From: Methylophaga nitratireducenticrescens
GTDB taxonomy: Bacteria > Pseudomonadota > Gammaproteobacteria > Nitrosococcales > Methylophagaceae
Direction: 5' to 3'
Length of the DNA: 64,000 bases
Assembly: GCF_000260985.4 (NCBI RefSeq)
Contig: NC_017857.3
Coordinates: 124,001-188,000 of the forward strand
A model generated the notes under the pieces. The model did not search any database. It saw only the letters and a list, made by a program, of their open reading frames with translations, and was not told the origin of the DNA. Position numbers and translations under genes: made by a program. Position 1 is the stretch's first letter. Each line of letters opens with the position of its first letter. This document shows, piece by piece, positions 1 through 64,000 of the stretch.

Positions 1-371
1 CTCATTTTATTCAGATCTTTGGCAATACCGGAGAGCGCCTGCGCCACCATGACATAAGCCACGGTGAGCCATTGCGGATCCACCAGCAGCATAGTCAATG
101 CAATGACCTGTAATAACAAGCCCAGATGCATAGTGACGTTTAACCCTAATCTGGCGGCCAGCCAGCCACCGACCAGGTTTGTCACAATGCCGAAAAATTC
201 ATACAGAACAAACAGCATTGCCACTTCAAGCGGGCTGTAGCCCAGTTGATGGAAAAACAATACCACCAACATGCGTAACGCACCGTCGGAAACGGTAAAC
301 GCCCAGTAGCTGAAGGTCACCACCAGATATTGCTGAATCGCAATCGGCAATGCTTTAAGTTTATTCAGCAT
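1..371 (-). CDS. arsJ: ArsJ-like MFS exporter, N-terminal part (runs off the window start)
   Basis: The frame is open from an ATG at 371 to the left edge, giving about 123 N-terminal residues of a major-facilitator protein. It begins MLNKLKALPIAIQQYLVVT and contains YWAFTVSDGALRMLVVLFF, then hydrophobic helices and ALSGIAKDLNKM. The pattern of a short N-terminus, a YWAFT-DGALRMLVV helix and a GIAKDLNKM loop matches, from memory, ArsJ, which exports 1-arseno-3-phosphoglycerate made by a partner GAPDH. The partner gene would lie outside the window. The gene is 58 bp downstream of the PiT transporter on the same strand, so co-transcription is possible. MFS membership is secure; the ArsJ assignment is a recognition call on a fragment. 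Confidence 0.62.
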   Translation of the reverse strand, partial: MLNKLKALPIAIQQYLVVTFSYWAFTVSDGALRMLVVLFFHQLGYSPLEVAMLFVLYEFFGIVTNLVGGWLAARLGLNVTMHLGLLLQVIALTMLLVDPQWLTVAYVMVAQALSGIAKDLNKM

Positions 372-429
372 GTTCAAATCGTCCTGACAAATAAGCTGAA
401 AATAATATGTCAGTTTAATGAAGGTTTGA

Positions 430-2079
430 TTACAGCATGATGCCTCTAATCATAAAGAAGATGCAGGCTGATAAAGTTGCCGCTGCTGGAACGGTGACCA
501 CCCACGCTGTAACAATCTTTTTCACCATATCGCGTTTGACGAACAGGTTTTTCTTTTCTTTTTTGAGAACTTTTTTGGCTTTTTTCAGCGAGGACTCTTC
601 CTCTTCAATCAACCGATAAAGCTCCGTTATACGTTGATATTCATCCACGGTTTTGGAGGGCTTTTTCTCCAGTTTTTTCAGTTCACCGCGCAACGCATTA
701 AGCATCTTTTTATCATCTTTGATTTCGGCTTTTTCGCGATCAATCTGGCGTTCGATTTTATTGGATTCATCCAGCCATTCACGCAGGAAGCCCACCCCGA
801 ATACCCCACCAATGGCAATATGCGTTGTACTGACCGGCAAGCCGAGTTGGCTGGCAATGATGACGGTCAAAGCAGCAGCCATAGCGATTGAATAGGCGCG
901 CATCTGATCCAGCTCGGTAATTTCACCGCCTACGGTACGAATCAGTCTTGGACCATACAGACCCAAACCAATGGCAATACCTAACGCACCCACGGCCATG
1001 ACCCAAAGCGGAATACCGGCTTTATCGGTGATACCACCTGACATAATGGCGTCATTTATTGCGGCCAGAGGACCGATAGCATTTGCCACATCATTCGCAC
1101 CATGGGCAAAGCTCAATAAGGCAGCCGCAAAGATTAAGGGAATAGTGAACAGGGCGTTGACACTGGCACGATCATTTTTCATCTGTGGCAGGTTGCTGCC
1201 GATAGATTTTTTAACAATCCAGAAAACCAGAACACCAATCAGCAGGCCTATTACCGCTGCAGTAAAAAAACTGGGTTTGGCTTGAGGAGCAAAATCCACA
1301 AGAGGTAGGCCATTAAGTGAATTAATAAATTGTCCCCATACCTGATTAAGTCCTTTAATCACCAAGTAAGTGGAAAATGCCCAGGCCATCACCGAAACAT
1401 AAATTGGCACCCAGCGAAAGGCGGCCTGAATTTTATCGTCACGAAAGATGATGGTTTTCTTAATAGCCAATAAAAAAGCGGCTGCAATAATACCCCCCAT
1501 CAATGGCGAAATAATCCAGGAACTGACAATGGCACCCATGGTGCCCCAGTCAACAATACCGAAGCCGGCGGCAGCCATACCACCGCCCATTACGCCGCCC
1601 ACTATCGAGTGAGTAGTTGATACTGGCGCTCCGGCGACGGTCGCCAGATTAAGCCATAAAGCAGCCGCTAATAATGCGGCCATCATGGCCCAGACAAAGG
1701 TTTCAGTATCGATACCAAATTGCTTGATATCAATGATGCCGCCTTTAATGGTTGACACCACTTCACCGCCAGCAATAAAGGCGCCAGCAGCCTCAAAAAT
1801 CATTGCAATCATAATGGCGCCACCCATCGTCAGCGCCTTGGAGCCCACCGCTGGGCCAACGTTATTGGCCACATCGTTGGCACCGATATTCATTGCCATA
1901 TAACCACCGAACACGGCGGCAATAGCCAGAAACAGATTATTGGGAACACCACCGGAAGTAGCAAAACTGTATGCCAGAATGGCAGCAAGGAAAAAAAGTG
2001 CAAAGCCTATTCTGGCTATTTCGGCATGGCTTTTTTTGTAGGCCTGTTTTTCAAGTTTATGAAGGGTTTTGATTTCCAC
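430..2079 (-). CDS. PiT-family inorganic phosphate transporter with a coiled-coil insertion
   Basis: Inner-membrane phosphate permease of the PiT/PHO-4 family. Two inverted repeats each carry the GANDVAN signature (about residues 66 and 327) and a paired PVSTTH motif (about 152 and 426), the usual ion/phosphate-binding elements. About 70 highly charged residues rich in Lys and Glu lie before the final membrane helix and look like a cytoplasmic coiled coil. The frame can be opened to a TTG at 2112, but the GTG at 2079 has AGGTG a few bases upstream and gives a more usual N-terminus (549 aa), so I prefer it. The ArsJ-like gene follows downstream. PiT permeases generally also admit arsenate, which would suit that neighbour (inference). 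Confidence 0.9.
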   Translation of the reverse strand: MEIKTLHKLEKQAYKKSHAEIARIGFALFFLAAILAYSFATSGGVPNNLFLAIAAVFGGYMAMNIGANDVANNVGPAVGSKALTMGGAIMIAMIFEAAGAFIAGGEVVSTIKGGIIDIKQFGIDTETFVWAMMAALLAAALWLNLATVAGAPVSTTHSIVGGVMGGGMAAAGFGIVDWGTMGAIVSSWIISPLMGGIIAAAFLLAIKKTIIFRDDKIQAAFRWVPIYVSVMAWAFSTYLVIKGLNQVWGQFINSLNGLPLVDFAPQAKPSFFTAAVIGLLIGVLVFWIVKKSIGSNLPQMKNDRASVNALFTIPLIFAAALLSFAHGANDVANAIGPLAAINDAIMSGGITDKAGIPLWVMAVGALGIAIGLGLYGPRLIRTVGGEITELDQMRAYSIAMAAALTVIIASQLGLPVSTTHIAIGGVFGVGFLREWLDESNKIERQIDREKAEIKDDKKMLNALRGELKKLEKKPSKTVDEYQRITELYRLIEEEESSLKKAKKVLKKEKKNLFVKRDMVKKIVTAWVVTVPAAATLSACIFFMIRGIML

Positions 2080-2215
2080 AAGACACCTGTGTTTCGCCAA
2101 AAATGAAGGCAATTATTACAGTTTAAAGACAACATGACATCCCGTTGCTTTCACCCGTGTAACATTCGACTGTTAGAATGGTCTGTAACTGCAATGAATC
2201 AGTGGCGATAATGTA

Positions 2216-4054
2216 ATGAAACAATTTTTAATCCTGCTCATGCTGCTCAGCAGTTTTTCCGCACAGGCGCGCCCAAGTCTGTTGGAGAAATTTGGTTTCG
2301 ACAGTGCAGACTCTCCCCCTGAAGTCGATGAAGCTTTTGACTTTGAAGTGGTCGTTACTGATCCCAAAACGATATTGGCAGGCTGGCAGATAATGGAAGG
2401 AAATTATCTGTATCAGGATAAAATTCGCTTCGAAATAACCGGGGATGATTCTGTTCAGTTGGGCGAATTTACTTTGCCCGGCGGGGATATGAAAAATGAT
2501 GCGTATTTTGGTTTATCCGAGGTATATACCAGTGATGTGCAGATCAATCTGCCGCTGATACGCACCCAGTCCGATTCGACCAGCATCACATTAACGGCGC
2601 ATTATCAGGGTTGCTCTGAAACGTTTGGTATCTGTTACCCGCCAACCCGCAAAACCTTCGATCTGGAGTTACCCGCAATCACCGCAGCAAGTGAGTCGGC
2701 AACCATTGATGTACAAACCACCGCTCCCGCTTCACTCCAGTCTTCAACGCCAGTCAGCCAGCAGGATGAGATTTCGCAACGCCTGCAAAATGACAATCTG
2801 TTGCAAATTCTGCTCGGCTTTCTGGGATTAGGCTTATTACTGGCCTTTACCCCCTGCGTTTTTCCGATGATTCCGATTCTGTCCGGCATTATTGTCGGCC
2901 AGGGCGAACACATTACCACCCGCCGGGCATTTATTCTGTCACTGACGTATGTACTGGCCATGTCCGTCACCTACACCGTGGCGGGGGTATTGACCGGCTT
3001 ACTCGGCGGCAATCTCCAGGCCATGCTGCAAAATCCGTGGGTGATCTCAGGCTTTGTTGGCATCTTGATATTACTAGCGTTATCGATGTTTGGCTTTTAT
3101 GAATTACAACTACCGCATGGTCTGCAACAACGATTGCATCAACTTAGCCACCGTCAGCAGGGCGGTACATTAGCTGGCGTCGTATTGATGGGGCTGCTAT
3201 CAGGACTAATTGTCGGGCCTTGTCTGGCCCCTCCATTAGCAGGTGCCTTGTTATTTATCAGTCAACACGCTGATCCGGTGTTGGGGGGTGCGGCATTATT
3301 TGCGATGAGTATGGGCATGGGTATTCCATTACTGATTATTGGCACCTCAGCCGGAACCCTGCTGCCCAAAGCCGGACGCTGGATGGAAAATATTAAGGCG
3401 TTTTTCGGTGTGATGCTTATCGCACTGGCAATATGGATGCTGGATCGCATTCTGCCGGGTTGGGCCATTCTGTTTATGAGCGGTGCCCTGCTGGTGATGA
3501 CCGCAGTCTATCTGGGCGCCCTCAACAATCTGCCGATTGAAGCCACTGGTTGGCAAAAATTCTGGAAAGGTCTGGGACTGTTATCGCTTATCACAGGTGC
3601 ATTGATGCTGATTGGCAGTGCCAGCGGCGGGCAATCCATTTTGCAACCGTTGCATAAATTGAGTCTTTTTCCCGACACAACAGTTGCTCGACCGGCTCTG
3701 CAATTTACCTATGTCAAATCACTGGAGGAATTGCAGACTCAGCTGGAGCAAAGTAATCAGCCAGTGATGCTCGATTTTTATGCGGACTGGTGTACCGATT
3801 GCAAAAACATGGAACAGACGACTTTCCGTGATGCGGAGGTTATCAGCACCTTGCAGAATTTTACTTTGCTGAAAGTGGATCTCACTGACAATACGGATGC
3901 GCATCAAGCCTTGTTAAAATCACTGCGGGTATTTGGTCCACCCAGCATGTTGTTTTTTGACGAAAATGCACAAGAATCTGCTGAACATCGTCTGGTAGGG
4001 CACGTCTCAGCCGCCCAGTTGAACGCACATCTGGCGGATTTTCAGGCCCGATAA
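2216..4054 (+). CDS. dsbD: Thiol:disulfide interchange protein DsbD
   Basis: Inner-membrane reductant carrier that moves electrons from cytoplasmic thioredoxin to periplasmic DsbC/DsbE-type partners. All three modules are visible: a signal peptide (about 1-18), an N-terminal immunoglobulin-like domain with the Cys133/Cys140 pair (GCSETFGIC), a multi-helix membrane domain with Cys214 (TPCVFPMIP) and Cys336 (VGPCLAPP), and a C-terminal thioredoxin domain with WCTDC (Cys526, Cys529). At 612 aa it is a full-length member. It starts at ATG 2216, about 135 bp after the divergently read PiT gene, and stands alone, with a 135-bp gap before aroQ. Confidence 0.95.
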   Translation: MKQFLILLMLLSSFSAQARPSLLEKFGFDSADSPPEVDEAFDFEVVVTDPKTILAGWQIMEGNYLYQDKIRFEITGDDSVQLGEFTLPGGDMKNDAYFGLSEVYTSDVQINLPLIRTQSDSTSITLTAHYQGCSETFGICYPPTRKTFDLELPAITAASESATIDVQTTAPASLQSSTPVSQQDEISQRLQNDNLLQILLGFLGLGLLLAFTPCVFPMIPILSGIIVGQGEHITTRRAFILSLTYVLAMSVTYTVAGVLTGLLGGNLQAMLQNPWVISGFVGILILLALSMFGFYELQLPHGLQQRLHQLSHRQQGGTLAGVVLMGLLSGLIVGPCLAPPLAGALLFISQHADPVLGGAALFAMSMGMGIPLLIIGTSAGTLLPKAGRWMENIKAFFGVMLIALAIWMLDRILPGWAILFMSGALLVMTAVYLGALNNLPIEATGWQKFWKGLGLLSLITGALMLIGSASGGQSILQPLHKLSLFPDTTVARPALQFTYVKSLEELQTQLEQSNQPVMLDFYADWCTDCKNMEQTTFRDAEVISTLQNFTLLKVDLTDNTDAHQALLKSLRVFGPPSMLFFDENAQESAEHRLVGHVSAAQLNAHLADFQAR

Positions 4055-4189
4055 GTAAAACTGCAAGAACTTCTCCATTTCGACGAAATTAGCGACAAAA
4101 AGCCGGATTTTTAGTTAAAAAGCTGGACAATAAAGCGTTAGCTGGTGCAAAATCCCGGCTTATATTTCCAGTGTTGGTGTGTGTTTATT

Positions 4190-4627
4190 ATGGCGAAATT
4201 TCTAGTATTGCATGGCCCCAATCTGAATTTGTTGGGTCAGCGCGAACCTGAAATTTATGGTGCCACCACCTTAGACGATATCAATACCCGCCTGGCTGAG
4301 TTAGCTCAGGCTGATGGCCATCAACTTGATTCAATGCAAAGCAACGCCGAACATGAATTGGTCTCGGCCATTCAGGCAGCACGCCAGCAATATGATTTTA
4401 TTTTAATTAATCCCGCAGCGTTTACTCATACCAGTGTAGCCATTCGTGATGCATTGGCTGCGGTAGCAATACCCTTTATAGAAATACATCTTTCCAATGT
4501 GCATCGTCGTGAAGCATTCCGGCAACAATCCTACTTTTCAGATTTGGCTGTTGGCGTAATTTGCGGTCTCGGTGCTCAGGGATATGAATTGGCATTACAA
4601 GCTGCCACTAAACAACTCAACCCTTAA
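4190..4627 (+). CDS. aroQ: 3-dehydroquinate dehydratase, type II
   Basis: Third step of the shikimate pathway: dehydration of 3-dehydroquinate to 3-dehydroshikimate. At 145 aa it has the standard dodecameric type II size. It shows HGPNLNLLG near the N-terminus, REPEIYG with the catalytic Tyr, [11 protein letters not shown] and the EIHLSN segment with the catalytic His. The frame opens upstream at a GTG (4145), but the family N-terminus aligns with [11 protein letters not shown] at ATG 4190, so that start is used. No strong ribosome site is visible. It lies 9 bp before accB, the common aroQ-accB-accC arrangement, and probably forms one operon with them. Confidence 0.95.
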
Positions 4628-4636
4628 GGCTTAATC

Positions 4637-5104
4637 ATGGATATTCGTAAAATAAAAAAATTGATTGATTTGATTCAGGAATCGGATGTTGCTGAAATCG
4701 AAATTTCTGAAGGTGAAGAATCTGTTCGTATCAGCCGCGCCAGCTCCGCTTATCCACAACAACAATATTTTGCTGCGCCTCAACCGGCACCTGCAGCACC
4801 CAGCACACCGTCATTTGCCAGTGAAGCGGCAACCACTGCGACAGCAGCAGCAACAAAATCTTCTATCGAAGTCAATGCTGTACGCTCGCCAATGGTTGGC
4901 ACCTTTTACGGTTCACCCTCACCCGATGCAGCTGCTTTTGTGGAAGTAGGTCAGCAGGTATCTGCCGGTGATGTGATTTGCATCATTGAAGCGATGAAAA
5001 TGTTCAATCAGATTGAAGCGGATCGCAGCGGTATTGTTAAAGCCATCCTGGTTGAAGATGGTCACCCGGTTGAGTATGACGAACCGTTGATCGTTATCGA
5101 ATAA
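4637..5104 (+). CDS. accB: Biotin carboxyl carrier protein of acetyl-CoA carboxylase
   Basis: Carries the biotin that shuttles carboxyl groups between biotin carboxylase (AccC, next gene) and the carboxyltransferase in the first step of fatty-acid synthesis. The N-terminal acidic helix is followed by an Ala/Pro/Gln/Thr-rich linker (about 40-75) and the C-terminal biotinyl domain with EAMKMFN; the biotinylated lysine is Lys121. The length (155 aa) is typical. The linker includes a run of CAG/CAA codons. A perfect DnaA-box string at 4750-4758 lies inside this coding region and is treated as chance. Confidence 0.96.
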
Positions 5105-5158
5105 TTTTGCTGACAGCTTCGGCTGTTATGGCAAACCAAAAACTGCGGATAAAACAAC

Positions 5159-6499
5159 ATGATTGATAAAATTGTCATCGCTAATCGTGGCGAGATTGCT
5201 TTGCGTATTCTCAGAGCATGCTGGGAATTAGGCATTAAAACGGTTGCTGTTCACTCTGATGTGGATCGTGATTTAAAACATGTATTACTGGCTGATGAAA
5301 GCGTCTGTATTGGTCCAGCGGCATCAAATCTCAGCTACCTCAACGTACCCGCGCTGATCAGTGCCGCCGAGATTACCGATGCGACGGCAATTCATCCCGG
5401 TTATGGTTTCCTGTCTGAAAATGCAGACTTTGCGGAACGCGTTGAACAAAGCGGCTTTATTTTTATTGGCCCGCGTTCTGAAACCATTCGTATGATGGGT
5501 GACAAGGTTGAAGCCATCAAAGCGATGAAAGCGGCTGGCGTACCTTGTGTTCCCGGTTCAGATGGCCCGCTCGGTAACGATGACCAGACCAATCTGCGTC
5601 TGGCACGTGAAATTGGTTATCCGATTATCATCAAAGCCGCTGGCGGTGGTGGTGGCCGTGGTATGCGTGAAGTGCATAGTGAAGCGCATCTGCTCAACGC
5701 TATTTCCCTGACCAAGAGTGAAGCAAAATCTGCTTTCAGCAATGATATGGTTTACATGGAAAAATTCCTGGAAAACCCACGTCATATCGAGTTCCAGGTG
5801 CTGGCCGATGAGCATGGCAATGCAGTGCATTTAGGTGAACGGGACTGCTCAATGCAGCGTCGTCACCAGAAAGTCGTCGAAGAAGCACCGGCTCCGGGAA
5901 TTACCCCTGAAATGCGTGCTCGCATGGGTAAAGTCTGTGCCGATGCCTGTGTTCGCATTGGCTATCGTGGTGCGGGTACCTTTGAATTTCTCTATCAGGA
6001 CGGTGAGTTCTATTTCATTGAGATGAACACCCGCATCCAGGTAGAACATCCGGTCACAGAACGGGTCACCGGTATTGATTTGGTTGCCGAACAGATTCGT
6101 ATTGCTTCTGGTATGCCATTATCGTTCAGCCAGGAAGACATCATTATCCGTGGTCATGCCATTGAATGCCGGATTAACGCTGAAGACTCACGTACTTTTA
6201 TGCCAAGTCCTGGTCTGGTCACCCATTATCATGCTCCGGGCGGTGCCGGTATTCGTATGGATTCACATCTGTACAGTGGCTATAAGGTTCCACCAAATTA
6301 TGACTCGTTGATTGGCAAACTGATCGCCTATGGTAATACCCGTGAATCAGCGATTGCGCGGATGCGTACTGCATTGAAAGAAATTGGTATTGAAGGCATT
6401 AAAACCAACGTTGAGCTGCAACGTGACATTATGGATGACACGCATTTCCAGACCGGTGGTACCAATATCCACTATCTTGAAAAGAAACTCGGACTTTAA
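5159..6499 (+). CDS. accC: Biotin carboxylase subunit of acetyl-CoA carboxylase
   Basis: ATP-grasp enzyme that carboxylates the biotin on AccB using bicarbonate and ATP. The N-terminal domain [16 protein letters not shown], the glycine-rich ATP loop [11 protein letters not shown] (about 160), the metal and catalytic region [14 protein letters not shown] (about 287-300) and the C-terminal biotin-carboxylase domain are all present. At 446 aa it is full length. It follows accB with a 54-bp gap, and prmA begins 11 bp after its stop, so aroQ-accB-accC-prmA-dusB-fis could be one long transcript. Confidence 0.97.
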
Positions 6500-6510
6500 G
6501 TCCGTTCGTT

Positions 6511-7380
6511 ATGGCCTGGATCCAACTTATTTTTACCAGCTCACCGCAGCAGGCAGAGTCATTATCCGATGCACTATCTGAATGCGGTGCAGCCGCGGTT
6601 ACCTTTCAGGATAATGCTGATCAGCCTATCTATGAACCAGCCATTGGCGAGACGCCTTTATGGTCTGCGACATCGGTCATTGCCCTGTTTGATGCCGAGA
6701 CAGACACAGAAGCACTGCTGACGGCCCTTCGCTCCCAGATTGGCGAGTTGCCTGATCATCGTTTTGAAGCCGTGGAAGATAAAGACTGGGAACGCGAATG
6801 GATGGAGAATTTCAAACCCATTTGTTTCGGTGAGAAATTATGGATCGTGCCCAGCTGGCATGAGCCGCCACAGCCCTACGCCGTCAATATTCTGCTGGAT
6901 CCGGGTCTCGCCTTCGGTACTGGAACGCATCCGACAACAGCGTTATGTCTGCAATGGCTGGATAAAGCCGATTTAATCGGTAAAACAGTGATTGATTATG
7001 GTTGTGGCAGTGGCATCCTGGCGATAGCCGCCGCCCTGCTGGGCGCCAATAAAGTTATTGGTGTGGATACTGACCCACAGGCATTGGAAGCAACTCAGGC
7101 CAACGCACAACGTAATGGTGTGATCATCGAGACCTACCTGCCACAGCATTGCCCAACGGTTAAATGTGATTTACTGCTAGCTAATATTCTTGCGGGTCCT
7201 TTAATGGAACTGATGCCACGCTTTGTTGAATTAACCCGACCTGACACACAACTGGTGTTATCGGGAATTCTGGATGTGCAGGCCGATACCGTCAGCCAGC
7301 ATTATCAGGCCGAGTTTGAGATGGATAACACGGTTGTGCTGGAAGAATGGGTGCGTTTGAGTGGCGTTCGTCATGGCTGA
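6511..7380 (+). CDS. prmA: Ribosomal protein L11 methyltransferase
   Basis: Trimethylates ribosomal protein L11. The protein (289 aa) has the PrmA N-terminal substrate-recognition domain (MAWIQLIFTSSPQQAE, with WEREWMENFKP near 92-102) and a class I SAM domain with VIDYGCGSGILAIAAALLGA and the LLANILAGPL motif that takes the place of NPPY in this family. The order accC-prmA-dusB-fis is classic for gammaproteobacteria. The 3' end overlaps dusB by 8 bp. Confidence 0.95.
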   Translation: MAWIQLIFTSSPQQAESLSDALSECGAAAVTFQDNADQPIYEPAIGETPLWSATSVIALFDAETDTEALLTALRSQIGELPDHRFEAVEDKDWEREWMENFKPICFGEKLWIVPSWHEPPQPYAVNILLDPGLAFGTGTHPTTALCLQWLDKADLIGKTVIDYGCGSGILAIAAALLGANKVIGVDTDPQALEATQANAQRNGVIIETYLPQHCPTVKCDLLLANILAGPLMELMPRFVELTRPDTQLVLSGILDVQADTVSQHYQAEFEMDNTVVLEEWVRLSGVRHG

Positions 7381-8374
7381 TAAAGCGCTTTCTATCGGTC
7401 CTTATACACTGCCAAATAATTTATTTCTGGCTCCAATGGCCGGGGTAACCGATCGACCATTTCGCCAACTGTGCCGAAAACTCGGCGCCGGAATGGTGGT
7501 TTCAGAAATGATCACTGCTAATAAAGCGTTATGGGCCAGTAAAAAATCATTGTTACGGGCCAACCATGAAGGTGAACCAGAACCGCGCAGCGTTCAGATT
7601 GCCGGTGCTGATCCACAGATGATGGCCGAAGCAGCACGCCATAATGTGGCCGAAGGCGCACATATTATTGATATCAATATGGGTTGCCCGGCCAAAAAAG
7701 TCTGCAATGTAATGGCTGGCTCGGCATTACTGCAACATGAAAAGCTGGTCGGCGAGATTCTTGAAGCGGTAGTGAACGCCGTTGATGTTCCAGTGACGCT
7801 AAAAATACGTACTGGCTGGGATAGCAATAATCGTAATGGAGTACAAATTGCCCGAATTGCCGAAGACGCCGGAATTCAAGCGCTGGCAGTACATGGCCGA
7901 ACCCGTGCCGATGCCTATAAAGGCGATGCCGAATACGACACCATTGCTGAAATCAAATCCCGTATCGCCATTCCTGTTATTGCCAATGGTGATATCGAAA
8001 CGCCGGAAAAAGCCTTGTTGGTTTTACAACAAACCGGTGCTGATGGTTTGATGATTGGTCGCGCTGCCCAAGGCAATCCTTGGATATTCCAGCAGATAAA
8101 TCATTTTCTGCAAACCGGTGAGAGTTTAGCCAAACCTTCTGTAACAGAAGTGCAACAAATCTTGATTTGTCACCTCAACACACTGTACGATTTCTACGGT
8201 GAGTATTCCGGTGTGCGCATGGCCCGCAAACATATAGCCTGGTATAGCAAAGGCTTGCGCAATGGCAATGCCTTTCGCCAACAAATGAATACACTGGGAA
8301 AGGCTGAACATCAGCTGGCTTTTACAGATGCATTTTTTGCGCAACTCGCTGAAAAGGATTCTCTGGCCGCATGA
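7373..8374 (+). CDS. dusB: tRNA-dihydrouridine synthase B
   Basis: FMN-dependent enzyme that reduces specific uridines in the tRNA D-loop. TIM-barrel motifs are clear: LAPMAGVTDRPFR near the N-terminus, DINMGCPAKKVCN with the catalytic Cys, KIRTGW, VHGRTR and GADGLMIGRAAQGNPW for FMN phosphate. The frame is open to a GTG at 7361, but ATG 7373 (MADKALSIGPY) fits the family start and overlaps prmA by 8 bp (ATGGCTGA), so translation is probably coupled. Its stop overlaps the fis start by 4 bp. Confidence 0.95.
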   Translation: MADKALSIGPYTLPNNLFLAPMAGVTDRPFRQLCRKLGAGMVVSEMITANKALWASKKSLLRANHEGEPEPRSVQIAGADPQMMAEAARHNVAEGAHIIDINMGCPAKKVCNVMAGSALLQHEKLVGEILEAVVNAVDVPVTLKIRTGWDSNNRNGVQIARIAEDAGIQALAVHGRTRADAYKGDAEYDTIAEIKSRIAIPVIANGDIETPEKALLVLQQTGADGLMIGRAAQGNPWIFQQINHFLQTGESLAKPSVTEVQQILICHLNTLYDFYGEYSGVRMARKHIAWYSKGLRNGNAFRQQMNTLGKAEHQLAFTDAFFAQLAEKDSLAA

Positions 8375-8661
8375 ATAACGCATTGAACGACGATTTTGCT
8401 GACTGTATTGATCTGGGCGTAACCGCGGAACAACAACACGCGCCTTTAAATCAATGCGTTACCAATGCGCTGAAAACCTATTTTGAACAACTGGACGGCC
8501 ACTCCCCTGCCAATTTATATGAAATGCTGATGACCGAGGTTGAAGTACCTCTGTTACAAGCGGCCTTGACCCACACTCAAGGCAATCAAAGTCGCGCTGC
8601 TGAAATTCTGGGCATTAACCGCGGCACGCTACGAAAAAAACTCAAGCAATACGGCTTGTAA
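8371..8661 (+). CDS. fis: Nucleoid-associated DNA-binding protein Fis
   Basis: Small dimeric DNA-bending protein that organises the nucleoid and activates rRNA and growth-linked promoters. At 96 aa it matches the family size. The C-terminal helix-turn-helix [20 protein letters not shown] is close to the enterobacterial Fis HTH as I remember it. The N-terminus ([16 protein letters not shown]) is more divergent, as usual. The ATGA overlap with dusB reproduces the conserved dusB-fis operon, in which the upstream gene helps drive high Fis expression. Confidence 0.95.
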
Positions 8662-8690
8662 ATAAGCCTGAATCCCAATCTGGAATCCTG

Positions 8691-10256
8691 ATGAACTCGA
8701 TTAAACGCGCACTGTTGAGTGTTTCTGACAAAACCGGCATTGTTGAATTTGCCAAACAACTGCAAGATCTGAATGTTGAACTACTCTCCACCGGCGGTAC
8801 GGCTAAATTACTGAGCGAAGCTGGTCTAAACGTCAAAGAAGTCTCCGAACACACCGGCTTTCCGGAAATGATGGATGGCCGCATCAAAACCCTGCATCCG
8901 AAAATTCATGGTGGCCTGCTGGGTCGTCGGGGCAAGGATGACGACATCATGCAGCAACATAACATCGCTCCAATTGATTTGGTAGTGGTGAATTTATATC
9001 CGTTTGAAGCCACCGTGGCGCGTGAAGACTGCCCGCTGGAAGACGCTATAGAAAATATTGATATTGGCGGCCCGACCATGTTGCGTGCGGCCGCTAAAAA
9101 CCATGCTGATGTGACGGTTGTTGTTGATCCGGCTGATTACTCGCGCGTCATTGAGCAGATTCAATCGCAGGGTGGAACGGATGATCACACCCGTTTTGAT
9201 CTGGCGCTGAAAACCTTTGAACATACAGCACACTACGATGGCGCGATTGCCAATTATCTTGGCACCATTCAGGCCGATAAAAGCAAGGCCGCCTTCCCAC
9301 GCACATTCAATAGCCAGTTCCAGCTCAAACAAGCTATGCGTTATGGGGAAAACCCACATCAAAAAGCTGCTTTTTATGTTGAGAAGCAGGCTGAAACCGG
9401 TTCAATCGGTGCCGCTACCCAGTTACAGGGCAAGGAATTGTCCTATAACAACATCGCCGATACTGATGCCGCGCTGGAATGTGTCAAAGTCTTTAACGAC
9501 AAACCGGCCTGTGTCATTGTTAAACATGCCAATCCCTGTGGTGTCGCCACCGCTGATGATTTGCTTACAGCCTATGATCTGGCCTATCAAACTGATCCGA
9601 CTTCAGCATTTGGCGGCATCATCGCCTTTAACCGTGAACTGGATGGAAAAACGGCACAAGCCATTATTGACCGTCAGTTTGTTGAAGTGATTATCGCGCC
9701 GAAAATCAGTGAGGCCGCCAAAGCCGTGGTTGCTGGCAAAGCCAATGTGCGTTTGCTGTGCAGTGGTGATTTCCCAACGACTTTTGCCACTGATTTTGAT
9801 TTCAAACGTGTGACAGGTGGATTATTGGTGCAGGATCGCGATATCCAGATTGTCAGCGAAGCTGAATTAAAAGTTGTCACTAAACTGCAACCTACCCAAG
9901 AACAACTGGCTGATCTGCTGTTTGCCTGGCGCGTAGCAAAATTTGTGAAATCCAATGCGATTGTCTATGCCAAAAATCAGCAGACGGTAGGAATTGGCGC
10001 CGGCCAGATGAGCCGTGTCGTCAGCAGTCGCATTGCTGGTATTAAAGCCAATGATGCAGGCTTGACTGTTCCCGGTGCAGTGATGGCATCCGATGCCTTC
10101 TTCCCATTCCGTGATGGTCTGGATGCTGCTGCAGAAGCAGGGATCAGTGCGGTAATCCAACCGGGAGGTTCGATGCGTGATGATGAAGTCATTGCTGCAG
10201 CGGATGAGCATGCCATTGCAATGGTCTTTACCGGCATGCGGCATTTCCGCCACTAA
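8691..10256 (+). CDS. purH: Bifunctional AICAR formyltransferase / IMP cyclohydrolase
   Basis: Catalyses the last two steps of de novo purine synthesis, AICAR to FAICAR to IMP. The N-terminal cyclohydrolase domain starts with [16 protein letters not shown] and has STGGTAKLL and [10 protein letters not shown]. The C-terminal transformylase domain carries [13 protein letters not shown] with the catalytic Lys-His pair and [11 protein letters not shown]. The length of 521 aa is normal. It starts 29 bp after fis, and the cyaA-like gene follows after 13 bp, so the two may be co-transcribed. Confidence 0.96.
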
Positions 10257-10269
10257 GTTTGAGTAACTT

Positions 10270-12903
10270 GTGGATCGCGCCCAGGCTCTACGTATATTTC
10301 AGGCACATAATCGTGCCCGAATCAGTCATTTAATAGAGCTGGCACCACACAAACAGGCGATATTCTATCGCCTGTTGCCATTATTATTTCATATCAACCA
10401 TAAACTGCTGCCGGGTTATGTCAGTGATGACTGCCCGGCTGGCATTATGGATTATCAACCTGATAGCGAAGCGCTCAACAGTGCTATCAATCTGAATCGA
10501 AATTTCAGTCATCGCCGCAAAGCGTTAAGACGTTATGCATTACGCGGTATCTATTTGCTTAATCCCGCAGGACAAATCCGCTACCCTGACCCCACCAGCT
10601 TTGATCTATGGCTGGTGCATCATGCCACCTTAAAACCTGATCAGCTGGCTATGCTGCAAAACAAAGTTGACGGTATTGTTCAGTGGGCGGCAACGCTGGG
10701 CATTGAGTTGCGATTTCGGTTACTGGATGAAACGCAGTGCCGAAACGAGACTATTTCAAGTGCCGAAAGAGAAGCATTTTATTTACAGGGTCTGTGTGTC
10801 GCCGGCAGCGCCCCGCTTTGGTGGTTAATTACCAGTGAAGAACATCAGACATATTTGCAAATTGCTGAGAGGTTATTGTCACAAAGAGGCTTAACCCAAA
10901 TCAGTTTACTGAACTTTGGGTTTGATCGCTCCCCCCAGCCTGAGCACCTGTTTAATCAAGCCTGCCAGATATTTAGCAAAGCTATTGATGGCGATGTAAC
11001 AGCATTACTGGATTTAATCTTTATGCAGTCTCAGTTGAGATTGTTTCCTGAGATTGTGCATTTGTCTGACCGCTATAAAGCAAAGGTCGAGCATGGTGAA
11101 ACCGATAGTCTGCAAGTAGAACCAGCCAGTCTCAAACTGGCCGAAATAGAAAGAAATGCAGCGGATGATGATCAACTCCTTGCAAGGCAGGCTTATTATG
11201 CTTTGTGTGGAGAACGCTTATCCCAACAGGTAAAACATCCCCAGTTTGCCTGGCGCCGCCATAGCCTGCAAAGCATTTACAAAGACTGGAACTGGTCGGC
11301 CGAAACATTGAAAAAAGAAGATAACCGTTCGGCCTGGGATTATCCCCAACGTCATCAATGGTGGACCAATCTTAGCCCCAAACTACAGGAATTTGTGTTA
11401 GATCTGCAGCAGTTTGCCAAACAGCACCTGATCAGTGATGCGAGCCAGCTTAATGTGCTGGAAAAAGCACTCGCGCAATCGCTGGACACCACCGAGTCAG
11501 TTATTGAACAGTTACCAACTGCGTTGCAAATGACCGATGGGCCGGAACAACTTTACCTTTTCCGGTTCACTGATCAAACGGAATGGAAACTCAGCTCAAT
11601 ACCGCTTAATGACGCAAAACAGGTTGGTCTGAAACAGCATAAATCGCTGACATATCTTCTGGTATGGGCCGTTCGCAATCATATTTTGACCACACGCAGC
11701 TGGTTAAGAGTGGCCGATCAAAAACAGCAGATAAATATTAATCTGGTACTTGAACTGACCCAGAACTTGTTGAAATCAGCATTACCGTTGCATCAGAGGG
11801 TCATGAGCAAGGAAGTATTTCTGCAACCGGCCAAAGCGGAACGTTTAATGCTGTTTGCCAATCTGCAAACGGCCGGTAATGATATCCAGCAAAGTGGTCC
11901 GATACAGATGGCCAGTCTGAACAATGATCCCTTAAGCTATACCTCAAACAGACAGAATCTGGTCAGCAGTCTGGATCTGTTGATCTATACCAGTTGGGGA
12001 CAATGGCATCATTACCGTTTTGACGGCGATAATGCAATCACTGAAGCACTCCGTCAGGTACTTAAATCGCAGCCAACCGCCCAATTGAGCAGCCATATTT
12101 CATGCTGGTGCGCCACCGGCTTTTTTGGTCAGGCGATTAATACCCGTTTGCAGCAACTGTTTGACGCCGTATTGACCCATTATCAATATCATCCACGGCA
12201 AGGTCGGTACCTGATGTTGCTGGGAGACCGTCTATCTCAGCTGCAGTGGCAGGATGATCAACTGCAAATAAAACAATTTGCAGCAGAAAAAGACCTCAAC
12301 CATGCTCTCGCTGAAGAACAAAAACAGTACCTGCCGACTCGCGTCGATAGCTACCTGGATAGTGACAATCTGCTCAATTCGATGCTGCTATATCAACAAC
12401 CGCAGACGGTAAGTTTGTTTGCCTATCGCATGACAGAAACCACAGAGATCTATGTCATTGATGAACTCGGACATCTGCAGCAGTTTGCCTATCCATCATT
12501 AACGGAAGCGCAAATCCTTGCCCAGTTGAAACTGTTTATTCGTAATAGCGTGGGTGACGCGGTAGTGCAATGCGATTGTTATCAACTTTTAAGACAGCAA
12601 CAGCGCTGGCAAATAAATCCGATCCAACCTTCACGATCTGAACCAGCTCCTTTTTCGGTTATTTGGCAAATTACGGGTGCTCAACTGGCATTAAACCTGA
12701 AGTCACAAACGGTTAAAACCGATCTTGGTGATCCGCAGCTTCTTCCGCTCCTGGCTGAATTATTTCAACATAATACCGGACATAAGCCTGAGATTTATTT
12801 TATTGATAAGTTACAGTTTGTGCCTAAGACACCTTATTCCAGTCTTTTTTTCCTGAACCGCAAATACGAATTAGAGCAACAGTTTAATCAGGTAAAGCTT
12901 TAG
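10270..12903 (+). CDS. cyaA: Class I adenylate cyclase homologue with an eroded active site
   Basis: An 877-aa protein starting at GTG 10270 and colinear over its length with enterobacterial class I adenylate cyclases: LPLLFHINHKLLPGYV near residue 35-51, WAATLGIELRF, FAWRRHSLQSIYKDWNW, LLVWAVRNHILTTRSWL and SSLDLLIYTSWGQWHHYRF. The catalytic region is unusual. Where E. coli has Gly-Ser followed by Asp-Leu-Asp-Ile-Trp, this protein has Asn98-Pro99 and Thr-Ser-Phe-Asp112-Leu-Trp114, so the GS and the first aspartate are missing. The nearby glycine-rich segment with a Gly-Ser-x-Gln-His core also appears to be deleted around residues 155-165. It is either a divergent active enzyme or a pseudoenzyme. 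Family assignment is firm; activity is doubtful. Confidence 0.85.
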   Translation: MDRAQALRIFQAHNRARISHLIELAPHKQAIFYRLLPLLFHINHKLLPGYVSDDCPAGIMDYQPDSEALNSAINLNRNFSHRRKALRRYALRGIYLLNPAGQIRYPDPTSFDLWLVHHATLKPDQLAMLQNKVDGIVQWAATLGIELRFRLLDETQCRNETISSAEREAFYLQGLCVAGSAPLWWLITSEEHQTYLQIAERLLSQRGLTQISLLNFGFDRSPQPEHLFNQACQIFSKAIDGDVTALLDLIFMQSQLRLFPEIVHLSDRYKAKVEHGETDSLQVEPASLKLAEIERNAADDDQLLARQAYYALCGERLSQQVKHPQFAWRRHSLQSIYKDWNWSAETLKKEDNRSAWDYPQRHQWWTNLSPKLQEFVLDLQQFAKQHLISDASQLNVLEKALAQSLDTTESVIEQLPTALQMTDGPEQLYLFRFTDQTEWKLSSIPLNDAKQVGLKQHKSLTYLLVWAVRNHILTTRSWLRVADQKQQININLVLELTQNLLKSALPLHQRVMSKEVFLQPAKAERLMLFANLQTAGNDIQQSGPIQMASLNNDPLSYTSNRQNLVSSLDLLIYTSWGQWHHYRFDGDNAITEALRQVLKSQPTAQLSSHISCWCATGFFGQAINTRLQQLFDAVLTHYQYHPRQGRYLMLLGDRLSQLQWQDDQLQIKQFAAEKDLNHALAEEQKQYLPTRVDSYLDSDNLLNSMLLYQQPQTVSLFAYRMTETTEIYVIDELGHLQQFAYPSLTEAQILAQLKLFIRNSVGDAVVQCDCYQLLRQQQRWQINPIQPSRSEPAPFSVIWQITGAQLALNLKSQTVKTDLGDPQLLPLLAELFQHNTGHKPEIYFIDKLQFVPKTPYSSLFFLNRKYELEQQFNQVKL

Positions 12904-12956
12904 ATTTCGCAGCAGCTCTTTTATCATGGGGGCCTGACTAGAAACAAAGAATTCGT

Positions 12957-13985
12957 ATGATTAAAGTAGGAATTGTCGGTGGCACGGGTTATACCGGAGT
13001 TGAGCTGCTTCGCTTATTAGCCATTCATCCGCAGGTCTCCCTGGAGATCATCACATCGCGCAGCGAAGCCGGTATGCCGGTGAGTGATTTATATCCGAAC
13101 CTTCGTGGCCATGTTGATTTGTGTTTTACCGTTCCAGATGATGCGGCATTATCGACCTGTGATGTGGTTTTCTTTGCCACACCACATACCGTTGCTATGG
13201 CAAGTGTGCCATCGTTAATTGACCGTGGAGTTCGGGTGATTGATTTATCGGCTGACTTTCGGCTGAAGAATATCCCGTTGTGGGAGAAATGGTATAACAC
13301 GCCCCATACCTGTCCACACTTGGCAGAACTGGCGGTCTATGGGTTGCCAGAACTCAATCGTGAAGCCATTCGCGAAGCACAACTAGTGGCAGTCGCCGGG
13401 TGTTATCCAACTGCCGTCCAGTTAGGCTATATGCCTTTACTGGAAGCAGGCCTGATTGATCCACAACATTTGATTGCCGATGCCAAATCAGGCGTCAGCG
13501 GGGCCGGACGCAAAGCCAGTTTTGGCACGATGCTGACCGAAGCAAGTGAAAATATGAAGGCCTATGCCGTTGCTGGGCATCGTCATTTACCTGAAATTCG
13601 TCAGGGTCTGAATCAGATGCATGGCAAAGAAGTGGGCCTGACGTTTGTGCCTCATCTCACACCGATGATTCGTGGTATTCATGCGACTTTGTATAGCCAG
13701 CTGCTCAAATCAGCCGATCTTCAAAGTTTATTTGAGCAACGTTTTGCTGATGAACCCTTTGTCGACGTGATGCCCGCAGGCTCACATCCTGAAACCAGAA
13801 GTGTACGAGGTGCCAATGTCTGCAGAATAGCCGTACATCAACCTGAAAATGCTGATACTGTTGTGGTGTTATCGGTTATTGATAACCTGGTTAAAGGCGC
13901 ATCAGGACAGGCGATACAAAATATGAATATCATGTTCGGTCTTGATGAACGTCTTGGCATTAACCACATAGCAACCCTCCCCTGA
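12957..13985 (+). CDS. argC: N-acetyl-gamma-glutamyl-phosphate reductase
   Basis: NADPH-dependent third step of arginine biosynthesis. The N-terminal Rossmann motif [17 protein letters not shown], the catalytic Cys149 in [13 protein letters not shown], the [10 protein letters not shown] loop and the [10 protein letters not shown] segment with the active-site His are all present. The length of 342 aa is standard for the short bacterial form. It starts 53 bp after the cyclase gene. Its TGA overlaps the next gene's ATG by one base, which couples a biosynthetic gene to two genes of envelope type. Confidence 0.96.
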
Positions 13986-14689
13986 TGAGCTCGCCTCTCG
14001 ATAGTTACGTTATAAAACCAAAGCGGCCTCTGCGCTTTGTTGTCTGGTTAATAATCGCTATCGTTATCAGTGGACTTCTCCAGTGGTATTGGTTTAATCG
14101 TGACAGCGGCGATACAGCCCAGCTGATCGAGCAAAATCAGCAAATGACGGAACAGCTTGCTGTAATGAAAACTCAGCTGATGCAACAGTCGGAGCTACTG
14201 CAAAACCAGGAACAAGTCCAGGCCATGCATCAGGCAACAGCCCAGCAATTACAAAATCGATTGCAACAACTGCAAAAGAAAGTAATTGAACTGAATAAAG
14301 AATTGCTTTTTTATCAAAATATTACCCAAGGTAACAGTACCAGTGAACTGCAAATCCGCGATTTACAGTTACGTCCAGAAACCGAGAACTCAGATCAGGT
14401 TCGCTATCGGCTGGTCATTACCCAGGGTAAAAATATCAGCGAACCGATTACCGGCGAGGTGATCATCAGATTGCAAAATACTGAAGGTGAAGGCGACGAG
14501 GCCAAAGCGGTCGATCTCAACATCACTGAGCATCCACTTAACCTCCGTCATGTTCAGATTATTGAGGGTGTCTTCAATCTTGGTGAATTGTCAGATCCTG
14601 AACAAATCAGCGTCAGTTTGCGCCAGAAAGACAAAATACTAATTTCACGCAGCTTTGATTGGCAAACAGAAACACCCGTCGGGCAATGA
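13985..14689 (+). CDS. Membrane-anchored coiled-coil protein (DUF6776-like)
   Basis: A 234-aa protein with a short basic N-terminus, one membrane helix (about 19-37, FVVWLIIAIVISGLLQWYW), a Gln-rich coiled coil (about 45-105) and a C-terminal beta-rich region. This fits a single-pass protein with its body in the periplasm. It resembles the family annotated as DUF6776 (recognition from memory); its function is unknown. It overlaps argC by one base, and the bactofilin gene begins 8 bp after its stop. That tight pairing suggests a shared role in cell-envelope or cytoskeletal organisation (inference). Confidence 0.75.
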   Translation: MSSPLDSYVIKPKRPLRFVVWLIIAIVISGLLQWYWFNRDSGDTAQLIEQNQQMTEQLAVMKTQLMQQSELLQNQEQVQAMHQATAQQLQNRLQQLQKKVIELNKELLFYQNITQGNSTSELQIRDLQLRPETENSDQVRYRLVITQGKNISEPITGEVIIRLQNTEGEGDEAKAVDLNITEHPLNLRHVQIIEGVFNLGELSDPEQISVSLRQKDKILISRSFDWQTETPVGQ

Positions 14690-14697
14690 GGTAATTC

Positions 14698-15135
14698 ATG
14701 TTCAGCAGCAAAAAAAATAAACGGCGTAAGGCCGCCCGAATTGACACATTAATTGGTGAGAACACCCATCTCAAAGGCGATATTCACTTTAGTGGTGGTT
14801 TACGGATAGATGGTGTAATCACTGGTAATATTATCGCTGATGAAGGTGAGCCCGCATTATTAACACTGAGCGAAAAAGGCCGTATAGAAGGCGAAGTCCG
14901 GGTGCCATTTCAAATTATCAATGGTGATGTCAAAGGCAATTTATATGCAGTTGAACATATTGAACTGGCCAATAAAGCACGTATCAATGGCAATGTTTTT
15001 TATAAGCTGCTGGAAATGGCTGTTGGCAGTGAAGTCAACGGGCAATTGATTCATGTTGGTGAGGCGGAAGAAACCGATTTGAACCTTGAACATTCCCAAA
15101 CCGATCCCAATTTAAACCTTGAACAACAGACATAG
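14698..15135 (+). CDS. Bactofilin (polymer-forming cytoskeletal protein)
   Basis: A 145-aa bactofilin. A basic N-terminal tail (MFSSKKNKRRKAARI) precedes the beta-helix core IDTLIGENTHLKGDIHFSGG-LRIDGVITGNI, with the typical rising-rung pattern of Gly, Asp and Ile/Val, followed by a polar acidic C-terminal tail (about 120-145). Bactofilins assemble nucleotide-free filaments at the membrane and scaffold cell-wall or polarity factors. The upstream single-pass coiled-coil protein is a candidate partner. The TAG stop is immediately followed by a dispersed palindromic element. Confidence 0.92.
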   Translation: MFSSKKNKRRKAARIDTLIGENTHLKGDIHFSGGLRIDGVITGNIIADEGEPALLTLSEKGRIEGEVRVPFQIINGDVKGNLYAVEHIELANKARINGNVFYKLLEMAVGSEVNGQLIHVGEAEETDLNLEHSQTDPNLNLEQQT

Positions 15136-15218
15136 GGCTGTTGATCTTTCAGAGCCGCCTCTGTTGTGACTGAAAAACGGCCTCAATAATTGGTAGCGCT
15201 TAAAGATAAAGAGGTCCT
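15134..15218. repeat. Dispersed palindromic element, copy A (85 bp)
   Basis: Starts in the bactofilin stop codon and ends one base before the IscR-like site of erpA. The left end reads AGGGCTGTTGATCTTTCAG. The right end, read on the minus strand, is AGGACCTCTTTATCTTTAAG, an imperfect terminal inverted repeat. The inner part CCGCCTCTGTTGTGACTG is shared almost exactly with the left arm of the 269-bp element at 30.5 kb. No coding capacity was seen. Confidence 0.65.
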
Positions 15219-15219
15219 A

Positions 15220-15251
15220 ATACTTGACTATTTTAGTCAGAATTGGATAAT
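15220..15251 (+). promoter_or_regulatory. erpA promoter overlapping an IscR type 1 site
   Basis: A -35 TTGACT (15224-15229) and a -10 GATAAT (15246-15251) are separated by 16 bp, 35 bp before the erpA ATG. Overlapping the -35, ATACTTGACTATTTTAGTC (15220-15238) and the next two bases match the first 21 positions of the IscR type 1 consensus as I recall it (ATA-SYYGACT-RWWWY-AGTC-RR). The outer right half (positions 22-23) deviates. In E. coli, erpA is repressed by 2Fe-2S IscR through such a site, so the same control is inferred here. Confidence 0.75.
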
Positions 15252-15285
15252 AAATGAACTATCTTAGATATCAACGGAGTAAATA

Positions 15286-15630
15286 ATGACGAGCGAAATG
15301 CCAAGTCCAGTTCTATTCACCGATTCGGCTGCGTCAAAAGTCAGCGAACTCATTGCCGAAGAAGGTAATGATCAATTAAAACTGCGCGTATTTATCACTG
15401 GTGGTGGTTGCTCCGGGTTTCAATACGGTTTTACATTTGAAGAAGAAGTCAGTGAAGGTGATACTGAAGTAGAAAAAGATGGCGTTACCCTGCTGATTGA
15501 TCCGGCAAGTTACCAATATTTGGTGGGTGCCGAAATTGACTATTCTGATGGTGTTGAAGGGTCCCAATTTGTGATTCGCAATCCTAATGCCACTACTACA
15601 TGTGGCTGTGGCTCTTCCTTCACACCCTAA
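15286..15630 (+). CDS. erpA: Iron-sulfur cluster insertion protein ErpA
   Basis: A-type carrier that delivers Fe-S clusters to apoproteins, notably IspG/IspH of isoprenoid synthesis. The 114-aa protein has the three conserved cysteines: one in [11 protein letters not shown] and two in TTCGCGSSF at the C-terminus. The [15 protein letters not shown] segment is typical of ErpA rather than IscA. It is monocistronic: its own promoter with an IscR-type site lies upstream and a strong terminator follows 24 bp after the stop. Confidence 0.95.
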
Positions 15631-15653
15631 CAGCCCCTTTAATATAAAAATGA

Positions 15654-15690
15654 AACCACTATACCGCCATGCGGTGTAGTGGTTTTTTTA
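15654..15690 (+). terminator. Rho-independent terminator of erpA
   Basis: A 14-bp stem, AACCACTATACCGC pairing with GCGGTGTAGTGGTT with one wobble, closes on a CAT loop and is followed by a T run (15685-15689). Confidence 0.93.
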
Positions 15691-15758
15691 TGTCAGTTGA
15701 TTTTATTCTCTAATCGCGGACAAACTGATATAAAGTTTATTTAAGGAAATTCAACAGC

Positions 15759-17048
15759 ATGCTCTCTAAATGGCAATGGTTACTCTCACAACTCACCCGC
15801 ACATTATGGATCCGTGCCTCACTTTTTGCCTTACTGGCGGTAGCGACAGCACTGATTGCCATTCCTGTACAACATATGATTAACGACCCATTCCCTTTTA
15901 GTGTCGGGGCGGACTCGGTGGGGCAAATACTGGATATTCTGGCATCCAGTATGCTGGCGGTTACGACATTCTCATTAAGCGTAATGGTGGCGGCATATAC
16001 TGCAGCAAGCAGCAGCGTAACACCTCGTGCTACCAAACTAGTGCAACAGGACACCACTACTCAGAATGTTTTAGCTACTTTTATTGGTTCTTTTTTATAT
16101 AGTCTGGTCGGTATCATTGCTTTGAGCACCGATCAATATGGTGAAAATGGTCGCTTGATTTTGTTTGTCGTGACCATCGGTGTGATTATTTTGATTGTCA
16201 TTACTATTCTTCGCTGGATTGAACATCTCTCTCAACTCGGTCGCGTGGGAGAAACTACTGAAAGGGTAGAAAATGCGGCTTCCAACACTATTACTCAACG
16301 TATTAAACATCCAACTCTGGGAGCAAAAAGGCTTATTGAAAAAAATCACATTCCTGACAATGCCCATGCTATTTACGCCAATAGCATTGGCTATGTCCGA
16401 CATATTGATGTTGGTGCATTAAATGATTACGCCAAACAATATGAGGCAGAAATAGGTGTGCTGGCATTACCGGGTAAATTTGTGCATCCAGCCAAGCCTA
16501 TTGTCTGGATAAACACAAAGACCAGTGATGAGATGGTTGCTAAAATCTGTTCTGCTGTCACATTAGGCAATGAACGCTCCTTTGACCAGGATCCCCGCTT
16601 TGGTTTGTCCGTTTTAGCTGAAATTGCCTCACGAGCACTCTCCCCTGCAGTCAATGATCCCGGTACCGCTATTGATGTTATCAATCGTGGATTTCGAATT
16701 CTTATTTCCTGGAAAGACTATAAATTTGCTGATACCGATGAGCAGATAATCTATCGCCATGTACGGGTGCCAGAACTGGAACTTGGTGATCTGCTGGATG
16801 ATCTTTTTAGGCCAATCGAACGTGATGGAGCCAACATGATTGAGGTGCAACTTCGCTTGCAGCAAGCACTTGCGGCCTTAAATATGATCGCACCGGAAGT
16901 CTTTGGAGAAGAAGTATCACGTCATTTACAGCTGATGAAACAGCGGACAGATCAATCTTCATTGGTGGAAGCAGATAGACAGCGTTTAAAACCTATTTAT
17001 GATCAATTAATTTCATCCGAAGCGCTTATCCAGGACACGTTCCTATAA
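15759..17048 (+). CDS. DUF2254 family membrane protein
   Basis: A 429-aa protein with a run of membrane helices in the first half (about 15-40, 65-90, 105-130 and 138-155) and a soluble C-terminal half. The segment ASRALSPAVNDPGTAID and the helix-one pattern resemble the DUF2254 family (recognition from memory), whose function is unknown. It starts 69 bp after the erpA terminator and ends about 45 bp before the efflux-regulator palindrome, so it appears to be monocistronic. Confidence 0.8.
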   Translation: MLSKWQWLLSQLTRTLWIRASLFALLAVATALIAIPVQHMINDPFPFSVGADSVGQILDILASSMLAVTTFSLSVMVAAYTAASSSVTPRATKLVQQDTTTQNVLATFIGSFLYSLVGIIALSTDQYGENGRLILFVVTIGVIILIVITILRWIEHLSQLGRVGETTERVENAASNTITQRIKHPTLGAKRLIEKNHIPDNAHAIYANSIGYVRHIDVGALNDYAKQYEAEIGVLALPGKFVHPAKPIVWINTKTSDEMVAKICSAVTLGNERSFDQDPRFGLSVLAEIASRALSPAVNDPGTAIDVINRGFRILISWKDYKFADTDEQIIYRHVRVPELELGDLLDDLFRPIERDGANMIEVQLRLQQALAALNMIAPEVFGEEVSRHLQLMKQRTDQSSLVEADRQRLKPIYDQLISSEALIQDTFL

Positions 17049-17092
17049 AAAAGTGTCTTACGTTAACTTTACCTTAACTTAGCTCATGTATA

Positions 17093-17116
17093 TTATGAAT
17101 GAACGTTCATTCATAA
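17093..17116. promoter_or_regulatory. Perfect 24-bp palindrome, probable TetR operator
   Basis: TTATGAATGAAC followed by its exact reverse complement GTTCATTCATAA, centred between 17104 and 17105 and 10 bp before the TetR ATG. AT-rich -10-like strings lie at its left edge. The size and position suit an autoregulatory operator of an AcrR/TtgR-type repressor that would also control the efflux genes downstream. Confidence 0.8.
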
Positions 17117-17126
17117 TAAGTCATCT

Positions 17127-17753
17127 ATGTCACCAGCCAAAAGCACTGCCGATAAGCGTGAAGCTATTTTCTGTGCCTCCTTAAAATTGCTGGCCAATTA
17201 CGGTTTTCATGGTTTTTCGATTAAGCAACTTGCCGAAGAGGCTGGTGTGGCGACCGGCACTATTTATCTTTATTTCAAAGACCGGGATGAGCTGATTCGT
17301 GAGCTCAATACACAAATAATTGATGACTTCATAAAAGCAACGCTTGAGGGACATGACCCCCAGCTGCCACTTAAGCAACAATATCGTCGTATGTGTTGCA
17401 ACCTTTGGCACTTTTGCATTGATAACCCCTGCATCACTTATAGTAAAGCGCAATTTGATCATCTGCCTCCAGATATCTTACGGTGCCAACGCAGCCATGC
17501 ATGGGATGGACTTCAACCACTTAAGGATTTGTTTGAAAAGGGACGGACTACAGAACAAATTAAAAACTTATCCGACGATATTCTCATCAGTCTGAGTTTT
17601 GAACCTTATCTGTTTCTCGCTCGCCAACATTTAGTGGACGTTATCAAAGTCGATAACGACGCCCTGACCAATATTATTGATGCCAGCTGGGATGCTATCG
17701 CCTGCTCGCCATCACAGAACGACGATACTGACAGACAATCAAATCAGGAGTAG
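17127..17753 (+). CDS. TetR/AcrR-family repressor of the RND efflux operon
   Basis: A 208-aa one-domain regulator. The N-terminal helix-turn-helix (about 10-55) reads KLLANYGFHGFSIKQLAEEA followed by GVATGTIYLYFKDRDELI, the standard TetR DNA-binding layout. The C-terminal ligand domain is divergent and has several Cys and aromatic residues. It is read in the same direction as the efflux genes, only 3 bp before the adaptor gene. That is unlike the divergent acrR-acrAB layout, so it should autoregulate with the pump. The 24-bp palindrome directly upstream is its likely operator. Confidence 0.9.
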   Translation: MSPAKSTADKREAIFCASLKLLANYGFHGFSIKQLAEEAGVATGTIYLYFKDRDELIRELNTQIIDDFIKATLEGHDPQLPLKQQYRRMCCNLWHFCIDNPCITYSKAQFDHLPPDILRCQRSHAWDGLQPLKDLFEKGRTTEQIKNLSDDILISLSFEPYLFLARQHLVDVIKVDNDALTNIIDASWDAIACSPSQNDDTDRQSNQE

Positions 17754-17756
17754 TAC

Positions 17757-18929
17757 ATGCCACGCCATTTTTTATCTGTTAAAACATTGATGCTGATAAG
17801 TTTATTGACGCTCAATATGGCAGCATGCCAATCCTCCGACTCGGAAGATGCCCAGCAAAATACACAGCAAGCGGCTCCGAAAGTGGATGTAGTGAGCCTG
17901 ATTCCACAAACCATCACAATCAAAACGGAATTACCGGCACGAACAGTCGCTTTCCGACAGGCTGAAGTCAGGCCACAGGTAAATGGCATTATTGAGAAGC
18001 GGCTGTTCGAAGAAGGTGCAGATGTTAATGCAGGCCAGCGTCTTTACCAAATAGACGAAGCCCCCTTTCAAGCGGCTTTGCAAATGGCTAAAGCTGAGCT
18101 GGCCAGGGCGGAAGCCAACATTCAGTCGACAAAAGCGCGCGCCGATCGTTTTAAAGGATTGATTGATAACAAAGCCATTAGCCAACAAGATTATGACGAT
18201 GCATTAGCATCCTATCTACAGTCCCAGGCAGAAGTTGCTGTTGCACAGGCCAGCATTCAAACAGCTGAAATAAATTTACGTTATACCAAGGTAAAGGCCC
18301 CGATTGATGGTCGGATTGGACGTTCTAATATTACAGAAGGCGCCTTGGTGACGGCGCAGCAAGAGACACCTTTAGCCACTATTACCCAAACCGATCCAAT
18401 TTATGTCGACATTTCTCAGGCATCAAAAGAAATACTGCAATTACGCCGACAATTGATGTCGGGGGGTATTACGAATGAAGAAGCGACTCAAGTCCGGTTA
18501 AAACTGGAAGATGGAACGATCTACTCACACATTGGCACGCTGCAATTTTCTGAAGTGAATGTGAATGAAGACACTGGCAGCCTGGTCATGCGGGCACAAT
18601 TTCCCAATCCGGAAGGCCTTCTGTTGCCAGGCATGTATGTGAAAGCTGAAGTGCAAGAAGGGAAAATGCAGGATGCCATCTTAGTTCCACATAAAGCTGT
18701 CGCATTTTCTCGGGAAGGTAAGGCAAGTGTGATGTTGGTAAATAGTGAAAATAAGGTTGAACAACGCCTTATTGAAGTAAAGCAGTCTATTGGGAATAAC
18801 TGGTTGGTCCTGGAAGGGCTAACTGGTGGTGAAAAAGTGGTTGTAGAAGGTTTACAGAAAATTGCCGTCGATTCTGCCGTGGAAATTGACATTGAAACTG
18901 ACACCACCAACCCGCAAACTGAGGAGTAA
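17757..18929 (+). CDS. RND efflux periplasmic adaptor, AcrA/MexA type
   Basis: A 390-aa membrane-fusion lipoprotein that bridges the inner-membrane pump and the outer-membrane channel. The N-terminus has a signal peptide ending in a lipobox (NMAACQSS, Cys about 23). Next come the barrel-sandwich ([19 protein letters not shown]), an alpha-hairpin rich in Ala/Gln/Glu (about 100-170), the second lipoyl half ([20 protein letters not shown]) and a C-terminal beta-barrel with [14 protein letters not shown]. It lies 3 bp after the regulator and 2 bp before the pump gene, so this is one operon. Confidence 0.95.
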
Positions 18930-18931
18930 CC

Positions 18932-21900
18932 ATGGCACGTTTTTTTATTGATCGGCCTATTTTTGCGTGGGTTATCGCGATCTTAATCATGCTGGCTGGC
19001 TTGCTGTCGATTTTCCAACTACCGATCGCGCAATATCCTGGTATCGCACCAACAGCGATTGAAATTCGTACGGCTTATCCCGGCGCTTCGGCCAAAGTGG
19101 TTGAAGATTCAGTTATTCAGGTTATCGAACAGAATCTGACTGGACTGGATGACTTGCAATATATCAGCTCCACCAGTGATTCCAGTGGTGTCGGACAAAT
19201 TACTGTCACCTTTCAAGCCGATACCGATCCGGATATTGCACAGGTTCAAGTGCAAAATAAACTGCAAGCCGCAATGCCATTATTGCCTCAAGATGTTCAG
19301 CAACAAGGACTGGAGATCACCAAATCCAGCACCGGTTTTTTAATGGTACTGGGCTTTGTGTCTAATAACGGGAAAATGGATCGCTATGATATTGCTGATT
19401 ATGTGGCAGCCAATATTCAGGATCCCGTCAGCCGGGTAAATGGGGTCGGTCAAATAAATTTATTTGGTTCGCAATATGCCATGCGGATTTGGCTCAATGC
19501 CAATAGTCTCGCGAACTATGAATTAACTACTGAGGATATTGTTAACGCTATTCGCCAGCAAAACGTGCAAATTGCGGCCGGTGAAATTGGCGGAACGCCT
19601 GCCGTTGAAGGACAACAGATTGCTGCCAGTATTGTGGTTGAAACGCGGATGGAAACGGTCGGCGAATTCGAAAACATTCTGCTGCGAGTCAATCAGGATG
19701 GCTCCGAAATCCGTATTAAAGATGTAGCCAATGTTTCATTGGGTGGTGAAAATTTTCAATTTGAAACGGAATACAACAAGCAGTCGGCTGCAGGGCTGGG
19801 GATAACCTTAGCCTCAGGTGCAAATGCACTTGAAACTGCCCAGATGATCCGTGACAGAATTACCGAACTTGAACCGTTTTTCCCTGAAGGCCTGGAAGTC
19901 ACCTATCCCTACGACACTACTCCCTTTGTCAGAATCTCTATTGAAGGGGTGGTCAAAACACTGATAGAAGCCATGATCCTGGTGTTTCTGATCATGTATC
20001 TGTTCTTGCAGAATTTTCGTGCCACGCTTATTCCGGCCATTGCCGTTCCGGTCGTCATTTTGGGGACGTTTGGCATTCTGTTTGTGTTGGGCTTCTCCAT
20101 CAATATGCTGACCATGTTTGCTATGGTGCTGGCCATCGGACTATTGGTGGATGATGCCATCGTGGTGGTGGAAAACGTTGAGCGTGTTATCCATGAAGAT
20201 GGTTTATCCCCAAAAGAAGCTACTCGTAAATCAATGGATCAAATTACCGGTGCTCTGGTCGGTATTGTGTTAACGGTTTCTGCCGTTTTTATTCCGATGG
20301 CTTTTTTCCCAGGCTCAACCGGGGTCATTTACCGGCAATTCTCAATCACGGTGGTATCAGCAATGGCCTTATCACTGCTAATTGCGTTAACGCTCACCCC
20401 AGCTCTGTGTGCTTCTTTATTAAAAGATGCCCAACATGATCCGGCCAAAAAACGGGGATTTTTTGGTTGGTTTAATCGTGGCTTTGAAAAGACCAGCAGG
20501 GGCACCCAGAGTGCAGTCGGCTATCTGATCAAACGCTCTGCCCGCGTTATGCTTATCTACGTATTGATAGTAGCAGGGCTGGCTTATTTGTTCACCCAAC
20601 TTCCCTCATCTTTTTTCCCCGATGAAGATCAGGGAATTTTATTTACCGAAATGCAGTTACCGGTGAATGCATCGAAGCAGCGATCTATCGAAGTGATGAA
20701 TCGTATTGAAAATTATTATCTGGAACAGGAAGCTGATAATGTCGAATCGGTATTTTCTGTCATAGGTTATAGCTTCAGTGGCCGAGGCCAGAATAGTGGC
20801 CTGATTTTTGTGAACTTAAAAAGCTGGGATCAACGCACTGGAGCCGAACAAGGCGCCCAGGCGATAGCAAATCGCGCTTCTGGCTATTTCAGTCAGTTTA
20901 AGGATGCTGTTGCTTTTGCCATTGCCCCGCCTCCAATTCGCGAGCTTGGCAACGCCAGTGGATTTAATATGATGTTGCAGGATTTGGGTGGCATGGGTCA
21001 CGAAGAATTGGTTAAAGCCCGTGACACCCTGTTAATGCAGGCCAATCAGGATCCCCGTCTGCATCAGGTAAGACACAGTGGCTTGCAGGATCGCCCACAA
21101 TTCAAAATCGATATTAATCATCAAAAAGCCATGTCATTTGGTGTTTCCCTGGAAGATATCAACAGGACGTTCGGAACGGCGTGGGGCTCAACGTACGTAA
21201 ATGATTTCATTGATAAAGGCCGTGTCAAAAGGGTTTATGTGCAGGGTGATGCACCCTTTCGCATGATGCCCGAAGATGTGGGTGATTGGTATGTTCGTAA
21301 CGATAGCGGGGAAATGGTGCCTTTATCAGCCATCAGTGACTCGCGATGGATATACGGCTCGCCACGCCTTGAACGCTACAATGGTGTACCAGCCATGAAT
21401 ATTCAGGGTCAAGCCGCAGCCGGACTGAGTTCCGGGGAAGCTATGCAAGCCATGGAAGAACTGGTCGCTCAATTGCCAGAGGGGTTTGGTTATGAGTGGA
21501 CAGCACTCTCTTTACAGGAACGCGCTTCGGGGGCACAGGCTCCACTTTTGTATGCTTTATCGATCTTGGTGGTATTTCTGTTTTTAGCGGCTTTATATGA
21601 AAGCTGGTCAGTGCCTTTCTCTGTCATGTTGGTGGTTCCATTAGGTGTCCTCGGCGCCGTCCTGTTCGCGTTAAGCAGAGAAATGTCCAACGATATATAT
21701 TTCCAGGTCGGTTTGTTAACCACCATAGGGTTATCGGCCCGGAACGCCATTCTGATTGTCGAATTTGCCAAAACCCTCTACGAAGATGGTATGTCGCTAA
21801 CGGAGGCGACACTGGAAGCGATCAGAATGCGACTGCGCCCAATTGCAATGACAGCACTTACTTTCATGCTGGGCGTTACGCCGCTGATGTTGGCCAGTGG

Positions 21901-22078
21901 TGCTGGCAGTGGTGCACAGAATGCGATTGGAACCGGAGTGTTCGGCGGCATGTTGGCAGCAACTAGCCTGGCGATATTCTTTATTCCCGTGTTCTTTGTA
22001 GTGATCTTTACATTAGCTAAAAAAATTACTGGTAAAACACCTGCCAAAGCGCAGGCATCTCAAGGAGAAACGGCATGA
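18932..22078 (+). CDS. RND multidrug efflux pump, AcrB/HAE-1 type, with Arg at the Lys940 position
   Basis: A 1048-aa inner-membrane proton/drug antiporter with the full HAE-1 architecture: [17 protein letters not shown] at the start, two large periplasmic domains and 12 predicted membrane helices. The proton-relay aspartates are Asp407 and Asp408 ([16 protein letters not shown]), with the same numbers as AcrB. The partner in the tenth membrane helix is Arg937 ([14 protein letters not shown]) where AcrB and MexB have Lys (AcrB Lys940). The later Arg in [10 protein letters not shown] is kept. It overlaps the outer-membrane gene by 4 bp. Substrates cannot be told from the sequence. Confidence 0.96.
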
Positions 22079-23517
22079 ATGCCAAATTGAAACTGATTTC
22101 TGTAATGACAATATCAGCAGTGCTTAGCGGCTGCTCAATGATTCCCGATTATCAACGTCCTGCGAATCCTGTGATGCTTGAAAATAGTGAGTCAGTTGTG
22201 GATGCCTCTTTGGCTGCAGATACTGGCTGGCAGGAATTTTACCAAGACGAGCAGCTGCAACAACTGATTGCTTTATCACTGGAAAATAATCGTAACCTTC
22301 GTGCCACGGTGTTGCAGGTTGAACAATTGCGTGCACAGTACAAAATTCAACGCGCCGAATTATTGCCAGCAGTTGATGGCACTGCCAGCGCCACACGTCA
22401 ACGCTTATCTGAAGGCGTTAGCTCCGGCAGTCAGACTGTTGGCGGCGGTGGAATTTATGAGGAATACCAGATTGGTGTTGGAATCTCGGCCTGGGAAATA
22501 GACTTTTTTGGTCGGATTGACAGTTTGCAGCAAGCCGCTCTGGAACAGTTTCTGGCCAGTGAGGCCAGCCGTAGAAGTATTCAGCTGACATTGGTTTCCG
22601 AAGTGGCCGATGCCTGGTTCAGCTGGCAGGCAACTGTTGCCCAGCTGGAGTTTTCCAGCTCCACCCGTGAAGCCCGGGAAGAAAGTTATGAACTTATCAA
22701 CAAACGCTTTGAGTCCGGTCTGGCTTCGGAACTTGCCCTGAGACAAGCTGAAACAGCATTACATGAAGCACGTATTGCCGAGTCGAGTTTTCAGCAGCAA
22801 GCCAATCAAAACTTTACTGCGTTGGAGTTGTTAGTTGGACAGAGACTGGATCGTCAGCATTGGCAGGCTGATTGGGAAGATGATGATCCGTTATTGCAGG
22901 ACTTACCTGTGAACCTCTCTTCTGAAGTGTTGTTGGCCAGACCGGATGTAATGCAGGCCGAACACCAGATAAAAGCTGCCAATGCCAATATTGGTGCGGC
23001 AAGAGCAGCATTTTTTCCACGTATCAGTTTGACCACAGCCATTGGTATTGGAGGCTCAACCCCTTCTGATCTGAGTGATAGCGGTAATCGTTTGTGGCAG
23101 ATTTCTCCACAGCTATCCGTTCCATTACTTGATTGGGGCGTGAATGATGCAAACCTGGATGTCGCTGAGTTAGAAAAAGACATCAATATTGCTCGTTATC
23201 AGGAAACCATTCAGCGGGCATTCAAAGAGGTTCTTGATGAAATGCAGGCAAGAGATACCCTGGATGCACAGCTAAATGCTCAACAGGATTTAACCAAAGC
23301 AACCAATCGAAGCCTGGAATTAGCTCAAATCCGTTACGATGCCGGGGTGGACAGCTATCTGGAAGTATTGGATGCGCAGCGCAGTCATATCGATGCCCAG
23401 TTAGCTCAAATTGATACCCGTCTGGCACGTTTACGTAACCAGTTAACACTTTATAAGGCATTGGGTGGTGGCTTAAAAGCATACTCCGGCGAAGTGATTG
23501 AACCGGCAATGCCATGA
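22075..23517 (+). CDS. Outer-membrane efflux channel lipoprotein, OprM/NodT type
   Basis: A 480-aa TolC-like channel completing the tripartite pump. The signal peptide ends in a lipobox (SAVLSGCS, lipidated Cys20) followed by MIPDYQRP, typical of OprM/NodT lipoproteins. Two repeats of outer-membrane efflux helices are seen, with [16 protein letters not shown] in the first and [29 protein letters not shown] in the second. The ATGA overlap with the pump gene shows translational coupling. A 27-bp hairpin without a T run follows the stop. Confidence 0.95.
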
Positions 23518-23528
23518 AAAGAGTTGGT

Positions 23529-23555
23529 TTAGCATACGATTTATCGTTATGCTAA
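23529..23555. other. Hairpin after the efflux operon
   Basis: TTAGCATACGAT pairs with ATCGTTATGCTAA (one bulged base). It lacks a T run and has a ribosome site for the next gene 28 bp on. It could protect mRNA ends or partially attenuate read-through into the small downstream gene. Confidence 0.5.
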
Positions 23556-23596
23556 GGCGGAATTAAGTTTTTATCTGACTAGCAAAGGAGCGAAAA

Positions 23597-23776
23597 ATGG
23601 GTGTTGAAGTCGGTGGTCTGTTAGGCCTTATTTGGCTGATCATCATTATTTGGGCCATTCTCAAAGTAGCGAAAAGTGGTGCCGGTACCTTATCCAAAGT
23701 GTTATGGATTTTGATATTGCTATTATTCCCTGTGGTAGGCCTTATCATTTGGTTCTTTCTTGGCCCTAAAGGCTAG
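23597..23776 (+). CDS. 59-aa membrane protein, PLDc_N-like
   Basis: A small ORF with a good ribosome site (AAAGGAG, 23584-23590) before ATG 23597. The product is two hydrophobic helices (about 7-24 and 33-55) joined by a basic loop. The second helix ends in PVVGLIIWFFLGPKG, the motif of the phospholipase D nuclease N-terminal domain (PLDc_N) family of small membrane proteins found also at cardiolipin-synthase N-termini. Function is unknown. It lies 79 bp after the efflux operon and has its own strong terminator, so it could be co-transcribed or independent. Confidence 0.85.
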   Translation: MGVEVGGLLGLIWLIIIIWAILKVAKSGAGTLSKVLWILILLLFPVVGLIIWFFLGPKG

Positions 23777-23785
23777 ACGAATACT

Positions 23786-23826
23786 TCACCGTACAAACTG
23801 TATTCGGTTTGTACGGTGATTTTTTT
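23786..23826 (+). terminator. Strong Rho-independent terminator
   Basis: A 13-bp perfect stem, TCACCGTACAAAC with GTTTGTACGGTGA, an 8-base loop and a run of seven T. It ends the efflux/small-protein transcription unit. Confidence 0.95.
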
Positions 23827-23966
23827 CTGCAACAGCACCCAGCATGCAATATGCCGATGATGTAAGCGTATTTATATCACTTCGCATTGTCAGCATCAGG
23901 CCAAATCTTTCACGTTAATATTGCATGACGCTAATGATTCATCTGAATCAAAATCGGAGTTTGATC

Positions 23967-26027
23967 ATGCAAGTTGAGTCAAAGATCCCATCTACTATTC
24001 TGGTTCCTGTTTTTTTTCCTGCCGTTATTATCACGTTACTGTTAGTAATAGGCACAATCAGCAATCCAGAATTAGCTGGCGAAGCCTTTGCTGCCACACT
24101 CAGTTATCTGACCAAAACCTTTGGCTGGTTTTACATGCTGGCGGTGGCTTTCTTTCTGGTTTTTATCGTAACCGTGGCCATCTCCAGTTGGGGTAAAACC
24201 AAATTAGGCCCCGATCATGCCGAACCGCAATACAGCTTCCCTGCGTGGTTTGCGATGCTGTTTTCAGCTGGCTACGGCATTGCTTTGCTATTTTTCGGGG
24301 TGGCCGAACCGGTATTGCATTATGCCTCTCCGCCACAAGGAGCACCCGAAACGGTTGATGCGGCTAAACAAGCCATGCAAATTGCCTTTTTCCATTGGGG
24401 CTTTCATATCTGGGCTATTTACGGCCTGACCGGTCTGGTATTAGCTTATTTCGCTTTTCGTCATGGCTTGCCTTTGTCGATGCGTTCAGCACTTTATCCT
24501 CTTATCGGCGACCGAATTTATGGCCCCATCGGTCATATCGTTGATGTCATTGCCATTTTAGGGACCTTATTTGGTATCGCTACGACGCTGGGACTTTCTG
24601 TTGCCCAGATAAACGCCGGGATGAATTATTTATGGCCGAGCATACCTGTCAGTACTTTTGTGCAGGTTGTCACTATTGCTGGTATTACCATGCTCGCTAT
24701 TTTGTCAGTGGTGGCTGGGCTTGATAAAGGTGTAAAACGTCTTTCTATCGTCAATATGGTGTTGGCCTTAGCACTGATGCTGTTTGTCTTTATCGCTGGG
24801 CCAAGTATTTTTATTCTGGAAACTTTTTTACAAAATACCGGCAGTTATCTGAACAATATTGTTGAGCGGACTTTTAACCTTCAAGCCTACACTCGCAGTG
24901 ACTGGATTGGTAACTGGACTTTATTTATCTTTGGCTGGACCATTGCCTGGGCACCGTTTGTCGGGCTGTTTATTGCCAAGATAAGTCGAGGTCGAACTAT
25001 CCGGCAGTTTGTCTTTGGTGTGTTGCTGGTGCCGACCATTTTCACCTTTATCTGGTTTTCCATTTTTGGGGATACTGCCCTCAATATGATTATGAATCAG
25101 GGGTATACCGCATTAATTACTGAGGTGCAGAATGACACCGCTATTGCCTTGTTCAAGTTATATGAACGCTTGCCTCTAACATCAATAGTGTCATTTATTA
25201 CTGTTATTCTGATTATGACGTTCTTTGTTACCTCTTCCGACTCCGGCTCATTGGTCATTGATTCATTAGCGTCTGGTGGTTCCAGTAATACGCCAGTCTG
25301 GCAGCGGGTTTTCTGGGCAGCTCTGGAAGGTCTGGTAGCAGCTGCATTATTAATTGCCGGTGGCTTAAGCGCCTTGCAAACCATGAGTATTACCAGTGCC
25401 CTGCCGTTTGCCATCATTATGGTGCTGGCAGCAATTGGAATGTGGCGTGCCTTAGCGATTGAAGGTCATCGTGAAGCCAGTTTGTCAGCCTTTATGCATA
25501 GCTCGCAACACCGGCCGGGTAATTGGAAAAAACGTTTAGCCGGATTAATTCATTATCCGGATTATCCGCAGGTGGCTGAGTTTATTAAAACCACCGCACA
25601 TCCTGCCATGCAGAAAGTTGAAACGGTTTTGCAAGAGAAAGGCTGGCCAGTTACGGTATTTTTTGATGACACTCAACATCGTGCTTATATAGAAGTGATT
25701 CGTGAAGAAGAGTTGGATTTTATTTATGAAATACGTATGCGCGGTTATGCTATGCCTACCTTTGCTTATCCACAGATGGCAAGAAAAGAAGACGGTGATA
25801 AGCGTTATTACCGGGCTGAAGTCTTTATGCGTCGAGGCGGCGCAGCCTATGATGTGTTTAACTGTGATCAGCAGGAAGTCATTGATGACATTCTAAATCA
25901 ATTCGAGAAATATCTGCATTTCATTCATATCTCGCCAGGCATTTTACCATGGAAAATGCAGGAGCATGACGATATGCTCGATGACAAAGGCGAAATCCAT
26001 AACGATGATCTGAAAACACCCAGCTGA
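23967..26027 (+). CDS. BCCT-family betaine/choline/carnitine transporter (BetT-like)
   Basis: Secondary transporter for quaternary-ammonium compatible solutes. Twelve hydrophobic helices are visible. The family signature WTIAWAPFVGLFIAKISRGRT lies near residue 320-340, and the glycine-rich helix SAGYGIALLFFGVAEP sits where substrate and coupling ion are set. About 190 C-terminal cytoplasmic residues follow the last helix, as in choline transporter BetT, where this tail responds to osmotic stress. The ORF opens at ATG 23925, but ATG 23967 has GGAG seven bases upstream and starts just before the first helix, so I use it (686 aa). Substrate is not determined. Confidence 0.9.
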   Translation: MQVESKIPSTILVPVFFPAVIITLLLVIGTISNPELAGEAFAATLSYLTKTFGWFYMLAVAFFLVFIVTVAISSWGKTKLGPDHAEPQYSFPAWFAMLFSAGYGIALLFFGVAEPVLHYASPPQGAPETVDAAKQAMQIAFFHWGFHIWAIYGLTGLVLAYFAFRHGLPLSMRSALYPLIGDRIYGPIGHIVDVIAILGTLFGIATTLGLSVAQINAGMNYLWPSIPVSTFVQVVTIAGITMLAILSVVAGLDKGVKRLSIVNMVLALALMLFVFIAGPSIFILETFLQNTGSYLNNIVERTFNLQAYTRSDWIGNWTLFIFGWTIAWAPFVGLFIAKISRGRTIRQFVFGVLLVPTIFTFIWFSIFGDTALNMIMNQGYTALITEVQNDTAIALFKLYERLPLTSIVSFITVILIMTFFVTSSDSGSLVIDSLASGGSSNTPVWQRVFWAALEGLVAAALLIAGGLSALQTMSITSALPFAIIMVLAAIGMWRALAIEGHREASLSAFMHSSQHRPGNWKKRLAGLIHYPDYPQVAEFIKTTAHPAMQKVETVLQEKGWPVTVFFDDTQHRAYIEVIREEELDFIYEIRMRGYAMPTFAYPQMARKEDGDKRYYRAEVFMRRGGAAYDVFNCDQQEVIDDILNQFEKYLHFIHISPGILPWKMQEHDDMLDDKGEIHNDDLKTPS

Positions 26028-26132
26028 TGAAATTATATGCTCTTGCTTTTTCATCACTGCTTTACCGTTTTTAGTAACTTAACGACAATTATGAAAAAGA
26101 GATGAATAAAGTACCCACTACGATTTAGAGAC

Positions 26133-26166
26133 AAAAAAACCCGATGCACTTTGCAGTAACATCGGG
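26133..26166 (-). terminator. Orphan minus-strand Rho-independent terminator
   Basis: CCCGATG (26140-26146) pairs with CATCGGG (26160-26166), with extra ACT/AGT pairing inside. Seven A at 26133-26139 become a T run on the minus strand only. No minus-strand gene ends here; the nearest minus-strand gene to the right, gloA, ends 2.7 kb away. It therefore suggests an unannotated minus-strand transcript between here and about 26.45 kb. Confidence 0.7.
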
Positions 26167-26224
26167 AAAGGGCAAACAAACAATAAATCGGGGAACAATT
26201 CAAACGTTTCGATAAGGCGCCTTG

Positions 26225-26268
26225 GGTCTGTTGATCTTTCAGAGGCGGCTATGAAAGATTAACAGACC
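26225..26268. repeat. Dispersed palindromic element, copy B (44 bp)
   Basis: Arms GGTCTGTTGATCTTTCA and TGAAAGATTAACAGACC are inverted with one mismatch around a 10-base centre (GAGGCGGCTA). It shares the TGTTGATCTTTCA core with copies A and D. Confidence 0.75.
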
Positions 26269-26334
26269 TTAGTGTTAATGCTTTCTTAACCATGCTCCCT
26301 TTATGCTTAAACCAAGTGAATCACGCATTAGCCT

Positions 26335-26388
26335 GGCGCTTGATCTTTCAGCTCACAACAGCGACGAGATGAAAGATAAACAAGCCCT
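26335..26388. repeat. Dispersed palindromic element, copy C (about 54 bp)
   Basis: Left end GCTTGATCTTTCAGCTCAC; right end GATGAAAGATAAACAAGCC, imperfectly inverted. Its centre contains the complement of TGTTGTGAGCTGAAAGATC, the inner motif of copies A and D. A short direct repeat CCTGGCG touches both edges (26332-26338 and 26386-26392) and may be a target duplication or chance. Confidence 0.6.
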
Positions 26389-26430
26389 GGCGATCATTCA
26401 CTTTATCAATTACACTCCAAAACCCTTAAT

Positions 26431-26458
26431 GATAATGATAATGCTTATTATTTATAAT
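26431..26458 (+). promoter_or_regulatory. Fur box and -10 element before the LysR gene
   Basis: GATAATGATAATGCTTATT (26431-26449) matches 16 of 19 positions of the Fur consensus GATAATGATAATCATTATC. A TATAAT -10 sits at 26453-26458, so the box covers the -35/spacer region. The LysR ATG is 53 bp downstream. Iron-dependent repression of the LysR gene is inferred; the box could also serve a minus-strand transcript. Confidence 0.75.
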
Positions 26459-26511
26459 TAAAAGTATTGAATCATAAACACTTGCTTGCAAAAATCTGAA
26501 CAGGCTTACAT

Positions 26512-27429
26512 ATGAATGATCGTGCAGTTTTGCCAGATATGAGAGCGGTGACAGCCTTTGTTGAGATCATTCGATCCGGCAGTCTAACGTTTACCGCAGA
26601 ACAGTTGGATATCCCTAAATCCACTTTAAGTAGACGTATCAGCCAGTTGGAACAACGGGTTGGTCAGCAATTACTTCGGCGGGAATCCAATCGACTTATA
26701 CCCACTCAGGCAGGCCAGATATTTGCCGAGTATTGTCAGCAATTTATCGATCTTGCCCAGCAAAGTCTGTTAGCACTGGATGCTTTGCAGCTTGAGGTAA
26801 GTGGAACGCTTAATTTTACCTTTCATAATGCTTTCAGCTGCCGCTGGCTTAGCGAGAAAGTAGAAATGCTGATGACGCAACATCCAAAATTGCATCTTAA
26901 AATGCGCACCGGATTCAATCTGCCTCAGGCCACCATCGGTGAGTCAGTCATTTTGTGGCTGGGTCCTGTTACAGAGAATGGCCTTCGCCATGAATGTCTG
27001 GGTCAGCTTTCACAAGGTATTTACGCCAGTCCGGAATATTTGCAACAGGCCGAAGAAATCCATCACCCGCGTCAACTGTGTGAACACAAGTGGATTGATA
27101 CCCTGGAGCACTCGACACAAAATATTCAATTGAAACATCCTGACGAAAAACCATTTCAATTACCTCCCCAGCAATCCCAGATCTCTGCCGATCAATTCGT
27201 TATGCAGGCTGATGCCATTGCTCGGGGTAAAGGGTTGGGGCTTTATCCGAACTGGTTAGCTGAGTTAGGCATCAGTCAGCAGAACGTCAAATTGCAACGT
27301 TGTCTGCAGGACTGGCAAGCTCCCAGTTTACCGATCTGGTTAATGTATCCCTATGGAAATTTATCAAGACGCACCAGGGTGTTTATTGATCATTTGAAAA
27401 AGGATCTGCCTGCTGCCTGGAACTGCTGA
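26512..27429 (+). CDS. LysR-family transcriptional regulator
   Basis: A 305-aa regulator. The N-terminal winged helix-turn-helix (about 8-66) reads MRAVTAFVEIIRSGSLTFTA, then ipKSTLSRRISQLEQRVGQQL and RLIPTQAGQIF, standard for LysR. The rest is the periplasmic-binding-like effector domain. No ligand can be inferred, and no divergently transcribed target gene is adjacent, since the next gene upstream points the same way. A Fur box with a TATAAT element upstream suggests control by iron. The ribosome site is weak. Confidence 0.93.
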   Translation: MNDRAVLPDMRAVTAFVEIIRSGSLTFTAEQLDIPKSTLSRRISQLEQRVGQQLLRRESNRLIPTQAGQIFAEYCQQFIDLAQQSLLALDALQLEVSGTLNFTFHNAFSCRWLSEKVEMLMTQHPKLHLKMRTGFNLPQATIGESVILWLGPVTENGLRHECLGQLSQGIYASPEYLQQAEEIHHPRQLCEHKWIDTLEHSTQNIQLKHPDEKPFQLPPQQSQISADQFVMQADAIARGKGLGLYPNWLAELGISQQNVKLQRCLQDWQAPSLPIWLMYPYGNLSRRTRVFIDHLKKDLPAAWNC

Positions 27430-27515
27430 ACGAATGTGCGCTGTGTCACAAAAAACTTGAAGCGATAAAAGCATCCGCTTATTATTGAATTAAAACTAAA
27501 TGGTGTTCACTAGGC

Positions 27516-28922
27516 ATGATGCACTCTCCACCTGACAGTAAACAGGGCCGTTCCACTTCAACAGATAATGAGTTGCTTAACCATTTACGTGCGGTTTCAA
27601 CTTATCTGCCCGGATTTATTTATCAACTTTGCTTAACTCCTGATGGTAAATTTCAATACACCTACACCAGTTCACGATTAGAAGCTTTATTTGGCGTAAC
27701 CCAGCAACAGGTTGCCGAAGATGCCTCCATATTATTAAAAATGATTCACCCGGAGGATTATCAACGGGTAATCAATGAAAGCATTCAATCTGCTGAAACC
27801 GCCAGTGCGTGGCATAGTGAGTTTCGCATGATCCTCAAAAATGGTCACACCATCTGGGTTGAAGCCTATGACACCCCTTTTCGCGAAGCTGATGGCACCA
27901 TTGTCTGGACGGGTTATGGCAATGACATAACACAACGCAAAAACTATGAAGCCGCCCTGAATGAAAGTGAGGCAAAGTTCAGGGCCTTTGTTGAAAATGC
28001 CAATGATATTATCTATTCATTGTCGCTGGATGGTTTGCTTACCTACGTATCACCCAATTGGACCGAAATCCTTGGTCATCCAATTAGTGACGTTATCGGT
28101 CATCATTTTAAGCAATTTGTGCATCCGGATGATGTCCCAGCCTGCCACAGACTTTTGCAACAAATCAGGCATAGCCGCCAAAAACACGGTGGCATTGAAT
28201 ATAGAATTAAGCACTTTAATGGCCATTGGTGTTGGCACCGCAGCAATACTGCACCATTACTAGATCATAATGGCGAAGTGGATTCCTTCACTGGAATTGC
28301 CCGAGATATCACTGAACATAAATTAATGATGCAGCACATGTTGCATATGGCTCATCATGATACCCTGACCGGCCTTCCCAACCGTGCCAGTTTTACCGAG
28401 CATCTAAATCAAGCCATCGTATTAAGCGAGCGTGAGAAACAGGCGTTGGCGGTATTATTTCTGGATTTGGATAAATTTAAACCCGTCAATGATCAGCACG
28501 GCCACGCCATTGGTGATTTATTATTACAACAGGTAGCCAATCGTATTCGACAATGTTTGCGTGGGGCCGATATCGTTGGCCGTATTGGTGGCGATGAATT
28601 TGTCATTTTATTACAAAATATTCACCATATAGCGAATGCCCAGCAGACTGCCGAAAAAATCTGTGAGTGTCTGAGTCTGCCGTATGAAGTGGATGGAAAA
28701 ATCCTGCATATTGGCGTCAGTATTGGCATAGCGCTATACCCATTACATGGCAGTAATGCGATGCAACTGGTTCGGTATGCCGATGGGGCAATGTATGAGG
28801 CCAAAAAGCTGCCTGAACGAGTCCAGGTTTTTGCCAGCCCGTTACTGGGTAGTGGGTCAACTAAACCCGAAGAATTTATACAAGGTGATCTTTCAGCAAA
28901 TCCGGCTGACGATCGGGGGTAA
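27516..28922 (+). CDS. Diguanylate cyclase with two PAS domains
   Basis: Makes the second messenger cyclic di-GMP. The 468-aa protein has two PAS/PAC sensor modules (about 20-145 and 148-270; [13 protein letters not shown] and [14 protein letters not shown] end each PAC) and a C-terminal GGDEF domain (about 275-450). The active-site motif is intact ([12 protein letters not shown]). The allosteric inhibitory site RGAD precedes it by five residues (RxxD), so product feedback is expected. No membrane helix is present, so it is cytoplasmic. Its last 47 bp overlap the convergent gloA gene. Confidence 0.93.
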
Positions 28923-29430
28923 AAATTTCTATCCAGTAGCCATCCGGATCCTGAATAAAAGCGATGCCTTTCATTTTTCCATCATTAGGTCGTTTAATAA
29001 ACGGCACACCAAAGGTTTCAAATCGCTCACAAGCGGCATCAATATCCGGCACCGCAAAGCCAATATGACCAAAGCCCCGTGGTTCACTATTACCGTTATG
29101 ATAAGCAACCTCATCATTGTCTTGATCACCCCAGTTATGCGTTAACTCCAACATAGCCGGACGGGCAAAAGTCTGTTTGATACGTTCATCGTTATTTTCA
29201 GACCAGTCCTGCCGCTGCTCCGGTGAAATAGCCGCCATGAAATATAAGGTGAATTGCATTTCAGGAAAATCAAACCGCTTGATCAGCGTCATCCCCATGA
29301 CTTCAGAATAAAACTTCAGAGTACGTTTTGGATCTTTAATCCGAAACATCGTTTGGTTAAACACATAGTCATGTGTTGCTGGATCATGCTGTTCGCTCAA
29401 TCCCTCTGCTTTATCAAAATGTCGACTCAT
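28876..29430 (-). CDS. gloA: Lactoylglutathione lyase (glyoxalase I), long form
   Basis: Converts the methylglyoxal-glutathione hemithioacetal to S-lactoylglutathione. At 184 aa it is the long type closer to the human and Pseudomonas zinc enzymes than to the 135-aa E. coli form. Metal ligands expected for that type are visible: Gln26 ([12 protein letters not shown]), Glu in LELTHNWG, His in [11 protein letters not shown] and Glu in [10 protein letters not shown]. It starts 26 bp after corA ends, on the same strand, and its 3' end overlaps the diguanylate cyclase gene. Confidence 0.93.
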
Positions 29431-29456
29431 CTCTGACTGACTCCCTTGGAAAATGC

Positions 29457-30410
29457 TTACAACCAGCCTTTACGTTTGAAATAAAGGTATGGCGCCATGC
29501 CTGCTGCCACCATCAGACCAATGGCAAATGGATAACCGAAGCTCCAATCCAGCTCAGGCATATATTTAAAATTCATACCGTAAATACTGGCAATCAATGT
29601 TGGTGGCAGAAACACCACCGCGGCAATCGAGAACGTTTTGATGATCTGTGCCTGCTGGATATTGATAAACCCCTGAGTGGAATCCATTAAGAAATTTATC
29701 TTATCGAATAAAAATGTCGTATGCGACATCAATGTCTCCAAGTCCCGCAATATCTCATATAAGGTTTCACGGGAAGCACCCGCTTCTCGTAAGTGCCGTA
29801 ACAAGAATGAGATATCCCGTTGGGTGTCCATTAAACATAAACGGATCTTTCCGTTACTGTCTTCCAGACGCGCCAACTGACTTATGGCATCTTCCAGATC
29901 AGCACTTTCATCTTCTAAAACCAGATGACTGACACGTTCCAGCTGACGATGGATATCTTCCAGATTATCGGCATGATTTTCGACTTTTTGTTCCAACAGA
30001 GTGATCAGTAAATCCGTTGGCGTTTCACAACTCACCTGCCCACGACGAGCCCGCATCCGTAATAATCGAAAATCACTTAATTCGCCATCACGAATGGCAA
30101 TCAACCTGTCGGGCTGCAAAATAAACGCCACCGAAACCGTGTGATGTCGCCCTTCTGAATAACCGAGAAATAATGAATGCACATGCAGACCATCCTGATC
30201 GGTAAAGCACCGAGCTGAGGCCTCAATTTCTTCTACATCATCGACATCGGGTACTTCATCGCTGAACAAGGTCGCGAGTAATGCGCGTTCATCATCATCG
30301 GGCTCCAACGCATCAATCCAGTCGGCTTCTTTTAAATGATGCCCCAATACCTCGCCTTCAACTTTGATTTCCTTAATTAAGCCATGAGCAATTTTGTATA
30401 GGCGTAACAT
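29457..30410 (-). CDS. corA: CorA-family magnesium/divalent cation channel
   Basis: A 317-aa pentameric channel subunit. The large cytoplasmic N-terminal domain ends in a long charged stalk helix; then come two C-terminal membrane helices with the selectivity signature YGMNF (about 281-285) between them, followed by the acidic loop KYMPELDW. The tail ends KRKGWL, as in the CorA/ZntB superfamily. The acidic N-terminal patches ([19 protein letters not shown]) may sense divalent metal. Zinc export (ZntB) cannot be excluded, but GMN with MPELDW favours CorA. Confidence 0.88.
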
Positions 30411-30534
30411 GCCGGCTCCTAATTCGTTTGGGTTTGCCTGAGGGAATGGTTAAAACATTGTAACGCAAGACTATATCATGCTTCACAGACTATGACATTT
30501 GAGTGGCAATTCCATGACAGACTGATTTCAGACC

Positions 30535-30803
30535 CAGGGCTTGTTGATCTTTAATCTCCGCCTCTGTTGTGAGCTGAAAAAGCGTAAATCAAGGCACGTG
30601 GAGCGCCTTTTAGTAATTCTAAATAAGCGACGAATAACGCCGAGTGGCGCTTTTTCAGTCACAACCCGAGGGGCTGGGACTATTTTTGCGGTCGCCTGCG
30701 TTGTCAATCACTTATGTAGGAAGGCTACACTGCGTGCTTTCCGCCTTGTCGGACACAAAAATAGTCGCCAGCAGTGGTGGAGATTAAAGATCAATAAGCC
30801 CTG
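30535..30803. mobile_element. Nested palindromic MITE-like element, copy D (269 bp)
   Basis: The termini are inverted repeats of about 35 bp (30535-30569 and 30769-30803; 31 of 35 match) starting CAGGGCTTGTTGATC and CAGGGCTTATTGATC on opposite strands. Two further inverted pairs are nested inside: GTTGTGAGCTGAAAAAGCG (30566-30584) with CGCTTTTTCAGTCACAAC (30648-30665), and GACTATTTTTG (30678-30688) with CAAAAATAGTC (30756-30766). There is no transposase frame. It has the shape of a non-autonomous miniature element. Its right end runs 13 bp into the HEN1-like gene and supplies its stop codon. Confidence 0.78.
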
Positions 30804-31414
30804 TTAAATATCGCCATTTGAGTCGGTGAACCAAGCTGAGGATCCGCTTCACCAATTCCAGCAAATCGTACTTGATAGTCATGACGTGCAGCAACGCCCC
30901 TGGCCCATTGCTGAAATTTCTGCCGAGTCCATTCAAATTGATGATCCGGATCCCGAAACTGTCCGGGATACAGCCCATATAGCGGATTGTATTCGCAGTT
31001 AGGTGTTGTAAGTATGATTTGTTTTGGGCGCATCACTGCAAAAATATTTTGTTCAACCTTGGATAACAGCCTGGGCTCAATATGCTCAATGGTCTCAATC
31101 ATCACTGCCAGCGGGAAATGACAAAGCTCTGGAAGCGGTTCAGCATATGATGCGTTAATTAACTTTAATTGAGATGGCGTTTGCTGAAGGTATACTGCCA
31201 GTTTTTCACGCGCCTGCAGGATAGATAAACTGGATTGTTCAACACCGATAACCTGCTCAATTGGCGTTTCATTTAACAGCTGCCACAGAAAATTACCTGA
31301 TCCACAGCCTATGTCCAACAGCTGTTTGACCCCGCTTTGTTGAACTAATTTGAGGATGTGTTGATGGCGTACTTCATGCAAATCACTGATTTGGGTGTCT
31401 TGATTTGGGAACAT
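30791..31414 (-). CDS. HEN1-type RNA 2'-O-methyltransferase domain protein, stand-alone
   Basis: A 207-aa SAM methyltransferase. LDIGCGSGNF (33-42) is the SAM-binding loop. The metal-site pattern of HEN1 RNA 3'-terminal ribose 2'-O-methyltransferases is present: Glu107, Glu110 and His111 (IETIEHIEP), TTPNCEYN (136-143) and FRDPDHQFEWTR (153-164) with His158. The His111-His158 spacing (47) is close to that of the bacterial Hen1 metal ligands as I recall them (48). The N-terminal Pnkp-activating domain of bacterial Hen1 and a pnkp gene are absent. It lies 18 bp after mnmE on the same strand. The last codons and TGA fall in the terminal repeat of the element at 30535-30803. Confidence 0.75.
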   Translation of the reverse strand: MFPNQDTQISDLHEVRHQHILKLVQQSGVKQLLDIGCGSGNFLWQLLNETPIEQVIGVEQSSLSILQAREKLAVYLQQTPSQLKLINASYAEPLPELCHFPLAVMIETIEHIEPRLLSKVEQNIFAVMRPKQIILTTPNCEYNPLYGLYPGQFRDPDHQFEWTRQKFQQWARGVAARHDYQVRFAGIGEADPQLGSPTQMAIFNRAY

Positions 31415-31432
31415 GACATGCCTGCAAAAAGA

Positions 31433-32791
31433 TCATTTACCGATACAAAAACTGGAGAAGATGCGGTCTAGTAAATCTTCAGTCGTGAATGTCCCGGTAA
31501 TCTCCCCCAGAGCAGACTGAGCAATACGCAGTTCTTCAGCCAGTAATTCCCCCGCGCCCATTCCTGTCAGGCAGTCATAGCCTGCTTCAATGGCTTGTTG
31601 AGCACGCTGCAGAGCATCCAGATGCCGATGACGGGCCATAAATATTCCTTCTTCTTCCGGATGAAACCCCACCACCTCACACAAATGCTGGGTCAGCAAA
31701 TCCATCCCTTCGCCATTTTTAGCGGACAGATAGATCACAGATATACCATTTTCAAGCGTTATTTCAGCAGCATGGCCACTTTGGTCAATCTTGTTTCGAA
31801 TCAAGGTGAATGCTTTATCGCTCGGTAAAGCAGAAAGGATTTTTGTATCCTGCTCCGTCATGCCCAGCTGATCATCAATTAACAGCAGAATATGATCAGC
31901 TTGTGCCAGTTCGTTCTGCGTTCTGCGGATACCTTCCAGCTCAACGATATCACTGGTGGCATCATGCAGGCCGGCAGTATCGGAAATACGCAGTGGCAAA
32001 CCGCCCAGATGAATTTGCTCTCGTAATACATCACGCGTGGTACCGGCTACTTCAGTCACAATAGCGGCATCATGCCCCGCCAGCCGATTATGCAGACTGG
32101 ATTTGCCAGCATTGGGCTGACCAGCCAGAACCACACTGATGCCTTCACGTAATAAGCGGCCTTGTCGGGCACTGCCTTGAATGCCCGCCAGCGTTGCCAG
32201 TAGTTGCTGTAATTGTTTATCGACCTGAGCTTCACCGAGAAAATCGATTTCTTCATCAGCAAAATCAATTGAGGCTTCAACAAACATTCTTAAATAGGTC
32301 AGCTCTTGCAAGAAGTCATTAACCTTTTTGGAAAACTCCCCCTGCAACGAACGCATTGCACTACGAGCAGCCACTTCGGTTGAGCTTTCAATTAAATCTG
32401 CGACGGCTTCAGCCTGAGCCAGATCCATCTTGCCATTCAGAAATGCACGTTCAGAAAACTCTCCGGGCCTTGCCATTCTGGCACCCAATTCCACTGCTCG
32501 CTGGCATAAACGAGCCATCACCAATGGACTGCCATGCCCCTGTAATTCAATGACATCTTCACCGGTAAAGGATGCGGGTGCGGCAAAATACAACGCAATG
32601 CCGCTATCGATAATTTCTTTATCAGCTGCTCGGAAGTGGGTGAATTTCGCCTGACGGGTTTGGGCCAGTTTGCCGCAAATTTGCTCAGCTATCTGAGTAC
32701 TTTCAGGGCCGGATAAACGCACAACACCGACACCACCTCGTCCGGGCGCAGTGGCAATGGCTACGATAGTGTCGGTGTAATGTTCTGTCAT
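31433..32791 (-). CDS. mnmE: tRNA uridine-5-carboxymethylaminomethyl modification GTPase MnmE
   Basis: Works with MnmG to modify wobble U34 of several tRNAs. The 452-aa protein has the N-terminal tetrahydrofolate-binding domain (IVAIATAPGRGGVGVVRLSG), a helical domain, an inserted G domain with P-loop GQPNAGKSS (about 225), GTTRD and DTAGLHD, and the C-terminal CIGK that carries the catalytic cysteine. It is downstream of yidC on the same strand, the conserved order near dnaA. The HEN1-like gene follows 18 bp later. Confidence 0.96.
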   Translation of the reverse strand: MTEHYTDTIVAIATAPGRGGVGVVRLSGPESTQIAEQICGKLAQTRQAKFTHFRAADKEIIDSGIALYFAAPASFTGEDVIELQGHGSPLVMARLCQRAVELGARMARPGEFSERAFLNGKMDLAQAEAVADLIESSTEVAARSAMRSLQGEFSKKVNDFLQELTYLRMFVEASIDFADEEIDFLGEAQVDKQLQQLLATLAGIQGSARQGRLLREGISVVLAGQPNAGKSSLHNRLAGHDAAIVTEVAGTTRDVLREQIHLGGLPLRISDTAGLHDATSDIVELEGIRRTQNELAQADHILLLIDDQLGMTEQDTKILSALPSDKAFTLIRNKIDQSGHAAEITLENGISVIYLSAKNGEGMDLLTQHLCEVVGFHPEEEGIFMARHRHLDALQRAQQAIEAGYDCLTGMGAGELLAEELRIAQSALGEITGTFTTEDLLDRIFSSFCIGK

Positions 32792-32848
32792 AAATAACTC
32801 TGTTTACTCAACTGTAAACAGTGGAGATCCGTTTATGCTGCTGAAGGG

Positions 32849-34492
32849 TTACAACGCGCCCATTTTACGAGTGATATACCACTGCTGAGCAATTGATAGA
32901 AGGTTGTTGACCACCCAGTAAAGCACCAGACCTGCCGGGAAGAAGGCAAAAAAGACGGTAAAGACAATCGGAAAGATCTTCATCATCATCGCCTGCGCCG
33001 GATCCTGAGGCATCGGATTCAGTTTTTGCTGGAACCACATGGATAAACCAAACAGCACTGGTAAGACAAAATAGGGATCCATTGCCGTCAAATCATTAAT
33101 CCACAGAATGAAATCAGCCTGGCGCAGTTCAATACTTTCCACTAACACCCAGTAGAAAGCCAAAAAGACCGGCATCTGTACCAGAATCGGCAAACAACCA
33201 CCCAGCGGATTAATTTTCTCGGTGCGATACAAATCCATCATTGCCTGATTGAATTTTTGTTTATCGTCACCGTAGCGTTCTTTTAAAGTGGCCAGTTTCG
33301 GTGTCAATTTACGCATCGACGCCATTGACCGGTAGCTGGCTGCTGACAGTTTATAAAATGCCAGTTTGATCAAAATGGTCAGCAATACAATGGACCAGCC
33401 CCAGTTGCCCGTTAATTTATGCAGCCATTCCATGACGATAAATAACGGCTTGGAAATAATGGTCAGAATGCCGTAATCAACCGTTAAATCCAGATTATCC
33501 GCAACCGGCTCCAGCCGTTGATGTTCTTTCGGACCAAGGTAAATCTGATAAGAAGTCTGAGCTTGCTCACCATTTTCAGCGACGACCGCAGGGAAACGGA
33601 TACCGGCCGTATAATTTGTGTTGTTGATCGCTTTACCGTAAAGACTGATTTCCTGTAATGGTTCGGCAGGAATAAATGCTGCAACAAAATAATGCTGGAT
33701 CATTGCCGCCCAGCCGCCATTCACATCGCGACGGAAGTCATTTTTCTCCAGTTCACCGAAATCCACTTTTTCGTATTCATTACCCGGACTGGAAAAAACA
33801 GCTCCCGTATAGGTATAAATCATGAAACTATCGTCTTCAGGTTGATTACGATTAAATTGCGCATAGGGATAAGCGGCAAAACGTTCGCCAGACTGGTTTT
33901 CTATCTGATAATTAACGTCTACCAGGTAACTGTCACGGGTAAAAGTATAGGTTTTAATCACGGTCAGACCGTTATCAGATTCCCAACGCATCGGCACGCT
34001 CAGACTATCGGCATTCTCTCCCAGAACATATTCGGATTGTTCCGCAGTATAGGTTTCGTAATGTGTTGGTGCCGTGCCTTCCGCTCGTAAACCTGATTGG
34101 GTGACAAAGAAATTTTTACGGCTGTCATTTAATAACTGTACCGGCTCATCTGGCAAATCCACATCAACAGGATATTGTAATAATGCCAGTTCACGGATAT
34201 CCGCCCCTCGTAAATCAATTGTCGCTTCAATTACGTCGGTTTTTATACGGAGCTGATTGGCTGAAGTCGTTGTGGTTTGTTCGCTTTCCGGCAGAGCAGG
34301 CAAGCCATCAGCAGCATCTGCTGGTAACTCGGGTAAATCATCCTGAGACGGGGCGCTTTCTGAAACAGGCTGGTCTACATTATTCTGCGTTGCAACCTGT
34401 TGCGGACGCACATAGTCATTTTGCCAGGCTTCCCACAACAACAGAGAAACAATTAACAGGCCAAAAATAAACAGAGTTCTGAGGTTATCCAT
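32849..34492 (-). CDS. yidC: Membrane protein insertase YidC
   Basis: Inserts and folds inner-membrane proteins alone or with SecYEG. At 547 aa it is the long gammaproteobacterial type: an N-terminal membrane anchor (LRTLFIFGLLIVSLLLWEAW), a Pro/Ser/Glu-rich linker, a large periplasmic beta-sandwich domain (about 80-340) and the conserved five-helix core (from about 350, GNWGWSIVLLTILIKLAFYK, and PLGGCLPILVQMPVFLAFYWV). Its start overlaps the end of yidD by 8 bp. Confidence 0.96.
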   Translation of the reverse strand: MDNLRTLFIFGLLIVSLLLWEAWQNDYVRPQQVATQNNVDQPVSESAPSQDDLPELPADAADGLPALPESEQTTTTSANQLRIKTDVIEATIDLRGADIRELALLQYPVDVDLPDEPVQLLNDSRKNFFVTQSGLRAEGTAPTHYETYTAEQSEYVLGENADSLSVPMRWESDNGLTVIKTYTFTRDSYLVDVNYQIENQSGERFAAYPYAQFNRNQPEDDSFMIYTYTGAVFSSPGNEYEKVDFGELEKNDFRRDVNGGWAAMIQHYFVAAFIPAEPLQEISLYGKAINNTNYTAGIRFPAVVAENGEQAQTSYQIYLGPKEHQRLEPVADNLDLTVDYGILTIISKPLFIVMEWLHKLTGNWGWSIVLLTILIKLAFYKLSAASYRSMASMRKLTPKLATLKERYGDDKQKFNQAMMDLYRTEKINPLGGCLPILVQMPVFLAFYWVLVESIELRQADFILWINDLTAMDPYFVLPVLFGLSMWFQQKLNPMPQDPAQAMMMKIFPIVFTVFFAFFPAGLVLYWVVNNLLSIAQQWYITRKMGAL

Positions 34493-34721
34493 TGTGTTTT
34501 TTTGTCTTTAGTTCAGGAACAGGATCCACGCCGCCGGCGTGCCAAGGATGACAGCATGAGATTCGGCGTAAACCGAGCCACACACCACGAAGCGAGCCAT
34601 GCGTTTGAATGGCCTCAATCATATATTGGGAGCAAGTAGGTTGGAAGCGGCAGTGCATGCCCATGAACGGGCTTAATAAAAAGCGATACGCGCGAACAAA
34701 AGCGATTAGGATGTTTGCCAT
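34485..34721 (-). CDS. yidD: Membrane protein insertion efficiency factor YidD
   Basis: A 78-aa protein with the family motifs FVRAYRFLLSPFMG, CRFQPTCSQYMIEAI and CCHPWHAGGVDPVP, including the conserved cysteines. ATG 34721 (MANILIAFVRAYRF) is preferred over a start further up the frame because of GGTGG nearby and the family N-terminus. It overlaps rnpA by 16 bp and yidC by 8 bp, the usual compact rnpA-yidD-yidC arrangement. Confidence 0.94.
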   Translation of the reverse strand: MANILIAFVRAYRFLLSPFMGMHCRFQPTCSQYMIEAIQTHGSLRGVWLGLRRISCCHPWHAGGVDPVPELKTKKHNG

Positions 34722-35059
34722 TGTGCCACCACCGTTAACCAATGTCGCTCCAATGCTGCCCATAATTGCGACGAATCCCGCTGACTTATATCAGGACGTG
34801 ATAACACCACAATATCGATATTGGATAAAGTTGATTGGTGCTGTCGGAAAGATTCCCGAATAATCCGCTTTACCCGATTACGTTGACTGGCAAGTTTAAG
34901 ATGCTTCTTTGCGATCGCCAGTCCCAGTCGGGGATGCCCGACAGAGTTTTCAACGCTAAGAATCGTCAGACCACCGCCACCAGTGCGCTTACCCTGACGA
35001 AAAACCCGGGTAAAATCTCCCGGGCTATTCATTTTCATGGCTCGGCTGAAAGTGGCCAA
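34706..35059 (-). CDS. rnpA: Protein component of ribonuclease P
   Basis: Binds the 5' leader of pre-tRNA within RNase P. The basic signature SQRNRVKRIIRESFR and the LGLAIAKKHLK strand are present. The start is uncertain. The family N-terminus (E. coli FPRELRLLTPSQF) aligns with FSRAMKMNSPGDF, so the internal ATG at 35038 looks too late. TTG at 35059 has AGAGGG about eight bases upstream and gives 117 aa, close to the usual 119. A GTG at 35068 is the alternative. It is co-directional with rpmH, 28 bp upstream. Confidence 0.9.
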   Translation of the reverse strand: MATFSRAMKMNSPGDFTRVFRQGKRTGGGGLTILSVENSVGHPRLGLAIAKKHLKLASQRNRVKRIIRESFRQHQSTLSNIDIVVLSRPDISQRDSSQLWAALERHWLTVVAQWQTS

Positions 35060-35087
35060 GTCATGCACCCTCTGAGAACAGAGAGAA

Positions 35088-35222
35088 TTAAACAGAAAGT
35101 TTTGCGCGGCCTTTGGCTCTACGGGCATTAATAATACGACGGCCGCCGACAGTTTTCATACGTGCGCGGAAACCATGAGTGCGCTTGCGCTTCAGATTAC
35201 TAGGCTGAAAAGTTCTTTTCAT
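35088..35222 (-). CDS. rpmH: 50S ribosomal protein L34
   Basis: The 44-aa protein [20 protein letters not shown], ending in [11 protein letters not shown], is an unmistakable L34. The reading frame is open further upstream, but ATG 35222 with GGAG nine bases before it is the family start. It heads the rpmH-rnpA-yidD-yidC-mnmE run and has a strong promoter 80-110 bp upstream. Confidence 0.97.
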
Positions 35223-35303
35223 TTCACCAACTCCAGGAATAACAATGGTTTTGCAGCCGGTAAGCGTCTCTCGAACGGAAACAGCCGGGGCAAAAGACAT
35301 GGG

Positions 35304-35333
35304 ATTATAGAGTTTGCAGGCATAACAAGTCAA
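35304..35333 (-). promoter_or_regulatory. rpmH promoter
   Basis: Read on the minus strand: TTGACT (35333-35328), an 18-bp spacer, and a perfect TATAAT (35309-35304), ending about 80 bp before the rpmH ATG. Confidence 0.75.
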
Positions 35334-35394
35334 ACCGCATTCATCCGGTCATGCAACATTATTTTACTTGCCAAAAGCCCCGCATGCAGATAAC

Positions 35395-35423
35395 TTTAGA
35401 TGCCCTGTCTGTCGCGCTATACT
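35395..35423 (+). promoter_or_regulatory. Candidate dnaA promoter
   Basis: TTTAGA (35395-35400), a 17-bp spacer and TATACT (35418-35423), about 65 bp before the dnaA GTG. The -35 is weak. The 265-bp rpmH-dnaA gap contains no TTATNCACA box on either strand that I can see. Confidence 0.5.
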
Positions 35424-35487
35424 ATCACGAAAGCCCGCAGTTATTAGTCTGTTTTCTGTAAACCTATATATTAGTCAAGGAGTTGCT

Positions 35488-36852
35488 GTGTCTTCACCCC
35501 TTTGGGAAAAATGCCTATCCCATCTCGAAGGTGATCTTTCGGCACAACAGCTGAACACATGGTTACGGCCTCTGCAAGCCATCGAAACGGAAGATAGTTT
35601 GCGCCTGTTGGCGCCAAATCCCTATGTTAAGGCCTGGGTTCATGAACAGCTTGAACAACAGATAAATGCGCTGATCAAAGGATTGACCAACGGCAACATC
35701 AATAAAATTGAAATCGAAGTCGGTACCAAAGATTCCATTTCCGCTGAAAAAACCAAACGTCGTGTCAAAACAACTGATAAAGCCCCCGCATCGATAGCAG
35801 TTTCTGAAACAGAACCTTCCCCGGCGATCGGCAGTCCGATGAACCCGTTGTTTACCTTTGATAATTATGTTGAAGGTAAATCCAATCAGATCGCCCGCGC
35901 AGCATCTTTGCATGTTGCCGAAGCACCGGGTACCTCCGGTTACAATCCTTTGTTTCTCTATGGCGGCACCGGGCTTGGCAAAACCCATTTAATGCTGGCG
36001 GTCGGCAACAAAATTCGCCAGAACAATCCTAAAGCACGAGTGATTTATTTATCCTCCGAGCGATTTGTACAGGACATGATTACCGCATTGCGCAATAACG
36101 CCATTGATCAATTCAAAGCGCATTACCGTAGTGCCGATGCATTATTAATTGATGACATCCAGTTCTTTGCCAAAAAAGAACGCTCTCAGGAAGAATTCTT
36201 TTATACCTTTAATAGCCTGCTGGAAGGCCAACGGCAAATCATTCTGACCTGTGACCGGTTTCCCAAAGAAGTCGAAAATCTGGATGAGCGTCTGCAATCT
36301 CGCCTGGGTTGGGGGTTAACCATCGCCATCGAGCCGCCAGAGCTTGAGACCCGCGTCGCGATTTTGATCAAAAAAGCGCAACAAAATCTGATTACCTTAC
36401 CGGATGATGTGGCCTTTTTTATTGCTAAACGTATTAAATCAAATGTCCGTGATTTGGAAGGTGCCTTGCAACGCGTCATGGCATTCTCGCGCTTTACTAA
36501 CCAGCCGCTGTCGATTGATATGGCTCAGGATGCATTAAAAGATCTACTGGCTTTGCACCAAAAACTGGTCACACTGGAAAGTATCCAGAAAACTGTTGCA
36601 GAATACTTCAAAATACGGGTATCGGATTTACTGGCAAAAAAACGCACGCGTTCGGTCGCCCGTCCACGACAAATAGCCATGGCGCTGGCAAAAGAGCTTA
36701 CCAGTCATAGCTTGCCGGAAATCGGTGAAGCGTTTGGTGGACGCGATCACACCACCGTTCTGCATGCTTGTCGAAAAGTGGTGGAACTGAAAGAAACTGA
36801 TAGCCGCATCGCGGAAGATTACCGTAATTTACTTCGTACTTTATCCAGCTAG
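35488..36852 (+). CDS. dnaA: Chromosomal replication initiator DnaA
   Basis: AAA+ protein that binds DnaA boxes and unwinds oriC. The start is GTG 35488, with AAGGAG five bases upstream, giving 454 aa from [20 protein letters not shown]. Domain I spans about 1-85, a variable linker about 86-115, domain III has the Walker [10 protein letters not shown] and Walker [10 protein letters not shown], and domain IV ends with the DNA-binding helix [15 protein letters not shown]. The reading frame continues upstream, but that part is not DnaA-like. dnaN follows 14 bp later. Confidence 0.97.
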
Positions 36853-36866
36853 CTGAGAGAGACATC

Positions 36867-37970
36867 ATGCAATTTACTGTGAGCCAAGACATTATTGCCC
36901 GTCCCTTACAACTGGTGTGCAGCATCGTTGAACGGCGCTCCACCCTGCCTATTTTGTCCAATATTCTGTTACGTTGCCGTGATCAGCAATTAACCATGAC
37001 AAGTACCGATATGGAACTGGAAATGATTGCCACACTGCCGGTAGCGGTCGAAAAAGAGGGTGAAACCACCGTCTCTGCCCGCAAGTTACTGGATATCGTG
37101 CGCGCCCTGCCCGCCAATGCCACCATCAGCTTTCAGGCTGAAGACAATAAATCACTGGTTCGGGCAGGAAAAAGTCGTTTTTCGTTAGCCACGCTTCCGG
37201 CAACAGACTTTCCGGACAGCGAAGGGGCAAACTACCTTGATCAACTGACCGTCCCCCAATCAGCATTAAAAGATCTGCTGGATGAAACCAGTTTTGCCAT
37301 GGCCAGCCAGGATGTAAGGTATTACCTGAATGGCCTATTACTGGAACGCGAAGAAAATACCTTGCGTGCGGTAGCAACAGATGGTCACCGACTGGCTTTG
37401 GGCAGTATTGAAACGGCTGAAAAAACCAACGAAAAACACAGCGTCATCGTGCCCCGCAAAGCCATTCTGGAGCTGGGACGTTTATTAGGTGATGTTACTG
37501 ATAACGTGACTCTGGCGATCAGTCCCCAGCAACTTAAAGTCGAACTGCCGGATATGCATTTCACTTCCAAGCTGATTGATGGCCAATTCCCTAACTACGA
37601 ACGTGTCTTACCGGTCGGTGGTGATAAAGAAGTCATTGCCGAACGAGATGAGCTTAAACAAGCATTATCCCGGGCTTCTATTCTGGCCAATGACAAGCAT
37701 CGCAGTGTAAAGCTGAATCTCAGTAACAACCTGCTTAAAGCCACCGTTACCAATCAGGAACAAGAGTCCGCTGAGGAAGAACTGGCAGTGGAATATAATG
37801 GTCCGGATTTGGAAATCGCTTTTAATAATGCGTACCTGCTGGATCTGCTCAACGCCATTCCCGATAACAAAGTAAAACTGTTATTTACTGATGAAAACAG
37901 CAGTGCGTTGATTACCCCAAATGATCCTAAATTCACACGGCAGTATGTGGTTATGCCGATGCGGTTGTAA
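36867..37970 (+). CDS. dnaN: DNA polymerase III beta sliding clamp
   Basis: Ring-shaped processivity factor of the replicase. At 367 aa with three clamp repeats it is full length. MQFTVSQDIIARPLQLVCSI starts it, ATDGHRLALG lies in the middle domain, and the C-terminal QYVVMPMRL is the standard ending that forms the partner-binding pocket. It is operonic with dnaA. recF and gyrB, which often follow, are absent: a terminator and the convergent heme genes come next. Confidence 0.97.
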   Translation: MQFTVSQDIIARPLQLVCSIVERRSTLPILSNILLRCRDQQLTMTSTDMELEMIATLPVAVEKEGETTVSARKLLDIVRALPANATISFQAEDNKSLVRAGKSRFSLATLPATDFPDSEGANYLDQLTVPQSALKDLLDETSFAMASQDVRYYLNGLLLEREENTLRAVATDGHRLALGSIETAEKTNEKHSVIVPRKAILELGRLLGDVTDNVTLAISPQQLKVELPDMHFTSKLIDGQFPNYERVLPVGGDKEVIAERDELKQALSRASILANDKHRSVKLNLSNNLLKATVTNQEQESAEEELAVEYNGPDLEIAFNNAYLLDLLNAIPDNKVKLLFTDENSSALITPNDPKFTRQYVVMPMRL

Positions 37971-37988
37971 AACGTTAATTTCAAATAT

Positions 37989-38017
37989 AAAAACGGCGCT
38001 TAAAAAGCGCCGTTTTT
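37989..38017. terminator. Bidirectional terminator between dnaN and hemY
   Basis: AAAAACGGCGCT and AGCGCCGTTTTT form a 12-bp perfect stem with a five-base loop. A and T runs on both sides serve the convergent dnaN (+) and hemY (-) transcripts. Confidence 0.93.
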
Positions 38018-38035
38018 ATATATTCTTGAAGAAGA

Positions 38036-39238
38036 TTAGATCAATTTATTCGAATTATTCTGCAACATGACGTCCAGACCCTGTTTGTATATATTGGCTG
38101 CAGCATCGCGTTTATCCTGCGCCATTAATACTTCCGCCAGTGCCTGATAGGTTTCGCCACGCGGCCCGTGCTCAATACTGGCCCGCAAATAGGCTTCGGC
38201 TTTGGCCCATAATTTATTGGCCTGTGCCAATCTTCCCAACGTCAGCAATAACCAGGGGTTTTCTTCATGTTGTTTTAACCACTTTTCGGCCGTAGCCAGA
38301 CGTTTTAGTAAACCGCCCTGCAGAATTTTGCCATACTGATAGATCAGCGCATCACTCCAGTTTTTGCGTAAATATTCTTCAATCAATTGCATTGCCTGCT
38401 GTTGCTCACCCTGCAATAACAACCCATTTACATAGGTTTTCAATACTTGCTCAGATTGTCTGATTTTCGCCGGAGATTGCAGCCATATCTGCTCCATTCG
38501 CTGCCATTCCTGACGTATCAATGCATTTTGCAACTGTCCCACAGTGGCTTCTGCCGACAAAGCATTGGCTGAACCGGCATCCAAAACATGTCGCTTACGC
38601 AAATCGGGTAATACAGATTGTACTTCCTGCCATTGATCCGTTTCCTGATACAGCTGTTGCAGAAGCTGTAATACATAGGGATGTTTAGGTGCAACTTGAC
38701 GCAGATGTTGCAAGGTGGCTAATGCCTGTTCTTTCTGTCCGGCGGAAAGTTGTAATTCAGCCTGTACCACACCGACCGCAATATCAGCGCTGGGAGTCGT
38801 TTCGTGGGCCAGTTTCAAATAAGAGTCACGCCGCTCTGGCGCCTGTTGTTTCTGTGCAGCCCGTGCAGCTGCCAGATAGTGCAATAACGGTGTTTCGCTG
38901 TTGCCGGCATGGCGCAGTAACAATCGTTCAGCTTCTGCCCAACGGCCTTCTTCCAGAGTTATCAACCCGTTGGTTAGCGCTTTAGTGGCACGTTTATGGC
39001 GCTGGTTTTCCTGCCATTGCGACAGGCGGTTTGGCGTACTTTTAATCACCGCCAGACTGCGCAGCGTAAAATAAACCACTAACAGCAGAATCAACCAAGC
39101 CACGCTAAACACAATCAACGAGGTTTCCAGCGTCCACTGGCCGTATTGCACCAATACAAAGCCTGGCTCGAAATCAGCTAACCAGACAAACACACCGCCT
39201 AATGCCAGCGCAATGGCAATAATAACCAGCCATTTCAT
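38036..39238 (-). CDS. hemY: Heme biosynthesis-associated TPR protein HemY
   Basis: A 400-aa inner-membrane protein of the proteobacterial hemCDXY operon, not the protoporphyrinogen oxidase sometimes given the same name. Two N-terminal membrane helices (about 3-22 and 38-62) precede the HemY_N region and a series of tetratricopeptide-like helices (for example YLAAARAAQKQQAPERRDSY, AKAEAYLRASIEHGP). Its precise role in heme synthesis is unsettled. The start overlaps hemX by 4 bp. Confidence 0.92.
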   Translation of the reverse strand: MKWLVIIAIALALGGVFVWLADFEPGFVLVQYGQWTLETSLIVFSVAWLILLLVVYFTLRSLAVIKSTPNRLSQWQENQRHKRATKALTNGLITLEEGRWAEAERLLLRHAGNSETPLLHYLAAARAAQKQQAPERRDSYLKLAHETTPSADIAVGVVQAELQLSAGQKEQALATLQHLRQVAPKHPYVLQLLQQLYQETDQWQEVQSVLPDLRKRHVLDAGSANALSAEATVGQLQNALIRQEWQRMEQIWLQSPAKIRQSEQVLKTYVNGLLLQGEQQQAMQLIEEYLRKNWSDALIYQYGKILQGGLLKRLATAEKWLKQHEENPWLLLTLGRLAQANKLWAKAEAYLRASIEHGPRGETYQALAEVLMAQDKRDAAANIYKQGLDVMLQNNSNKLI

Positions 39239-40269
39239 GGTTCAAATCCTTTCAACCAGCGAAGTGATCCCGAAATATCCGGTGTTTCGATACTGATGGC
39301 CTGGTTTTGCATGGCTTGCAGACTTTCCAGCATCGCATCGCGATGATCACCGACAAAATACTGTTCAAGCCAGCTGCTGGCTGATTGCAGGCTCTGCTCA
39401 AACATACGCTGGTTGCCTGAAAGCGCAGCAAAGCGAGCGGTCTCCAGTTGCAAGCGCAGGTTCTGATACAGGAAGTAACGTTGCTCAGGCATTAATACTG
39501 CTTGCGGGGCATCCTCCTGCTGACGAATAACCACCAGTGAACGTAGCTGTGTCCAGATATCGGCAACCGCTTCACGCCAGGCTGATTGTTCTGTTACTTC
39601 TGTTTCAGTTTCGTCGTAGAAAGACTGTTTAGGGCCAGTAACAACACGCAGCTTATCAATCGAACCCATCAAACCCAACATATCGGCAGCGATGCCTGCT
39701 ACATCAGCTTCTCCAGCTGCTTCAAGTGCCAGCTCTTCCTCCGCAATAAGCTCACGCAAGGGTTGCATTCGATAGTCACCAATTTCACGGATCTGTTGAT
39801 CAGCCAGTGATAGGGCAAGCGCCGCCCCACTGGTATCATTCGCCAATAAAGCCCGCTGATTGGCGAGATTGAGCAAATAACGGATTTCCGCCAATGCCCA
39901 TTCAAGCTCGATTTCCTCAGTCGTTAACGGTGACTGGTTTTGTAGCTTGGTCAGTACGTCACCATGTTCCAGTTGTGATTGTTTTAGTGACGATAGTTGA
40001 CTGTCCAGCTGACGCTGGCTATTGGTCAGTTGCGAAATATCCGTTTCGAGTTTGGCGATTTCATCAACTCGACTTTCCACATCCACCAGTTGCTGTTTCT
40101 GCTGCCATACCAGCCAAAGTGCGCCAGCCCCTGGCAACGTTATCAATATCGCTAAGATAATTAGTAGCACCCACTTTACTGAAACCGTCTTTTTGGGTGT
40201 TTCTGAGACATTTTTTTCAGTTTTTTTGGCGGGCTTTTCGACCTGCTCAGATTTGCTGTTAGGCTCCAT
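39235..40269 (-). CDS. hemX: HemX-family membrane protein of the heme operon
   Basis: A 344-aa protein with a Lys-rich cytoplasmic N-terminus, one membrane helix (about 29-51, WVLLIILAILITLPGAGALWLVW), a coiled coil (about 55-100) and a helical C-terminal periplasmic domain. It belongs to the family often labelled uroporphyrinogen-III C-methyltransferase because of its operon position, although no SAM-binding motif is visible. It overlaps hemD by 11 bp and hemY by 4 bp, so translation should be coupled. Confidence 0.9.
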   Translation of the reverse strand: MEPNSKSEQVEKPAKKTEKNVSETPKKTVSVKWVLLIILAILITLPGAGALWLVWQQKQQLVDVESRVDEIAKLETDISQLTNSQRQLDSQLSSLKQSQLEHGDVLTKLQNQSPLTTEEIELEWALAEIRYLLNLANQRALLANDTSGAALALSLADQQIREIGDYRMQPLRELIAEEELALEAAGEADVAGIAADMLGLMGSIDKLRVVTGPKQSFYDETETEVTEQSAWREAVADIWTQLRSLVVIRQQEDAPQAVLMPEQRYFLYQNLRLQLETARFAALSGNQRMFEQSLQSASSWLEQYFVGDHRDAMLESLQAMQNQAISIETPDISGSLRWLKGFEP

Positions 40270-41026
40270 GATCTGATCCCATTTCTATAAGTCGCTGAAT
40301 GATTGCACCATCACTGGCATCTAGACTGACATGCACCTGTTTAAATCCTTGTTCCAAGGCAAAAGCCTTGATTCGTTTACTGACTACCAACAAAGGTTTT
40401 TGCAAAATCTGCGGGCAGCTGACTGATAATAAACTTAACAGGTTTGTCACACCATTGGCACTGGTTGCTGTCAACCAATCGGCTGAACAGGATTGTTGTT
40501 GAAGTTCGGACGATACCGTCGGTAATTGTCGGCGGTAAACTTCCAGATAACTAATTTTAGCACCTCTGGCACGCAACGTATCCGCCATCAGCTCACGTCC
40601 ACCTTCACCCCGCACAATGACGACCTGCTGTTGAGCCATTTGTTGCCATTCGGGTAACTGCAGCAAACCTTCACTGCCGTTTGATAGCTCAGGCTGTAAA
40701 TCCACCGTTAAACCGTTTTGCCGCAATGCCTGCGCCGTGCCCTCGCCTGCAGCGACCAATTTAACATGGGCTGGCAATGGGTGCGGATTACCCTGTAGAA
40801 AATGTTCAACAGCATTACGACTGACAAATACCAGCCAATTGGTTTGTTGCGGATTCCATTCGCCCCATTGTTTGACATCAATAGCCGTAATTTCAATGAC
40901 CGGAAAGACTATTGCCTCTCCACCCTGCTGTTCGATAAGCTCGACCAGTCCAGCCGTCTGTCGAATCGGACGTGTTACTAAAATCTTGCGGCCTTCCAAT
41001 GCCAGAGCCGAATGCTCAGGCATCAT
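40259..41026 (-). CDS. hemD: Uroporphyrinogen-III synthase
   Basis: Cyclises hydroxymethylbilane with inversion of ring D to give uroporphyrinogen III. The 255-aa protein starts at the ATGATG at 41026, overlapping the end of hemC by 11 bp. It has the loose HemD pattern: [20 protein letters not shown] near the start, [24 protein letters not shown] and [15 protein letters not shown], where the Thr/Ser-rich loop and Ser-Ala-Asn segment fit the active-site cleft. The family is poorly conserved, so context supports the call. Confidence 0.93.
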
Positions 41027-41945
41027 AAACGTCAGCCAGAATTTTATCAGCGCCCTGGTTAAGTAACATCTCACCTAATGTTAAGCCAAGTTGTTCGGAT
41101 TCACTGGCCTTGCCGCGAATTTCCTGCTGCAGCATCTCGGTTCCGTCAGGACGCCCCACCAGCCCCCGTACCCAGAGATCATCACCATTTAATATGGCGT
41201 AGCCACCGATTGGGACCTGACAGCCCCCTTTTAAGCGACGATTTAATGCCCGTTCAGCTTTGACAGTGATTGAGGTCAACTCACAATTAAGCAGGGCAAT
41301 TAACGCATTCATTTCGTCATCATTGATACGGGTTTCAATACCTAGTGCGCCCTGTCCAATCGCAGGCAAACTTTGCTCTGGCGTTAAGGCACTGCGAATA
41401 CGCTGATCAAAACCCAATCTTTCCAAGCCGGCTTTGGCCAGTATAATCGCATCAAAGTTACCTGCATCCAGCTTGGCAAGACGGGTATTTACATTGCCGC
41501 GCAGCGGTACAATTTTCAAATCCGGTCGGTAGTGACGAAGCTGACATTCCCTGCGCAGACTGGAAGTACCCACAACGGCACCCTCAGGTAAATCATCAAC
41601 GTTTTCAAAATGATTGGAAACAAACGCATCATGTGGATCATGGCGTTCGCAGATCACTGGTAAATGCAGACCTTCCGGAAACTCCACCGGTACATCTTTC
41701 ATTGAATGCACCGCAATATCGGCTTCACCGGCCAGCATGCTCTGTTCCAGTTCTTTGACAAACAAGCCTTTGCCGCCCACTTTGGCTAATGGGGTATCGA
41801 GAATGATATCGCCCTGAGTTTTGATACGAACCAGTTCGATATTCAGGTGGGGATCCAGAGCCAACAGACTGTCACGAACAAATTCAGCCTGCCAGATGGC
41901 AAGTGGGCTGCGACGGGTAGCAATTCGAACAGTGCGTTGACTCAT
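41016..41945 (-). CDS. hemC: Porphobilinogen deaminase (hydroxymethylbilane synthase)
   Basis: Polymerises four porphobilinogens into hydroxymethylbilane. ATG 41945 ([20 protein letters not shown]) is the family start; an upstream ATG would add five residues. Key segments are [29 protein letters not shown] with the catalytic Asp nearby, [11 protein letters not shown] and GGCQVPIGG, whose cysteine holds the dipyrromethane cofactor. It is the first gene of hemC-hemD-hemX-hemY and is divergent from argH. Confidence 0.96.
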
Positions 41946-42022
41946 GAAATAAATATCCACTTAAAAGTTAACAGTGCCATCAATTCTAACATTTTCCTCT
42001 GCGGATCCACGAGCAGCCGCGT

Positions 42023-42028
42023 TATAAT
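42023..42028 (+). promoter_or_regulatory. -10 element of argH
   Basis: A perfect TATAAT 37 bp before the argH ATG in the 119-bp hemC-argH gap. No convincing -35 is seen 16-18 bp upstream. Confidence 0.5.
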
Positions 42029-42064
42029 GCGATTTTTTTCTGCCAGCAATCACAGGCCCGCGCC

Positions 42065-43447
42065 ATGACCGCATCTGATAAAAAGCTTTCTTCTGCCCGA
42101 CTCACCCAACCTACTAATAAATTTGTTGAGGAATTCACGGCTTCGGTAACCTTCGATAAACGCATGTACCGGCAGGATATTCAGGGTTCCGTCGCGCATG
42201 CCTCCATGCTGTGCAAAGTAGATGTGCTGACGACAACTGAACGCGATCAAATCATTGATGGCTTGCAGCAGATTGAAAGTGAAATCGATAACGATCAGTT
42301 TGAATGGTCGATTGCGCAGGAAGATGTGCATATGAACATCGAATCCAGACTGATCAAACTGATTGGTGAAGTCGGTAAAAAACTGCATACCGGTCGGTCA
42401 CGTAATGATCAGGTGGCAACCGATGTGCGTTTGTATCTGCGAGACATGATTGTGCCTGTTCGCAGTGAATTGCAACGCTTGCGTTCGACTTTGCTGGATG
42501 TGGCAGAGCGTGAATTCGATACCATCATGCCCGGTTTTACCCATCTGCAAACTGCCCAGCCAGTGACATTTGGTCATCATATGCTGGCCTGGTTTGAGAT
42601 GCTCAGCCGTGATCTGGAACGGCTGGATGACTGCACTAAACGGGTCAACAGTCTGCCATTAGGTGCTGCCGCACTGGCTGGCACAACCTTCCCGATTGAT
42701 CGTGAATACACCGCTGAACTGCTTGGTTTTGAACGTATCTGTCGCAACTCGCTGGATGCGGTCAGTGATCGCGATTTTGCCATTGAATTTAACAGCTTCG
42801 CCTCATTGCTAATGATGCACCTGTCGCGGTTCTCAGAAGAATTGATCATCTGGTCCTCGGCCCAGTTTGATTTTGTTGATCTGGGTGATGCCTTTTGTAC
42901 CGGCTCATCAATCATGCCGCAAAAGAAAAACCCTGATGTGCCGGAACTGGTACGCGGTAAAACCAGCCGGGTTTACGGCAATCTGTTTAACCTGCTAACG
43001 CTAATGAAAAACCAACCATTGGCGTACAACAAGGATAATCAGGAAGATAAAGAACCGCTGTTTGACACCATCGACACATTGCTTGGCTCGTTACGTGTCT
43101 ATGCCGATATGCTCGCAGTAATCACCGTCAAAAAAGACAATATGCGTCTGGCGGCTCTGAAAGGTTATGCCACCGCCACCGATCTGGCAGATTATCTGGT
43201 GCGTAAAGGCGTTGCTTTCCGTGATGCCCATGAGGTAGTTGGTCTGTCAGTTGCCTATGCCATCAAACAACAAAAAGATCTGTCGGCATTAACACTGCAG
43301 GAACTGCAGCAATTCAGTGATCAGATCGGTGACGATGTATTTTCTGTATTAACCCTGGAAGGCTCAGTGGCAGCTCGCAATCATCTGGGGGGAACTGCAC
43401 CGGAACAGGTTAAAAAAGCGATTCAAACCGCCCGTAACGAACTGTAA
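42065..43447 (+). CDS. argH: Argininosuccinate lyase
   Basis: Last step of arginine synthesis: argininosuccinate to arginine plus fumarate. At 460 aa it has the fumarase/aspartase-superfamily signature [20 protein letters not shown] (about 281-300) with the catalytic Ser in the mobile loop, [13 protein letters not shown], and [18 protein letters not shown] with the general-acid His. It is divergent from hemC, and DUF5924 follows after 91 bp. Confidence 0.96.
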
Positions 43448-43538
43448 CTCTTTCTGGCAATCAGCAGCTTTCTGATAGCAGTTATAACTAACTGATAATC
43501 GTTATTTTGCTTGTTTACTCACCGGTGCTTCCGCTCAA

Positions 43539-44903
43539 ATGGCGTCATTAAAATCGTTTGTATTTGCTCTGATTGAACTGGCCAAACGCTGGCCTGGGCT
43601 GATTGCTGGCATTGGTTTTATTTCCGGTCTTGCCAGTTATTTTCTGGTAGAACGTAAAGAATCACTGGCGCAGGTTATCGCTATCCTGATGTTGGTCAGC
43701 TGGGTTTTTCTGGTACTGGAAAACTGGCTACGAGAAAGCTTCAAAAACCGCTTTGGCTTTAATATCCCACCCACGCTAATGCATTACGTGACACAGCTGG
43801 TGCATCAGGAAAGTCTATTTTTTGCCTTACCGTTTTTCCTTGCCGTCACTACCTGGAATCACACTCAGGCCGGATTTACCGGATTATTGATTTTATGTGC
43901 ATTAATATCGGTGATTGATCCACTGTATTACAAACAGCTTGCCCCACGCCGCTCGCTGTTTGTTATCTTTCATGCCTTGGCTTTATTTGCCGTATTACTG
44001 GTCGCTCTGCCCATCTTGCTGCAACTGACTACCGGTCAAAGTCTGGCGTTTGCCCTAATTGCTTCCCTGCTGTTCAGTCTGCCGAGTTTAGTGAAATTTG
44101 TTGCCAATGGTCGCTGGTGGCGACGGCCGTTAATGACATTAATGTTGGCCGCTTTAGCCGCTGGCTTGTGGCAAGTCCCCAGCTTAGTCCCTCCCGCAGC
44201 ATTGCGATTAACAGAGTTTAATCTGGTACAACAGGTTGATCGTGAACAACGTACGCACAGCATTCATATTGATCGTCTTGGTGTGCAATCCCTGAAACGC
44301 GATGGCATATATGCCTGGACCGCTATCCGCGCACCTCGCGGCTTGCAGGAAAAAATTCATCATCTTTGGCTCCATAACGGTAAACAAGTCGATCGAATCA
44401 CGCTGAATATTGAAGGCGGCAGTGAACAAGGCTATCGGGCCTGGACACAAAAATTGAATTTCCCAGAGGATCCGGTCGGTAAATGGCAGGTCAAAGTGGT
44501 CACGGATTCAGGGCAGCTGATCGGTATCAAACGCTTTAGCGTTGAAGCCAGCATTGATGAACGGGAAAGTCTGCTTGAGCGTCTTAAACCACCGTTTTTT
44601 CAAGAGCCAATCGAAGATCAGCAGAACATTGAAGATGCTGACGACACTCAACAACCGGAGAATACTGAAGAACAACAAAGCCTGTATGAGCGTCTAGCGC
44701 CGCAGTTTATTCAGGAGATGACCGAAAGTCAGGAGAACCCTGAAGAATCGGAAACTGTTCAAGAACAGGAGGGTACTGAAACACCGGAAAACACAGAAGA
44801 ACCGGAAAACGTCCAAGAGCAAGAAAGGGATGATCAAATACAACAAATCCCCGAAGAACTAAACAGCACTGAAGGGCATGAGAACTCTGAAGAACAGAAT
44901 TAA
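43539..44903 (+). CDS. Membrane protein of DUF5924/DUF2914 type with an acidic repetitive tail
   Basis: A 454-aa protein. The first half has about seven membrane helices (from WPGLIAGIGFISGLASYFLV through PLMTLMLAALAAGLWQVPSL). Then comes a beta-rich domain (about 225-345; HHLWLHNGKQVDRITLNIEG and GKWQVKVVTDSGQLIG) resembling DUF2914. The last 105 residues are Glu/Gln/Thr/Pro-rich with imperfect repeats. A short motif is duplicated (SLLERLKPPFFQE and SLYERLAPQFIQE). The family names are from recognition; function is unknown. The 3' end overlaps the convergent small gene by 4 bp. Confidence 0.75.
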   Translation: MASLKSFVFALIELAKRWPGLIAGIGFISGLASYFLVERKESLAQVIAILMLVSWVFLVLENWLRESFKNRFGFNIPPTLMHYVTQLVHQESLFFALPFFLAVTTWNHTQAGFTGLLILCALISVIDPLYYKQLAPRRSLFVIFHALALFAVLLVALPILLQLTTGQSLAFALIASLLFSLPSLVKFVANGRWWRRPLMTLMLAALAAGLWQVPSLVPPAALRLTEFNLVQQVDREQRTHSIHIDRLGVQSLKRDGIYAWTAIRAPRGLQEKIHHLWLHNGKQVDRITLNIEGGSEQGYRAWTQKLNFPEDPVGKWQVKVVTDSGQLIGIKRFSVEASIDERESLLERLKPPFFQEPIEDQQNIEDADDTQQPENTEEQQSLYERLAPQFIQEMTESQENPEESETVQEQEGTETPENTEEPENVQEQERDDQIQQIPEELNSTEGHENSEEQN

Positions 44904-45115
44904 TCCTTACGCTTGACCCCAAGAAACGAAGCGACCGTTAAAAATAGCATCCAAACCAGGTAGCTTGGCAACCAGACTGTCCACCAACCTTCTTCCAACG
45001 GTGAGGATGAAAGCGGATCGATATAAAAATAGGCATAAAGATTCAATGCCAGGTTAATCAGTAACCCTATAATCGCGATAAAACTTAATATCGAATTCAG
45101 TCTGATTTTCTTCAT
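44900..45115 (-). CDS. 71-aa membrane protein at the end of a PepSY operon
   Basis: ATG 45115 has GGAG five bases upstream; the longer open frame above it is not gene-like. The product (MKKIRLNSILSFIAIIGLLI..., ending SFLGVKRKD) has two membrane helices (about 8-28 and 47-65) with an acidic loop between. No family is recognised. It is the last gene of the DUF3649-PepSY-DUF3325 run, 26 bp after DUF3325. A similar-sized membrane protein follows the other PepSY gene in this window. Confidence 0.7.
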   Translation of the reverse strand: MKKIRLNSILSFIAIIGLLINLALNLYAYFYIDPLSSSPLEEGWWTVWLPSYLVWMLFLTVASFLGVKRKD

Positions 45116-45141
45116 AAAAACTCCATGAATCAAATTCGAGA

Positions 45142-45492
45142 TTAATTGAGCCACAAAACGATACAAGCAGATAAGCCAATCAAAGCCAGAAGAAGCGCTT
45201 TTGTTGCTGCAAAGCGTGGCCAGTAAGCCAATAAACCGACCCATATCAGCGCCGCCACCGATAGCAGCCCCAGCCAGACAACAATACCCACCACAACACC
45301 CCACACACTGATAGCAGGCCATAAGGAAACTATCAGTAGCATAGTAGAAGAAATTCGCAATAGACGAGTCCGACTGACTAATAATTTAGCTGAGTTTAAT
45401 TGTGAGTAGTGTCTGGGCATCGCCAGGCTCAAACCCGCCATACCGGCATAACATAATGCTGTTGCGAGCAACATCATCAGTAACATTTGCAT
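45142..45492 (-). CDS. DUF3325 family membrane protein
   Basis: A 116-aa protein with four hydrophobic helices, beginning MQMLLMMLLATALCYAGMAG and ending ALIGLSACIVLWLN. A conserved-looking central segment SRTRLLRISSTMLLIVSL fits the DUF3325 family, which recurs with PepSY proteins in ferri-siderophore uptake operons (from memory). It overlaps the PepSY stop by one base (TAATG). It is probably a small partner of the PepSY reductase-like protein. Confidence 0.78.
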   Translation of the reverse strand: MQMLLMMLLATALCYAGMAGLSLAMPRHYSQLNSAKLLVSRTRLLRISSTMLLIVSLWPAISVWGVVVGIVVWLGLLSVAALIWVGLLAYWPRFAATKALLLALIGLSACIVLWLN

Positions 45493-47135
45493 TACGCTGC
45501 CTCCGACTTGGTTTTATAACTACTGGACTTTCGTGACGCTGCTTTATGTTGTTTGCTTTTCAGTATTTTGACGCAGCAAACGCCCAACACACCGAACAAC
45601 ACGACGGTTAATTCCAAGCCGACATTCAGCCAGTCACCCTCAATGAAATAGCTGATTAAATGTTGCCCTGTCGTCAGCCAGTTGAGGATGGGCAGTAATA
45701 AACATAACGTAGAAAATGTCGATAACTGCTCTATCCAGGCTCGAGAAGCGGGTCGTAATGCTGCATGTAATAAGCTGCCCAGCCAAATGAAGAAAAACAG
45801 TTTGATTTCCCAGCTGGCGCGCTCCGGTACATCCAATGGCAACAGCCGATTCACCCAAAAATACGCCACACAGGCGATCATTAATCCGCTGATAGCGCTG
45901 ATATTAAGGACTTCAATAGCACGGTAGACTTTTGGTGTTTGCGTCCCGAACTCATTCAAGGATTTTTGCCGGCGTTTCACCATAAACAGAATGGCGCCGG
46001 TGGCCATCATGATGGTGCCAGCCATGCCCAGAATAAAATAAATCCAGCGAACGGTATAACCGCCAAAATTGGCAAAATGTAAGGTCCGCATAATACGTTG
46101 TGCGGCAAAGGCACTACTTTTATCAAATGTTTCCGGTGCTTCGATATGAATCATTTCACCGGTTACCGCATCAAAAATAACCTGACCGGAACTCAAAAAT
46201 AATAAGCGTCCAGTATTTTTCTCCTGCTCAAACAAGCCAAAGATTTTAGCAACCGCACTACTGTCACCGGGATGCTCGACACTGATAAAACTACCCGGTT
46301 TCTCCATTAATGCTTCGCTCTGTTTAAACAGCTCGGTCAACAATAAAACATCAGCTTCAATACCTGTCTCTGGGCGATGCTCGGGTTGGTTGAACACCTC
46401 GGCAAAGAAACTCTGTGGTTTGTCATAATTGGCCAATACTCCGGCTGGCATATAGATCGACACAAAGATCACCAGCCCGCTGTAGGCAATCATCAATTGA
46501 AATGGTAACGATAAAACCGAAGATGCATTATGTGCATCGAGCCAGCTGCGCTGGCCTTTACCCGATCGAAAGGTAAAAAAATCTTTGAAGATACGTTTAT
46601 GAATAATGATGCCGCTGACCAAAGCCACCAGCATGATCATGGTAAAAAATCCCACCAGCCAGATACCGGTCATACCGGCATGAAACTCAAAATGCATATG
46701 CACAAAGTGATGACCCCCCTGAGTCTCACGCTGTTGCTGATCAGGAATTATTTCACCGCTAACAGGATGTAACCGGCGCTGCTGAACTTCGGCATTATCA
46801 TCTTCCCAGGATAAGCCAATTGCTGGATCGGCCTCACTGGGCAACCGTATGCGCCAAAAATGGCTTTGGGGGGCGACCTTTCGCAGAAAGTTTTCACCTT
46901 GAGTGACTGCATCCAGGCGTTGCTCTTGAGTACTGGTTGCGGGATCAAATTCACCGATTAATGCCCGTTCAGGCGTCATCCAATGGGTGATGGCATCATC
47001 AAAGACACCTATGGTTCCCGTTAAGAAAATGGCAAATAATGCCCAACTGGCAACTAAGCTGCCCCATGTATGCAACCAGGCCATCGATTGACGGAATCGT
47101 CCTTGTTCAATACTTACATCCGTCGATTTGCTCAT
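45492..47135 (-). CDS. PepSY-associated membrane protein, candidate ferri-siderophore reductase
   Basis: A 547-aa inner-membrane protein with an N-terminal helix (MAWLHTWGSLVASWALFAIFLTG), a periplasmic PepSY-type region with GLSWEDDNAEVQQRRLHPVSG, and several C-terminal helices. Histidines suited to heme binding occur in WLHTWGS, HHFVHMHFEFHAG, IIHKR and LHFANFGGY. This is the PepSY_TM pattern of siderophore-linked reductases (FoxB/FegB-like family). ATG 47135 overlaps the upstream DUF3649 stop by 4 bp. A Fur-like box precedes the operon. Confidence 0.85.
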   Translation of the reverse strand: MSKSTDVSIEQGRFRQSMAWLHTWGSLVASWALFAIFLTGTIGVFDDAITHWMTPERALIGEFDPATSTQEQRLDAVTQGENFLRKVAPQSHFWRIRLPSEADPAIGLSWEDDNAEVQQRRLHPVSGEIIPDQQQRETQGGHHFVHMHFEFHAGMTGIWLVGFFTMIMLVALVSGIIIHKRIFKDFFTFRSGKGQRSWLDAHNASSVLSLPFQLMIAYSGLVIFVSIYMPAGVLANYDKPQSFFAEVFNQPEHRPETGIEADVLLLTELFKQSEALMEKPGSFISVEHPGDSSAVAKIFGLFEQEKNTGRLLFLSSGQVIFDAVTGEMIHIEAPETFDKSSAFAAQRIMRTLHFANFGGYTVRWIYFILGMAGTIMMATGAILFMVKRRQKSLNEFGTQTPKVYRAIEVLNISAISGLMIACVAYFWVNRLLPLDVPERASWEIKLFFFIWLGSLLHAALRPASRAWIEQLSTFSTLCLLLPILNWLTTGQHLISYFIEGDWLNVGLELTVVLFGVLGVCCVKILKSKQHKAASRKSSSYKTKSEAA

Positions 47136-47428
47136 CGTAACCACTCCGTCAACAGCAAACCTAAGCCGCCAATAATCACTGTTGCACCTATCATTCCTAT
47201 CCAGGCACGTTTGGCATTTTTAACGGCAAACACCCAGATGACCGCGGCGGTATACACGGCAAAACTCAGTAATGCGCTGGTAATAACGGCATCGGCACGA
47301 GATAAAGGCAAAATCGCGGCAATCAAAATCATCACTGCCGAGGTCAATAAATAGCCACCTAATGTAGCGGCCAGCACCAGCGAAAAAATTCGGCCAGAGT
47401 AAGACAGGGTCATATTGGGGTGTTCCAT
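47132..47428 (-). CDS. DUF3649 family membrane protein
   Basis: A 98-aa protein with three membrane helices (LVLAATLGGYLLTSAVMILI, ALLSFAVYTAAVIWVFAV, IGMIGATVIIGGLGLLLTEW). The composition and the place immediately before a PepSY protein fit DUF3649 (recognition from memory). It is first in the operon DUF3649-PepSY-DUF3325-small membrane protein. The start may be the ATG at 47413 instead; neither has a clear ribosome site. Confidence 0.78.
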   Translation of the reverse strand: MEHPNMTLSYSGRIFSLVLAATLGGYLLTSAVMILIAAILPLSRADAVITSALLSFAVYTAAVIWVFAVKNAKRAWIGMIGATVIIGGLGLLLTEWLR

Positions 47429-47582
47429 AAACAGTTTTAGCGAGTAAAACAGTCATCGATTATTCTGTTTTGTTTCAACAACATTGATAAAAGTCAGAAA
47501 ATTTCAGCAACTTATTTAAAGCCGAATAACACCACCTAAAGGTCCATTTAACAGGGAAAGTGGTTTTATATGCGTTATTAAT

Positions 47583-47601
47583 GATATAGATTATCGTTTG
47601 C
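47583..47601 (-). promoter_or_regulatory. Fur-like box before the PepSY operon
   Basis: On the minus strand GCAAACGATAATCTATATC matches 14 of 19 positions of the Fur consensus, including an unbroken GATAATC core. It lies 155 bp before DUF3649, in a very AT-rich stretch. Confidence 0.5.
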
Positions 47602-47905
47602 ATTTGTAATTAACAAGTATCTCTTTTCTCTATATAGTCAGATTCCGATTTAGCTACACTTTGGCACCATTGGTCTCGATCCCACAGAAGCCGCTATGGT
47701 TCCTCGATAGTACCCAACTACACTGGCATTAATATCGATATCTGCTGAATTAATATGGGGCGAAGACTTTCCCGGTTAACGTGGATGACGGCATACATGT
47801 TTTAGGTCGGTGTTCCCCATACTTCATAAGTAGAGTCGGATTTATGCAGCACTGCCATTAAATCTTCTTTAATCAGATTATAAAGCCGATTAACCATTGC
47901 TAACC
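47602..47905. other. Unresolved intergenic DNA, possible decayed gene
   Basis: About 300 bp with no supported gene. On the minus strand a 31-codon frame (47802-47897, MVNRLYNLIKEDLMAVLHKS...) looks protein-like and then hits a stop, with more stops further on. I do not recognise it. It could be a remnant coding segment. Confidence 0.35.
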
Positions 47906-47937
47906 TTCTGCATGATATGCCGCCATATCATGCAGAA
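47906..47937. terminator. 14-bp perfect hairpin after the first siderophore receptor
   Basis: TTCTGCATGATATG pairs exactly with CATATCATGCAGAA around CCGC, 11 bp past the receptor stop. The T-rich side lies on the plus strand, so for the minus-strand receptor transcript it is a stem without a T run: an imperfect terminator or an mRNA-end protector. Confidence 0.6.
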
Positions 47938-47948
47938 GTATTTTTAGA

Positions 47949-50360
47949 TTAGAGTGACAAACTGTAGGTCAAATAGAAACTTCTCGGTGCCCCGTAGGTG
48001 TTGTAATAGTTTGGAGCGCCGACACTTTCAAAGTATTTGCGATCAAACAGATTGTTCACGTTCAATTTCACCTCTGAACGCTCATTAATTTGATATTTCG
48101 CTAGTAACCCCACCAATGCCACACCGCCCTGCTCAGTTCGATAACCTTCAACACCGTTGTAGTTAGCACTCTCCTGGTAAACCTTGCTGTGATATTGCAT
48201 ATCACCACCAATACTCCATTTAGTTTGGGGTAACTGGTAAATAGTCGACAGCCTGAAAATATGTTGCGGCAACTGTGTATTGTACTGCTGACCTTTCTCT
48301 TCACCAGAGGCATATTCACTATCCACATAGCTATAACCGGTCATCATATTCCAGCCCGGTAACAACTCCCCAGCCAGGTTGATATCGATACCTTCGCTGA
48401 CGACTTTACCGGAAGCGGTGTAACAGCTTCCATCACACAGCGTATCTGGTGCAATGGTCTCATCCACCTCGGCCAGATTGGTTTGTTCCAATCTGAAAAG
48501 CGCCAGACCGGCATTGAGTTTGCCACCATAAAACTCAGTTTTAACACCAACCTCATAATTACTGCCGACCACCGGTTCAATAAAATCACCACTGGCTTTC
48601 TGGCGGTCCTGTGGGTTAAAAATGTCTGAATAGCTGGCATACACCGAAGCCCACTCATTCAGATCCTGCACAATACCGACATAAGGCGAAATTTCCTGGG
48701 TGGCCTTGAGCGATTCACTTTCAAACCAGCTCATCCGCGCGCCAAGAATCAATTTCAGTGAATCATTCAGATTAAAGCGGCCCGCCGTATAGATGCCATC
48801 CTGAGTGGTTTTTTCCTTACGCGGCCAGGGATCAAATTGGCTATTGTCGGGATAAGGCCGGGTCGCCGGATCATAGGTATATAAATTGGCGGGAATATCC
48901 GTGTAAATGCCCCGACTACGATTGGTCTGATTGACCGTATTAGCACCAAATACCAGCTCATGTTCCCGGTTAAACAGTTGCACCGGACCGGACAGATACA
49001 CATCAAAGGCATTAGATGCAAACTCACGTTGCAACAGCACCGATCGAGAGCTCAGACCACCACCCGTAGCAAGATCCACTTCACCCGACATAAAAACACT
49101 TTCATTATCAACATCAGTTTCACTGCGATTAAAAGTGGCTCTTAACTGCCAGTTATCTGCCAGTTGTTGATCCAGTCTCAGGGTATAAAGACGATTTTCT
49201 TTTTCCATATCCCCCCAGGTCGCACCAAAATATTTTGATCGGTTATAGCCCAGATCCTGACCTTGAGGCCCCATTTGCACCCCATAATCATCGTTATATT
49301 TATTATTCTGAAACTGTACATTCGCTGTGACCGTGGTGGTGTCGGTCAAATCTCCTTCCAACACCCCATAAAATACCCGGCGATTACTGTATTCGTAATC
49401 CACAAAGGAATTCTGTTTCTGATAGGCCATCACCATCCGTCCACGAATAGCGCCGGATTCAATTAAGGGTCCGGAGACATCACCAACAGCACGCTGGAAA
49501 TCCCATGAACCACCGGATAATTCAAACGATGATTGTGGTGTGGCCGTTGGCATTTTTCTGACCATATTGACCGTCCCACCTGGATCACCGGCCCCCGTTA
49601 ATAAGCCCGACGCACCTTGCACAATCTCTACATGATCCAGAATCGCACTGTCGGGTGATGGATTACGATTCTGCTCACTTATTCCCCATGGATTCTGCAC
49701 GCCGTCATACTGGGTTTGTAATGAAAAACCACGGGATAAATACGCACCGCCATTCAAGCCGCGGTTATAAACATATACCCCGCTGGTACTACGCAGCACA
49801 TCATCCATTTGGTGATAACCGAAATCCTTGATTTGCTGACTGGTCACTACAGTGATGGTTTGCGGCGTTTCGCGTAGCGACATGTTCAAACGGTTGATGC
49901 TATTAACCGAACCGGTGGTATAGGAACGCGAGCCCTCGGTGAGATTTCCTATCTCAGAGGCACTGACTTTAACCGGCGATAAAGTCACACTTTCTGATTG
50001 TTGTTCAGCTGATGTGGCCGGTTCAATCACATAACCACTATTGGTTTCTCTGGCCTGAAAACCACTACCCGTCAGCAGTTGAGCAAATCCTGAACTGACG
50101 GTGAACGATCCTTGCAAGCCTTTACTTTGTTGTTGGGCAATCTGGTTTTGATCCATGATCACTGCCACACCAGCTTGCTGGGCAAATCGATTCAATGTTT
50201 GCGCCAGTGGCCCAGGGGCGATATTAAATTGCTCGCTCTGCTCGGCAGCTTGCACTGGTGCAGCCATCATTAACGCCGGGGATAATCCAATTAATAGGGA
50301 GGCCAGTAATGGTTTAATCATAAACCGTGGTCGATAAGAGTATGGAGTCGATGGCTTCAT
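47949..50360 (-). CDS. TonB-dependent siderophore receptor with signalling domain (FpvA/FoxA type)
   Basis: An 803-aa outer-membrane transducer. A signal peptide ends near 38 (AAPVQAAEQ). An N-terminal secretin/TonB signalling (STN) domain (about 42-105, FNIAPGPLAQTLNRFAQQAG) interacts with FecR. Then come a TonB-box region (SVTLSPVKVSA), the plug (SLRETPQTITVVTSQQIKDF, IVQGASGLLTGAGDPGGTVN) and a 22-strand barrel. The last residue is Leu (YSLSL) rather than the usual aromatic Phe or Trp. Directly upstream are its own FecR and FecI. The siderophore cannot be named from sequence. Confidence 0.93.
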   Translation of the reverse strand: MKPSTPYSYRPRFMIKPLLASLLIGLSPALMMAAPVQAAEQSEQFNIAPGPLAQTLNRFAQQAGVAVIMDQNQIAQQQSKGLQGSFTVSSGFAQLLTGSGFQARETNSGYVIEPATSAEQQSESVTLSPVKVSASEIGNLTEGSRSYTTGSVNSINRLNMSLRETPQTITVVTSQQIKDFGYHQMDDVLRSTSGVYVYNRGLNGGAYLSRGFSLQTQYDGVQNPWGISEQNRNPSPDSAILDHVEIVQGASGLLTGAGDPGGTVNMVRKMPTATPQSSFELSGGSWDFQRAVGDVSGPLIESGAIRGRMVMAYQKQNSFVDYEYSNRRVFYGVLEGDLTDTTTVTANVQFQNNKYNDDYGVQMGPQGQDLGYNRSKYFGATWGDMEKENRLYTLRLDQQLADNWQLRATFNRSETDVDNESVFMSGEVDLATGGGLSSRSVLLQREFASNAFDVYLSGPVQLFNREHELVFGANTVNQTNRSRGIYTDIPANLYTYDPATRPYPDNSQFDPWPRKEKTTQDGIYTAGRFNLNDSLKLILGARMSWFESESLKATQEISPYVGIVQDLNEWASVYASYSDIFNPQDRQKASGDFIEPVVGSNYEVGVKTEFYGGKLNAGLALFRLEQTNLAEVDETIAPDTLCDGSCYTASGKVVSEGIDINLAGELLPGWNMMTGYSYVDSEYASGEEKGQQYNTQLPQHIFRLSTIYQLPQTKWSIGGDMQYHSKVYQESANYNGVEGYRTEQGGVALVGLLAKYQINERSEVKLNVNNLFDRKYFESVGAPNYYNTYGAPRSFYLTYSLSL

Positions 50361-50440
50361 AAAATTTCCAATTTTTTGTGAGTGTTATGAGTTATGACGA
50401 AGCCATTCACAAAAGCGGAAATAAAAAAGCTCAAAAAAAA

Positions 50441-51448
50441 CTAATCAGATAGCGAAACGTATTTAAGATATGGCGTAACCACCCGTATTTGTAACTCTGG
50501 GAACTTGGCCAAAAGTAAGTCTAATGCCTGATCCGGCTTATCCAACGGCAACACAGCCGAAATTTGCATTGATTCAAGCTGTTTTCGATTAAACAGAATG
50601 CGGCCTTTTTGATACCGATCCAGCTCGGTCAGAATGTCTGTTAGAGGCATGTCATCCACCAGTAACGTTTTGGAATCCCAGCCGCGTTGCCAACTATTGG
50701 CATCGATTTTTTCAATGCCAGCAAAAGCATATTGATTGAAAGTCACTTGCTCACCCTGCTGAATCCGTTTTGGTTCACTGGCTTTGGCCAGGTCGATCTG
50801 CACCGCAGATTCGAGCATGATTACTCGGGTTTGTTGATCAGAATGGCGCACCATAAACCGCGTACCCAACGCCTGAATTTGACCATGCGGTGTTTGTACA
50901 ACAAAAGGCCTTGAGGCATCTTTTGCGACATCTACTAAAATTTCACCGGTGACCAGTTTGAGCTGACGTAACCCATCGTTAAACTCAAGACTCACTGCAC
51001 TGCGACTGCCCAAAGACAATTGCGAACCATCTTCCAACGTATGCTGCTGCCATTCGCCGGTGTCGGTTCGTAAATCAGCCAATAGATAGGCTGGTGGATA
51101 AATCTGCGTGATTATCCAGCCCGGTAACAATAAAACCGCCAGCAGCGCCAAAGTATTTATTGCTTTGCGAGAGCGTGCTTTACGCTTTTCTGTAACTCTT
51201 AATCCAGCATCAAGGCTGGTATTGAGGATCTGCTGACGCTTATCACCTAGCTGATGGATGGCGTCAAACTTTCCCAGCAAGGCTTCCATTTTCTGCGCTG
51301 CTTTAGCGTGTTCTGGATGGGCTTGTTGCCATTGCTTATATTGCTGCTGCAGTAAGCCGTTATCTTGTGAGTCATCGGACAAGGCGACCACCCACTGGGC
51401 AGCCTGCTCAGCTATTGGTTTATCCTGATTTAGATTTTGATTTGCCAT
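50441..51448 (-). CDS. FecR-family anti-sigma/signal-transducing protein
   Basis: A 335-aa single-pass inner-membrane regulator carrying the surface signal from the receptor to the ECF sigma factor. The cytoplasmic anti-sigma domain has AAQWVVALSDDSQDNGLLQQ and QAHPEHAKAAQKME. A membrane helix lies near 97-115 (INTLALLAVLLLPGWIITQI). The periplasmic FecR domain has TDTGEWQQHTLEDGSQLSLG and FVVQTPHGQIQALGTRF. The C-terminal STN-like lobe binds the receptor. ATG 51448 overlaps the sigma stop by one base. The arginine pair seen in the second FecR is not present. Confidence 0.93.
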   Translation of the reverse strand: MANQNLNQDKPIAEQAAQWVVALSDDSQDNGLLQQQYKQWQQAHPEHAKAAQKMEALLGKFDAIHQLGDKRQQILNTSLDAGLRVTEKRKARSRKAINTLALLAVLLLPGWIITQIYPPAYLLADLRTDTGEWQQHTLEDGSQLSLGSRSAVSLEFNDGLRQLKLVTGEILVDVAKDASRPFVVQTPHGQIQALGTRFMVRHSDQQTRVIMLESAVQIDLAKASEPKRIQQGEQVTFNQYAFAGIEKIDANSWQRGWDSKTLLVDDMPLTDILTELDRYQKGRILFNRKQLESMQISAVLPLDKPDQALDLLLAKFPELQIRVVTPYLKYVSLSD

Positions 51449-51963
51449 CAAATAGCAATATTCAACCGATGCAGATCCAGCAGAATCTGGGTTAGATAAT
51501 GTCGGACCATACGCGAACTGACGCCCATTTTGATTGCGACGTCGCTTTGCTTGATGCCATCCAGATAGTGCAGCCGAAATGCGGTTGCTGCTTTATCAGA
51601 AACATTGGCAAGTACATGACTCAGCTGCTCCAATAACTCAATTGCCGACAAAATCAAATCAGGTGATGGATAGCTGTCTGGCATTTCCTGCATGGCTATC
51701 TGCAACTGCTGCATAAATTCGTCTTCAATGGCCTTTCGACGCGCTTTATCAATTAACAGATTTTTTGCCGTAGTTGTCAGAAAAGCCCGAGGTTCATGAA
51801 TCTCTGTCAAAACGCGTCGCGAAGTCAGTACCCGAAGAAATGTGTCATGTGCGACATCTGCTGCATTTTCCTCACAGGCAAGACGCTTTCTAAGCCACTG
51901 ATATAACCAGGAATGGTGCTTTTTATAGAGTGCTTCGACGTGGGATTGTGCAGCAACAGTCAT
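51448..51963 (-). CDS. ECF sigma factor, FecI type
   Basis: A 171-aa iron-starvation sigma factor. Region 2 (about 10-75) has LYKKHHSWLYQWLRKRL and DVAHDTFLRVL, and PRAFLTTTAKNLLIDKARR, typical of FecI-like proteins. Region 4 (about 115-165) has LDGIKQSDVAIKMGVSSRMVRHYL. Its expected target is the receptor gene two genes downstream. A weak Fur-like half site lies upstream. Confidence 0.94.
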   Translation of the reverse strand: MTVAAQSHVEALYKKHHSWLYQWLRKRLACEENAADVAHDTFLRVLTSRRVLTEIHEPRAFLTTTAKNLLIDKARRKAIEDEFMQQLQIAMQEMPDSYPSPDLILSAIELLEQLSHVLANVSDKAATAFRLHYLDGIKQSDVAIKMGVSSRMVRHYLTQILLDLHRLNIAI

Positions 51964-52275
51964 AAATACAGCAGATCATCAACTCAATGTAAATGAGACA
52001 CATTATCGTTTGAATGGCAATTTGACAAGTTATTTGTCCATTAAAAATTCTTTGTAACCAATAACTACAGTCTGCCATTAATTCTGAATTTGTGATTCAG
52101 TTCACTTTACTCAGGTTAATGCATATCGCTGAGTGCGGTGGAGAATGGTTTTGAGCTTGGGGCGTTTAATGCTTTAACTGCCGTGGTTTAAATGGTCACG
52201 ACAGGTCCTCACCAGATAAAAAACGTCTATTTCTCGTACAAATTCCCTATATCCCAGAATAAGTAAGGAGAAGTC
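51964..52275. other. Divergent gap between FecI and catalase genes
   Basis: 312 bp. TGAGACACATTATCG (51994-52008) matches 10 of 14 positions of the 7-1-7 Fur model (TGATAATnATTATCA), a weak site suited to the sigma gene. AAGGAGAAG directly precedes the catalase ATG. No small ORF, terminator or clear OxyR site was found. Confidence 0.35.
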
Positions 52276-54351
52276 ATGGATAATAATTCCGATCCAAAAA
52301 AACCTCGTGGAAATGGTGGAGAACATCACCAGCAAGCAACCGGAAATACCTCCACCCTGACCACACAACAAGGCGGTCCGATTGCAGACGATCAGAATTC
52401 ATTAAAAGCCGGAGCACGTGGTCCAACCCTGTTGGAAGATCACATCTTTCGCGACAAGATTTTTCATTTTGATCATGAGCGTATCTCTGAACGTGTTGTG
52501 CATGCTCGTGGTTTTGGTGCCCATGGTTATTTTGAAACAACCGAAACACTTGAAGATATCACCAGTGCCGATATCTTCCAGCGAAAAGGCGAGAGAACTC
52601 CTGCTTTTGTTCGCTTTTCAACTGTTGCAGGCAATAAAGGCTCAGCCGATCTGGCCCGTGATGTTCGCGGCTTTGCTGTCAAACTGTATACCAAGGAAGG
52701 TAACTGGGATATTGTCGGTAATAATATCCCGGTTTTTTTTATTCAGGATGCCATTAAATTTCCCGATCTAATCCATGCGGCTAAACAGGAACCCGATCGC
52801 GGTTTTCCTCAAGCACAAACCGCTCATGATAATTTCTGGGATTTTGTTTCATTAATGCCAGAAAGCATGAATATGCTGATGTGGATCATGTCGGATCGAG
52901 CCATCCCGCGTTCATTCCGTTTTATGGAAGGATTTGGCGTTCACAGCTTTCGGCTTGTCAACAAAGAAGGTAAGTCACAGTTTGTAAAATTTCATTGGAA
53001 ACCCAAACAAGGCTTGCAATCAGTCCTTTGGGATGAAGCGCTGAAAATCAATGGTGCGGATCCGGATTTTCATCGTCGCGATCTCTGGTCAGCCATTCAA
53101 CGTGGTGATTATCCGGAATGGCATCTGGGCATGCAGATCTTTGATGAAGAATTTGCCGAGCAATTTGAATTTGATGTACTCGATGCCACCAAAATCATTC
53201 CCGAAGAACAAGTTCCCGTTCGTATCGTCGGCCGTTTGGTATTAGACAAGGTCGTTGATAACTTTTTTGCCGAAACTGAACAAGTGGCATTCTGCACCCA
53301 GAATATAGTCAAAGGTATTGATTTTTCGAATGATCCCTTGTTGCAAGGACGAAATTTCTCTTACCTTGATACACAGCTGAAACGGCTTGGCGGTCCCAAT
53401 TTCACCCATTTACCAATTAATGCACCTAAGTGTCCAATGCATCACTTCCAGCAGGATGGTCATATGGCAATGTGCAACCCAACCGGTCGGGCTAATTACG
53501 AACCGAACAGCTGGGGGGAAGAAGATGGTGGTCCCCGTGAATGTCCGGTTAAAGGATTTGAAAGTTTTCCTGAAGAAGTCGAAGGCACCAAGCAACGCGT
53601 TCGTTCAGAGACTTTTGCTGATCATTACAGTCAGGCCCGGCAGTTTTATATCAGCCAGACCGATATAGAACAGCAACATATTATCAATGCCTTTTCGTTT
53701 GAGCTCAGCAAGGTCAAAACACCGGCAATCCGTAAACGCATGGTTAGTCATCTGCTGAATATTGATCAGCAACTGGCCGAAAATGTCGCTGAAAAACTGG
53801 GTATTGATCCGTTACCGGAACCGGCTGATGCAGCTATGCCAACGCGTGATGATCTGCCCGCTTCTGACAAATTGAGCATTCTCAAAAATGGTCCTGATAG
53901 TTTTAAAGGCCGTAAAGTTGGTGTCTTGATGACGGATGGATTTGATGCTGATATTTTCAAATCGCTGGAGAAATCACTTAAAGCAGAAGGGGCAATGTTT
54001 GAAGTTGTTGCGCCACATACCGGTGAAATCACCAGCAGTGCTGGTGACAGCATCAAGGTTGATGAAAAGGTTGATGGCGGACCTTCGGTGTTATTTGATG
54101 CCATTGTGATTTTGACTGGTAGCGACGGTGCGAAAATGCTGGCAGAAATGCCACCGGCTTTAACCTTTGTCAGTGATGCCTTTAATCATATGAAATTTAT
54201 TGGTTACGCTGAGGATGCCATGCCGCTTTTGAAAAAGGCCGGTATCAGTGAGATGCTGGATGAAGGCTGTTTGCAGTTGACCAATACTAAAACCACGGAC
54301 GAATTTACCCAAAACTGTCGTGATATTCGTTTTTGGCAACGTGCTGGCTAG
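52276..54351 (+). CDS. katE: Large-subunit catalase, HPII/KatE type
   Basis: Decomposes hydrogen peroxide. The 691-aa protein has a long polar N-terminal arm, then the heme core: the catalytic His in [15 protein letters not shown], the distal Asn in [17 protein letters not shown] and the heme-ligand Tyr in [19 protein letters not shown]-terminal flavodoxin/DJ-1-like domain (about 540-690, [20 protein letters not shown]) marks it as the large clade. The ribosome site AAGGAG is strong. It lies between two iron-uptake cassettes on the opposite strand, which suits coupled iron and peroxide management (inference). Confidence 0.95.
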
Positions 54352-54463
54352 TTGGTTTTTATGATGAAATAACCAGTTGAATCAGGTCACCCGTTTGAAT
54401 GTTCAGACAGGTGATTTTGCGTTAGCTTGTAGTTCATCTAAACCGTCTTAGAAGGAGATCACC

Positions 54464-55636
54464 ATGATCGCCAGACGCTATTCCTATACGCTGATAATTC
54501 TTGTGTTACTCGCTGTCGCGTTAATCATTCTGCGAATGCAATTGCCGTCAATAGTGAAAGACTATTTGAATGGCAAACTGGCTGATATGGGTGAGTATCA
54601 AGGACAGATAGCCGATGTAGATATTCATTTATGGCGCGGCGCCTACTCTGTCGACCAACTGGAAATCACCAAAAAAGACCAGCCTTCGGTGGAATTTTTT
54701 AATGCCGAAACCATAGACACTTCTGTCAGCTGGGCGTCACTATTCAAAGGCAAAGTGGTCGCAGATGTTGATTTGATAAATGCCGAAATCCATCTGGTCG
54801 ATGACGAAGCAGAAGACAAACCTGAAGAAGAATCCACCTGGCGCCAGACCGTTCAGGAGGTTATTCCATTACAAATTGATCGGTTGAATATAGATAATGG
54901 TGAAATTCATTTTCATAACTTCAATTCTGATCCCCAAGTACATCTGGTGTTTTACCAATTAGACGGTGAAATAACTAACCTAAGTAATGCTGATCGTAGT
55001 GATGGACTGGAATACGCTAATTTTGATGTTCAGGGGCAAGTGCTAGATAGCGCTTCGGCTAGACTGGATGGACGCTTGGATCCTTTAGGTGATTTTCATA
55101 ATTTTGAACTCAAGTTAAAAATCACTGGTATTAACCTCACTAAACTCAATGAAGTCTCTGAGGCTTATGGTAATTTTAATTTCAAATCCGGTAACGGCGA
55201 TTTTGTGATGGAATTGCAGGCTGAGGAGGCTCAATTAACCGGCTATGCAAAACCCGTTCTGGATAATGTTGAAATCTTTGATTTGGAAGAAGATCTGGAA
55301 GATGGCGTTTTCAGTGCGGCCTGGCAAGCCATTGTCGGAGCATTTGGACAGATATTCCGCAACGATCCCAAAAACCGTATCGCTACCCAAGTTGAGATAC
55401 GTGGCAATCTGGATGACCCCGATGCCAGTGCCTGGCAGGCCTTTCTCGCCATTATGGAAAATGCTTTTGTAGATGCATTCGAAAGTGATTTTGGACGTGA
55501 AACCGATGCCGAATCATCACCATCCCAAGACACATTTTCTGCATCTGAATCTCGCTCTGAGCCCGAATCCAAATCAGAAGCTGAAACCGATGCGGTGAAT
55601 TGCCAGCTTCGGCCTATGTGGGATAAATGTGACTAA
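54464..55636 (+). CDS. DUF748/AsmA-like membrane-anchored protein
   Basis: A 390-aa protein with one N-terminal membrane helix (YTLIILVLLAVALIILRMQL) followed by a beta-rich periplasmic body of AsmA/DUF748 character: LNGKLADMGEYQGQIADVDI, HLWRGAYSVDQLEITKK and VADVDLINAEIHL. The segment PLQIDRLNIDNGEIHFHNF is typical. The last 50 residues are Ser/Glu/Asp-rich and low in complexity. Members are thought to act in envelope lipid transport; the specific function is unknown. A good ribosome site (AAGGAGATC) precedes ATG 54464. Confidence 0.8.
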   Translation: MIARRYSYTLIILVLLAVALIILRMQLPSIVKDYLNGKLADMGEYQGQIADVDIHLWRGAYSVDQLEITKKDQPSVEFFNAETIDTSVSWASLFKGKVVADVDLINAEIHLVDDEAEDKPEEESTWRQTVQEVIPLQIDRLNIDNGEIHFHNFNSDPQVHLVFYQLDGEITNLSNADRSDGLEYANFDVQGQVLDSASARLDGRLDPLGDFHNFELKLKITGINLTKLNEVSEAYGNFNFKSGNGDFVMELQAEEAQLTGYAKPVLDNVEIFDLEEDLEDGVFSAAWQAIVGAFGQIFRNDPKNRIATQVEIRGNLDDPDASAWQAFLAIMENAFVDAFESDFGRETDAESSPSQDTFSASESRSEPESKSEAETDAVNCQLRPMWDKCD

Positions 55637-55663
55637 GTGACCAAATAAGAGAAATTTTGAAAA

Positions 55664-55960
55664 TCAGTTTTTACGAATAGCGGCCACTAATTCCGACTTG
55701 CTCATGTTGCTACGTCCCTTAATATTTAGCTGACTGGCACGGTTATACAACTCCTGTTTTGTCCGTGACTCCAGGGAGCTATTAGGATTGCCTGTTCCCT
55801 GACTATTTTTTCTGGGGGTACGGTCTTCCTCACGACGTTGCTTATTGACGGTGCGAGCCGCAATTTCTTCAGCTTTATTGGTCTTTTTACCGCTTTTTTT
55901 CTGCTGCTCCTTAATATGCTCATATTGACGTTCATCTTTATCTGTCCATTCGGCAACCAT
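55664..55960 (-). CDS. Small Rho N-terminal-domain protein (plasmid-stabilisation-like annotation)
   Basis: A 98-aa basic, highly charged protein. The N-terminal motif EWTDKDERQYEHIKEQQKKS with KAEEIAARTVNKQRREE is characteristic of a widespread small family often labelled plasmid stabilisation protein. The C-terminal 35 residues (RTKQELYNRASQLNIKGRSN, then MSKSELVAAIRKN) form a Rho N-terminal/SAP-like helical motif that may bind nucleic acid. It is convergent with the DUF748 gene, 27 bp apart. Its function is not established. Confidence 0.85.
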   Translation of the reverse strand: MVAEWTDKDERQYEHIKEQQKKSGKKTNKAEEIAARTVNKQRREEDRTPRKNSQGTGNPNSSLESRTKQELYNRASQLNIKGRSNMSKSELVAAIRKN

Positions 55961-56203
55961 TGCATTCCTCCTGTTGACAGTATTAAAAAGTCACATCCCA
56001 CGTTAACAATGTCATTGCTACCCTGCCAATATCCTAAGTTAAAGTAACCGACTCCATGGTAGTGCCAAACCTAATAACAAGATGGTGAATGAATAAATTA
56101 CAGAGACAAACCGCCTGTCGGAGGCTTTCAACTTAAGGGAAATAGTGCTGATAGACACACAAAATATGTCTGCATTACGGAGGTAACATCTTATTCAAAG
56201 AAC
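55961..56203. other. Gap between the Rho_N-like gene and a receptor terminator
   Basis: About 240 bp. Apart from the ribosome site of the minus-strand small gene, no coding frame, operator or repeat was recognised. Confidence 0.4.
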
Positions 56204-56236
56204 AAAAAGGTTCTGCCAGTATCACTGGCAGAACCT
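56204..56236 (-). terminator. Terminator of the second siderophore receptor gene
   Basis: A 13-bp perfect stem AGGTTCTGCCAGT/ACTGGCAGAACCT with a 3-base loop, followed on the minus strand by TTTT. It lies 28 bp past the receptor stop. Confidence 0.93.
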
Positions 56237-56263
56237 GAATGCTCTGATTGATTTATAAATTAA

Positions 56264-58720
56264 TCAGAAATCATATTTCAATGTCAGATTTGCATTTCGT
56301 GGTGTTCCATAAGCCAACTGGCTGTAAAAACCGATATTGGTGTAATACTTCTCATCAAACAGATTATTAATATTCAGTTGAGCGCTTAATGCCGGTGTCA
56401 CCTGATATTTCGCCATCAGTCTGACCAACGCATAACTGTCCTGTTTTAACTTTTCGGTTTGACCTAATGGATTAGTCACCAGTGTGTAGTTGGAACTTTC
56501 CCAGTTGACCCCGCCTCCCAGCGTTAGTTGGTCTAAACGATAAGTAGTAAACAACGTGGCTGTTCGACGCGGATAACGTATATTGACTGACGCTCCGTCA
56601 GCATCTTCTGCCTGAAACTGTGACCAGCCCACGATCAGATTCCAGTTATCGGTAATGGCGCCCGAAATTTCGGCTTCAAAACCTTTACTGGTAGTGCCTT
56701 CTGCAGCGTAATAAGCTTGATTAATGGTCCCAGGAATCAAATAACCCGCATCTACCTGGGCCAGATTATCCTGTTCAATCCGGAAAACCGACACCATCGC
56801 ATTGAGCCTGCCTTGAAGATATTCAGCCTTGATACCCGCTTCATAGTTCTCACCTTCCAACGGGTCCAAGTAGTTGCCATTACGATCCTGATAATCCTGC
56901 GGATTAAAGATATCGGTATAACTCACAAAGGCTGAATAAATATCATTAATGTCATAGATCAAACCAGCGTAGGGAGTAACCACCTGATGATGATCAAAAT
57001 TGTATCGTTCACCATTCCATTTCATTCCTTCAATTTCCCAGTTAGTGATACGGCTACCCAGGATTAACTTCAGCGGGTCGGCAAGGGTCAATCGAGCGAC
57101 AGCATAACCACCGATTTGTTTCGTGTCTTGGGTCGTGTAGGTGGTTTTTTCACCCCACTCAGGTTCAGGATAGGAACCATCCCAGTCGTAAAAACTTCCT
57201 GGAGCTGCTGCAACGCGTGGACGGTTATCAGTCGTTAAATCCTGTTTACTATGCATGAAACCCACCGTGATTTCATGATTCTTACCAGCAAAATCGAAAG
57301 GCAGTGAGCCATAGATATCAATGGTGTCTTGTTCTCTTTTCACATCGTACCAGGCCGGGCTGGCGGACATGCCCAACCCCGTCGCTCTATCTGGTGCACC
57401 GGACAGATATAGTAATCGTAAGTCGGCTTCATTAATGTTTTTGGTGTATCCGGCATAAAGTTTTAAACCAGAATCAAATACATGCTCAAGATTGGCAAAA
57501 TAATTGGTATGGGTTGAGCTCCACTCCGTCCAGTCGGCTGCAGTGGTTTTTGATCGCGACCAGTCGGTTCTGCCGCCATCACTGAACCAGGTTGGCAAAC
57601 CACCCCAGGTGGAACCTGTCGGTTTATTCTGTTGCTGGCTAATACCCACATTCATTAAGGTATTGTCTGTTAGATCTGCTGCCAGAGTGCCATAAAACAC
57701 GGTCTTTTCATTTTCCAGCAAATCGACATAGGAACGCTCATCCAAATAACTGCCTACTACCCGACCACGCACTGTTCCGGCTTCATTAAGCGGTGTCGAA
57801 ATATCAACCGTGCCCTGATAGCGATCCCAACTGCCTGCACTCACAGAAGCATGCCCGGTAAATTCTTTACTATCCGCTTTTTTGCGTACTAAATTAATTG
57901 CAGCAGAGGGATTACCCGCGCCGGAAATCAATCCGCTGGCACCACGTACCACTTCAATACGATCATAAATAACGGTGTCCATTTGGGACTCACCCGCCGC
58001 CCAACCAGATGACCAAGTGGTTGGAACACCGTCTATCTGATAATTATCAATATCAAAACCACGAGCCGAAAAACCAAATCGAGAACTATCAAATGATTTT
58101 GCATTGATACCAGTCACCGTATTAACGACATCCGTTAATGATTCCAGCTGCATATCATCCATCAACTGTCTTGAAATAACAGATACTGACTGTGGTGTTT
58201 CACGAATTGATAAGCCTAGTCGTGTTGCTGTATTCATCGAGCCAGTAGTATAGGAATTAGTACCTTCGGTGTTGCTTCCGATACCAGCGGCACTAACCTG
58301 GACCGGTGCCAAGGTTACGCTATCTACTTCTGTATTATCCCCTGAGGGACGTTGTTGCAATTGATAGCTGTCAGCAGAGGTTTTCACTACTTGCAAATTG
58401 GTGCCCTGCAGTAACTTCTGCAACGCTGAATCAATAGAATGTGTTCCATCCAGTCCCGGACTTTGCAGTCCGCGGGTTAAGGCGGCATCAAAATAGATAT
58501 TCACACCTGCCTGACTGGCAAAACGATTTAACACACTGCCTAACTCACCGGCCTGAATCGAATAGCTCTGCGTCACGGTTTCCGCCAAGGTGTTGGTTGA
58601 ATACAGAGTGACCGGCATGAATAACGCACTACATAACAATATATGTCTACTGGAATGGGTTAGCTGCTGAATGGCGCGAACGATGGACGTTTTTTGGGGT
58701 ATCGATAGATTGGTTTGCAT
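56264..58720 (-). CDS. TonB-dependent siderophore receptor with signalling domain, second copy
   Basis: An 818-aa transducing receptor from ATG 58720, which has AGAGGA just upstream; the open frame extends to 58762 without support. The order is: signal peptide, STN domain (IQAGELGSVLNRFASQAGVN), TonB-box-like SVTLAPVQVSA, plug (SIRETPQSVSVISRQL, VVRGASGLISGAGNPSAAIN) and a barrel ending NLTLKYDF with the terminal Phe expected for outer-membrane assembly. It is clearly paralogous to the receptor at 47949, sharing the TEG-SYTTGS-N-RL-RETPQ segment. FecR and FecI lie directly upstream, and a strong terminator follows. Confidence 0.94.
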   Translation of the reverse strand: MQTNLSIPQKTSIVRAIQQLTHSSRHILLCSALFMPVTLYSTNTLAETVTQSYSIQAGELGSVLNRFASQAGVNIYFDAALTRGLQSPGLDGTHSIDSALQKLLQGTNLQVVKTSADSYQLQQRPSGDNTEVDSVTLAPVQVSAAGIGSNTEGTNSYTTGSMNTATRLGLSIRETPQSVSVISRQLMDDMQLESLTDVVNTVTGINAKSFDSSRFGFSARGFDIDNYQIDGVPTTWSSGWAAGESQMDTVIYDRIEVVRGASGLISGAGNPSAAINLVRKKADSKEFTGHASVSAGSWDRYQGTVDISTPLNEAGTVRGRVVGSYLDERSYVDLLENEKTVFYGTLAADLTDNTLMNVGISQQQNKPTGSTWGGLPTWFSDGGRTDWSRSKTTAADWTEWSSTHTNYFANLEHVFDSGLKLYAGYTKNINEADLRLLYLSGAPDRATGLGMSASPAWYDVKREQDTIDIYGSLPFDFAGKNHEITVGFMHSKQDLTTDNRPRVAAAPGSFYDWDGSYPEPEWGEKTTYTTQDTKQIGGYAVARLTLADPLKLILGSRITNWEIEGMKWNGERYNFDHHQVVTPYAGLIYDINDIYSAFVSYTDIFNPQDYQDRNGNYLDPLEGENYEAGIKAEYLQGRLNAMVSVFRIEQDNLAQVDAGYLIPGTINQAYYAAEGTTSKGFEAEISGAITDNWNLIVGWSQFQAEDADGASVNIRYPRRTATLFTTYRLDQLTLGGGVNWESSNYTLVTNPLGQTEKLKQDSYALVRLMAKYQVTPALSAQLNINNLFDEKYYTNIGFYSQLAYGTPRNANLTLKYDF

Positions 58721-58801
58721 AAGTCCTCTTGTATGAATAACGCAAGTTAATGGGTTACTCACAAAGACGGATGGGTATTTGAAAAGGTATAAGTTATGAA
58801 A

Positions 58802-59776
58802 TTATGCCGGGCGGACAGACACCCAATAACGACTGCGGAAAGTAACTGATACCGGGAAAAGACGACTTACCGCCATTAATGCCTGCTCGGTATTGGTCAC
58901 ATCAAAAGTGCCGCTGATATGATATTTCGCCAGTTCAGGATCAACACGGATCACACCGGGCCGGTAACGGGCAAGTTCAGCTAAAAACTCATTCAAAGGC
59001 ATATCATTAATAATCAGCTTTTGCTGCAGCCAGGCATCTTCCCCATCGACGATAGCAGTCAATGGTTCAAACTGTTTATTGGTAAAGGCCAGCTTTTGCC
59101 CGGCCGGACAGATAATCTGTTGCTTATCTGGCAAGCTGACTTTCACCTGATGCTCAAACACAGACAATACCGTCTTATCCTGTTGTTGCTGAACTGAAAA
59201 CCGAGTACCCAGCGGTTTTAATAAACCTTGCCGGGTCTGCACATAAAAAGGCCGGATATCACTATTCGAACTGGTGGAGATCATAATCTCACCTTGTTGC
59301 AAGCGGATCCTGCGTTCCACTTCTGAAAAGTGGACATTGATAGCTGAGGCACTGTTCAGCATAACGGTTGAGCCATCCGCCAGCTGCACTTCCCGGATTT
59401 CTCCGGTGTGCGTGGAATGATCTGCCAGCATCAAACTAGCAGGTGAATATTGCCAGGCAAGCCAGCTTGATGAAGAAATAACCCCAATGCCGGCGATGCT
59501 TTTCAGCACGTTCCTTCGAGTATTTGAGGGTTGCTCTGCTATATCTGGTTTAAGAGAATCAAACGCCACATCGCCGGGAAGCTGTTTGAGTTGTTGCTGC
59601 AGTTTTTCCAGTTGCTGCCAGGCCCATTGATTTTCAGGTTGTTTCGATAACCAGCCTTGCCAGGCTTGCTGCGTTTTATCAGTATTGGAGTCCGCCGTGA
59701 GTTCCACATGCCACTGGGCTGTATCCGCCAGCGCTTTTCGCTGCTGCGGTGTTAATCTCGCTAAAGCCGCTTTCAT
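58802..59776 (-). CDS. FecR-family signal transducer with a twin-arginine motif, second copy
   Basis: A 324-aa partner of the sigma factor and receptor in the same cassette. The anti-sigma domain (ALADTAQWHVELTADSNTDK) is followed by NTRRNVLKSIAGIGVISSSS (about 88-107), a twin-arginine-like signal in the membrane segment. FecR itself is reported to use Tat for translocation, so this is consistent. The periplasmic FecR domain has STHTGEIREVQLADGSTVML and PFYVQTRQGLLKPLGTRFSV. It starts with ATGA overlapping the sigma stop. Confidence 0.93.
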   Translation of the reverse strand: MKAALARLTPQQRKALADTAQWHVELTADSNTDKTQQAWQGWLSKQPENQWAWQQLEKLQQQLKQLPGDVAFDSLKPDIAEQPSNTRRNVLKSIAGIGVISSSSWLAWQYSPASLMLADHSTHTGEIREVQLADGSTVMLNSASAINVHFSEVERRIRLQQGEIMISTSSNSDIRPFYVQTRQGLLKPLGTRFSVQQQQDKTVLSVFEHQVKVSLPDKQQIICPAGQKLAFTNKQFEPLTAIVDGEDAWLQQKLIINDMPLNEFLAELARYRPGVIRVDPELAKYHISGTFDVTNTEQALMAVSRLFPVSVTFRSRYWVSVRPA

Positions 59777-60312
59777 GCATCAAGCTGCTCATATAATGAA
59801 AATAACAGGCAATGTTGTGTGGCTTTGGCCATATATTTTTTAACCGAGCTTTCTGACAATCCCATTTCACCGGCAATTTCACGATAGGTCATGCCTTTAA
59901 GCTGGGACATCAGAAAAGCGGTTTTCACTTTCACACCCAAACCATCCAGCATGGTATCAATGCGATACAACGTTTCCAGCACAATCATGCTCTGCTCTGC
60001 CGAGATGACTTCCTGCTCCGTTTGCTGCATTAAGGCCTGCAGGTAAGATTGCTCTATCGTGCGACGACGGAAATGGTCGATCATCACCCGCTTTGCTACC
60101 GTTACCAGATAACTGCGCGGCTCACGAATAGCCTCAATTTTGCCATTAAAATCCGGGGCTGATAGCAATCTTACAAACGTATCCTGCGCCAAATCTGCCG
60201 CCTGATGCGAACAACTCAAACGCTCACGTAACCAGTTCTGCAACCAGCTGAAATTATTTTGATAGAGTTTTTCCAGGCTCTCTGTGGGTGGTGGAGACAA
60301 TGGCGCATTCAT
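59773..60312 (-). CDS. ECF sigma factor, FecI type, second copy
   Basis: A 179-aa sigma factor. Region 2 has LYQNNFSWLQNWLRERLSCS, DLAQDTFVRLLS and PRSYLVTVAKRVMIDHFRRR; region 4 has LKGMTYREIAGEMGLSESSV. It is the promoter-proximal gene of sigma-FecR-receptor cassette two. A Fur-box-like site (60330-60348) sits 18 bp upstream, so the sigma factor should be made only in iron-poor cells and then released by ligand-bound receptor. Confidence 0.94.
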   Translation of the reverse strand: MNAPLSPPPTESLEKLYQNNFSWLQNWLRERLSCSHQAADLAQDTFVRLLSAPDFNGKIEAIREPRSYLVTVAKRVMIDHFRRRTIEQSYLQALMQQTEQEVISAEQSMIVLETLYRIDTMLDGLGVKVKTAFLMSQLKGMTYREIAGEMGLSESSVKKYMAKATQHCLLFSLYEQLDA

Positions 60313-60329
60313 AGTAACTACTCACAACT

Positions 60330-60348
60330 GCTAATGATAATTATTCTC
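60330..60348. promoter_or_regulatory. Fur box before the second FecI gene
   Basis: GCTAATGATAATTATTCTC matches 16 of 19 positions of GATAATGATAATCATTATC. It is 18 bp upstream of the sigma ATG (minus strand). A second AT-rich half-match GATAATAATTTTC follows at about 60362. Confidence 0.8.
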
Positions 60349-60471
60349 AGTTACATTCTATGATAATAATTTTCTCCAGACAACCTTAAACCGACGATTT
60401 TCATCTAAATTAAAACGGGAATGAAATGTTTTAGATCGGTTAATTCAGTTCTGGAAACATGTTGTTTTCTC

Positions 60472-61167
60472 TTACTTCCCATGGAATTTGGGAAAAAGCT
60501 TCCCTGTCCTAGCAATATAATCTTCATATGCCTGACCGAACTGCTCGCGCAGCATGGTTTCCTCACGAGGAATACGACCCAATGATAGTAAAGTAAACGC
60601 AGGCACAATAAGAAAACCGGCAATCCAGTTTTGCAAAAGAAAAGGCTGGGCAATCACAAACAGCCAGATCGCACTGTACATCGGATGTCGCAGTCGGGCA
60701 TACACGCCTTTTGTCACCAACTTATGCTGCTCATGCAGCTCAAGTGTCGGGCTCCAGTTACGCCCAAGATCAGCATGTGATCGCCAGAAAAGCCATAAAT
60801 AGGGAATTTGTAGTAAAGCCGCGATCAGCACAAATTGTTCAGACACAGAATAATTCGCAAAATCCAGCCATGAAGTAATCAAATACATCCCCGGCAAAAA
60901 CATACTGCTGGCAAACATGCCAAACAACAGTACCTTTTCGGAAGTATCCTGCTTGGCCAGGACTATATGGTTTTGTTTCACCATTCGAGTAAATGGTAAA
61001 CGAATTATAAATGTGGCCGTAAATGCCAGAAACCAGACGATTTCTGCCCATGTTAAGGTCTGCATTTTCAACAGAAGCGTCATAATAATAAGTGCTGACA
61101 GCAAGATCAGCAGAGAATAAAACCAGTTGCTTGTACTACTTTGTTGCAACGTTTTATCTTTTTTCAT
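60472..61167 (-). CDS. Isoprenylcysteine carboxyl methyltransferase-family membrane protein
   Basis: A 231-aa membrane protein with about six helices. The C-terminal ICMT/PEMT signature is intact: LVTKGVYARLRHPMYSAI (SAM-binding RHPxY) and RIPREETMLREQFGQAYEDY. Bacterial members methylate unknown small or lipid substrates, as no prenylated proteins are expected. It is the last gene of receptor-PepSY-small protein-ICMT, overlapping the small gene by 14 bp, so it likely takes part in the same iron-related unit (inference from the operon only). Confidence 0.88.
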   Translation of the reverse strand: MKKDKTLQQSSTSNWFYSLLILLSALIIMTLLLKMQTLTWAEIVWFLAFTATFIIRLPFTRMVKQNHIVLAKQDTSEKVLLFGMFASSMFLPGMYLITSWLDFANYSVSEQFVLIAALLQIPYLWLFWRSHADLGRNWSPTLELHEQHKLVTKGVYARLRHPMYSAIWLFVIAQPFLLQNWIAGFLIVPAFTLLSLGRIPREETMLREQFGQAYEDYIARTGKLFPKFHGK

Positions 61168-61339
61168 TTTTACTTATTCCTTTTTTCAATACCGTCAGGC
61201 CATAGCAAATTGGTATCAACAGACAAAACCATGCCAGCCAGTTCCAGACACCATCCCCCATCAGTGCTGTTACCAATCCGGCTATGCTGATGATAAATAA
61301 CCATACGGGTATGAAAATGGGATGATTTATCCATCTCAT
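61154..61339 (-). CDS. 61-aa membrane protein in the PepSY operon
   Basis: The protein MRWINHPIFIPVWLFIISIA ending in KKGISKNEKR has two membrane helices (about 8-26 and 32-51) and a basic tail. ATG 61339 overlaps the PepSY stop (ATGA) and the 3' end overlaps the ICMT-family gene by 14 bp, so it is translationally embedded in the operon. A TTG start at 61360 is possible but less likely. No family is recognised. Confidence 0.75.
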   Translation of the reverse strand: MRWINHPIFIPVWLFIISIAGLVTALMGDGVWNWLAWFCLLIPICYGLTVLKKGISKNEKR

Positions 61340-62463
61340 GATTCCAAAAGCTCCTGCCAATTATCTGCGCTATAACGTTGCTTTCTTCTCAACCACCACA
61401 GGTACAAACCAGTTATAAGCACCACCGTTGAGATCAAGGTAAACAAGAACCAAATCAGCTTGAGCAGGAAACCACCATAGTCTCCGAAATGCAGCGGCTG
61501 CGATAACATCAACGTTTTCATATACCAGGGCATCTCTCGGCTATCGGTAATGGTTTGCGTTACGGCATCCACCAGCACAGGTCTTACAAGCTGTGCGGTT
61601 CGCGACGTGCCACCACGCAGATAAATAGTGTAATGATGCGCATCCGACATCATGGATCCCGGCATAGAAATAAACCAGGGAACCATTTCAGGGTAAGGAG
61701 CCTTGGCAATTTCCAGGGCCTGATGCACGCTGCCGAACTGAGTTTTTTCGGGTGCTGGTTTATTGTGATAATCACGCGTCATCTCCGCCACCTGGTCAGC
61801 ACGCCAGAAATGCACCAAATACTCGCCCCAGCTATTAATTAAACCTGTGCCACCGACCACCAGCATCCAACCAAAAACAATAATGCCTAAAACGTTATGT
61901 ACATCCAGCCATTTAGCCCGCTTTGATTTGCCATTTCGTACTGTGCCAAACGGCCTTCGTCCAGCAAAGGGCGTATAGATCATTACCCCTGAAATCAATG
62001 ATAAGACTAAGGAAATGGCGATTATCCCCAGAAAAAAAGCCCCACCTTTCCCCATCAATAACTGTGTATGCAAGTCAGAAAAAAAGGCTAATGGCTCAGG
62101 CTCATCATTGACGATTTGCCCATCATAAGGAGAAACCAGCACCGAGATATTGTGATAAGGCGCTTCATCCGGCGTATCCGCCATCGACATAATCACGGTG
62201 CCGGGTTTGTTGTCTTCCCAAACGATAAACTGTACAACCTTATCTTTTCGGCGCTGTTCAGCGGCTGCAACCAAACTATCCAGAGGCATTTCGGCACGTT
62301 CTTGATGCTCAGCCGTACCATAGCCAAGCCAGTATTCAATCTCCGCTTTAAATACCAATGGCAAACCCGAAACAAAAACCACCAGCATCACCAGCATGGC
62401 GATCAGGCTGCTCCATTTGTGCAAACTTAACCAGAAATTCCGTACAGTCATACACTTGGACAT
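61336..62463 (-). CDS. PepSY-domain membrane protein, candidate ferri-siderophore reductase
   Basis: A 375-aa protein with an N-terminal helix (NFWLSLHKWSSLIAMLVMLV), a periplasmic PepSY region (about 55-150), and three more helices. Heme-suited histidines are in LHKWSSL, SDLHTQLLMG, WLDVHNVLG and QPLHFGDYG. This is the classic PepSY_TM layout found in siderophore operons. Its ATG overlaps the receptor stop by one base (TAATG), so it is translationally coupled to the receptor at the right edge. Its role as reductase is an inference from family and context. Confidence 0.87.
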   Translation of the reverse strand: MSKCMTVRNFWLSLHKWSSLIAMLVMLVVFVSGLPLVFKAEIEYWLGYGTAEHQERAEMPLDSLVAAAEQRRKDKVVQFIVWEDNKPGTVIMSMADTPDEAPYHNISVLVSPYDGQIVNDEPEPLAFFSDLHTQLLMGKGGAFFLGIIAISLVLSLISGVMIYTPFAGRRPFGTVRNGKSKRAKWLDVHNVLGIIVFGWMLVVGGTGLINSWGEYLVHFWRADQVAEMTRDYHNKPAPEKTQFGSVHQALEIAKAPYPEMVPWFISMPGSMMSDAHHYTIYLRGGTSRTAQLVRPVLVDAVTQTITDSREMPWYMKTLMLSQPLHFGDYGGFLLKLIWFLFTLISTVVLITGLYLWWLRRKQRYSADNWQELLES

Positions 62464-64000
62464 TAGAAGCCAACGGTTAATTTAAGCCCAACCTCTCGAC
62501 CTCGTCCCAGTTGAAAAAACTGCCCGAGCCCCGGACCGGCATCAAATAGATAAACAGCATAATCTTTGTCTGTGAGATTAGCTCCGTACAAATCCATACT
62601 GAGATTTTGGGTAAGCTGCCAACCTACACTGGCATTCAGCAAAGTATAAGCAGACTGACTAAGCTGATTTTCTTGATCGAAATACATTTTTCCTACATGA
62701 CTGATATCACTATTCAACGTTAACGAGCCCCACTCTGGGGCAATATCAATTTTATATACAGCACCTACGCTAGCAGTGGAGCGAGGAACATAAGGTGTCC
62801 AGTTTCCCTTTAGATCATTACCTATAACCTTAGATTTGGAAAATTCTGCTGTGTTATATGACCACATACCCGAAATCATAAAGCGGTCCGTAACGGCAAT
62901 TTCTGCATCCAGATGGATACCTTTGACCTCCGTTTCTCCTACATTGGCCAGATACTGATTGGGTTGAAAACCGATAAAAAGTTGGTAATCCTTAGTTTCG
63001 GTAAAGTAGGTTGCTGCTGACAAAGTCAAACGCTCATCTAACAAACGGGTCTTAATTCCGGCTTCATAATTTCTCGTTTTTTCCGGCTTATAACTGAATG
63101 ATACTGTTGCCGGTGTGCCCGTTCGAGTAAACCCTCCAGATTTACTACCTTCACTATAAAGTGCATATAGCCTCGTTGCCGGAGTCAACTGATAGCCGAG
63201 TGCCAACTTTGGTGAAATGCTATGAAATGTATCGTTTCCTTTTTGAATAAACGTCATGGCTTCAGAGGTTGCTGCCACTTCGTTTCTGTCTAGTCGCAAG
63301 CCAGTCGTTAAGTCAAGATTTTCCGTCAGCGCCCACGTCATTTCACCAAACAGAGCATAGCTTTCCATAGTGTGTTTTGTTTTTTGCATTAATGTCGGAC
63401 GGGCAAAGGTGAAATCGGTATCTTCATAATAGAAACCAGCAACATAACTCATTCTGGTGCTCTCATCCGGTTGGGAAGCGATGCGGATTTCCTGAGAGAA
63501 ACTGTCATAGGTTTCAGGACTGTATAGAGAGAAAACGGTACGATTGAGATCGCGTCCTTGGTAGCTTGTCAGCGATGTGAACTGAACACTTTCAAAATCA
63601 TAGCTAGTCGTCAATCCATAACTATCAAGTCTTAATTGATAATCACCCTCAACCGGATATGCTTTGCGTGCTCTAAAAAAACCAGCTGGAACAAACTGCT
63701 CTTCGTTTGAATATATATCATCATGTCTGAGTGAAAGCATAACATCCCACTGAGACTGAGATGGCGCCCAACGCAAGCGAGCTTGGCCTTGTTTATTTAG
63801 ACTATCCCCAAGATCTTCACCACTTAGTAGACCTTCATACTCGCCATCTTCATCCAGGTAATGACCAGATACATCGAGAAAAAGACTATCCTCGATCAAG
63901 GTCTGATTGATCCGACCCGAGACCCCTTGTGTGAGATTGCTTTGTGATGTGCTCAATGTCATTTCATTTCCTTCCCCCGGTTTTTCGGTGACAACATTGA
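62463..64000 (-). CDS. TonB-dependent receptor, C-terminal part (5' end beyond the window)
   Basis: The frame stays open from the stop at 62463 to the right edge, so the gene continues past 64000. The visible 512 residues start within the plug (NVVTEKPGEGNEMTLS, as in the GALNIVTxKP motif) and cover the whole barrel, ending FFQLGRGREVGLKLTVGF with the terminal Phe. It is not closely similar to the two STN receptors here. The layout resembles pesticin- or catecholate-type receptors, but the ligand cannot be called. It heads an operon with PepSY, a 61-aa protein and an ICMT-family gene. Confidence 0.9.
   Translation of the reverse strand, partial: NVVTEKPGEGNEMTLSTSQSNLTQGVSGRINQTLIEDSLFLDVSGHYLDEDGEYEGLLSGEDLGDSLNKQGQARLRWAPSQSQWDVMLSLRHDDIYSNEEQFVPAGFFRARKAYPVEGDYQLRLDSYGLTTSYDFESVQFTSLTSYQGRDLNRTVFSLYSPETYDSFSQEIRIASQPDESTRMSYVAGFYYEDTDFTFARPTLMQKTKHTMESYALFGEMTWALTENLDLTTGLRLDRNEVAATSEAMTFIQKGNDTFHSISPKLALGYQLTPATRLYALYSEGSKSGGFTRTGTPATVSFSYKPEKTRNYEAGIKTRLLDERLTLSAATYFTETKDYQLFIGFQPNQYLANVGETEVKGIHLDAEIAVTDRFMISGMWSYNTAEFSKSKVIGNDLKGNWTPYVPRSTASVGAVYKIDIAPEWGSLTLNSDISHVGKMYFDQENQLSQSAYTLLNASVGWQLTQNLSMDLYGANLTDKDYAVYLFDAGPGLGQFFQLGRGREVGLKLTVGF

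Follow-up and report, generated by a model that had tools for sequence, protein, structure and literature searches.

The locus and its genes

The window analysed here is a stretch of 64,000 nucleotides from the genome of Methylophaga nitratireducenticrescens (contig NC_017857.3, positions 124,001 to 188,000). On its minus strand, an open reading frame (ORF) running from 31414 down to 30791, with an ATG start and a TGA stop, encodes a protein of 207 amino acids related to the methyltransferase Hen1; across 30791-31414, the plus strand is interrupted by several stops. The original prediction had named this ORF without a strand and had placed it directly behind mnmE. Both the ORF and its position are confirmed: the two genes lie on the same strand, separated by 18 nt, and are probably carried on one transcript. 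They belong to a set of minus-strand genes that includes yidC, mnmE, hen1, corA, and a glyoxalase-family gene. The features of the locus are as follows:

29457 to 30410, minus strand: corA, the gene found directly behind mnmE in two relatives without hen1 (loci L026 and L027)
30535 to 30803, unstranded: multi-copy short repeat of 269 bp between hen1 and corA, with inverted ends of 35 nt that are 89% complementary
30791 to 31414, minus strand: hen1-like gene, methyltransferase core only (ORF, profile, PDB sequence, fold, and alignment)
31433 to 32791, minus strand: mnmE, directly upstream of hen1 (NF003661, over its cut-off)
35368 to 36852, strand opposite to hen1: dnaA

The right arm of the repeat supplies the final codons and the stop of hen1. 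A query of 296 bp found 76 matching places in the same genome, 18 of them nearly full length (the copy of the window included), and the element is therefore a multi-copy, MITE-like repeat.

Assignment to the Hen1 family

The three motifs from which the family had been predicted are found in the translation at exactly the expected residues, with ETIEH at 107-111, TTPNCEYN at 136-143, and FRDPDHQFEWTR at 153-164. The protein matches the NCBIfam family bacter_Hen1 (TIGR04074) with 194.3 bits (E 2.7e-57), the runner-up family reaches 1.3e-06, and the profile search did not place the protein elsewhere. The match spans positions 261 to 462 of the 462 in the profile, which bears out the claim that the methyltransferase core stands alone. 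Its 194 bits fall below the whole-protein cut-off of 340 bits because the N-terminal part is missing from the window protein. Among PDB sequences, the top eight matches are all Hen1, HENMT1, or HEN1 entries (E from 1.2e-40 to 1.1e-10) and the next entry follows at 0.0011, the Hen1 methyltransferase domain outscoring other methyltransferases over this core part. Judged by its sequence, the window protein is a Hen1 methyltransferase core without the N-terminal ligase-activating domain.

An AlphaFold model (mean pLDDT 91.6), for which 46 relatives were used besides the window protein, was searched with VIA-align. The seven best chains belong to Pnkp-type bacterial Hen1, plant HEN1, and human HENMT1, with Z values from 24.5 to 26.6: 26.6 for 3jwh (rmsd 2.1, 188 aligned residues, 38% identity), 26.0 for plant HEN1 3htx, and 24.8 for human 5wy0. 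The best non-Hen1 chain has a Z of 18.3, and two chains of the Pnkp1-Rnl-Hen1 system, with 19.2 and 18.6, lie within 1 of it. The model thus has the Hen1 fold, and its predicted core belongs clearly to the Pnkp-type and eukaryotic kind of Hen1. A chance ORF or a wrong family is ruled out by the profile, PDB sequence, and fold matches.

Conservation of the metal site and residues of the core-only proteins

We took the list of HEN1 metal ligands from an excerpt of PMC10781085, which gives Glu796, Glu799, His800, and His860 for the plant enzyme. The matching residues of the window protein are Glu107, Glu110, His111, and His158, and in our alignment they are invariant in all 89 core-only rows and in the 12 rows taken as full-length. 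The same holds for Asn139, Asn143, Arg154, Phe160, Glu161, and Trp162 (89/89 and 12/12). The HEN1 metal site recognised in the original prediction is therefore intact in the window protein, and a search among its relatives for the loss of any of the four ligands found none.

Other positions separate the core-only proteins from the rest. Residue 108 is Thr in 88 of the 89 core-only rows and Val in all 12 others, residue 90 is Tyr in 84 and Leu in all 12 others, Gly173 is present in 86, and a deletion of one residue after residue 146 is common to all 89. Such subfamily-specific changes beside the site, Thr108 for example, count against the function proposed below and could reflect another substrate. 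The human enzyme requires an FxPP motif ahead of the core for full activity, according to an excerpt of PMC10781085. This motif was found in none of the 80 core-only proteins at the named loci described below (the best 80 of 260), a further point against the proposed function; it is also absent from three of nine full-length bacterial loci, the only ones where the segment could be located.

Phylogeny, distribution, and selection

Our tree comprises 102 rows, namely 89 core-only proteins (two of which, L053 and L072, have an identical sequence), 12 proteins taken as full-length, and one human HENMT1. Among the 12, the two rows from the PDB each cover the methyltransferase domain of a full-length Hen1, and the Hymenobacter row (L157), which carries no annotation and no more than 142 open residues ahead of the core, is full-length only tentatively. 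A branch supported by 100/99, and recovered in 100% of 200 bootstrap trees, sets all core-only rows apart from the others; the tree is midpoint-rooted, its single eukaryotic row stands on a very long branch, and the order of core-only and full-length forms is not readable from it. Alkalimonas and Lacimicrobium, members of other families, share a group with Methylophaga (100/98), a placement that would fit gene transfer.

The gene is distributed patchily. Within our Methylophaga sample, it occurs in 5 of 23 genomes, that of the window included; weak matches in seven further genomes of the sample (ten places, E 3.5e-5 to 9.8e-4) were taken as ordinary methyltransferases and set aside. At the level of the class, 9 of 370 sampled genomes match at E up to 1e-12, again with that of the window included, and the other eight consist of seven with core-only proteins and one with a full-length protein (G349). 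One of these seven, G248, has a frame broken in its C-terminal part: at its locus (L060, 6768-8045) the hen1 frame leaves the Hen1 reading C-terminally and runs into other sequence, being either broken or misassembled. For the phylum, the bacter_Hen1 model matches 10 of 397 sampled genomes at E up to 1e-25, five of them full-length, over nearly the whole profile, and five core-only (including our organism), from position 252-262 on; the model also matched in one of 14 control genomes. In Marinobacter, the gene is present in 31 of 112 genomes; one of them, G818, is Marinobacter salarius, its match occupying the same place as that of L093. With such a patchy occurrence (5/23 in Methylophaga and 31/112 in Marinobacter), hen1 is therefore dispensable, which also counts against the proposed function.

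Among named genomes, two peptide patterns retrieved 260 relatives, from which the best 80 were chosen by similarity to the window protein, so that the list is biased. All 80 are taken as core-only, since in each of them the core begins no further than 100 residues into the longest frame. Their hosts are Methylophaga, Alkalimonas, Lacimicrobium, Saccharospirillum, Marinobacter, Halomonas and relatives, Thiohalophilus, Thioalkalivibrio, Haliea, Alcanivorax, Wenzhouxiangella, and others; going by the genus names alone, our impression is of marine and salt-loving organisms.

Between Methylophaga genomes, the dN/dS of hen1 ranges from 0.05 to 0.17 in the nine of ten pairs for which it was computable, and the three pairs with a synonymous divergence under 0.5 have values of 0.09, 0.15, and 0.17. 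For mnmE, the values are 0.03-0.06 over ten pairs. The hen1 gene is maintained under purifying selection and evolves faster than mnmE. From this comparison of sequences, we conclude that the window gene is not a one-off: it belongs to a branch of Hen1 that is distinct, maintained, and patchy in its distribution.

Genomic neighbourhoods

The position next to mnmE had been read as a hint of a tRNA-related role, to be checked by its conservation in related genomes. We found mnmE in 22 of 24 Methylophaga genomes (two are without it), and hen1 follows it at five of these 22 loci, one of the 22 (L042) ending inside mnmE. All five carriers of hen1 have it behind mnmE, and the gene order of the window is kept in the other four. 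Two loci have corA directly after mnmE and no hen1, namely L026 (G018, 82% complete) and L027 (G008, 94% complete), and the remaining ones have other genes there. The placement of hen1 behind mnmE in Methylophaga is a gain in one clade or a loss in its sisters. Outside this one clade, hen1 adjoins other genes, and the hint does not hold up. We rejected a functional pairing with mnmE, since few loci share it and the neighbours differ elsewhere; as far as our data show, the arrangement is a lineage accident, limited to a single clade of Methylophaga.

In the flanks fetched for the best 80 of the 260 named loci, with crude ORF calling, no cluster of neighbours is shared by more than 26 loci. This largest set has a Na/H-exchanger protein with a TrkA_N domain beside hen1 (25 Marinobacter and one Oleiphilaceae, with Pfam run on one). 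An aldehyde dehydrogenase cluster accompanies hen1 at 17 loci of Halomonas and relatives (Pfam on one). A SulP transporter plus a universal stress protein (Usp) is found in G391 and G284 (by Pfam) and on a Comamonas plasmid (by annotation), while an aldose-1-epimerase-family gene is the neighbour in Thiohalophilus and Thioalkalivibrio (by Pfam) and, as recognised by eye, in G328 and G248.

Two of these settings are worth describing. On the plasmid of Comamonas sp. C11 (L061, 3609-12788), the core-only hen1 lies within a row of annotated genes, in the order SulP transporter, universal stress protein, hypothetical protein, TraR/DksA-type zinc finger protein, hen1, cyclopropane fatty acid synthase, release factor 3, and diguanylate cyclase. 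At many Marinobacter loci (L071, L087, L091, and others) with the exchanger protein beside hen1, a DinB/FGE-sulfatase-domain protein, which we take to be of the ergothioneine or selenoneine synthase type, and another methyltransferase stand opposite hen1. The Comamonas relative is annotated merely as a methyltransferase domain-containing protein; with such vague annotation, and with a score under the NCBIfam cut-off as for the window protein, proteins of this kind are easily overlooked.

Searches for RNA repair and small-RNA partners

No pnkp was found with the Pnkp model (TIGR04075) in the single-contig genome of our organism (3.135 Mb). Its sole match has 34 bits against a cut-off of 750, covers the phosphatase region, and is a calcineurin-like phosphoesterase according to Pfam; matches under the cut-off also arise in 8 of 14 control genomes. 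The PNKP_ligase model (PF16542), from which Rnl may be too diverged, has no match in this genome either. The earlier observation that no pnkp accompanies the gene thus extends to the whole genome, and the family evidence together with this result bears out a Hen1 core outside a Pnkp system.

The same model separates the two kinds of genome. Pnkp is over the cut-off in all five genomes with a full-length Hen1, where pnkp and hen1 share a contig and lie within 1 kb, and in none of 44 core-only genomes. These counts come from two sets, the first with 0/12 core-only and 1/1 full-length and the second, taken at E up to 1e-20 only, with 0/32 and 4/4. Under the cut-off, the phosphatase region is matched in all 12 core-only genomes of the first set (29-45 bits) and in all 31 Marinobacter genomes (78-85 bits), with no match in G636. 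Weak matches to the kinase region occur in 4 of the 12 core-only genomes, inside frames of 531-582 amino acids, and two very weak matches in core-only genomes fall near profile positions 367-411.

RtcB is absent from the genome of our organism and from its four hen1-bearing congeners. Among 16 core-only genomes examined, it is whole-length in just four and fragmentary in two more, and we rejected a link to RtcB on these grounds. A link to Argonaute was likewise rejected: Piwi (PF02171) has no match in our organism, is found in 0 of 20 core-only genomes, and is present in one of 14 controls (M. jannaschii).

Proposed function

In Hen1 chemistry, both hydroxyls (2' and 3') of the terminal nucleotide are bound by a metal, and the 2'-O receives a methyl group from SAM. 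We consider it likely that the window protein is a SAM- and metal-dependent RNA 3'-terminal ribose 2'-O-methyltransferase of the Hen1 family, which acts alone or with an unrecognised partner and outside Pnkp-type repair. Glu107, Glu110, His111, and His158 would hold Mn2+ or Mg2+, which would bind the 2'- and 3'-hydroxyls of the terminal nucleotide, and SAM at the DIGCGSG loop would methylate the 2'-O of the RNA end. Excerpts of PMC10781085 report that the isolated methyltransferase regions of the plant and human proteins are active, so that a bare core can be an enzyme, and that bacterial Hen1 takes RNA of 12-24 nt with no sequence preference except for a 3'-terminal G.

RNA cut by a ribotoxin mostly ends in a 2',3'-cyclic phosphate (excerpt of PMC4411300). 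Since we recognised no end-healing enzyme, RNAs that already carry a 3'-OH are the likely substrates, and tRNA halves ending in a cyclic phosphate would not be used directly if the enzyme requires a free 3'-OH. The targets would most likely be RNAs that already end in 2'-OH and 3'-OH rather than fresh ribotoxin cuts; the candidates include products of RNase E, RNase P, or exonucleases, terminated small RNAs, and tRNA ends. The methyl cap may shield these ends from 3' exonucleases and tailing, or may block their further processing.

Four other explanations deserve consideration. The protein could still serve repair in trans, its healing and ligase partners lying elsewhere in the genome and having diverged beyond recognition; the Pnkp1-Rnl-Hen1 system offers a parallel. 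There, Hen1 is encoded far from Pnkp1 and Rnl, and Rnl is only ~20% identical to the Pnkp ligase (excerpts of PMC4411300), so that a PNKP_ligase search could miss it; the RtcB genes and fragments of some core-only genomes and the partial Pnkp matches, to the phosphatase region in nearly all and to the kinase region in 4 of 12, point the same way. Nevertheless, no Pnkp reaches the cut-off in any of the 44 core-only genomes, and our organism has neither a PNKP_ligase match nor, like its four congeners, an RtcB, which makes repair in trans unlikely. A small-molecule methyltransferase that merely resembles Hen1 is less probable still. The strongest link of HEN1 is to the UbiG family (excerpt of PMC1397878), the core-only proteins have residues of their own near the site, and, in other genera, several of the genes beside hen1 have transport or metabolic roles; on the other side, the four ligands and the neighbouring motif residues that we checked are invariant, and the profile and fold favour Hen1 widely.

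We give little credence to a helper of MnmE that methylates tRNAs or tRNA fragments tied to wobble-uridine modification. The common strand, the gap of 18 nt, and the constant position in the five hen1-bearing Methylophaga agree with it, but only those five of 22 loci have the arrangement, and elsewhere the gene lies by an antiporter with TrkA_N, SulP plus Usp, a member of the aldose-epimerase family, or aldehyde dehydrogenase. Hardly any weight is left for a decaying fragment of a full-length Hen1 after the loss of Pnkp. The C-terminally cut frame of G248, together with another C-terminal piece that contains a stop and lies at a different place, would suit such decay; it was rejected because the tree places the core-only proteins in one branch across many genera, the dN/dS values indicate purifying selection in Methylophaga, and the site is kept invariant.

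Comparison with known systems

In our literature search, which covered titles and the beginnings of abstracts and reached subscription journals poorly, the matches listed contain no description of core-only Hen1 in bacteria. An excerpt of PMC1397878 (2006) mentions short bacterial forms, in the sense of lacking the plant extension, in Clostridium, Streptococcus, Nostoc, Anabaena, and Kineococcus. The chemistry is already known, and the novelty lies in the branch and its lack of a repair system.

The phage search gave four distant matches. The Hen1-like proteins of Xanthomonas phage XacN1 and Vibrio phage RYC have about 25% identity over 77% of the protein. In XacN1, the ORF ahead of the Hen1-like one encodes a PNKP (excerpt of PMC5852040). 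In RYC (L161, 2248-4401), the Hen1-like stretch lies inside a protein of 717 amino acids annotated as a polynucleotide kinase, which suggests a kinase-methyltransferase fusion. Two peptide patterns from the Methylophaga alignment, whose reach is limited to near kin, gave 118 matches in viral contigs and no relative among them. The plasmid search returned 25 records, 14 with an annotated Hen1 under the match. Seven of the 25 (H1, H2, H6, H9, H11, H19, and H20) were examined more closely, and H20, which comes from an O-antigen locus of E. coli, was set aside because it is a different methyltransferase. On plasmid P2 of Deinococcus gobiensis (L156, 4609-6314), two nucleotidyltransferase-domain genes lie between a full-length hen1 and pnkp, a set that is possibly an extended repair cassette.

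In the bacterial literature considered here, Hen1 works within an RNA repair machine, and an excerpt of PMC4411300 says that the pnkp and hen1 of this system always share an operon. With this Pnkp-type Hen1 (3jwh, 3jwg; TIGR04074), the window protein shares the core, the metal ligands, and the fold, at 38% identity to 3jwh. It differs in having no N-terminal ligase-activating domain and no pnkp over the cut-off in its genome, and in belonging to a separate branch, marked by Thr108 and further residues of its subfamily. The Pnkp1-Rnl-Hen1 system (4xrp) resembles it in its methyltransferase fold and in having hen1 away from its partners (excerpt of PMC4411300), but its Hen1 is distant (24% identity, Z 19.2) and carries an N-terminal domain, and our organism has no ligase match.

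The core and the four metal ligands are also common to the window protein and the eukaryotic HEN1/HENMT1 (3htx, 5wy0, 4xcx), and eukaryotic HEN1 acts on small RNAs outside RNA repair (excerpt of PMC10781085). In contrast to the eukaryotic enzymes, the core-only proteins have no extra RNA-binding domains, no FxPP (80/80), and no Piwi match (20/20 genomes). A coherent branch without a ligase-activating domain or a recognisable Pnkp means that bacterial 3'-terminal RNA methylation may have a role beyond repair. More tentatively, and with somewhat more doubt than confidence, we propose that this branch caps the 3' ends of cellular RNAs outside repair, as a bacterial counterpart of plant and animal HEN1 on small RNAs, and that it has spread by gene transfer between mainly marine and salt-loving gammaproteobacteria.
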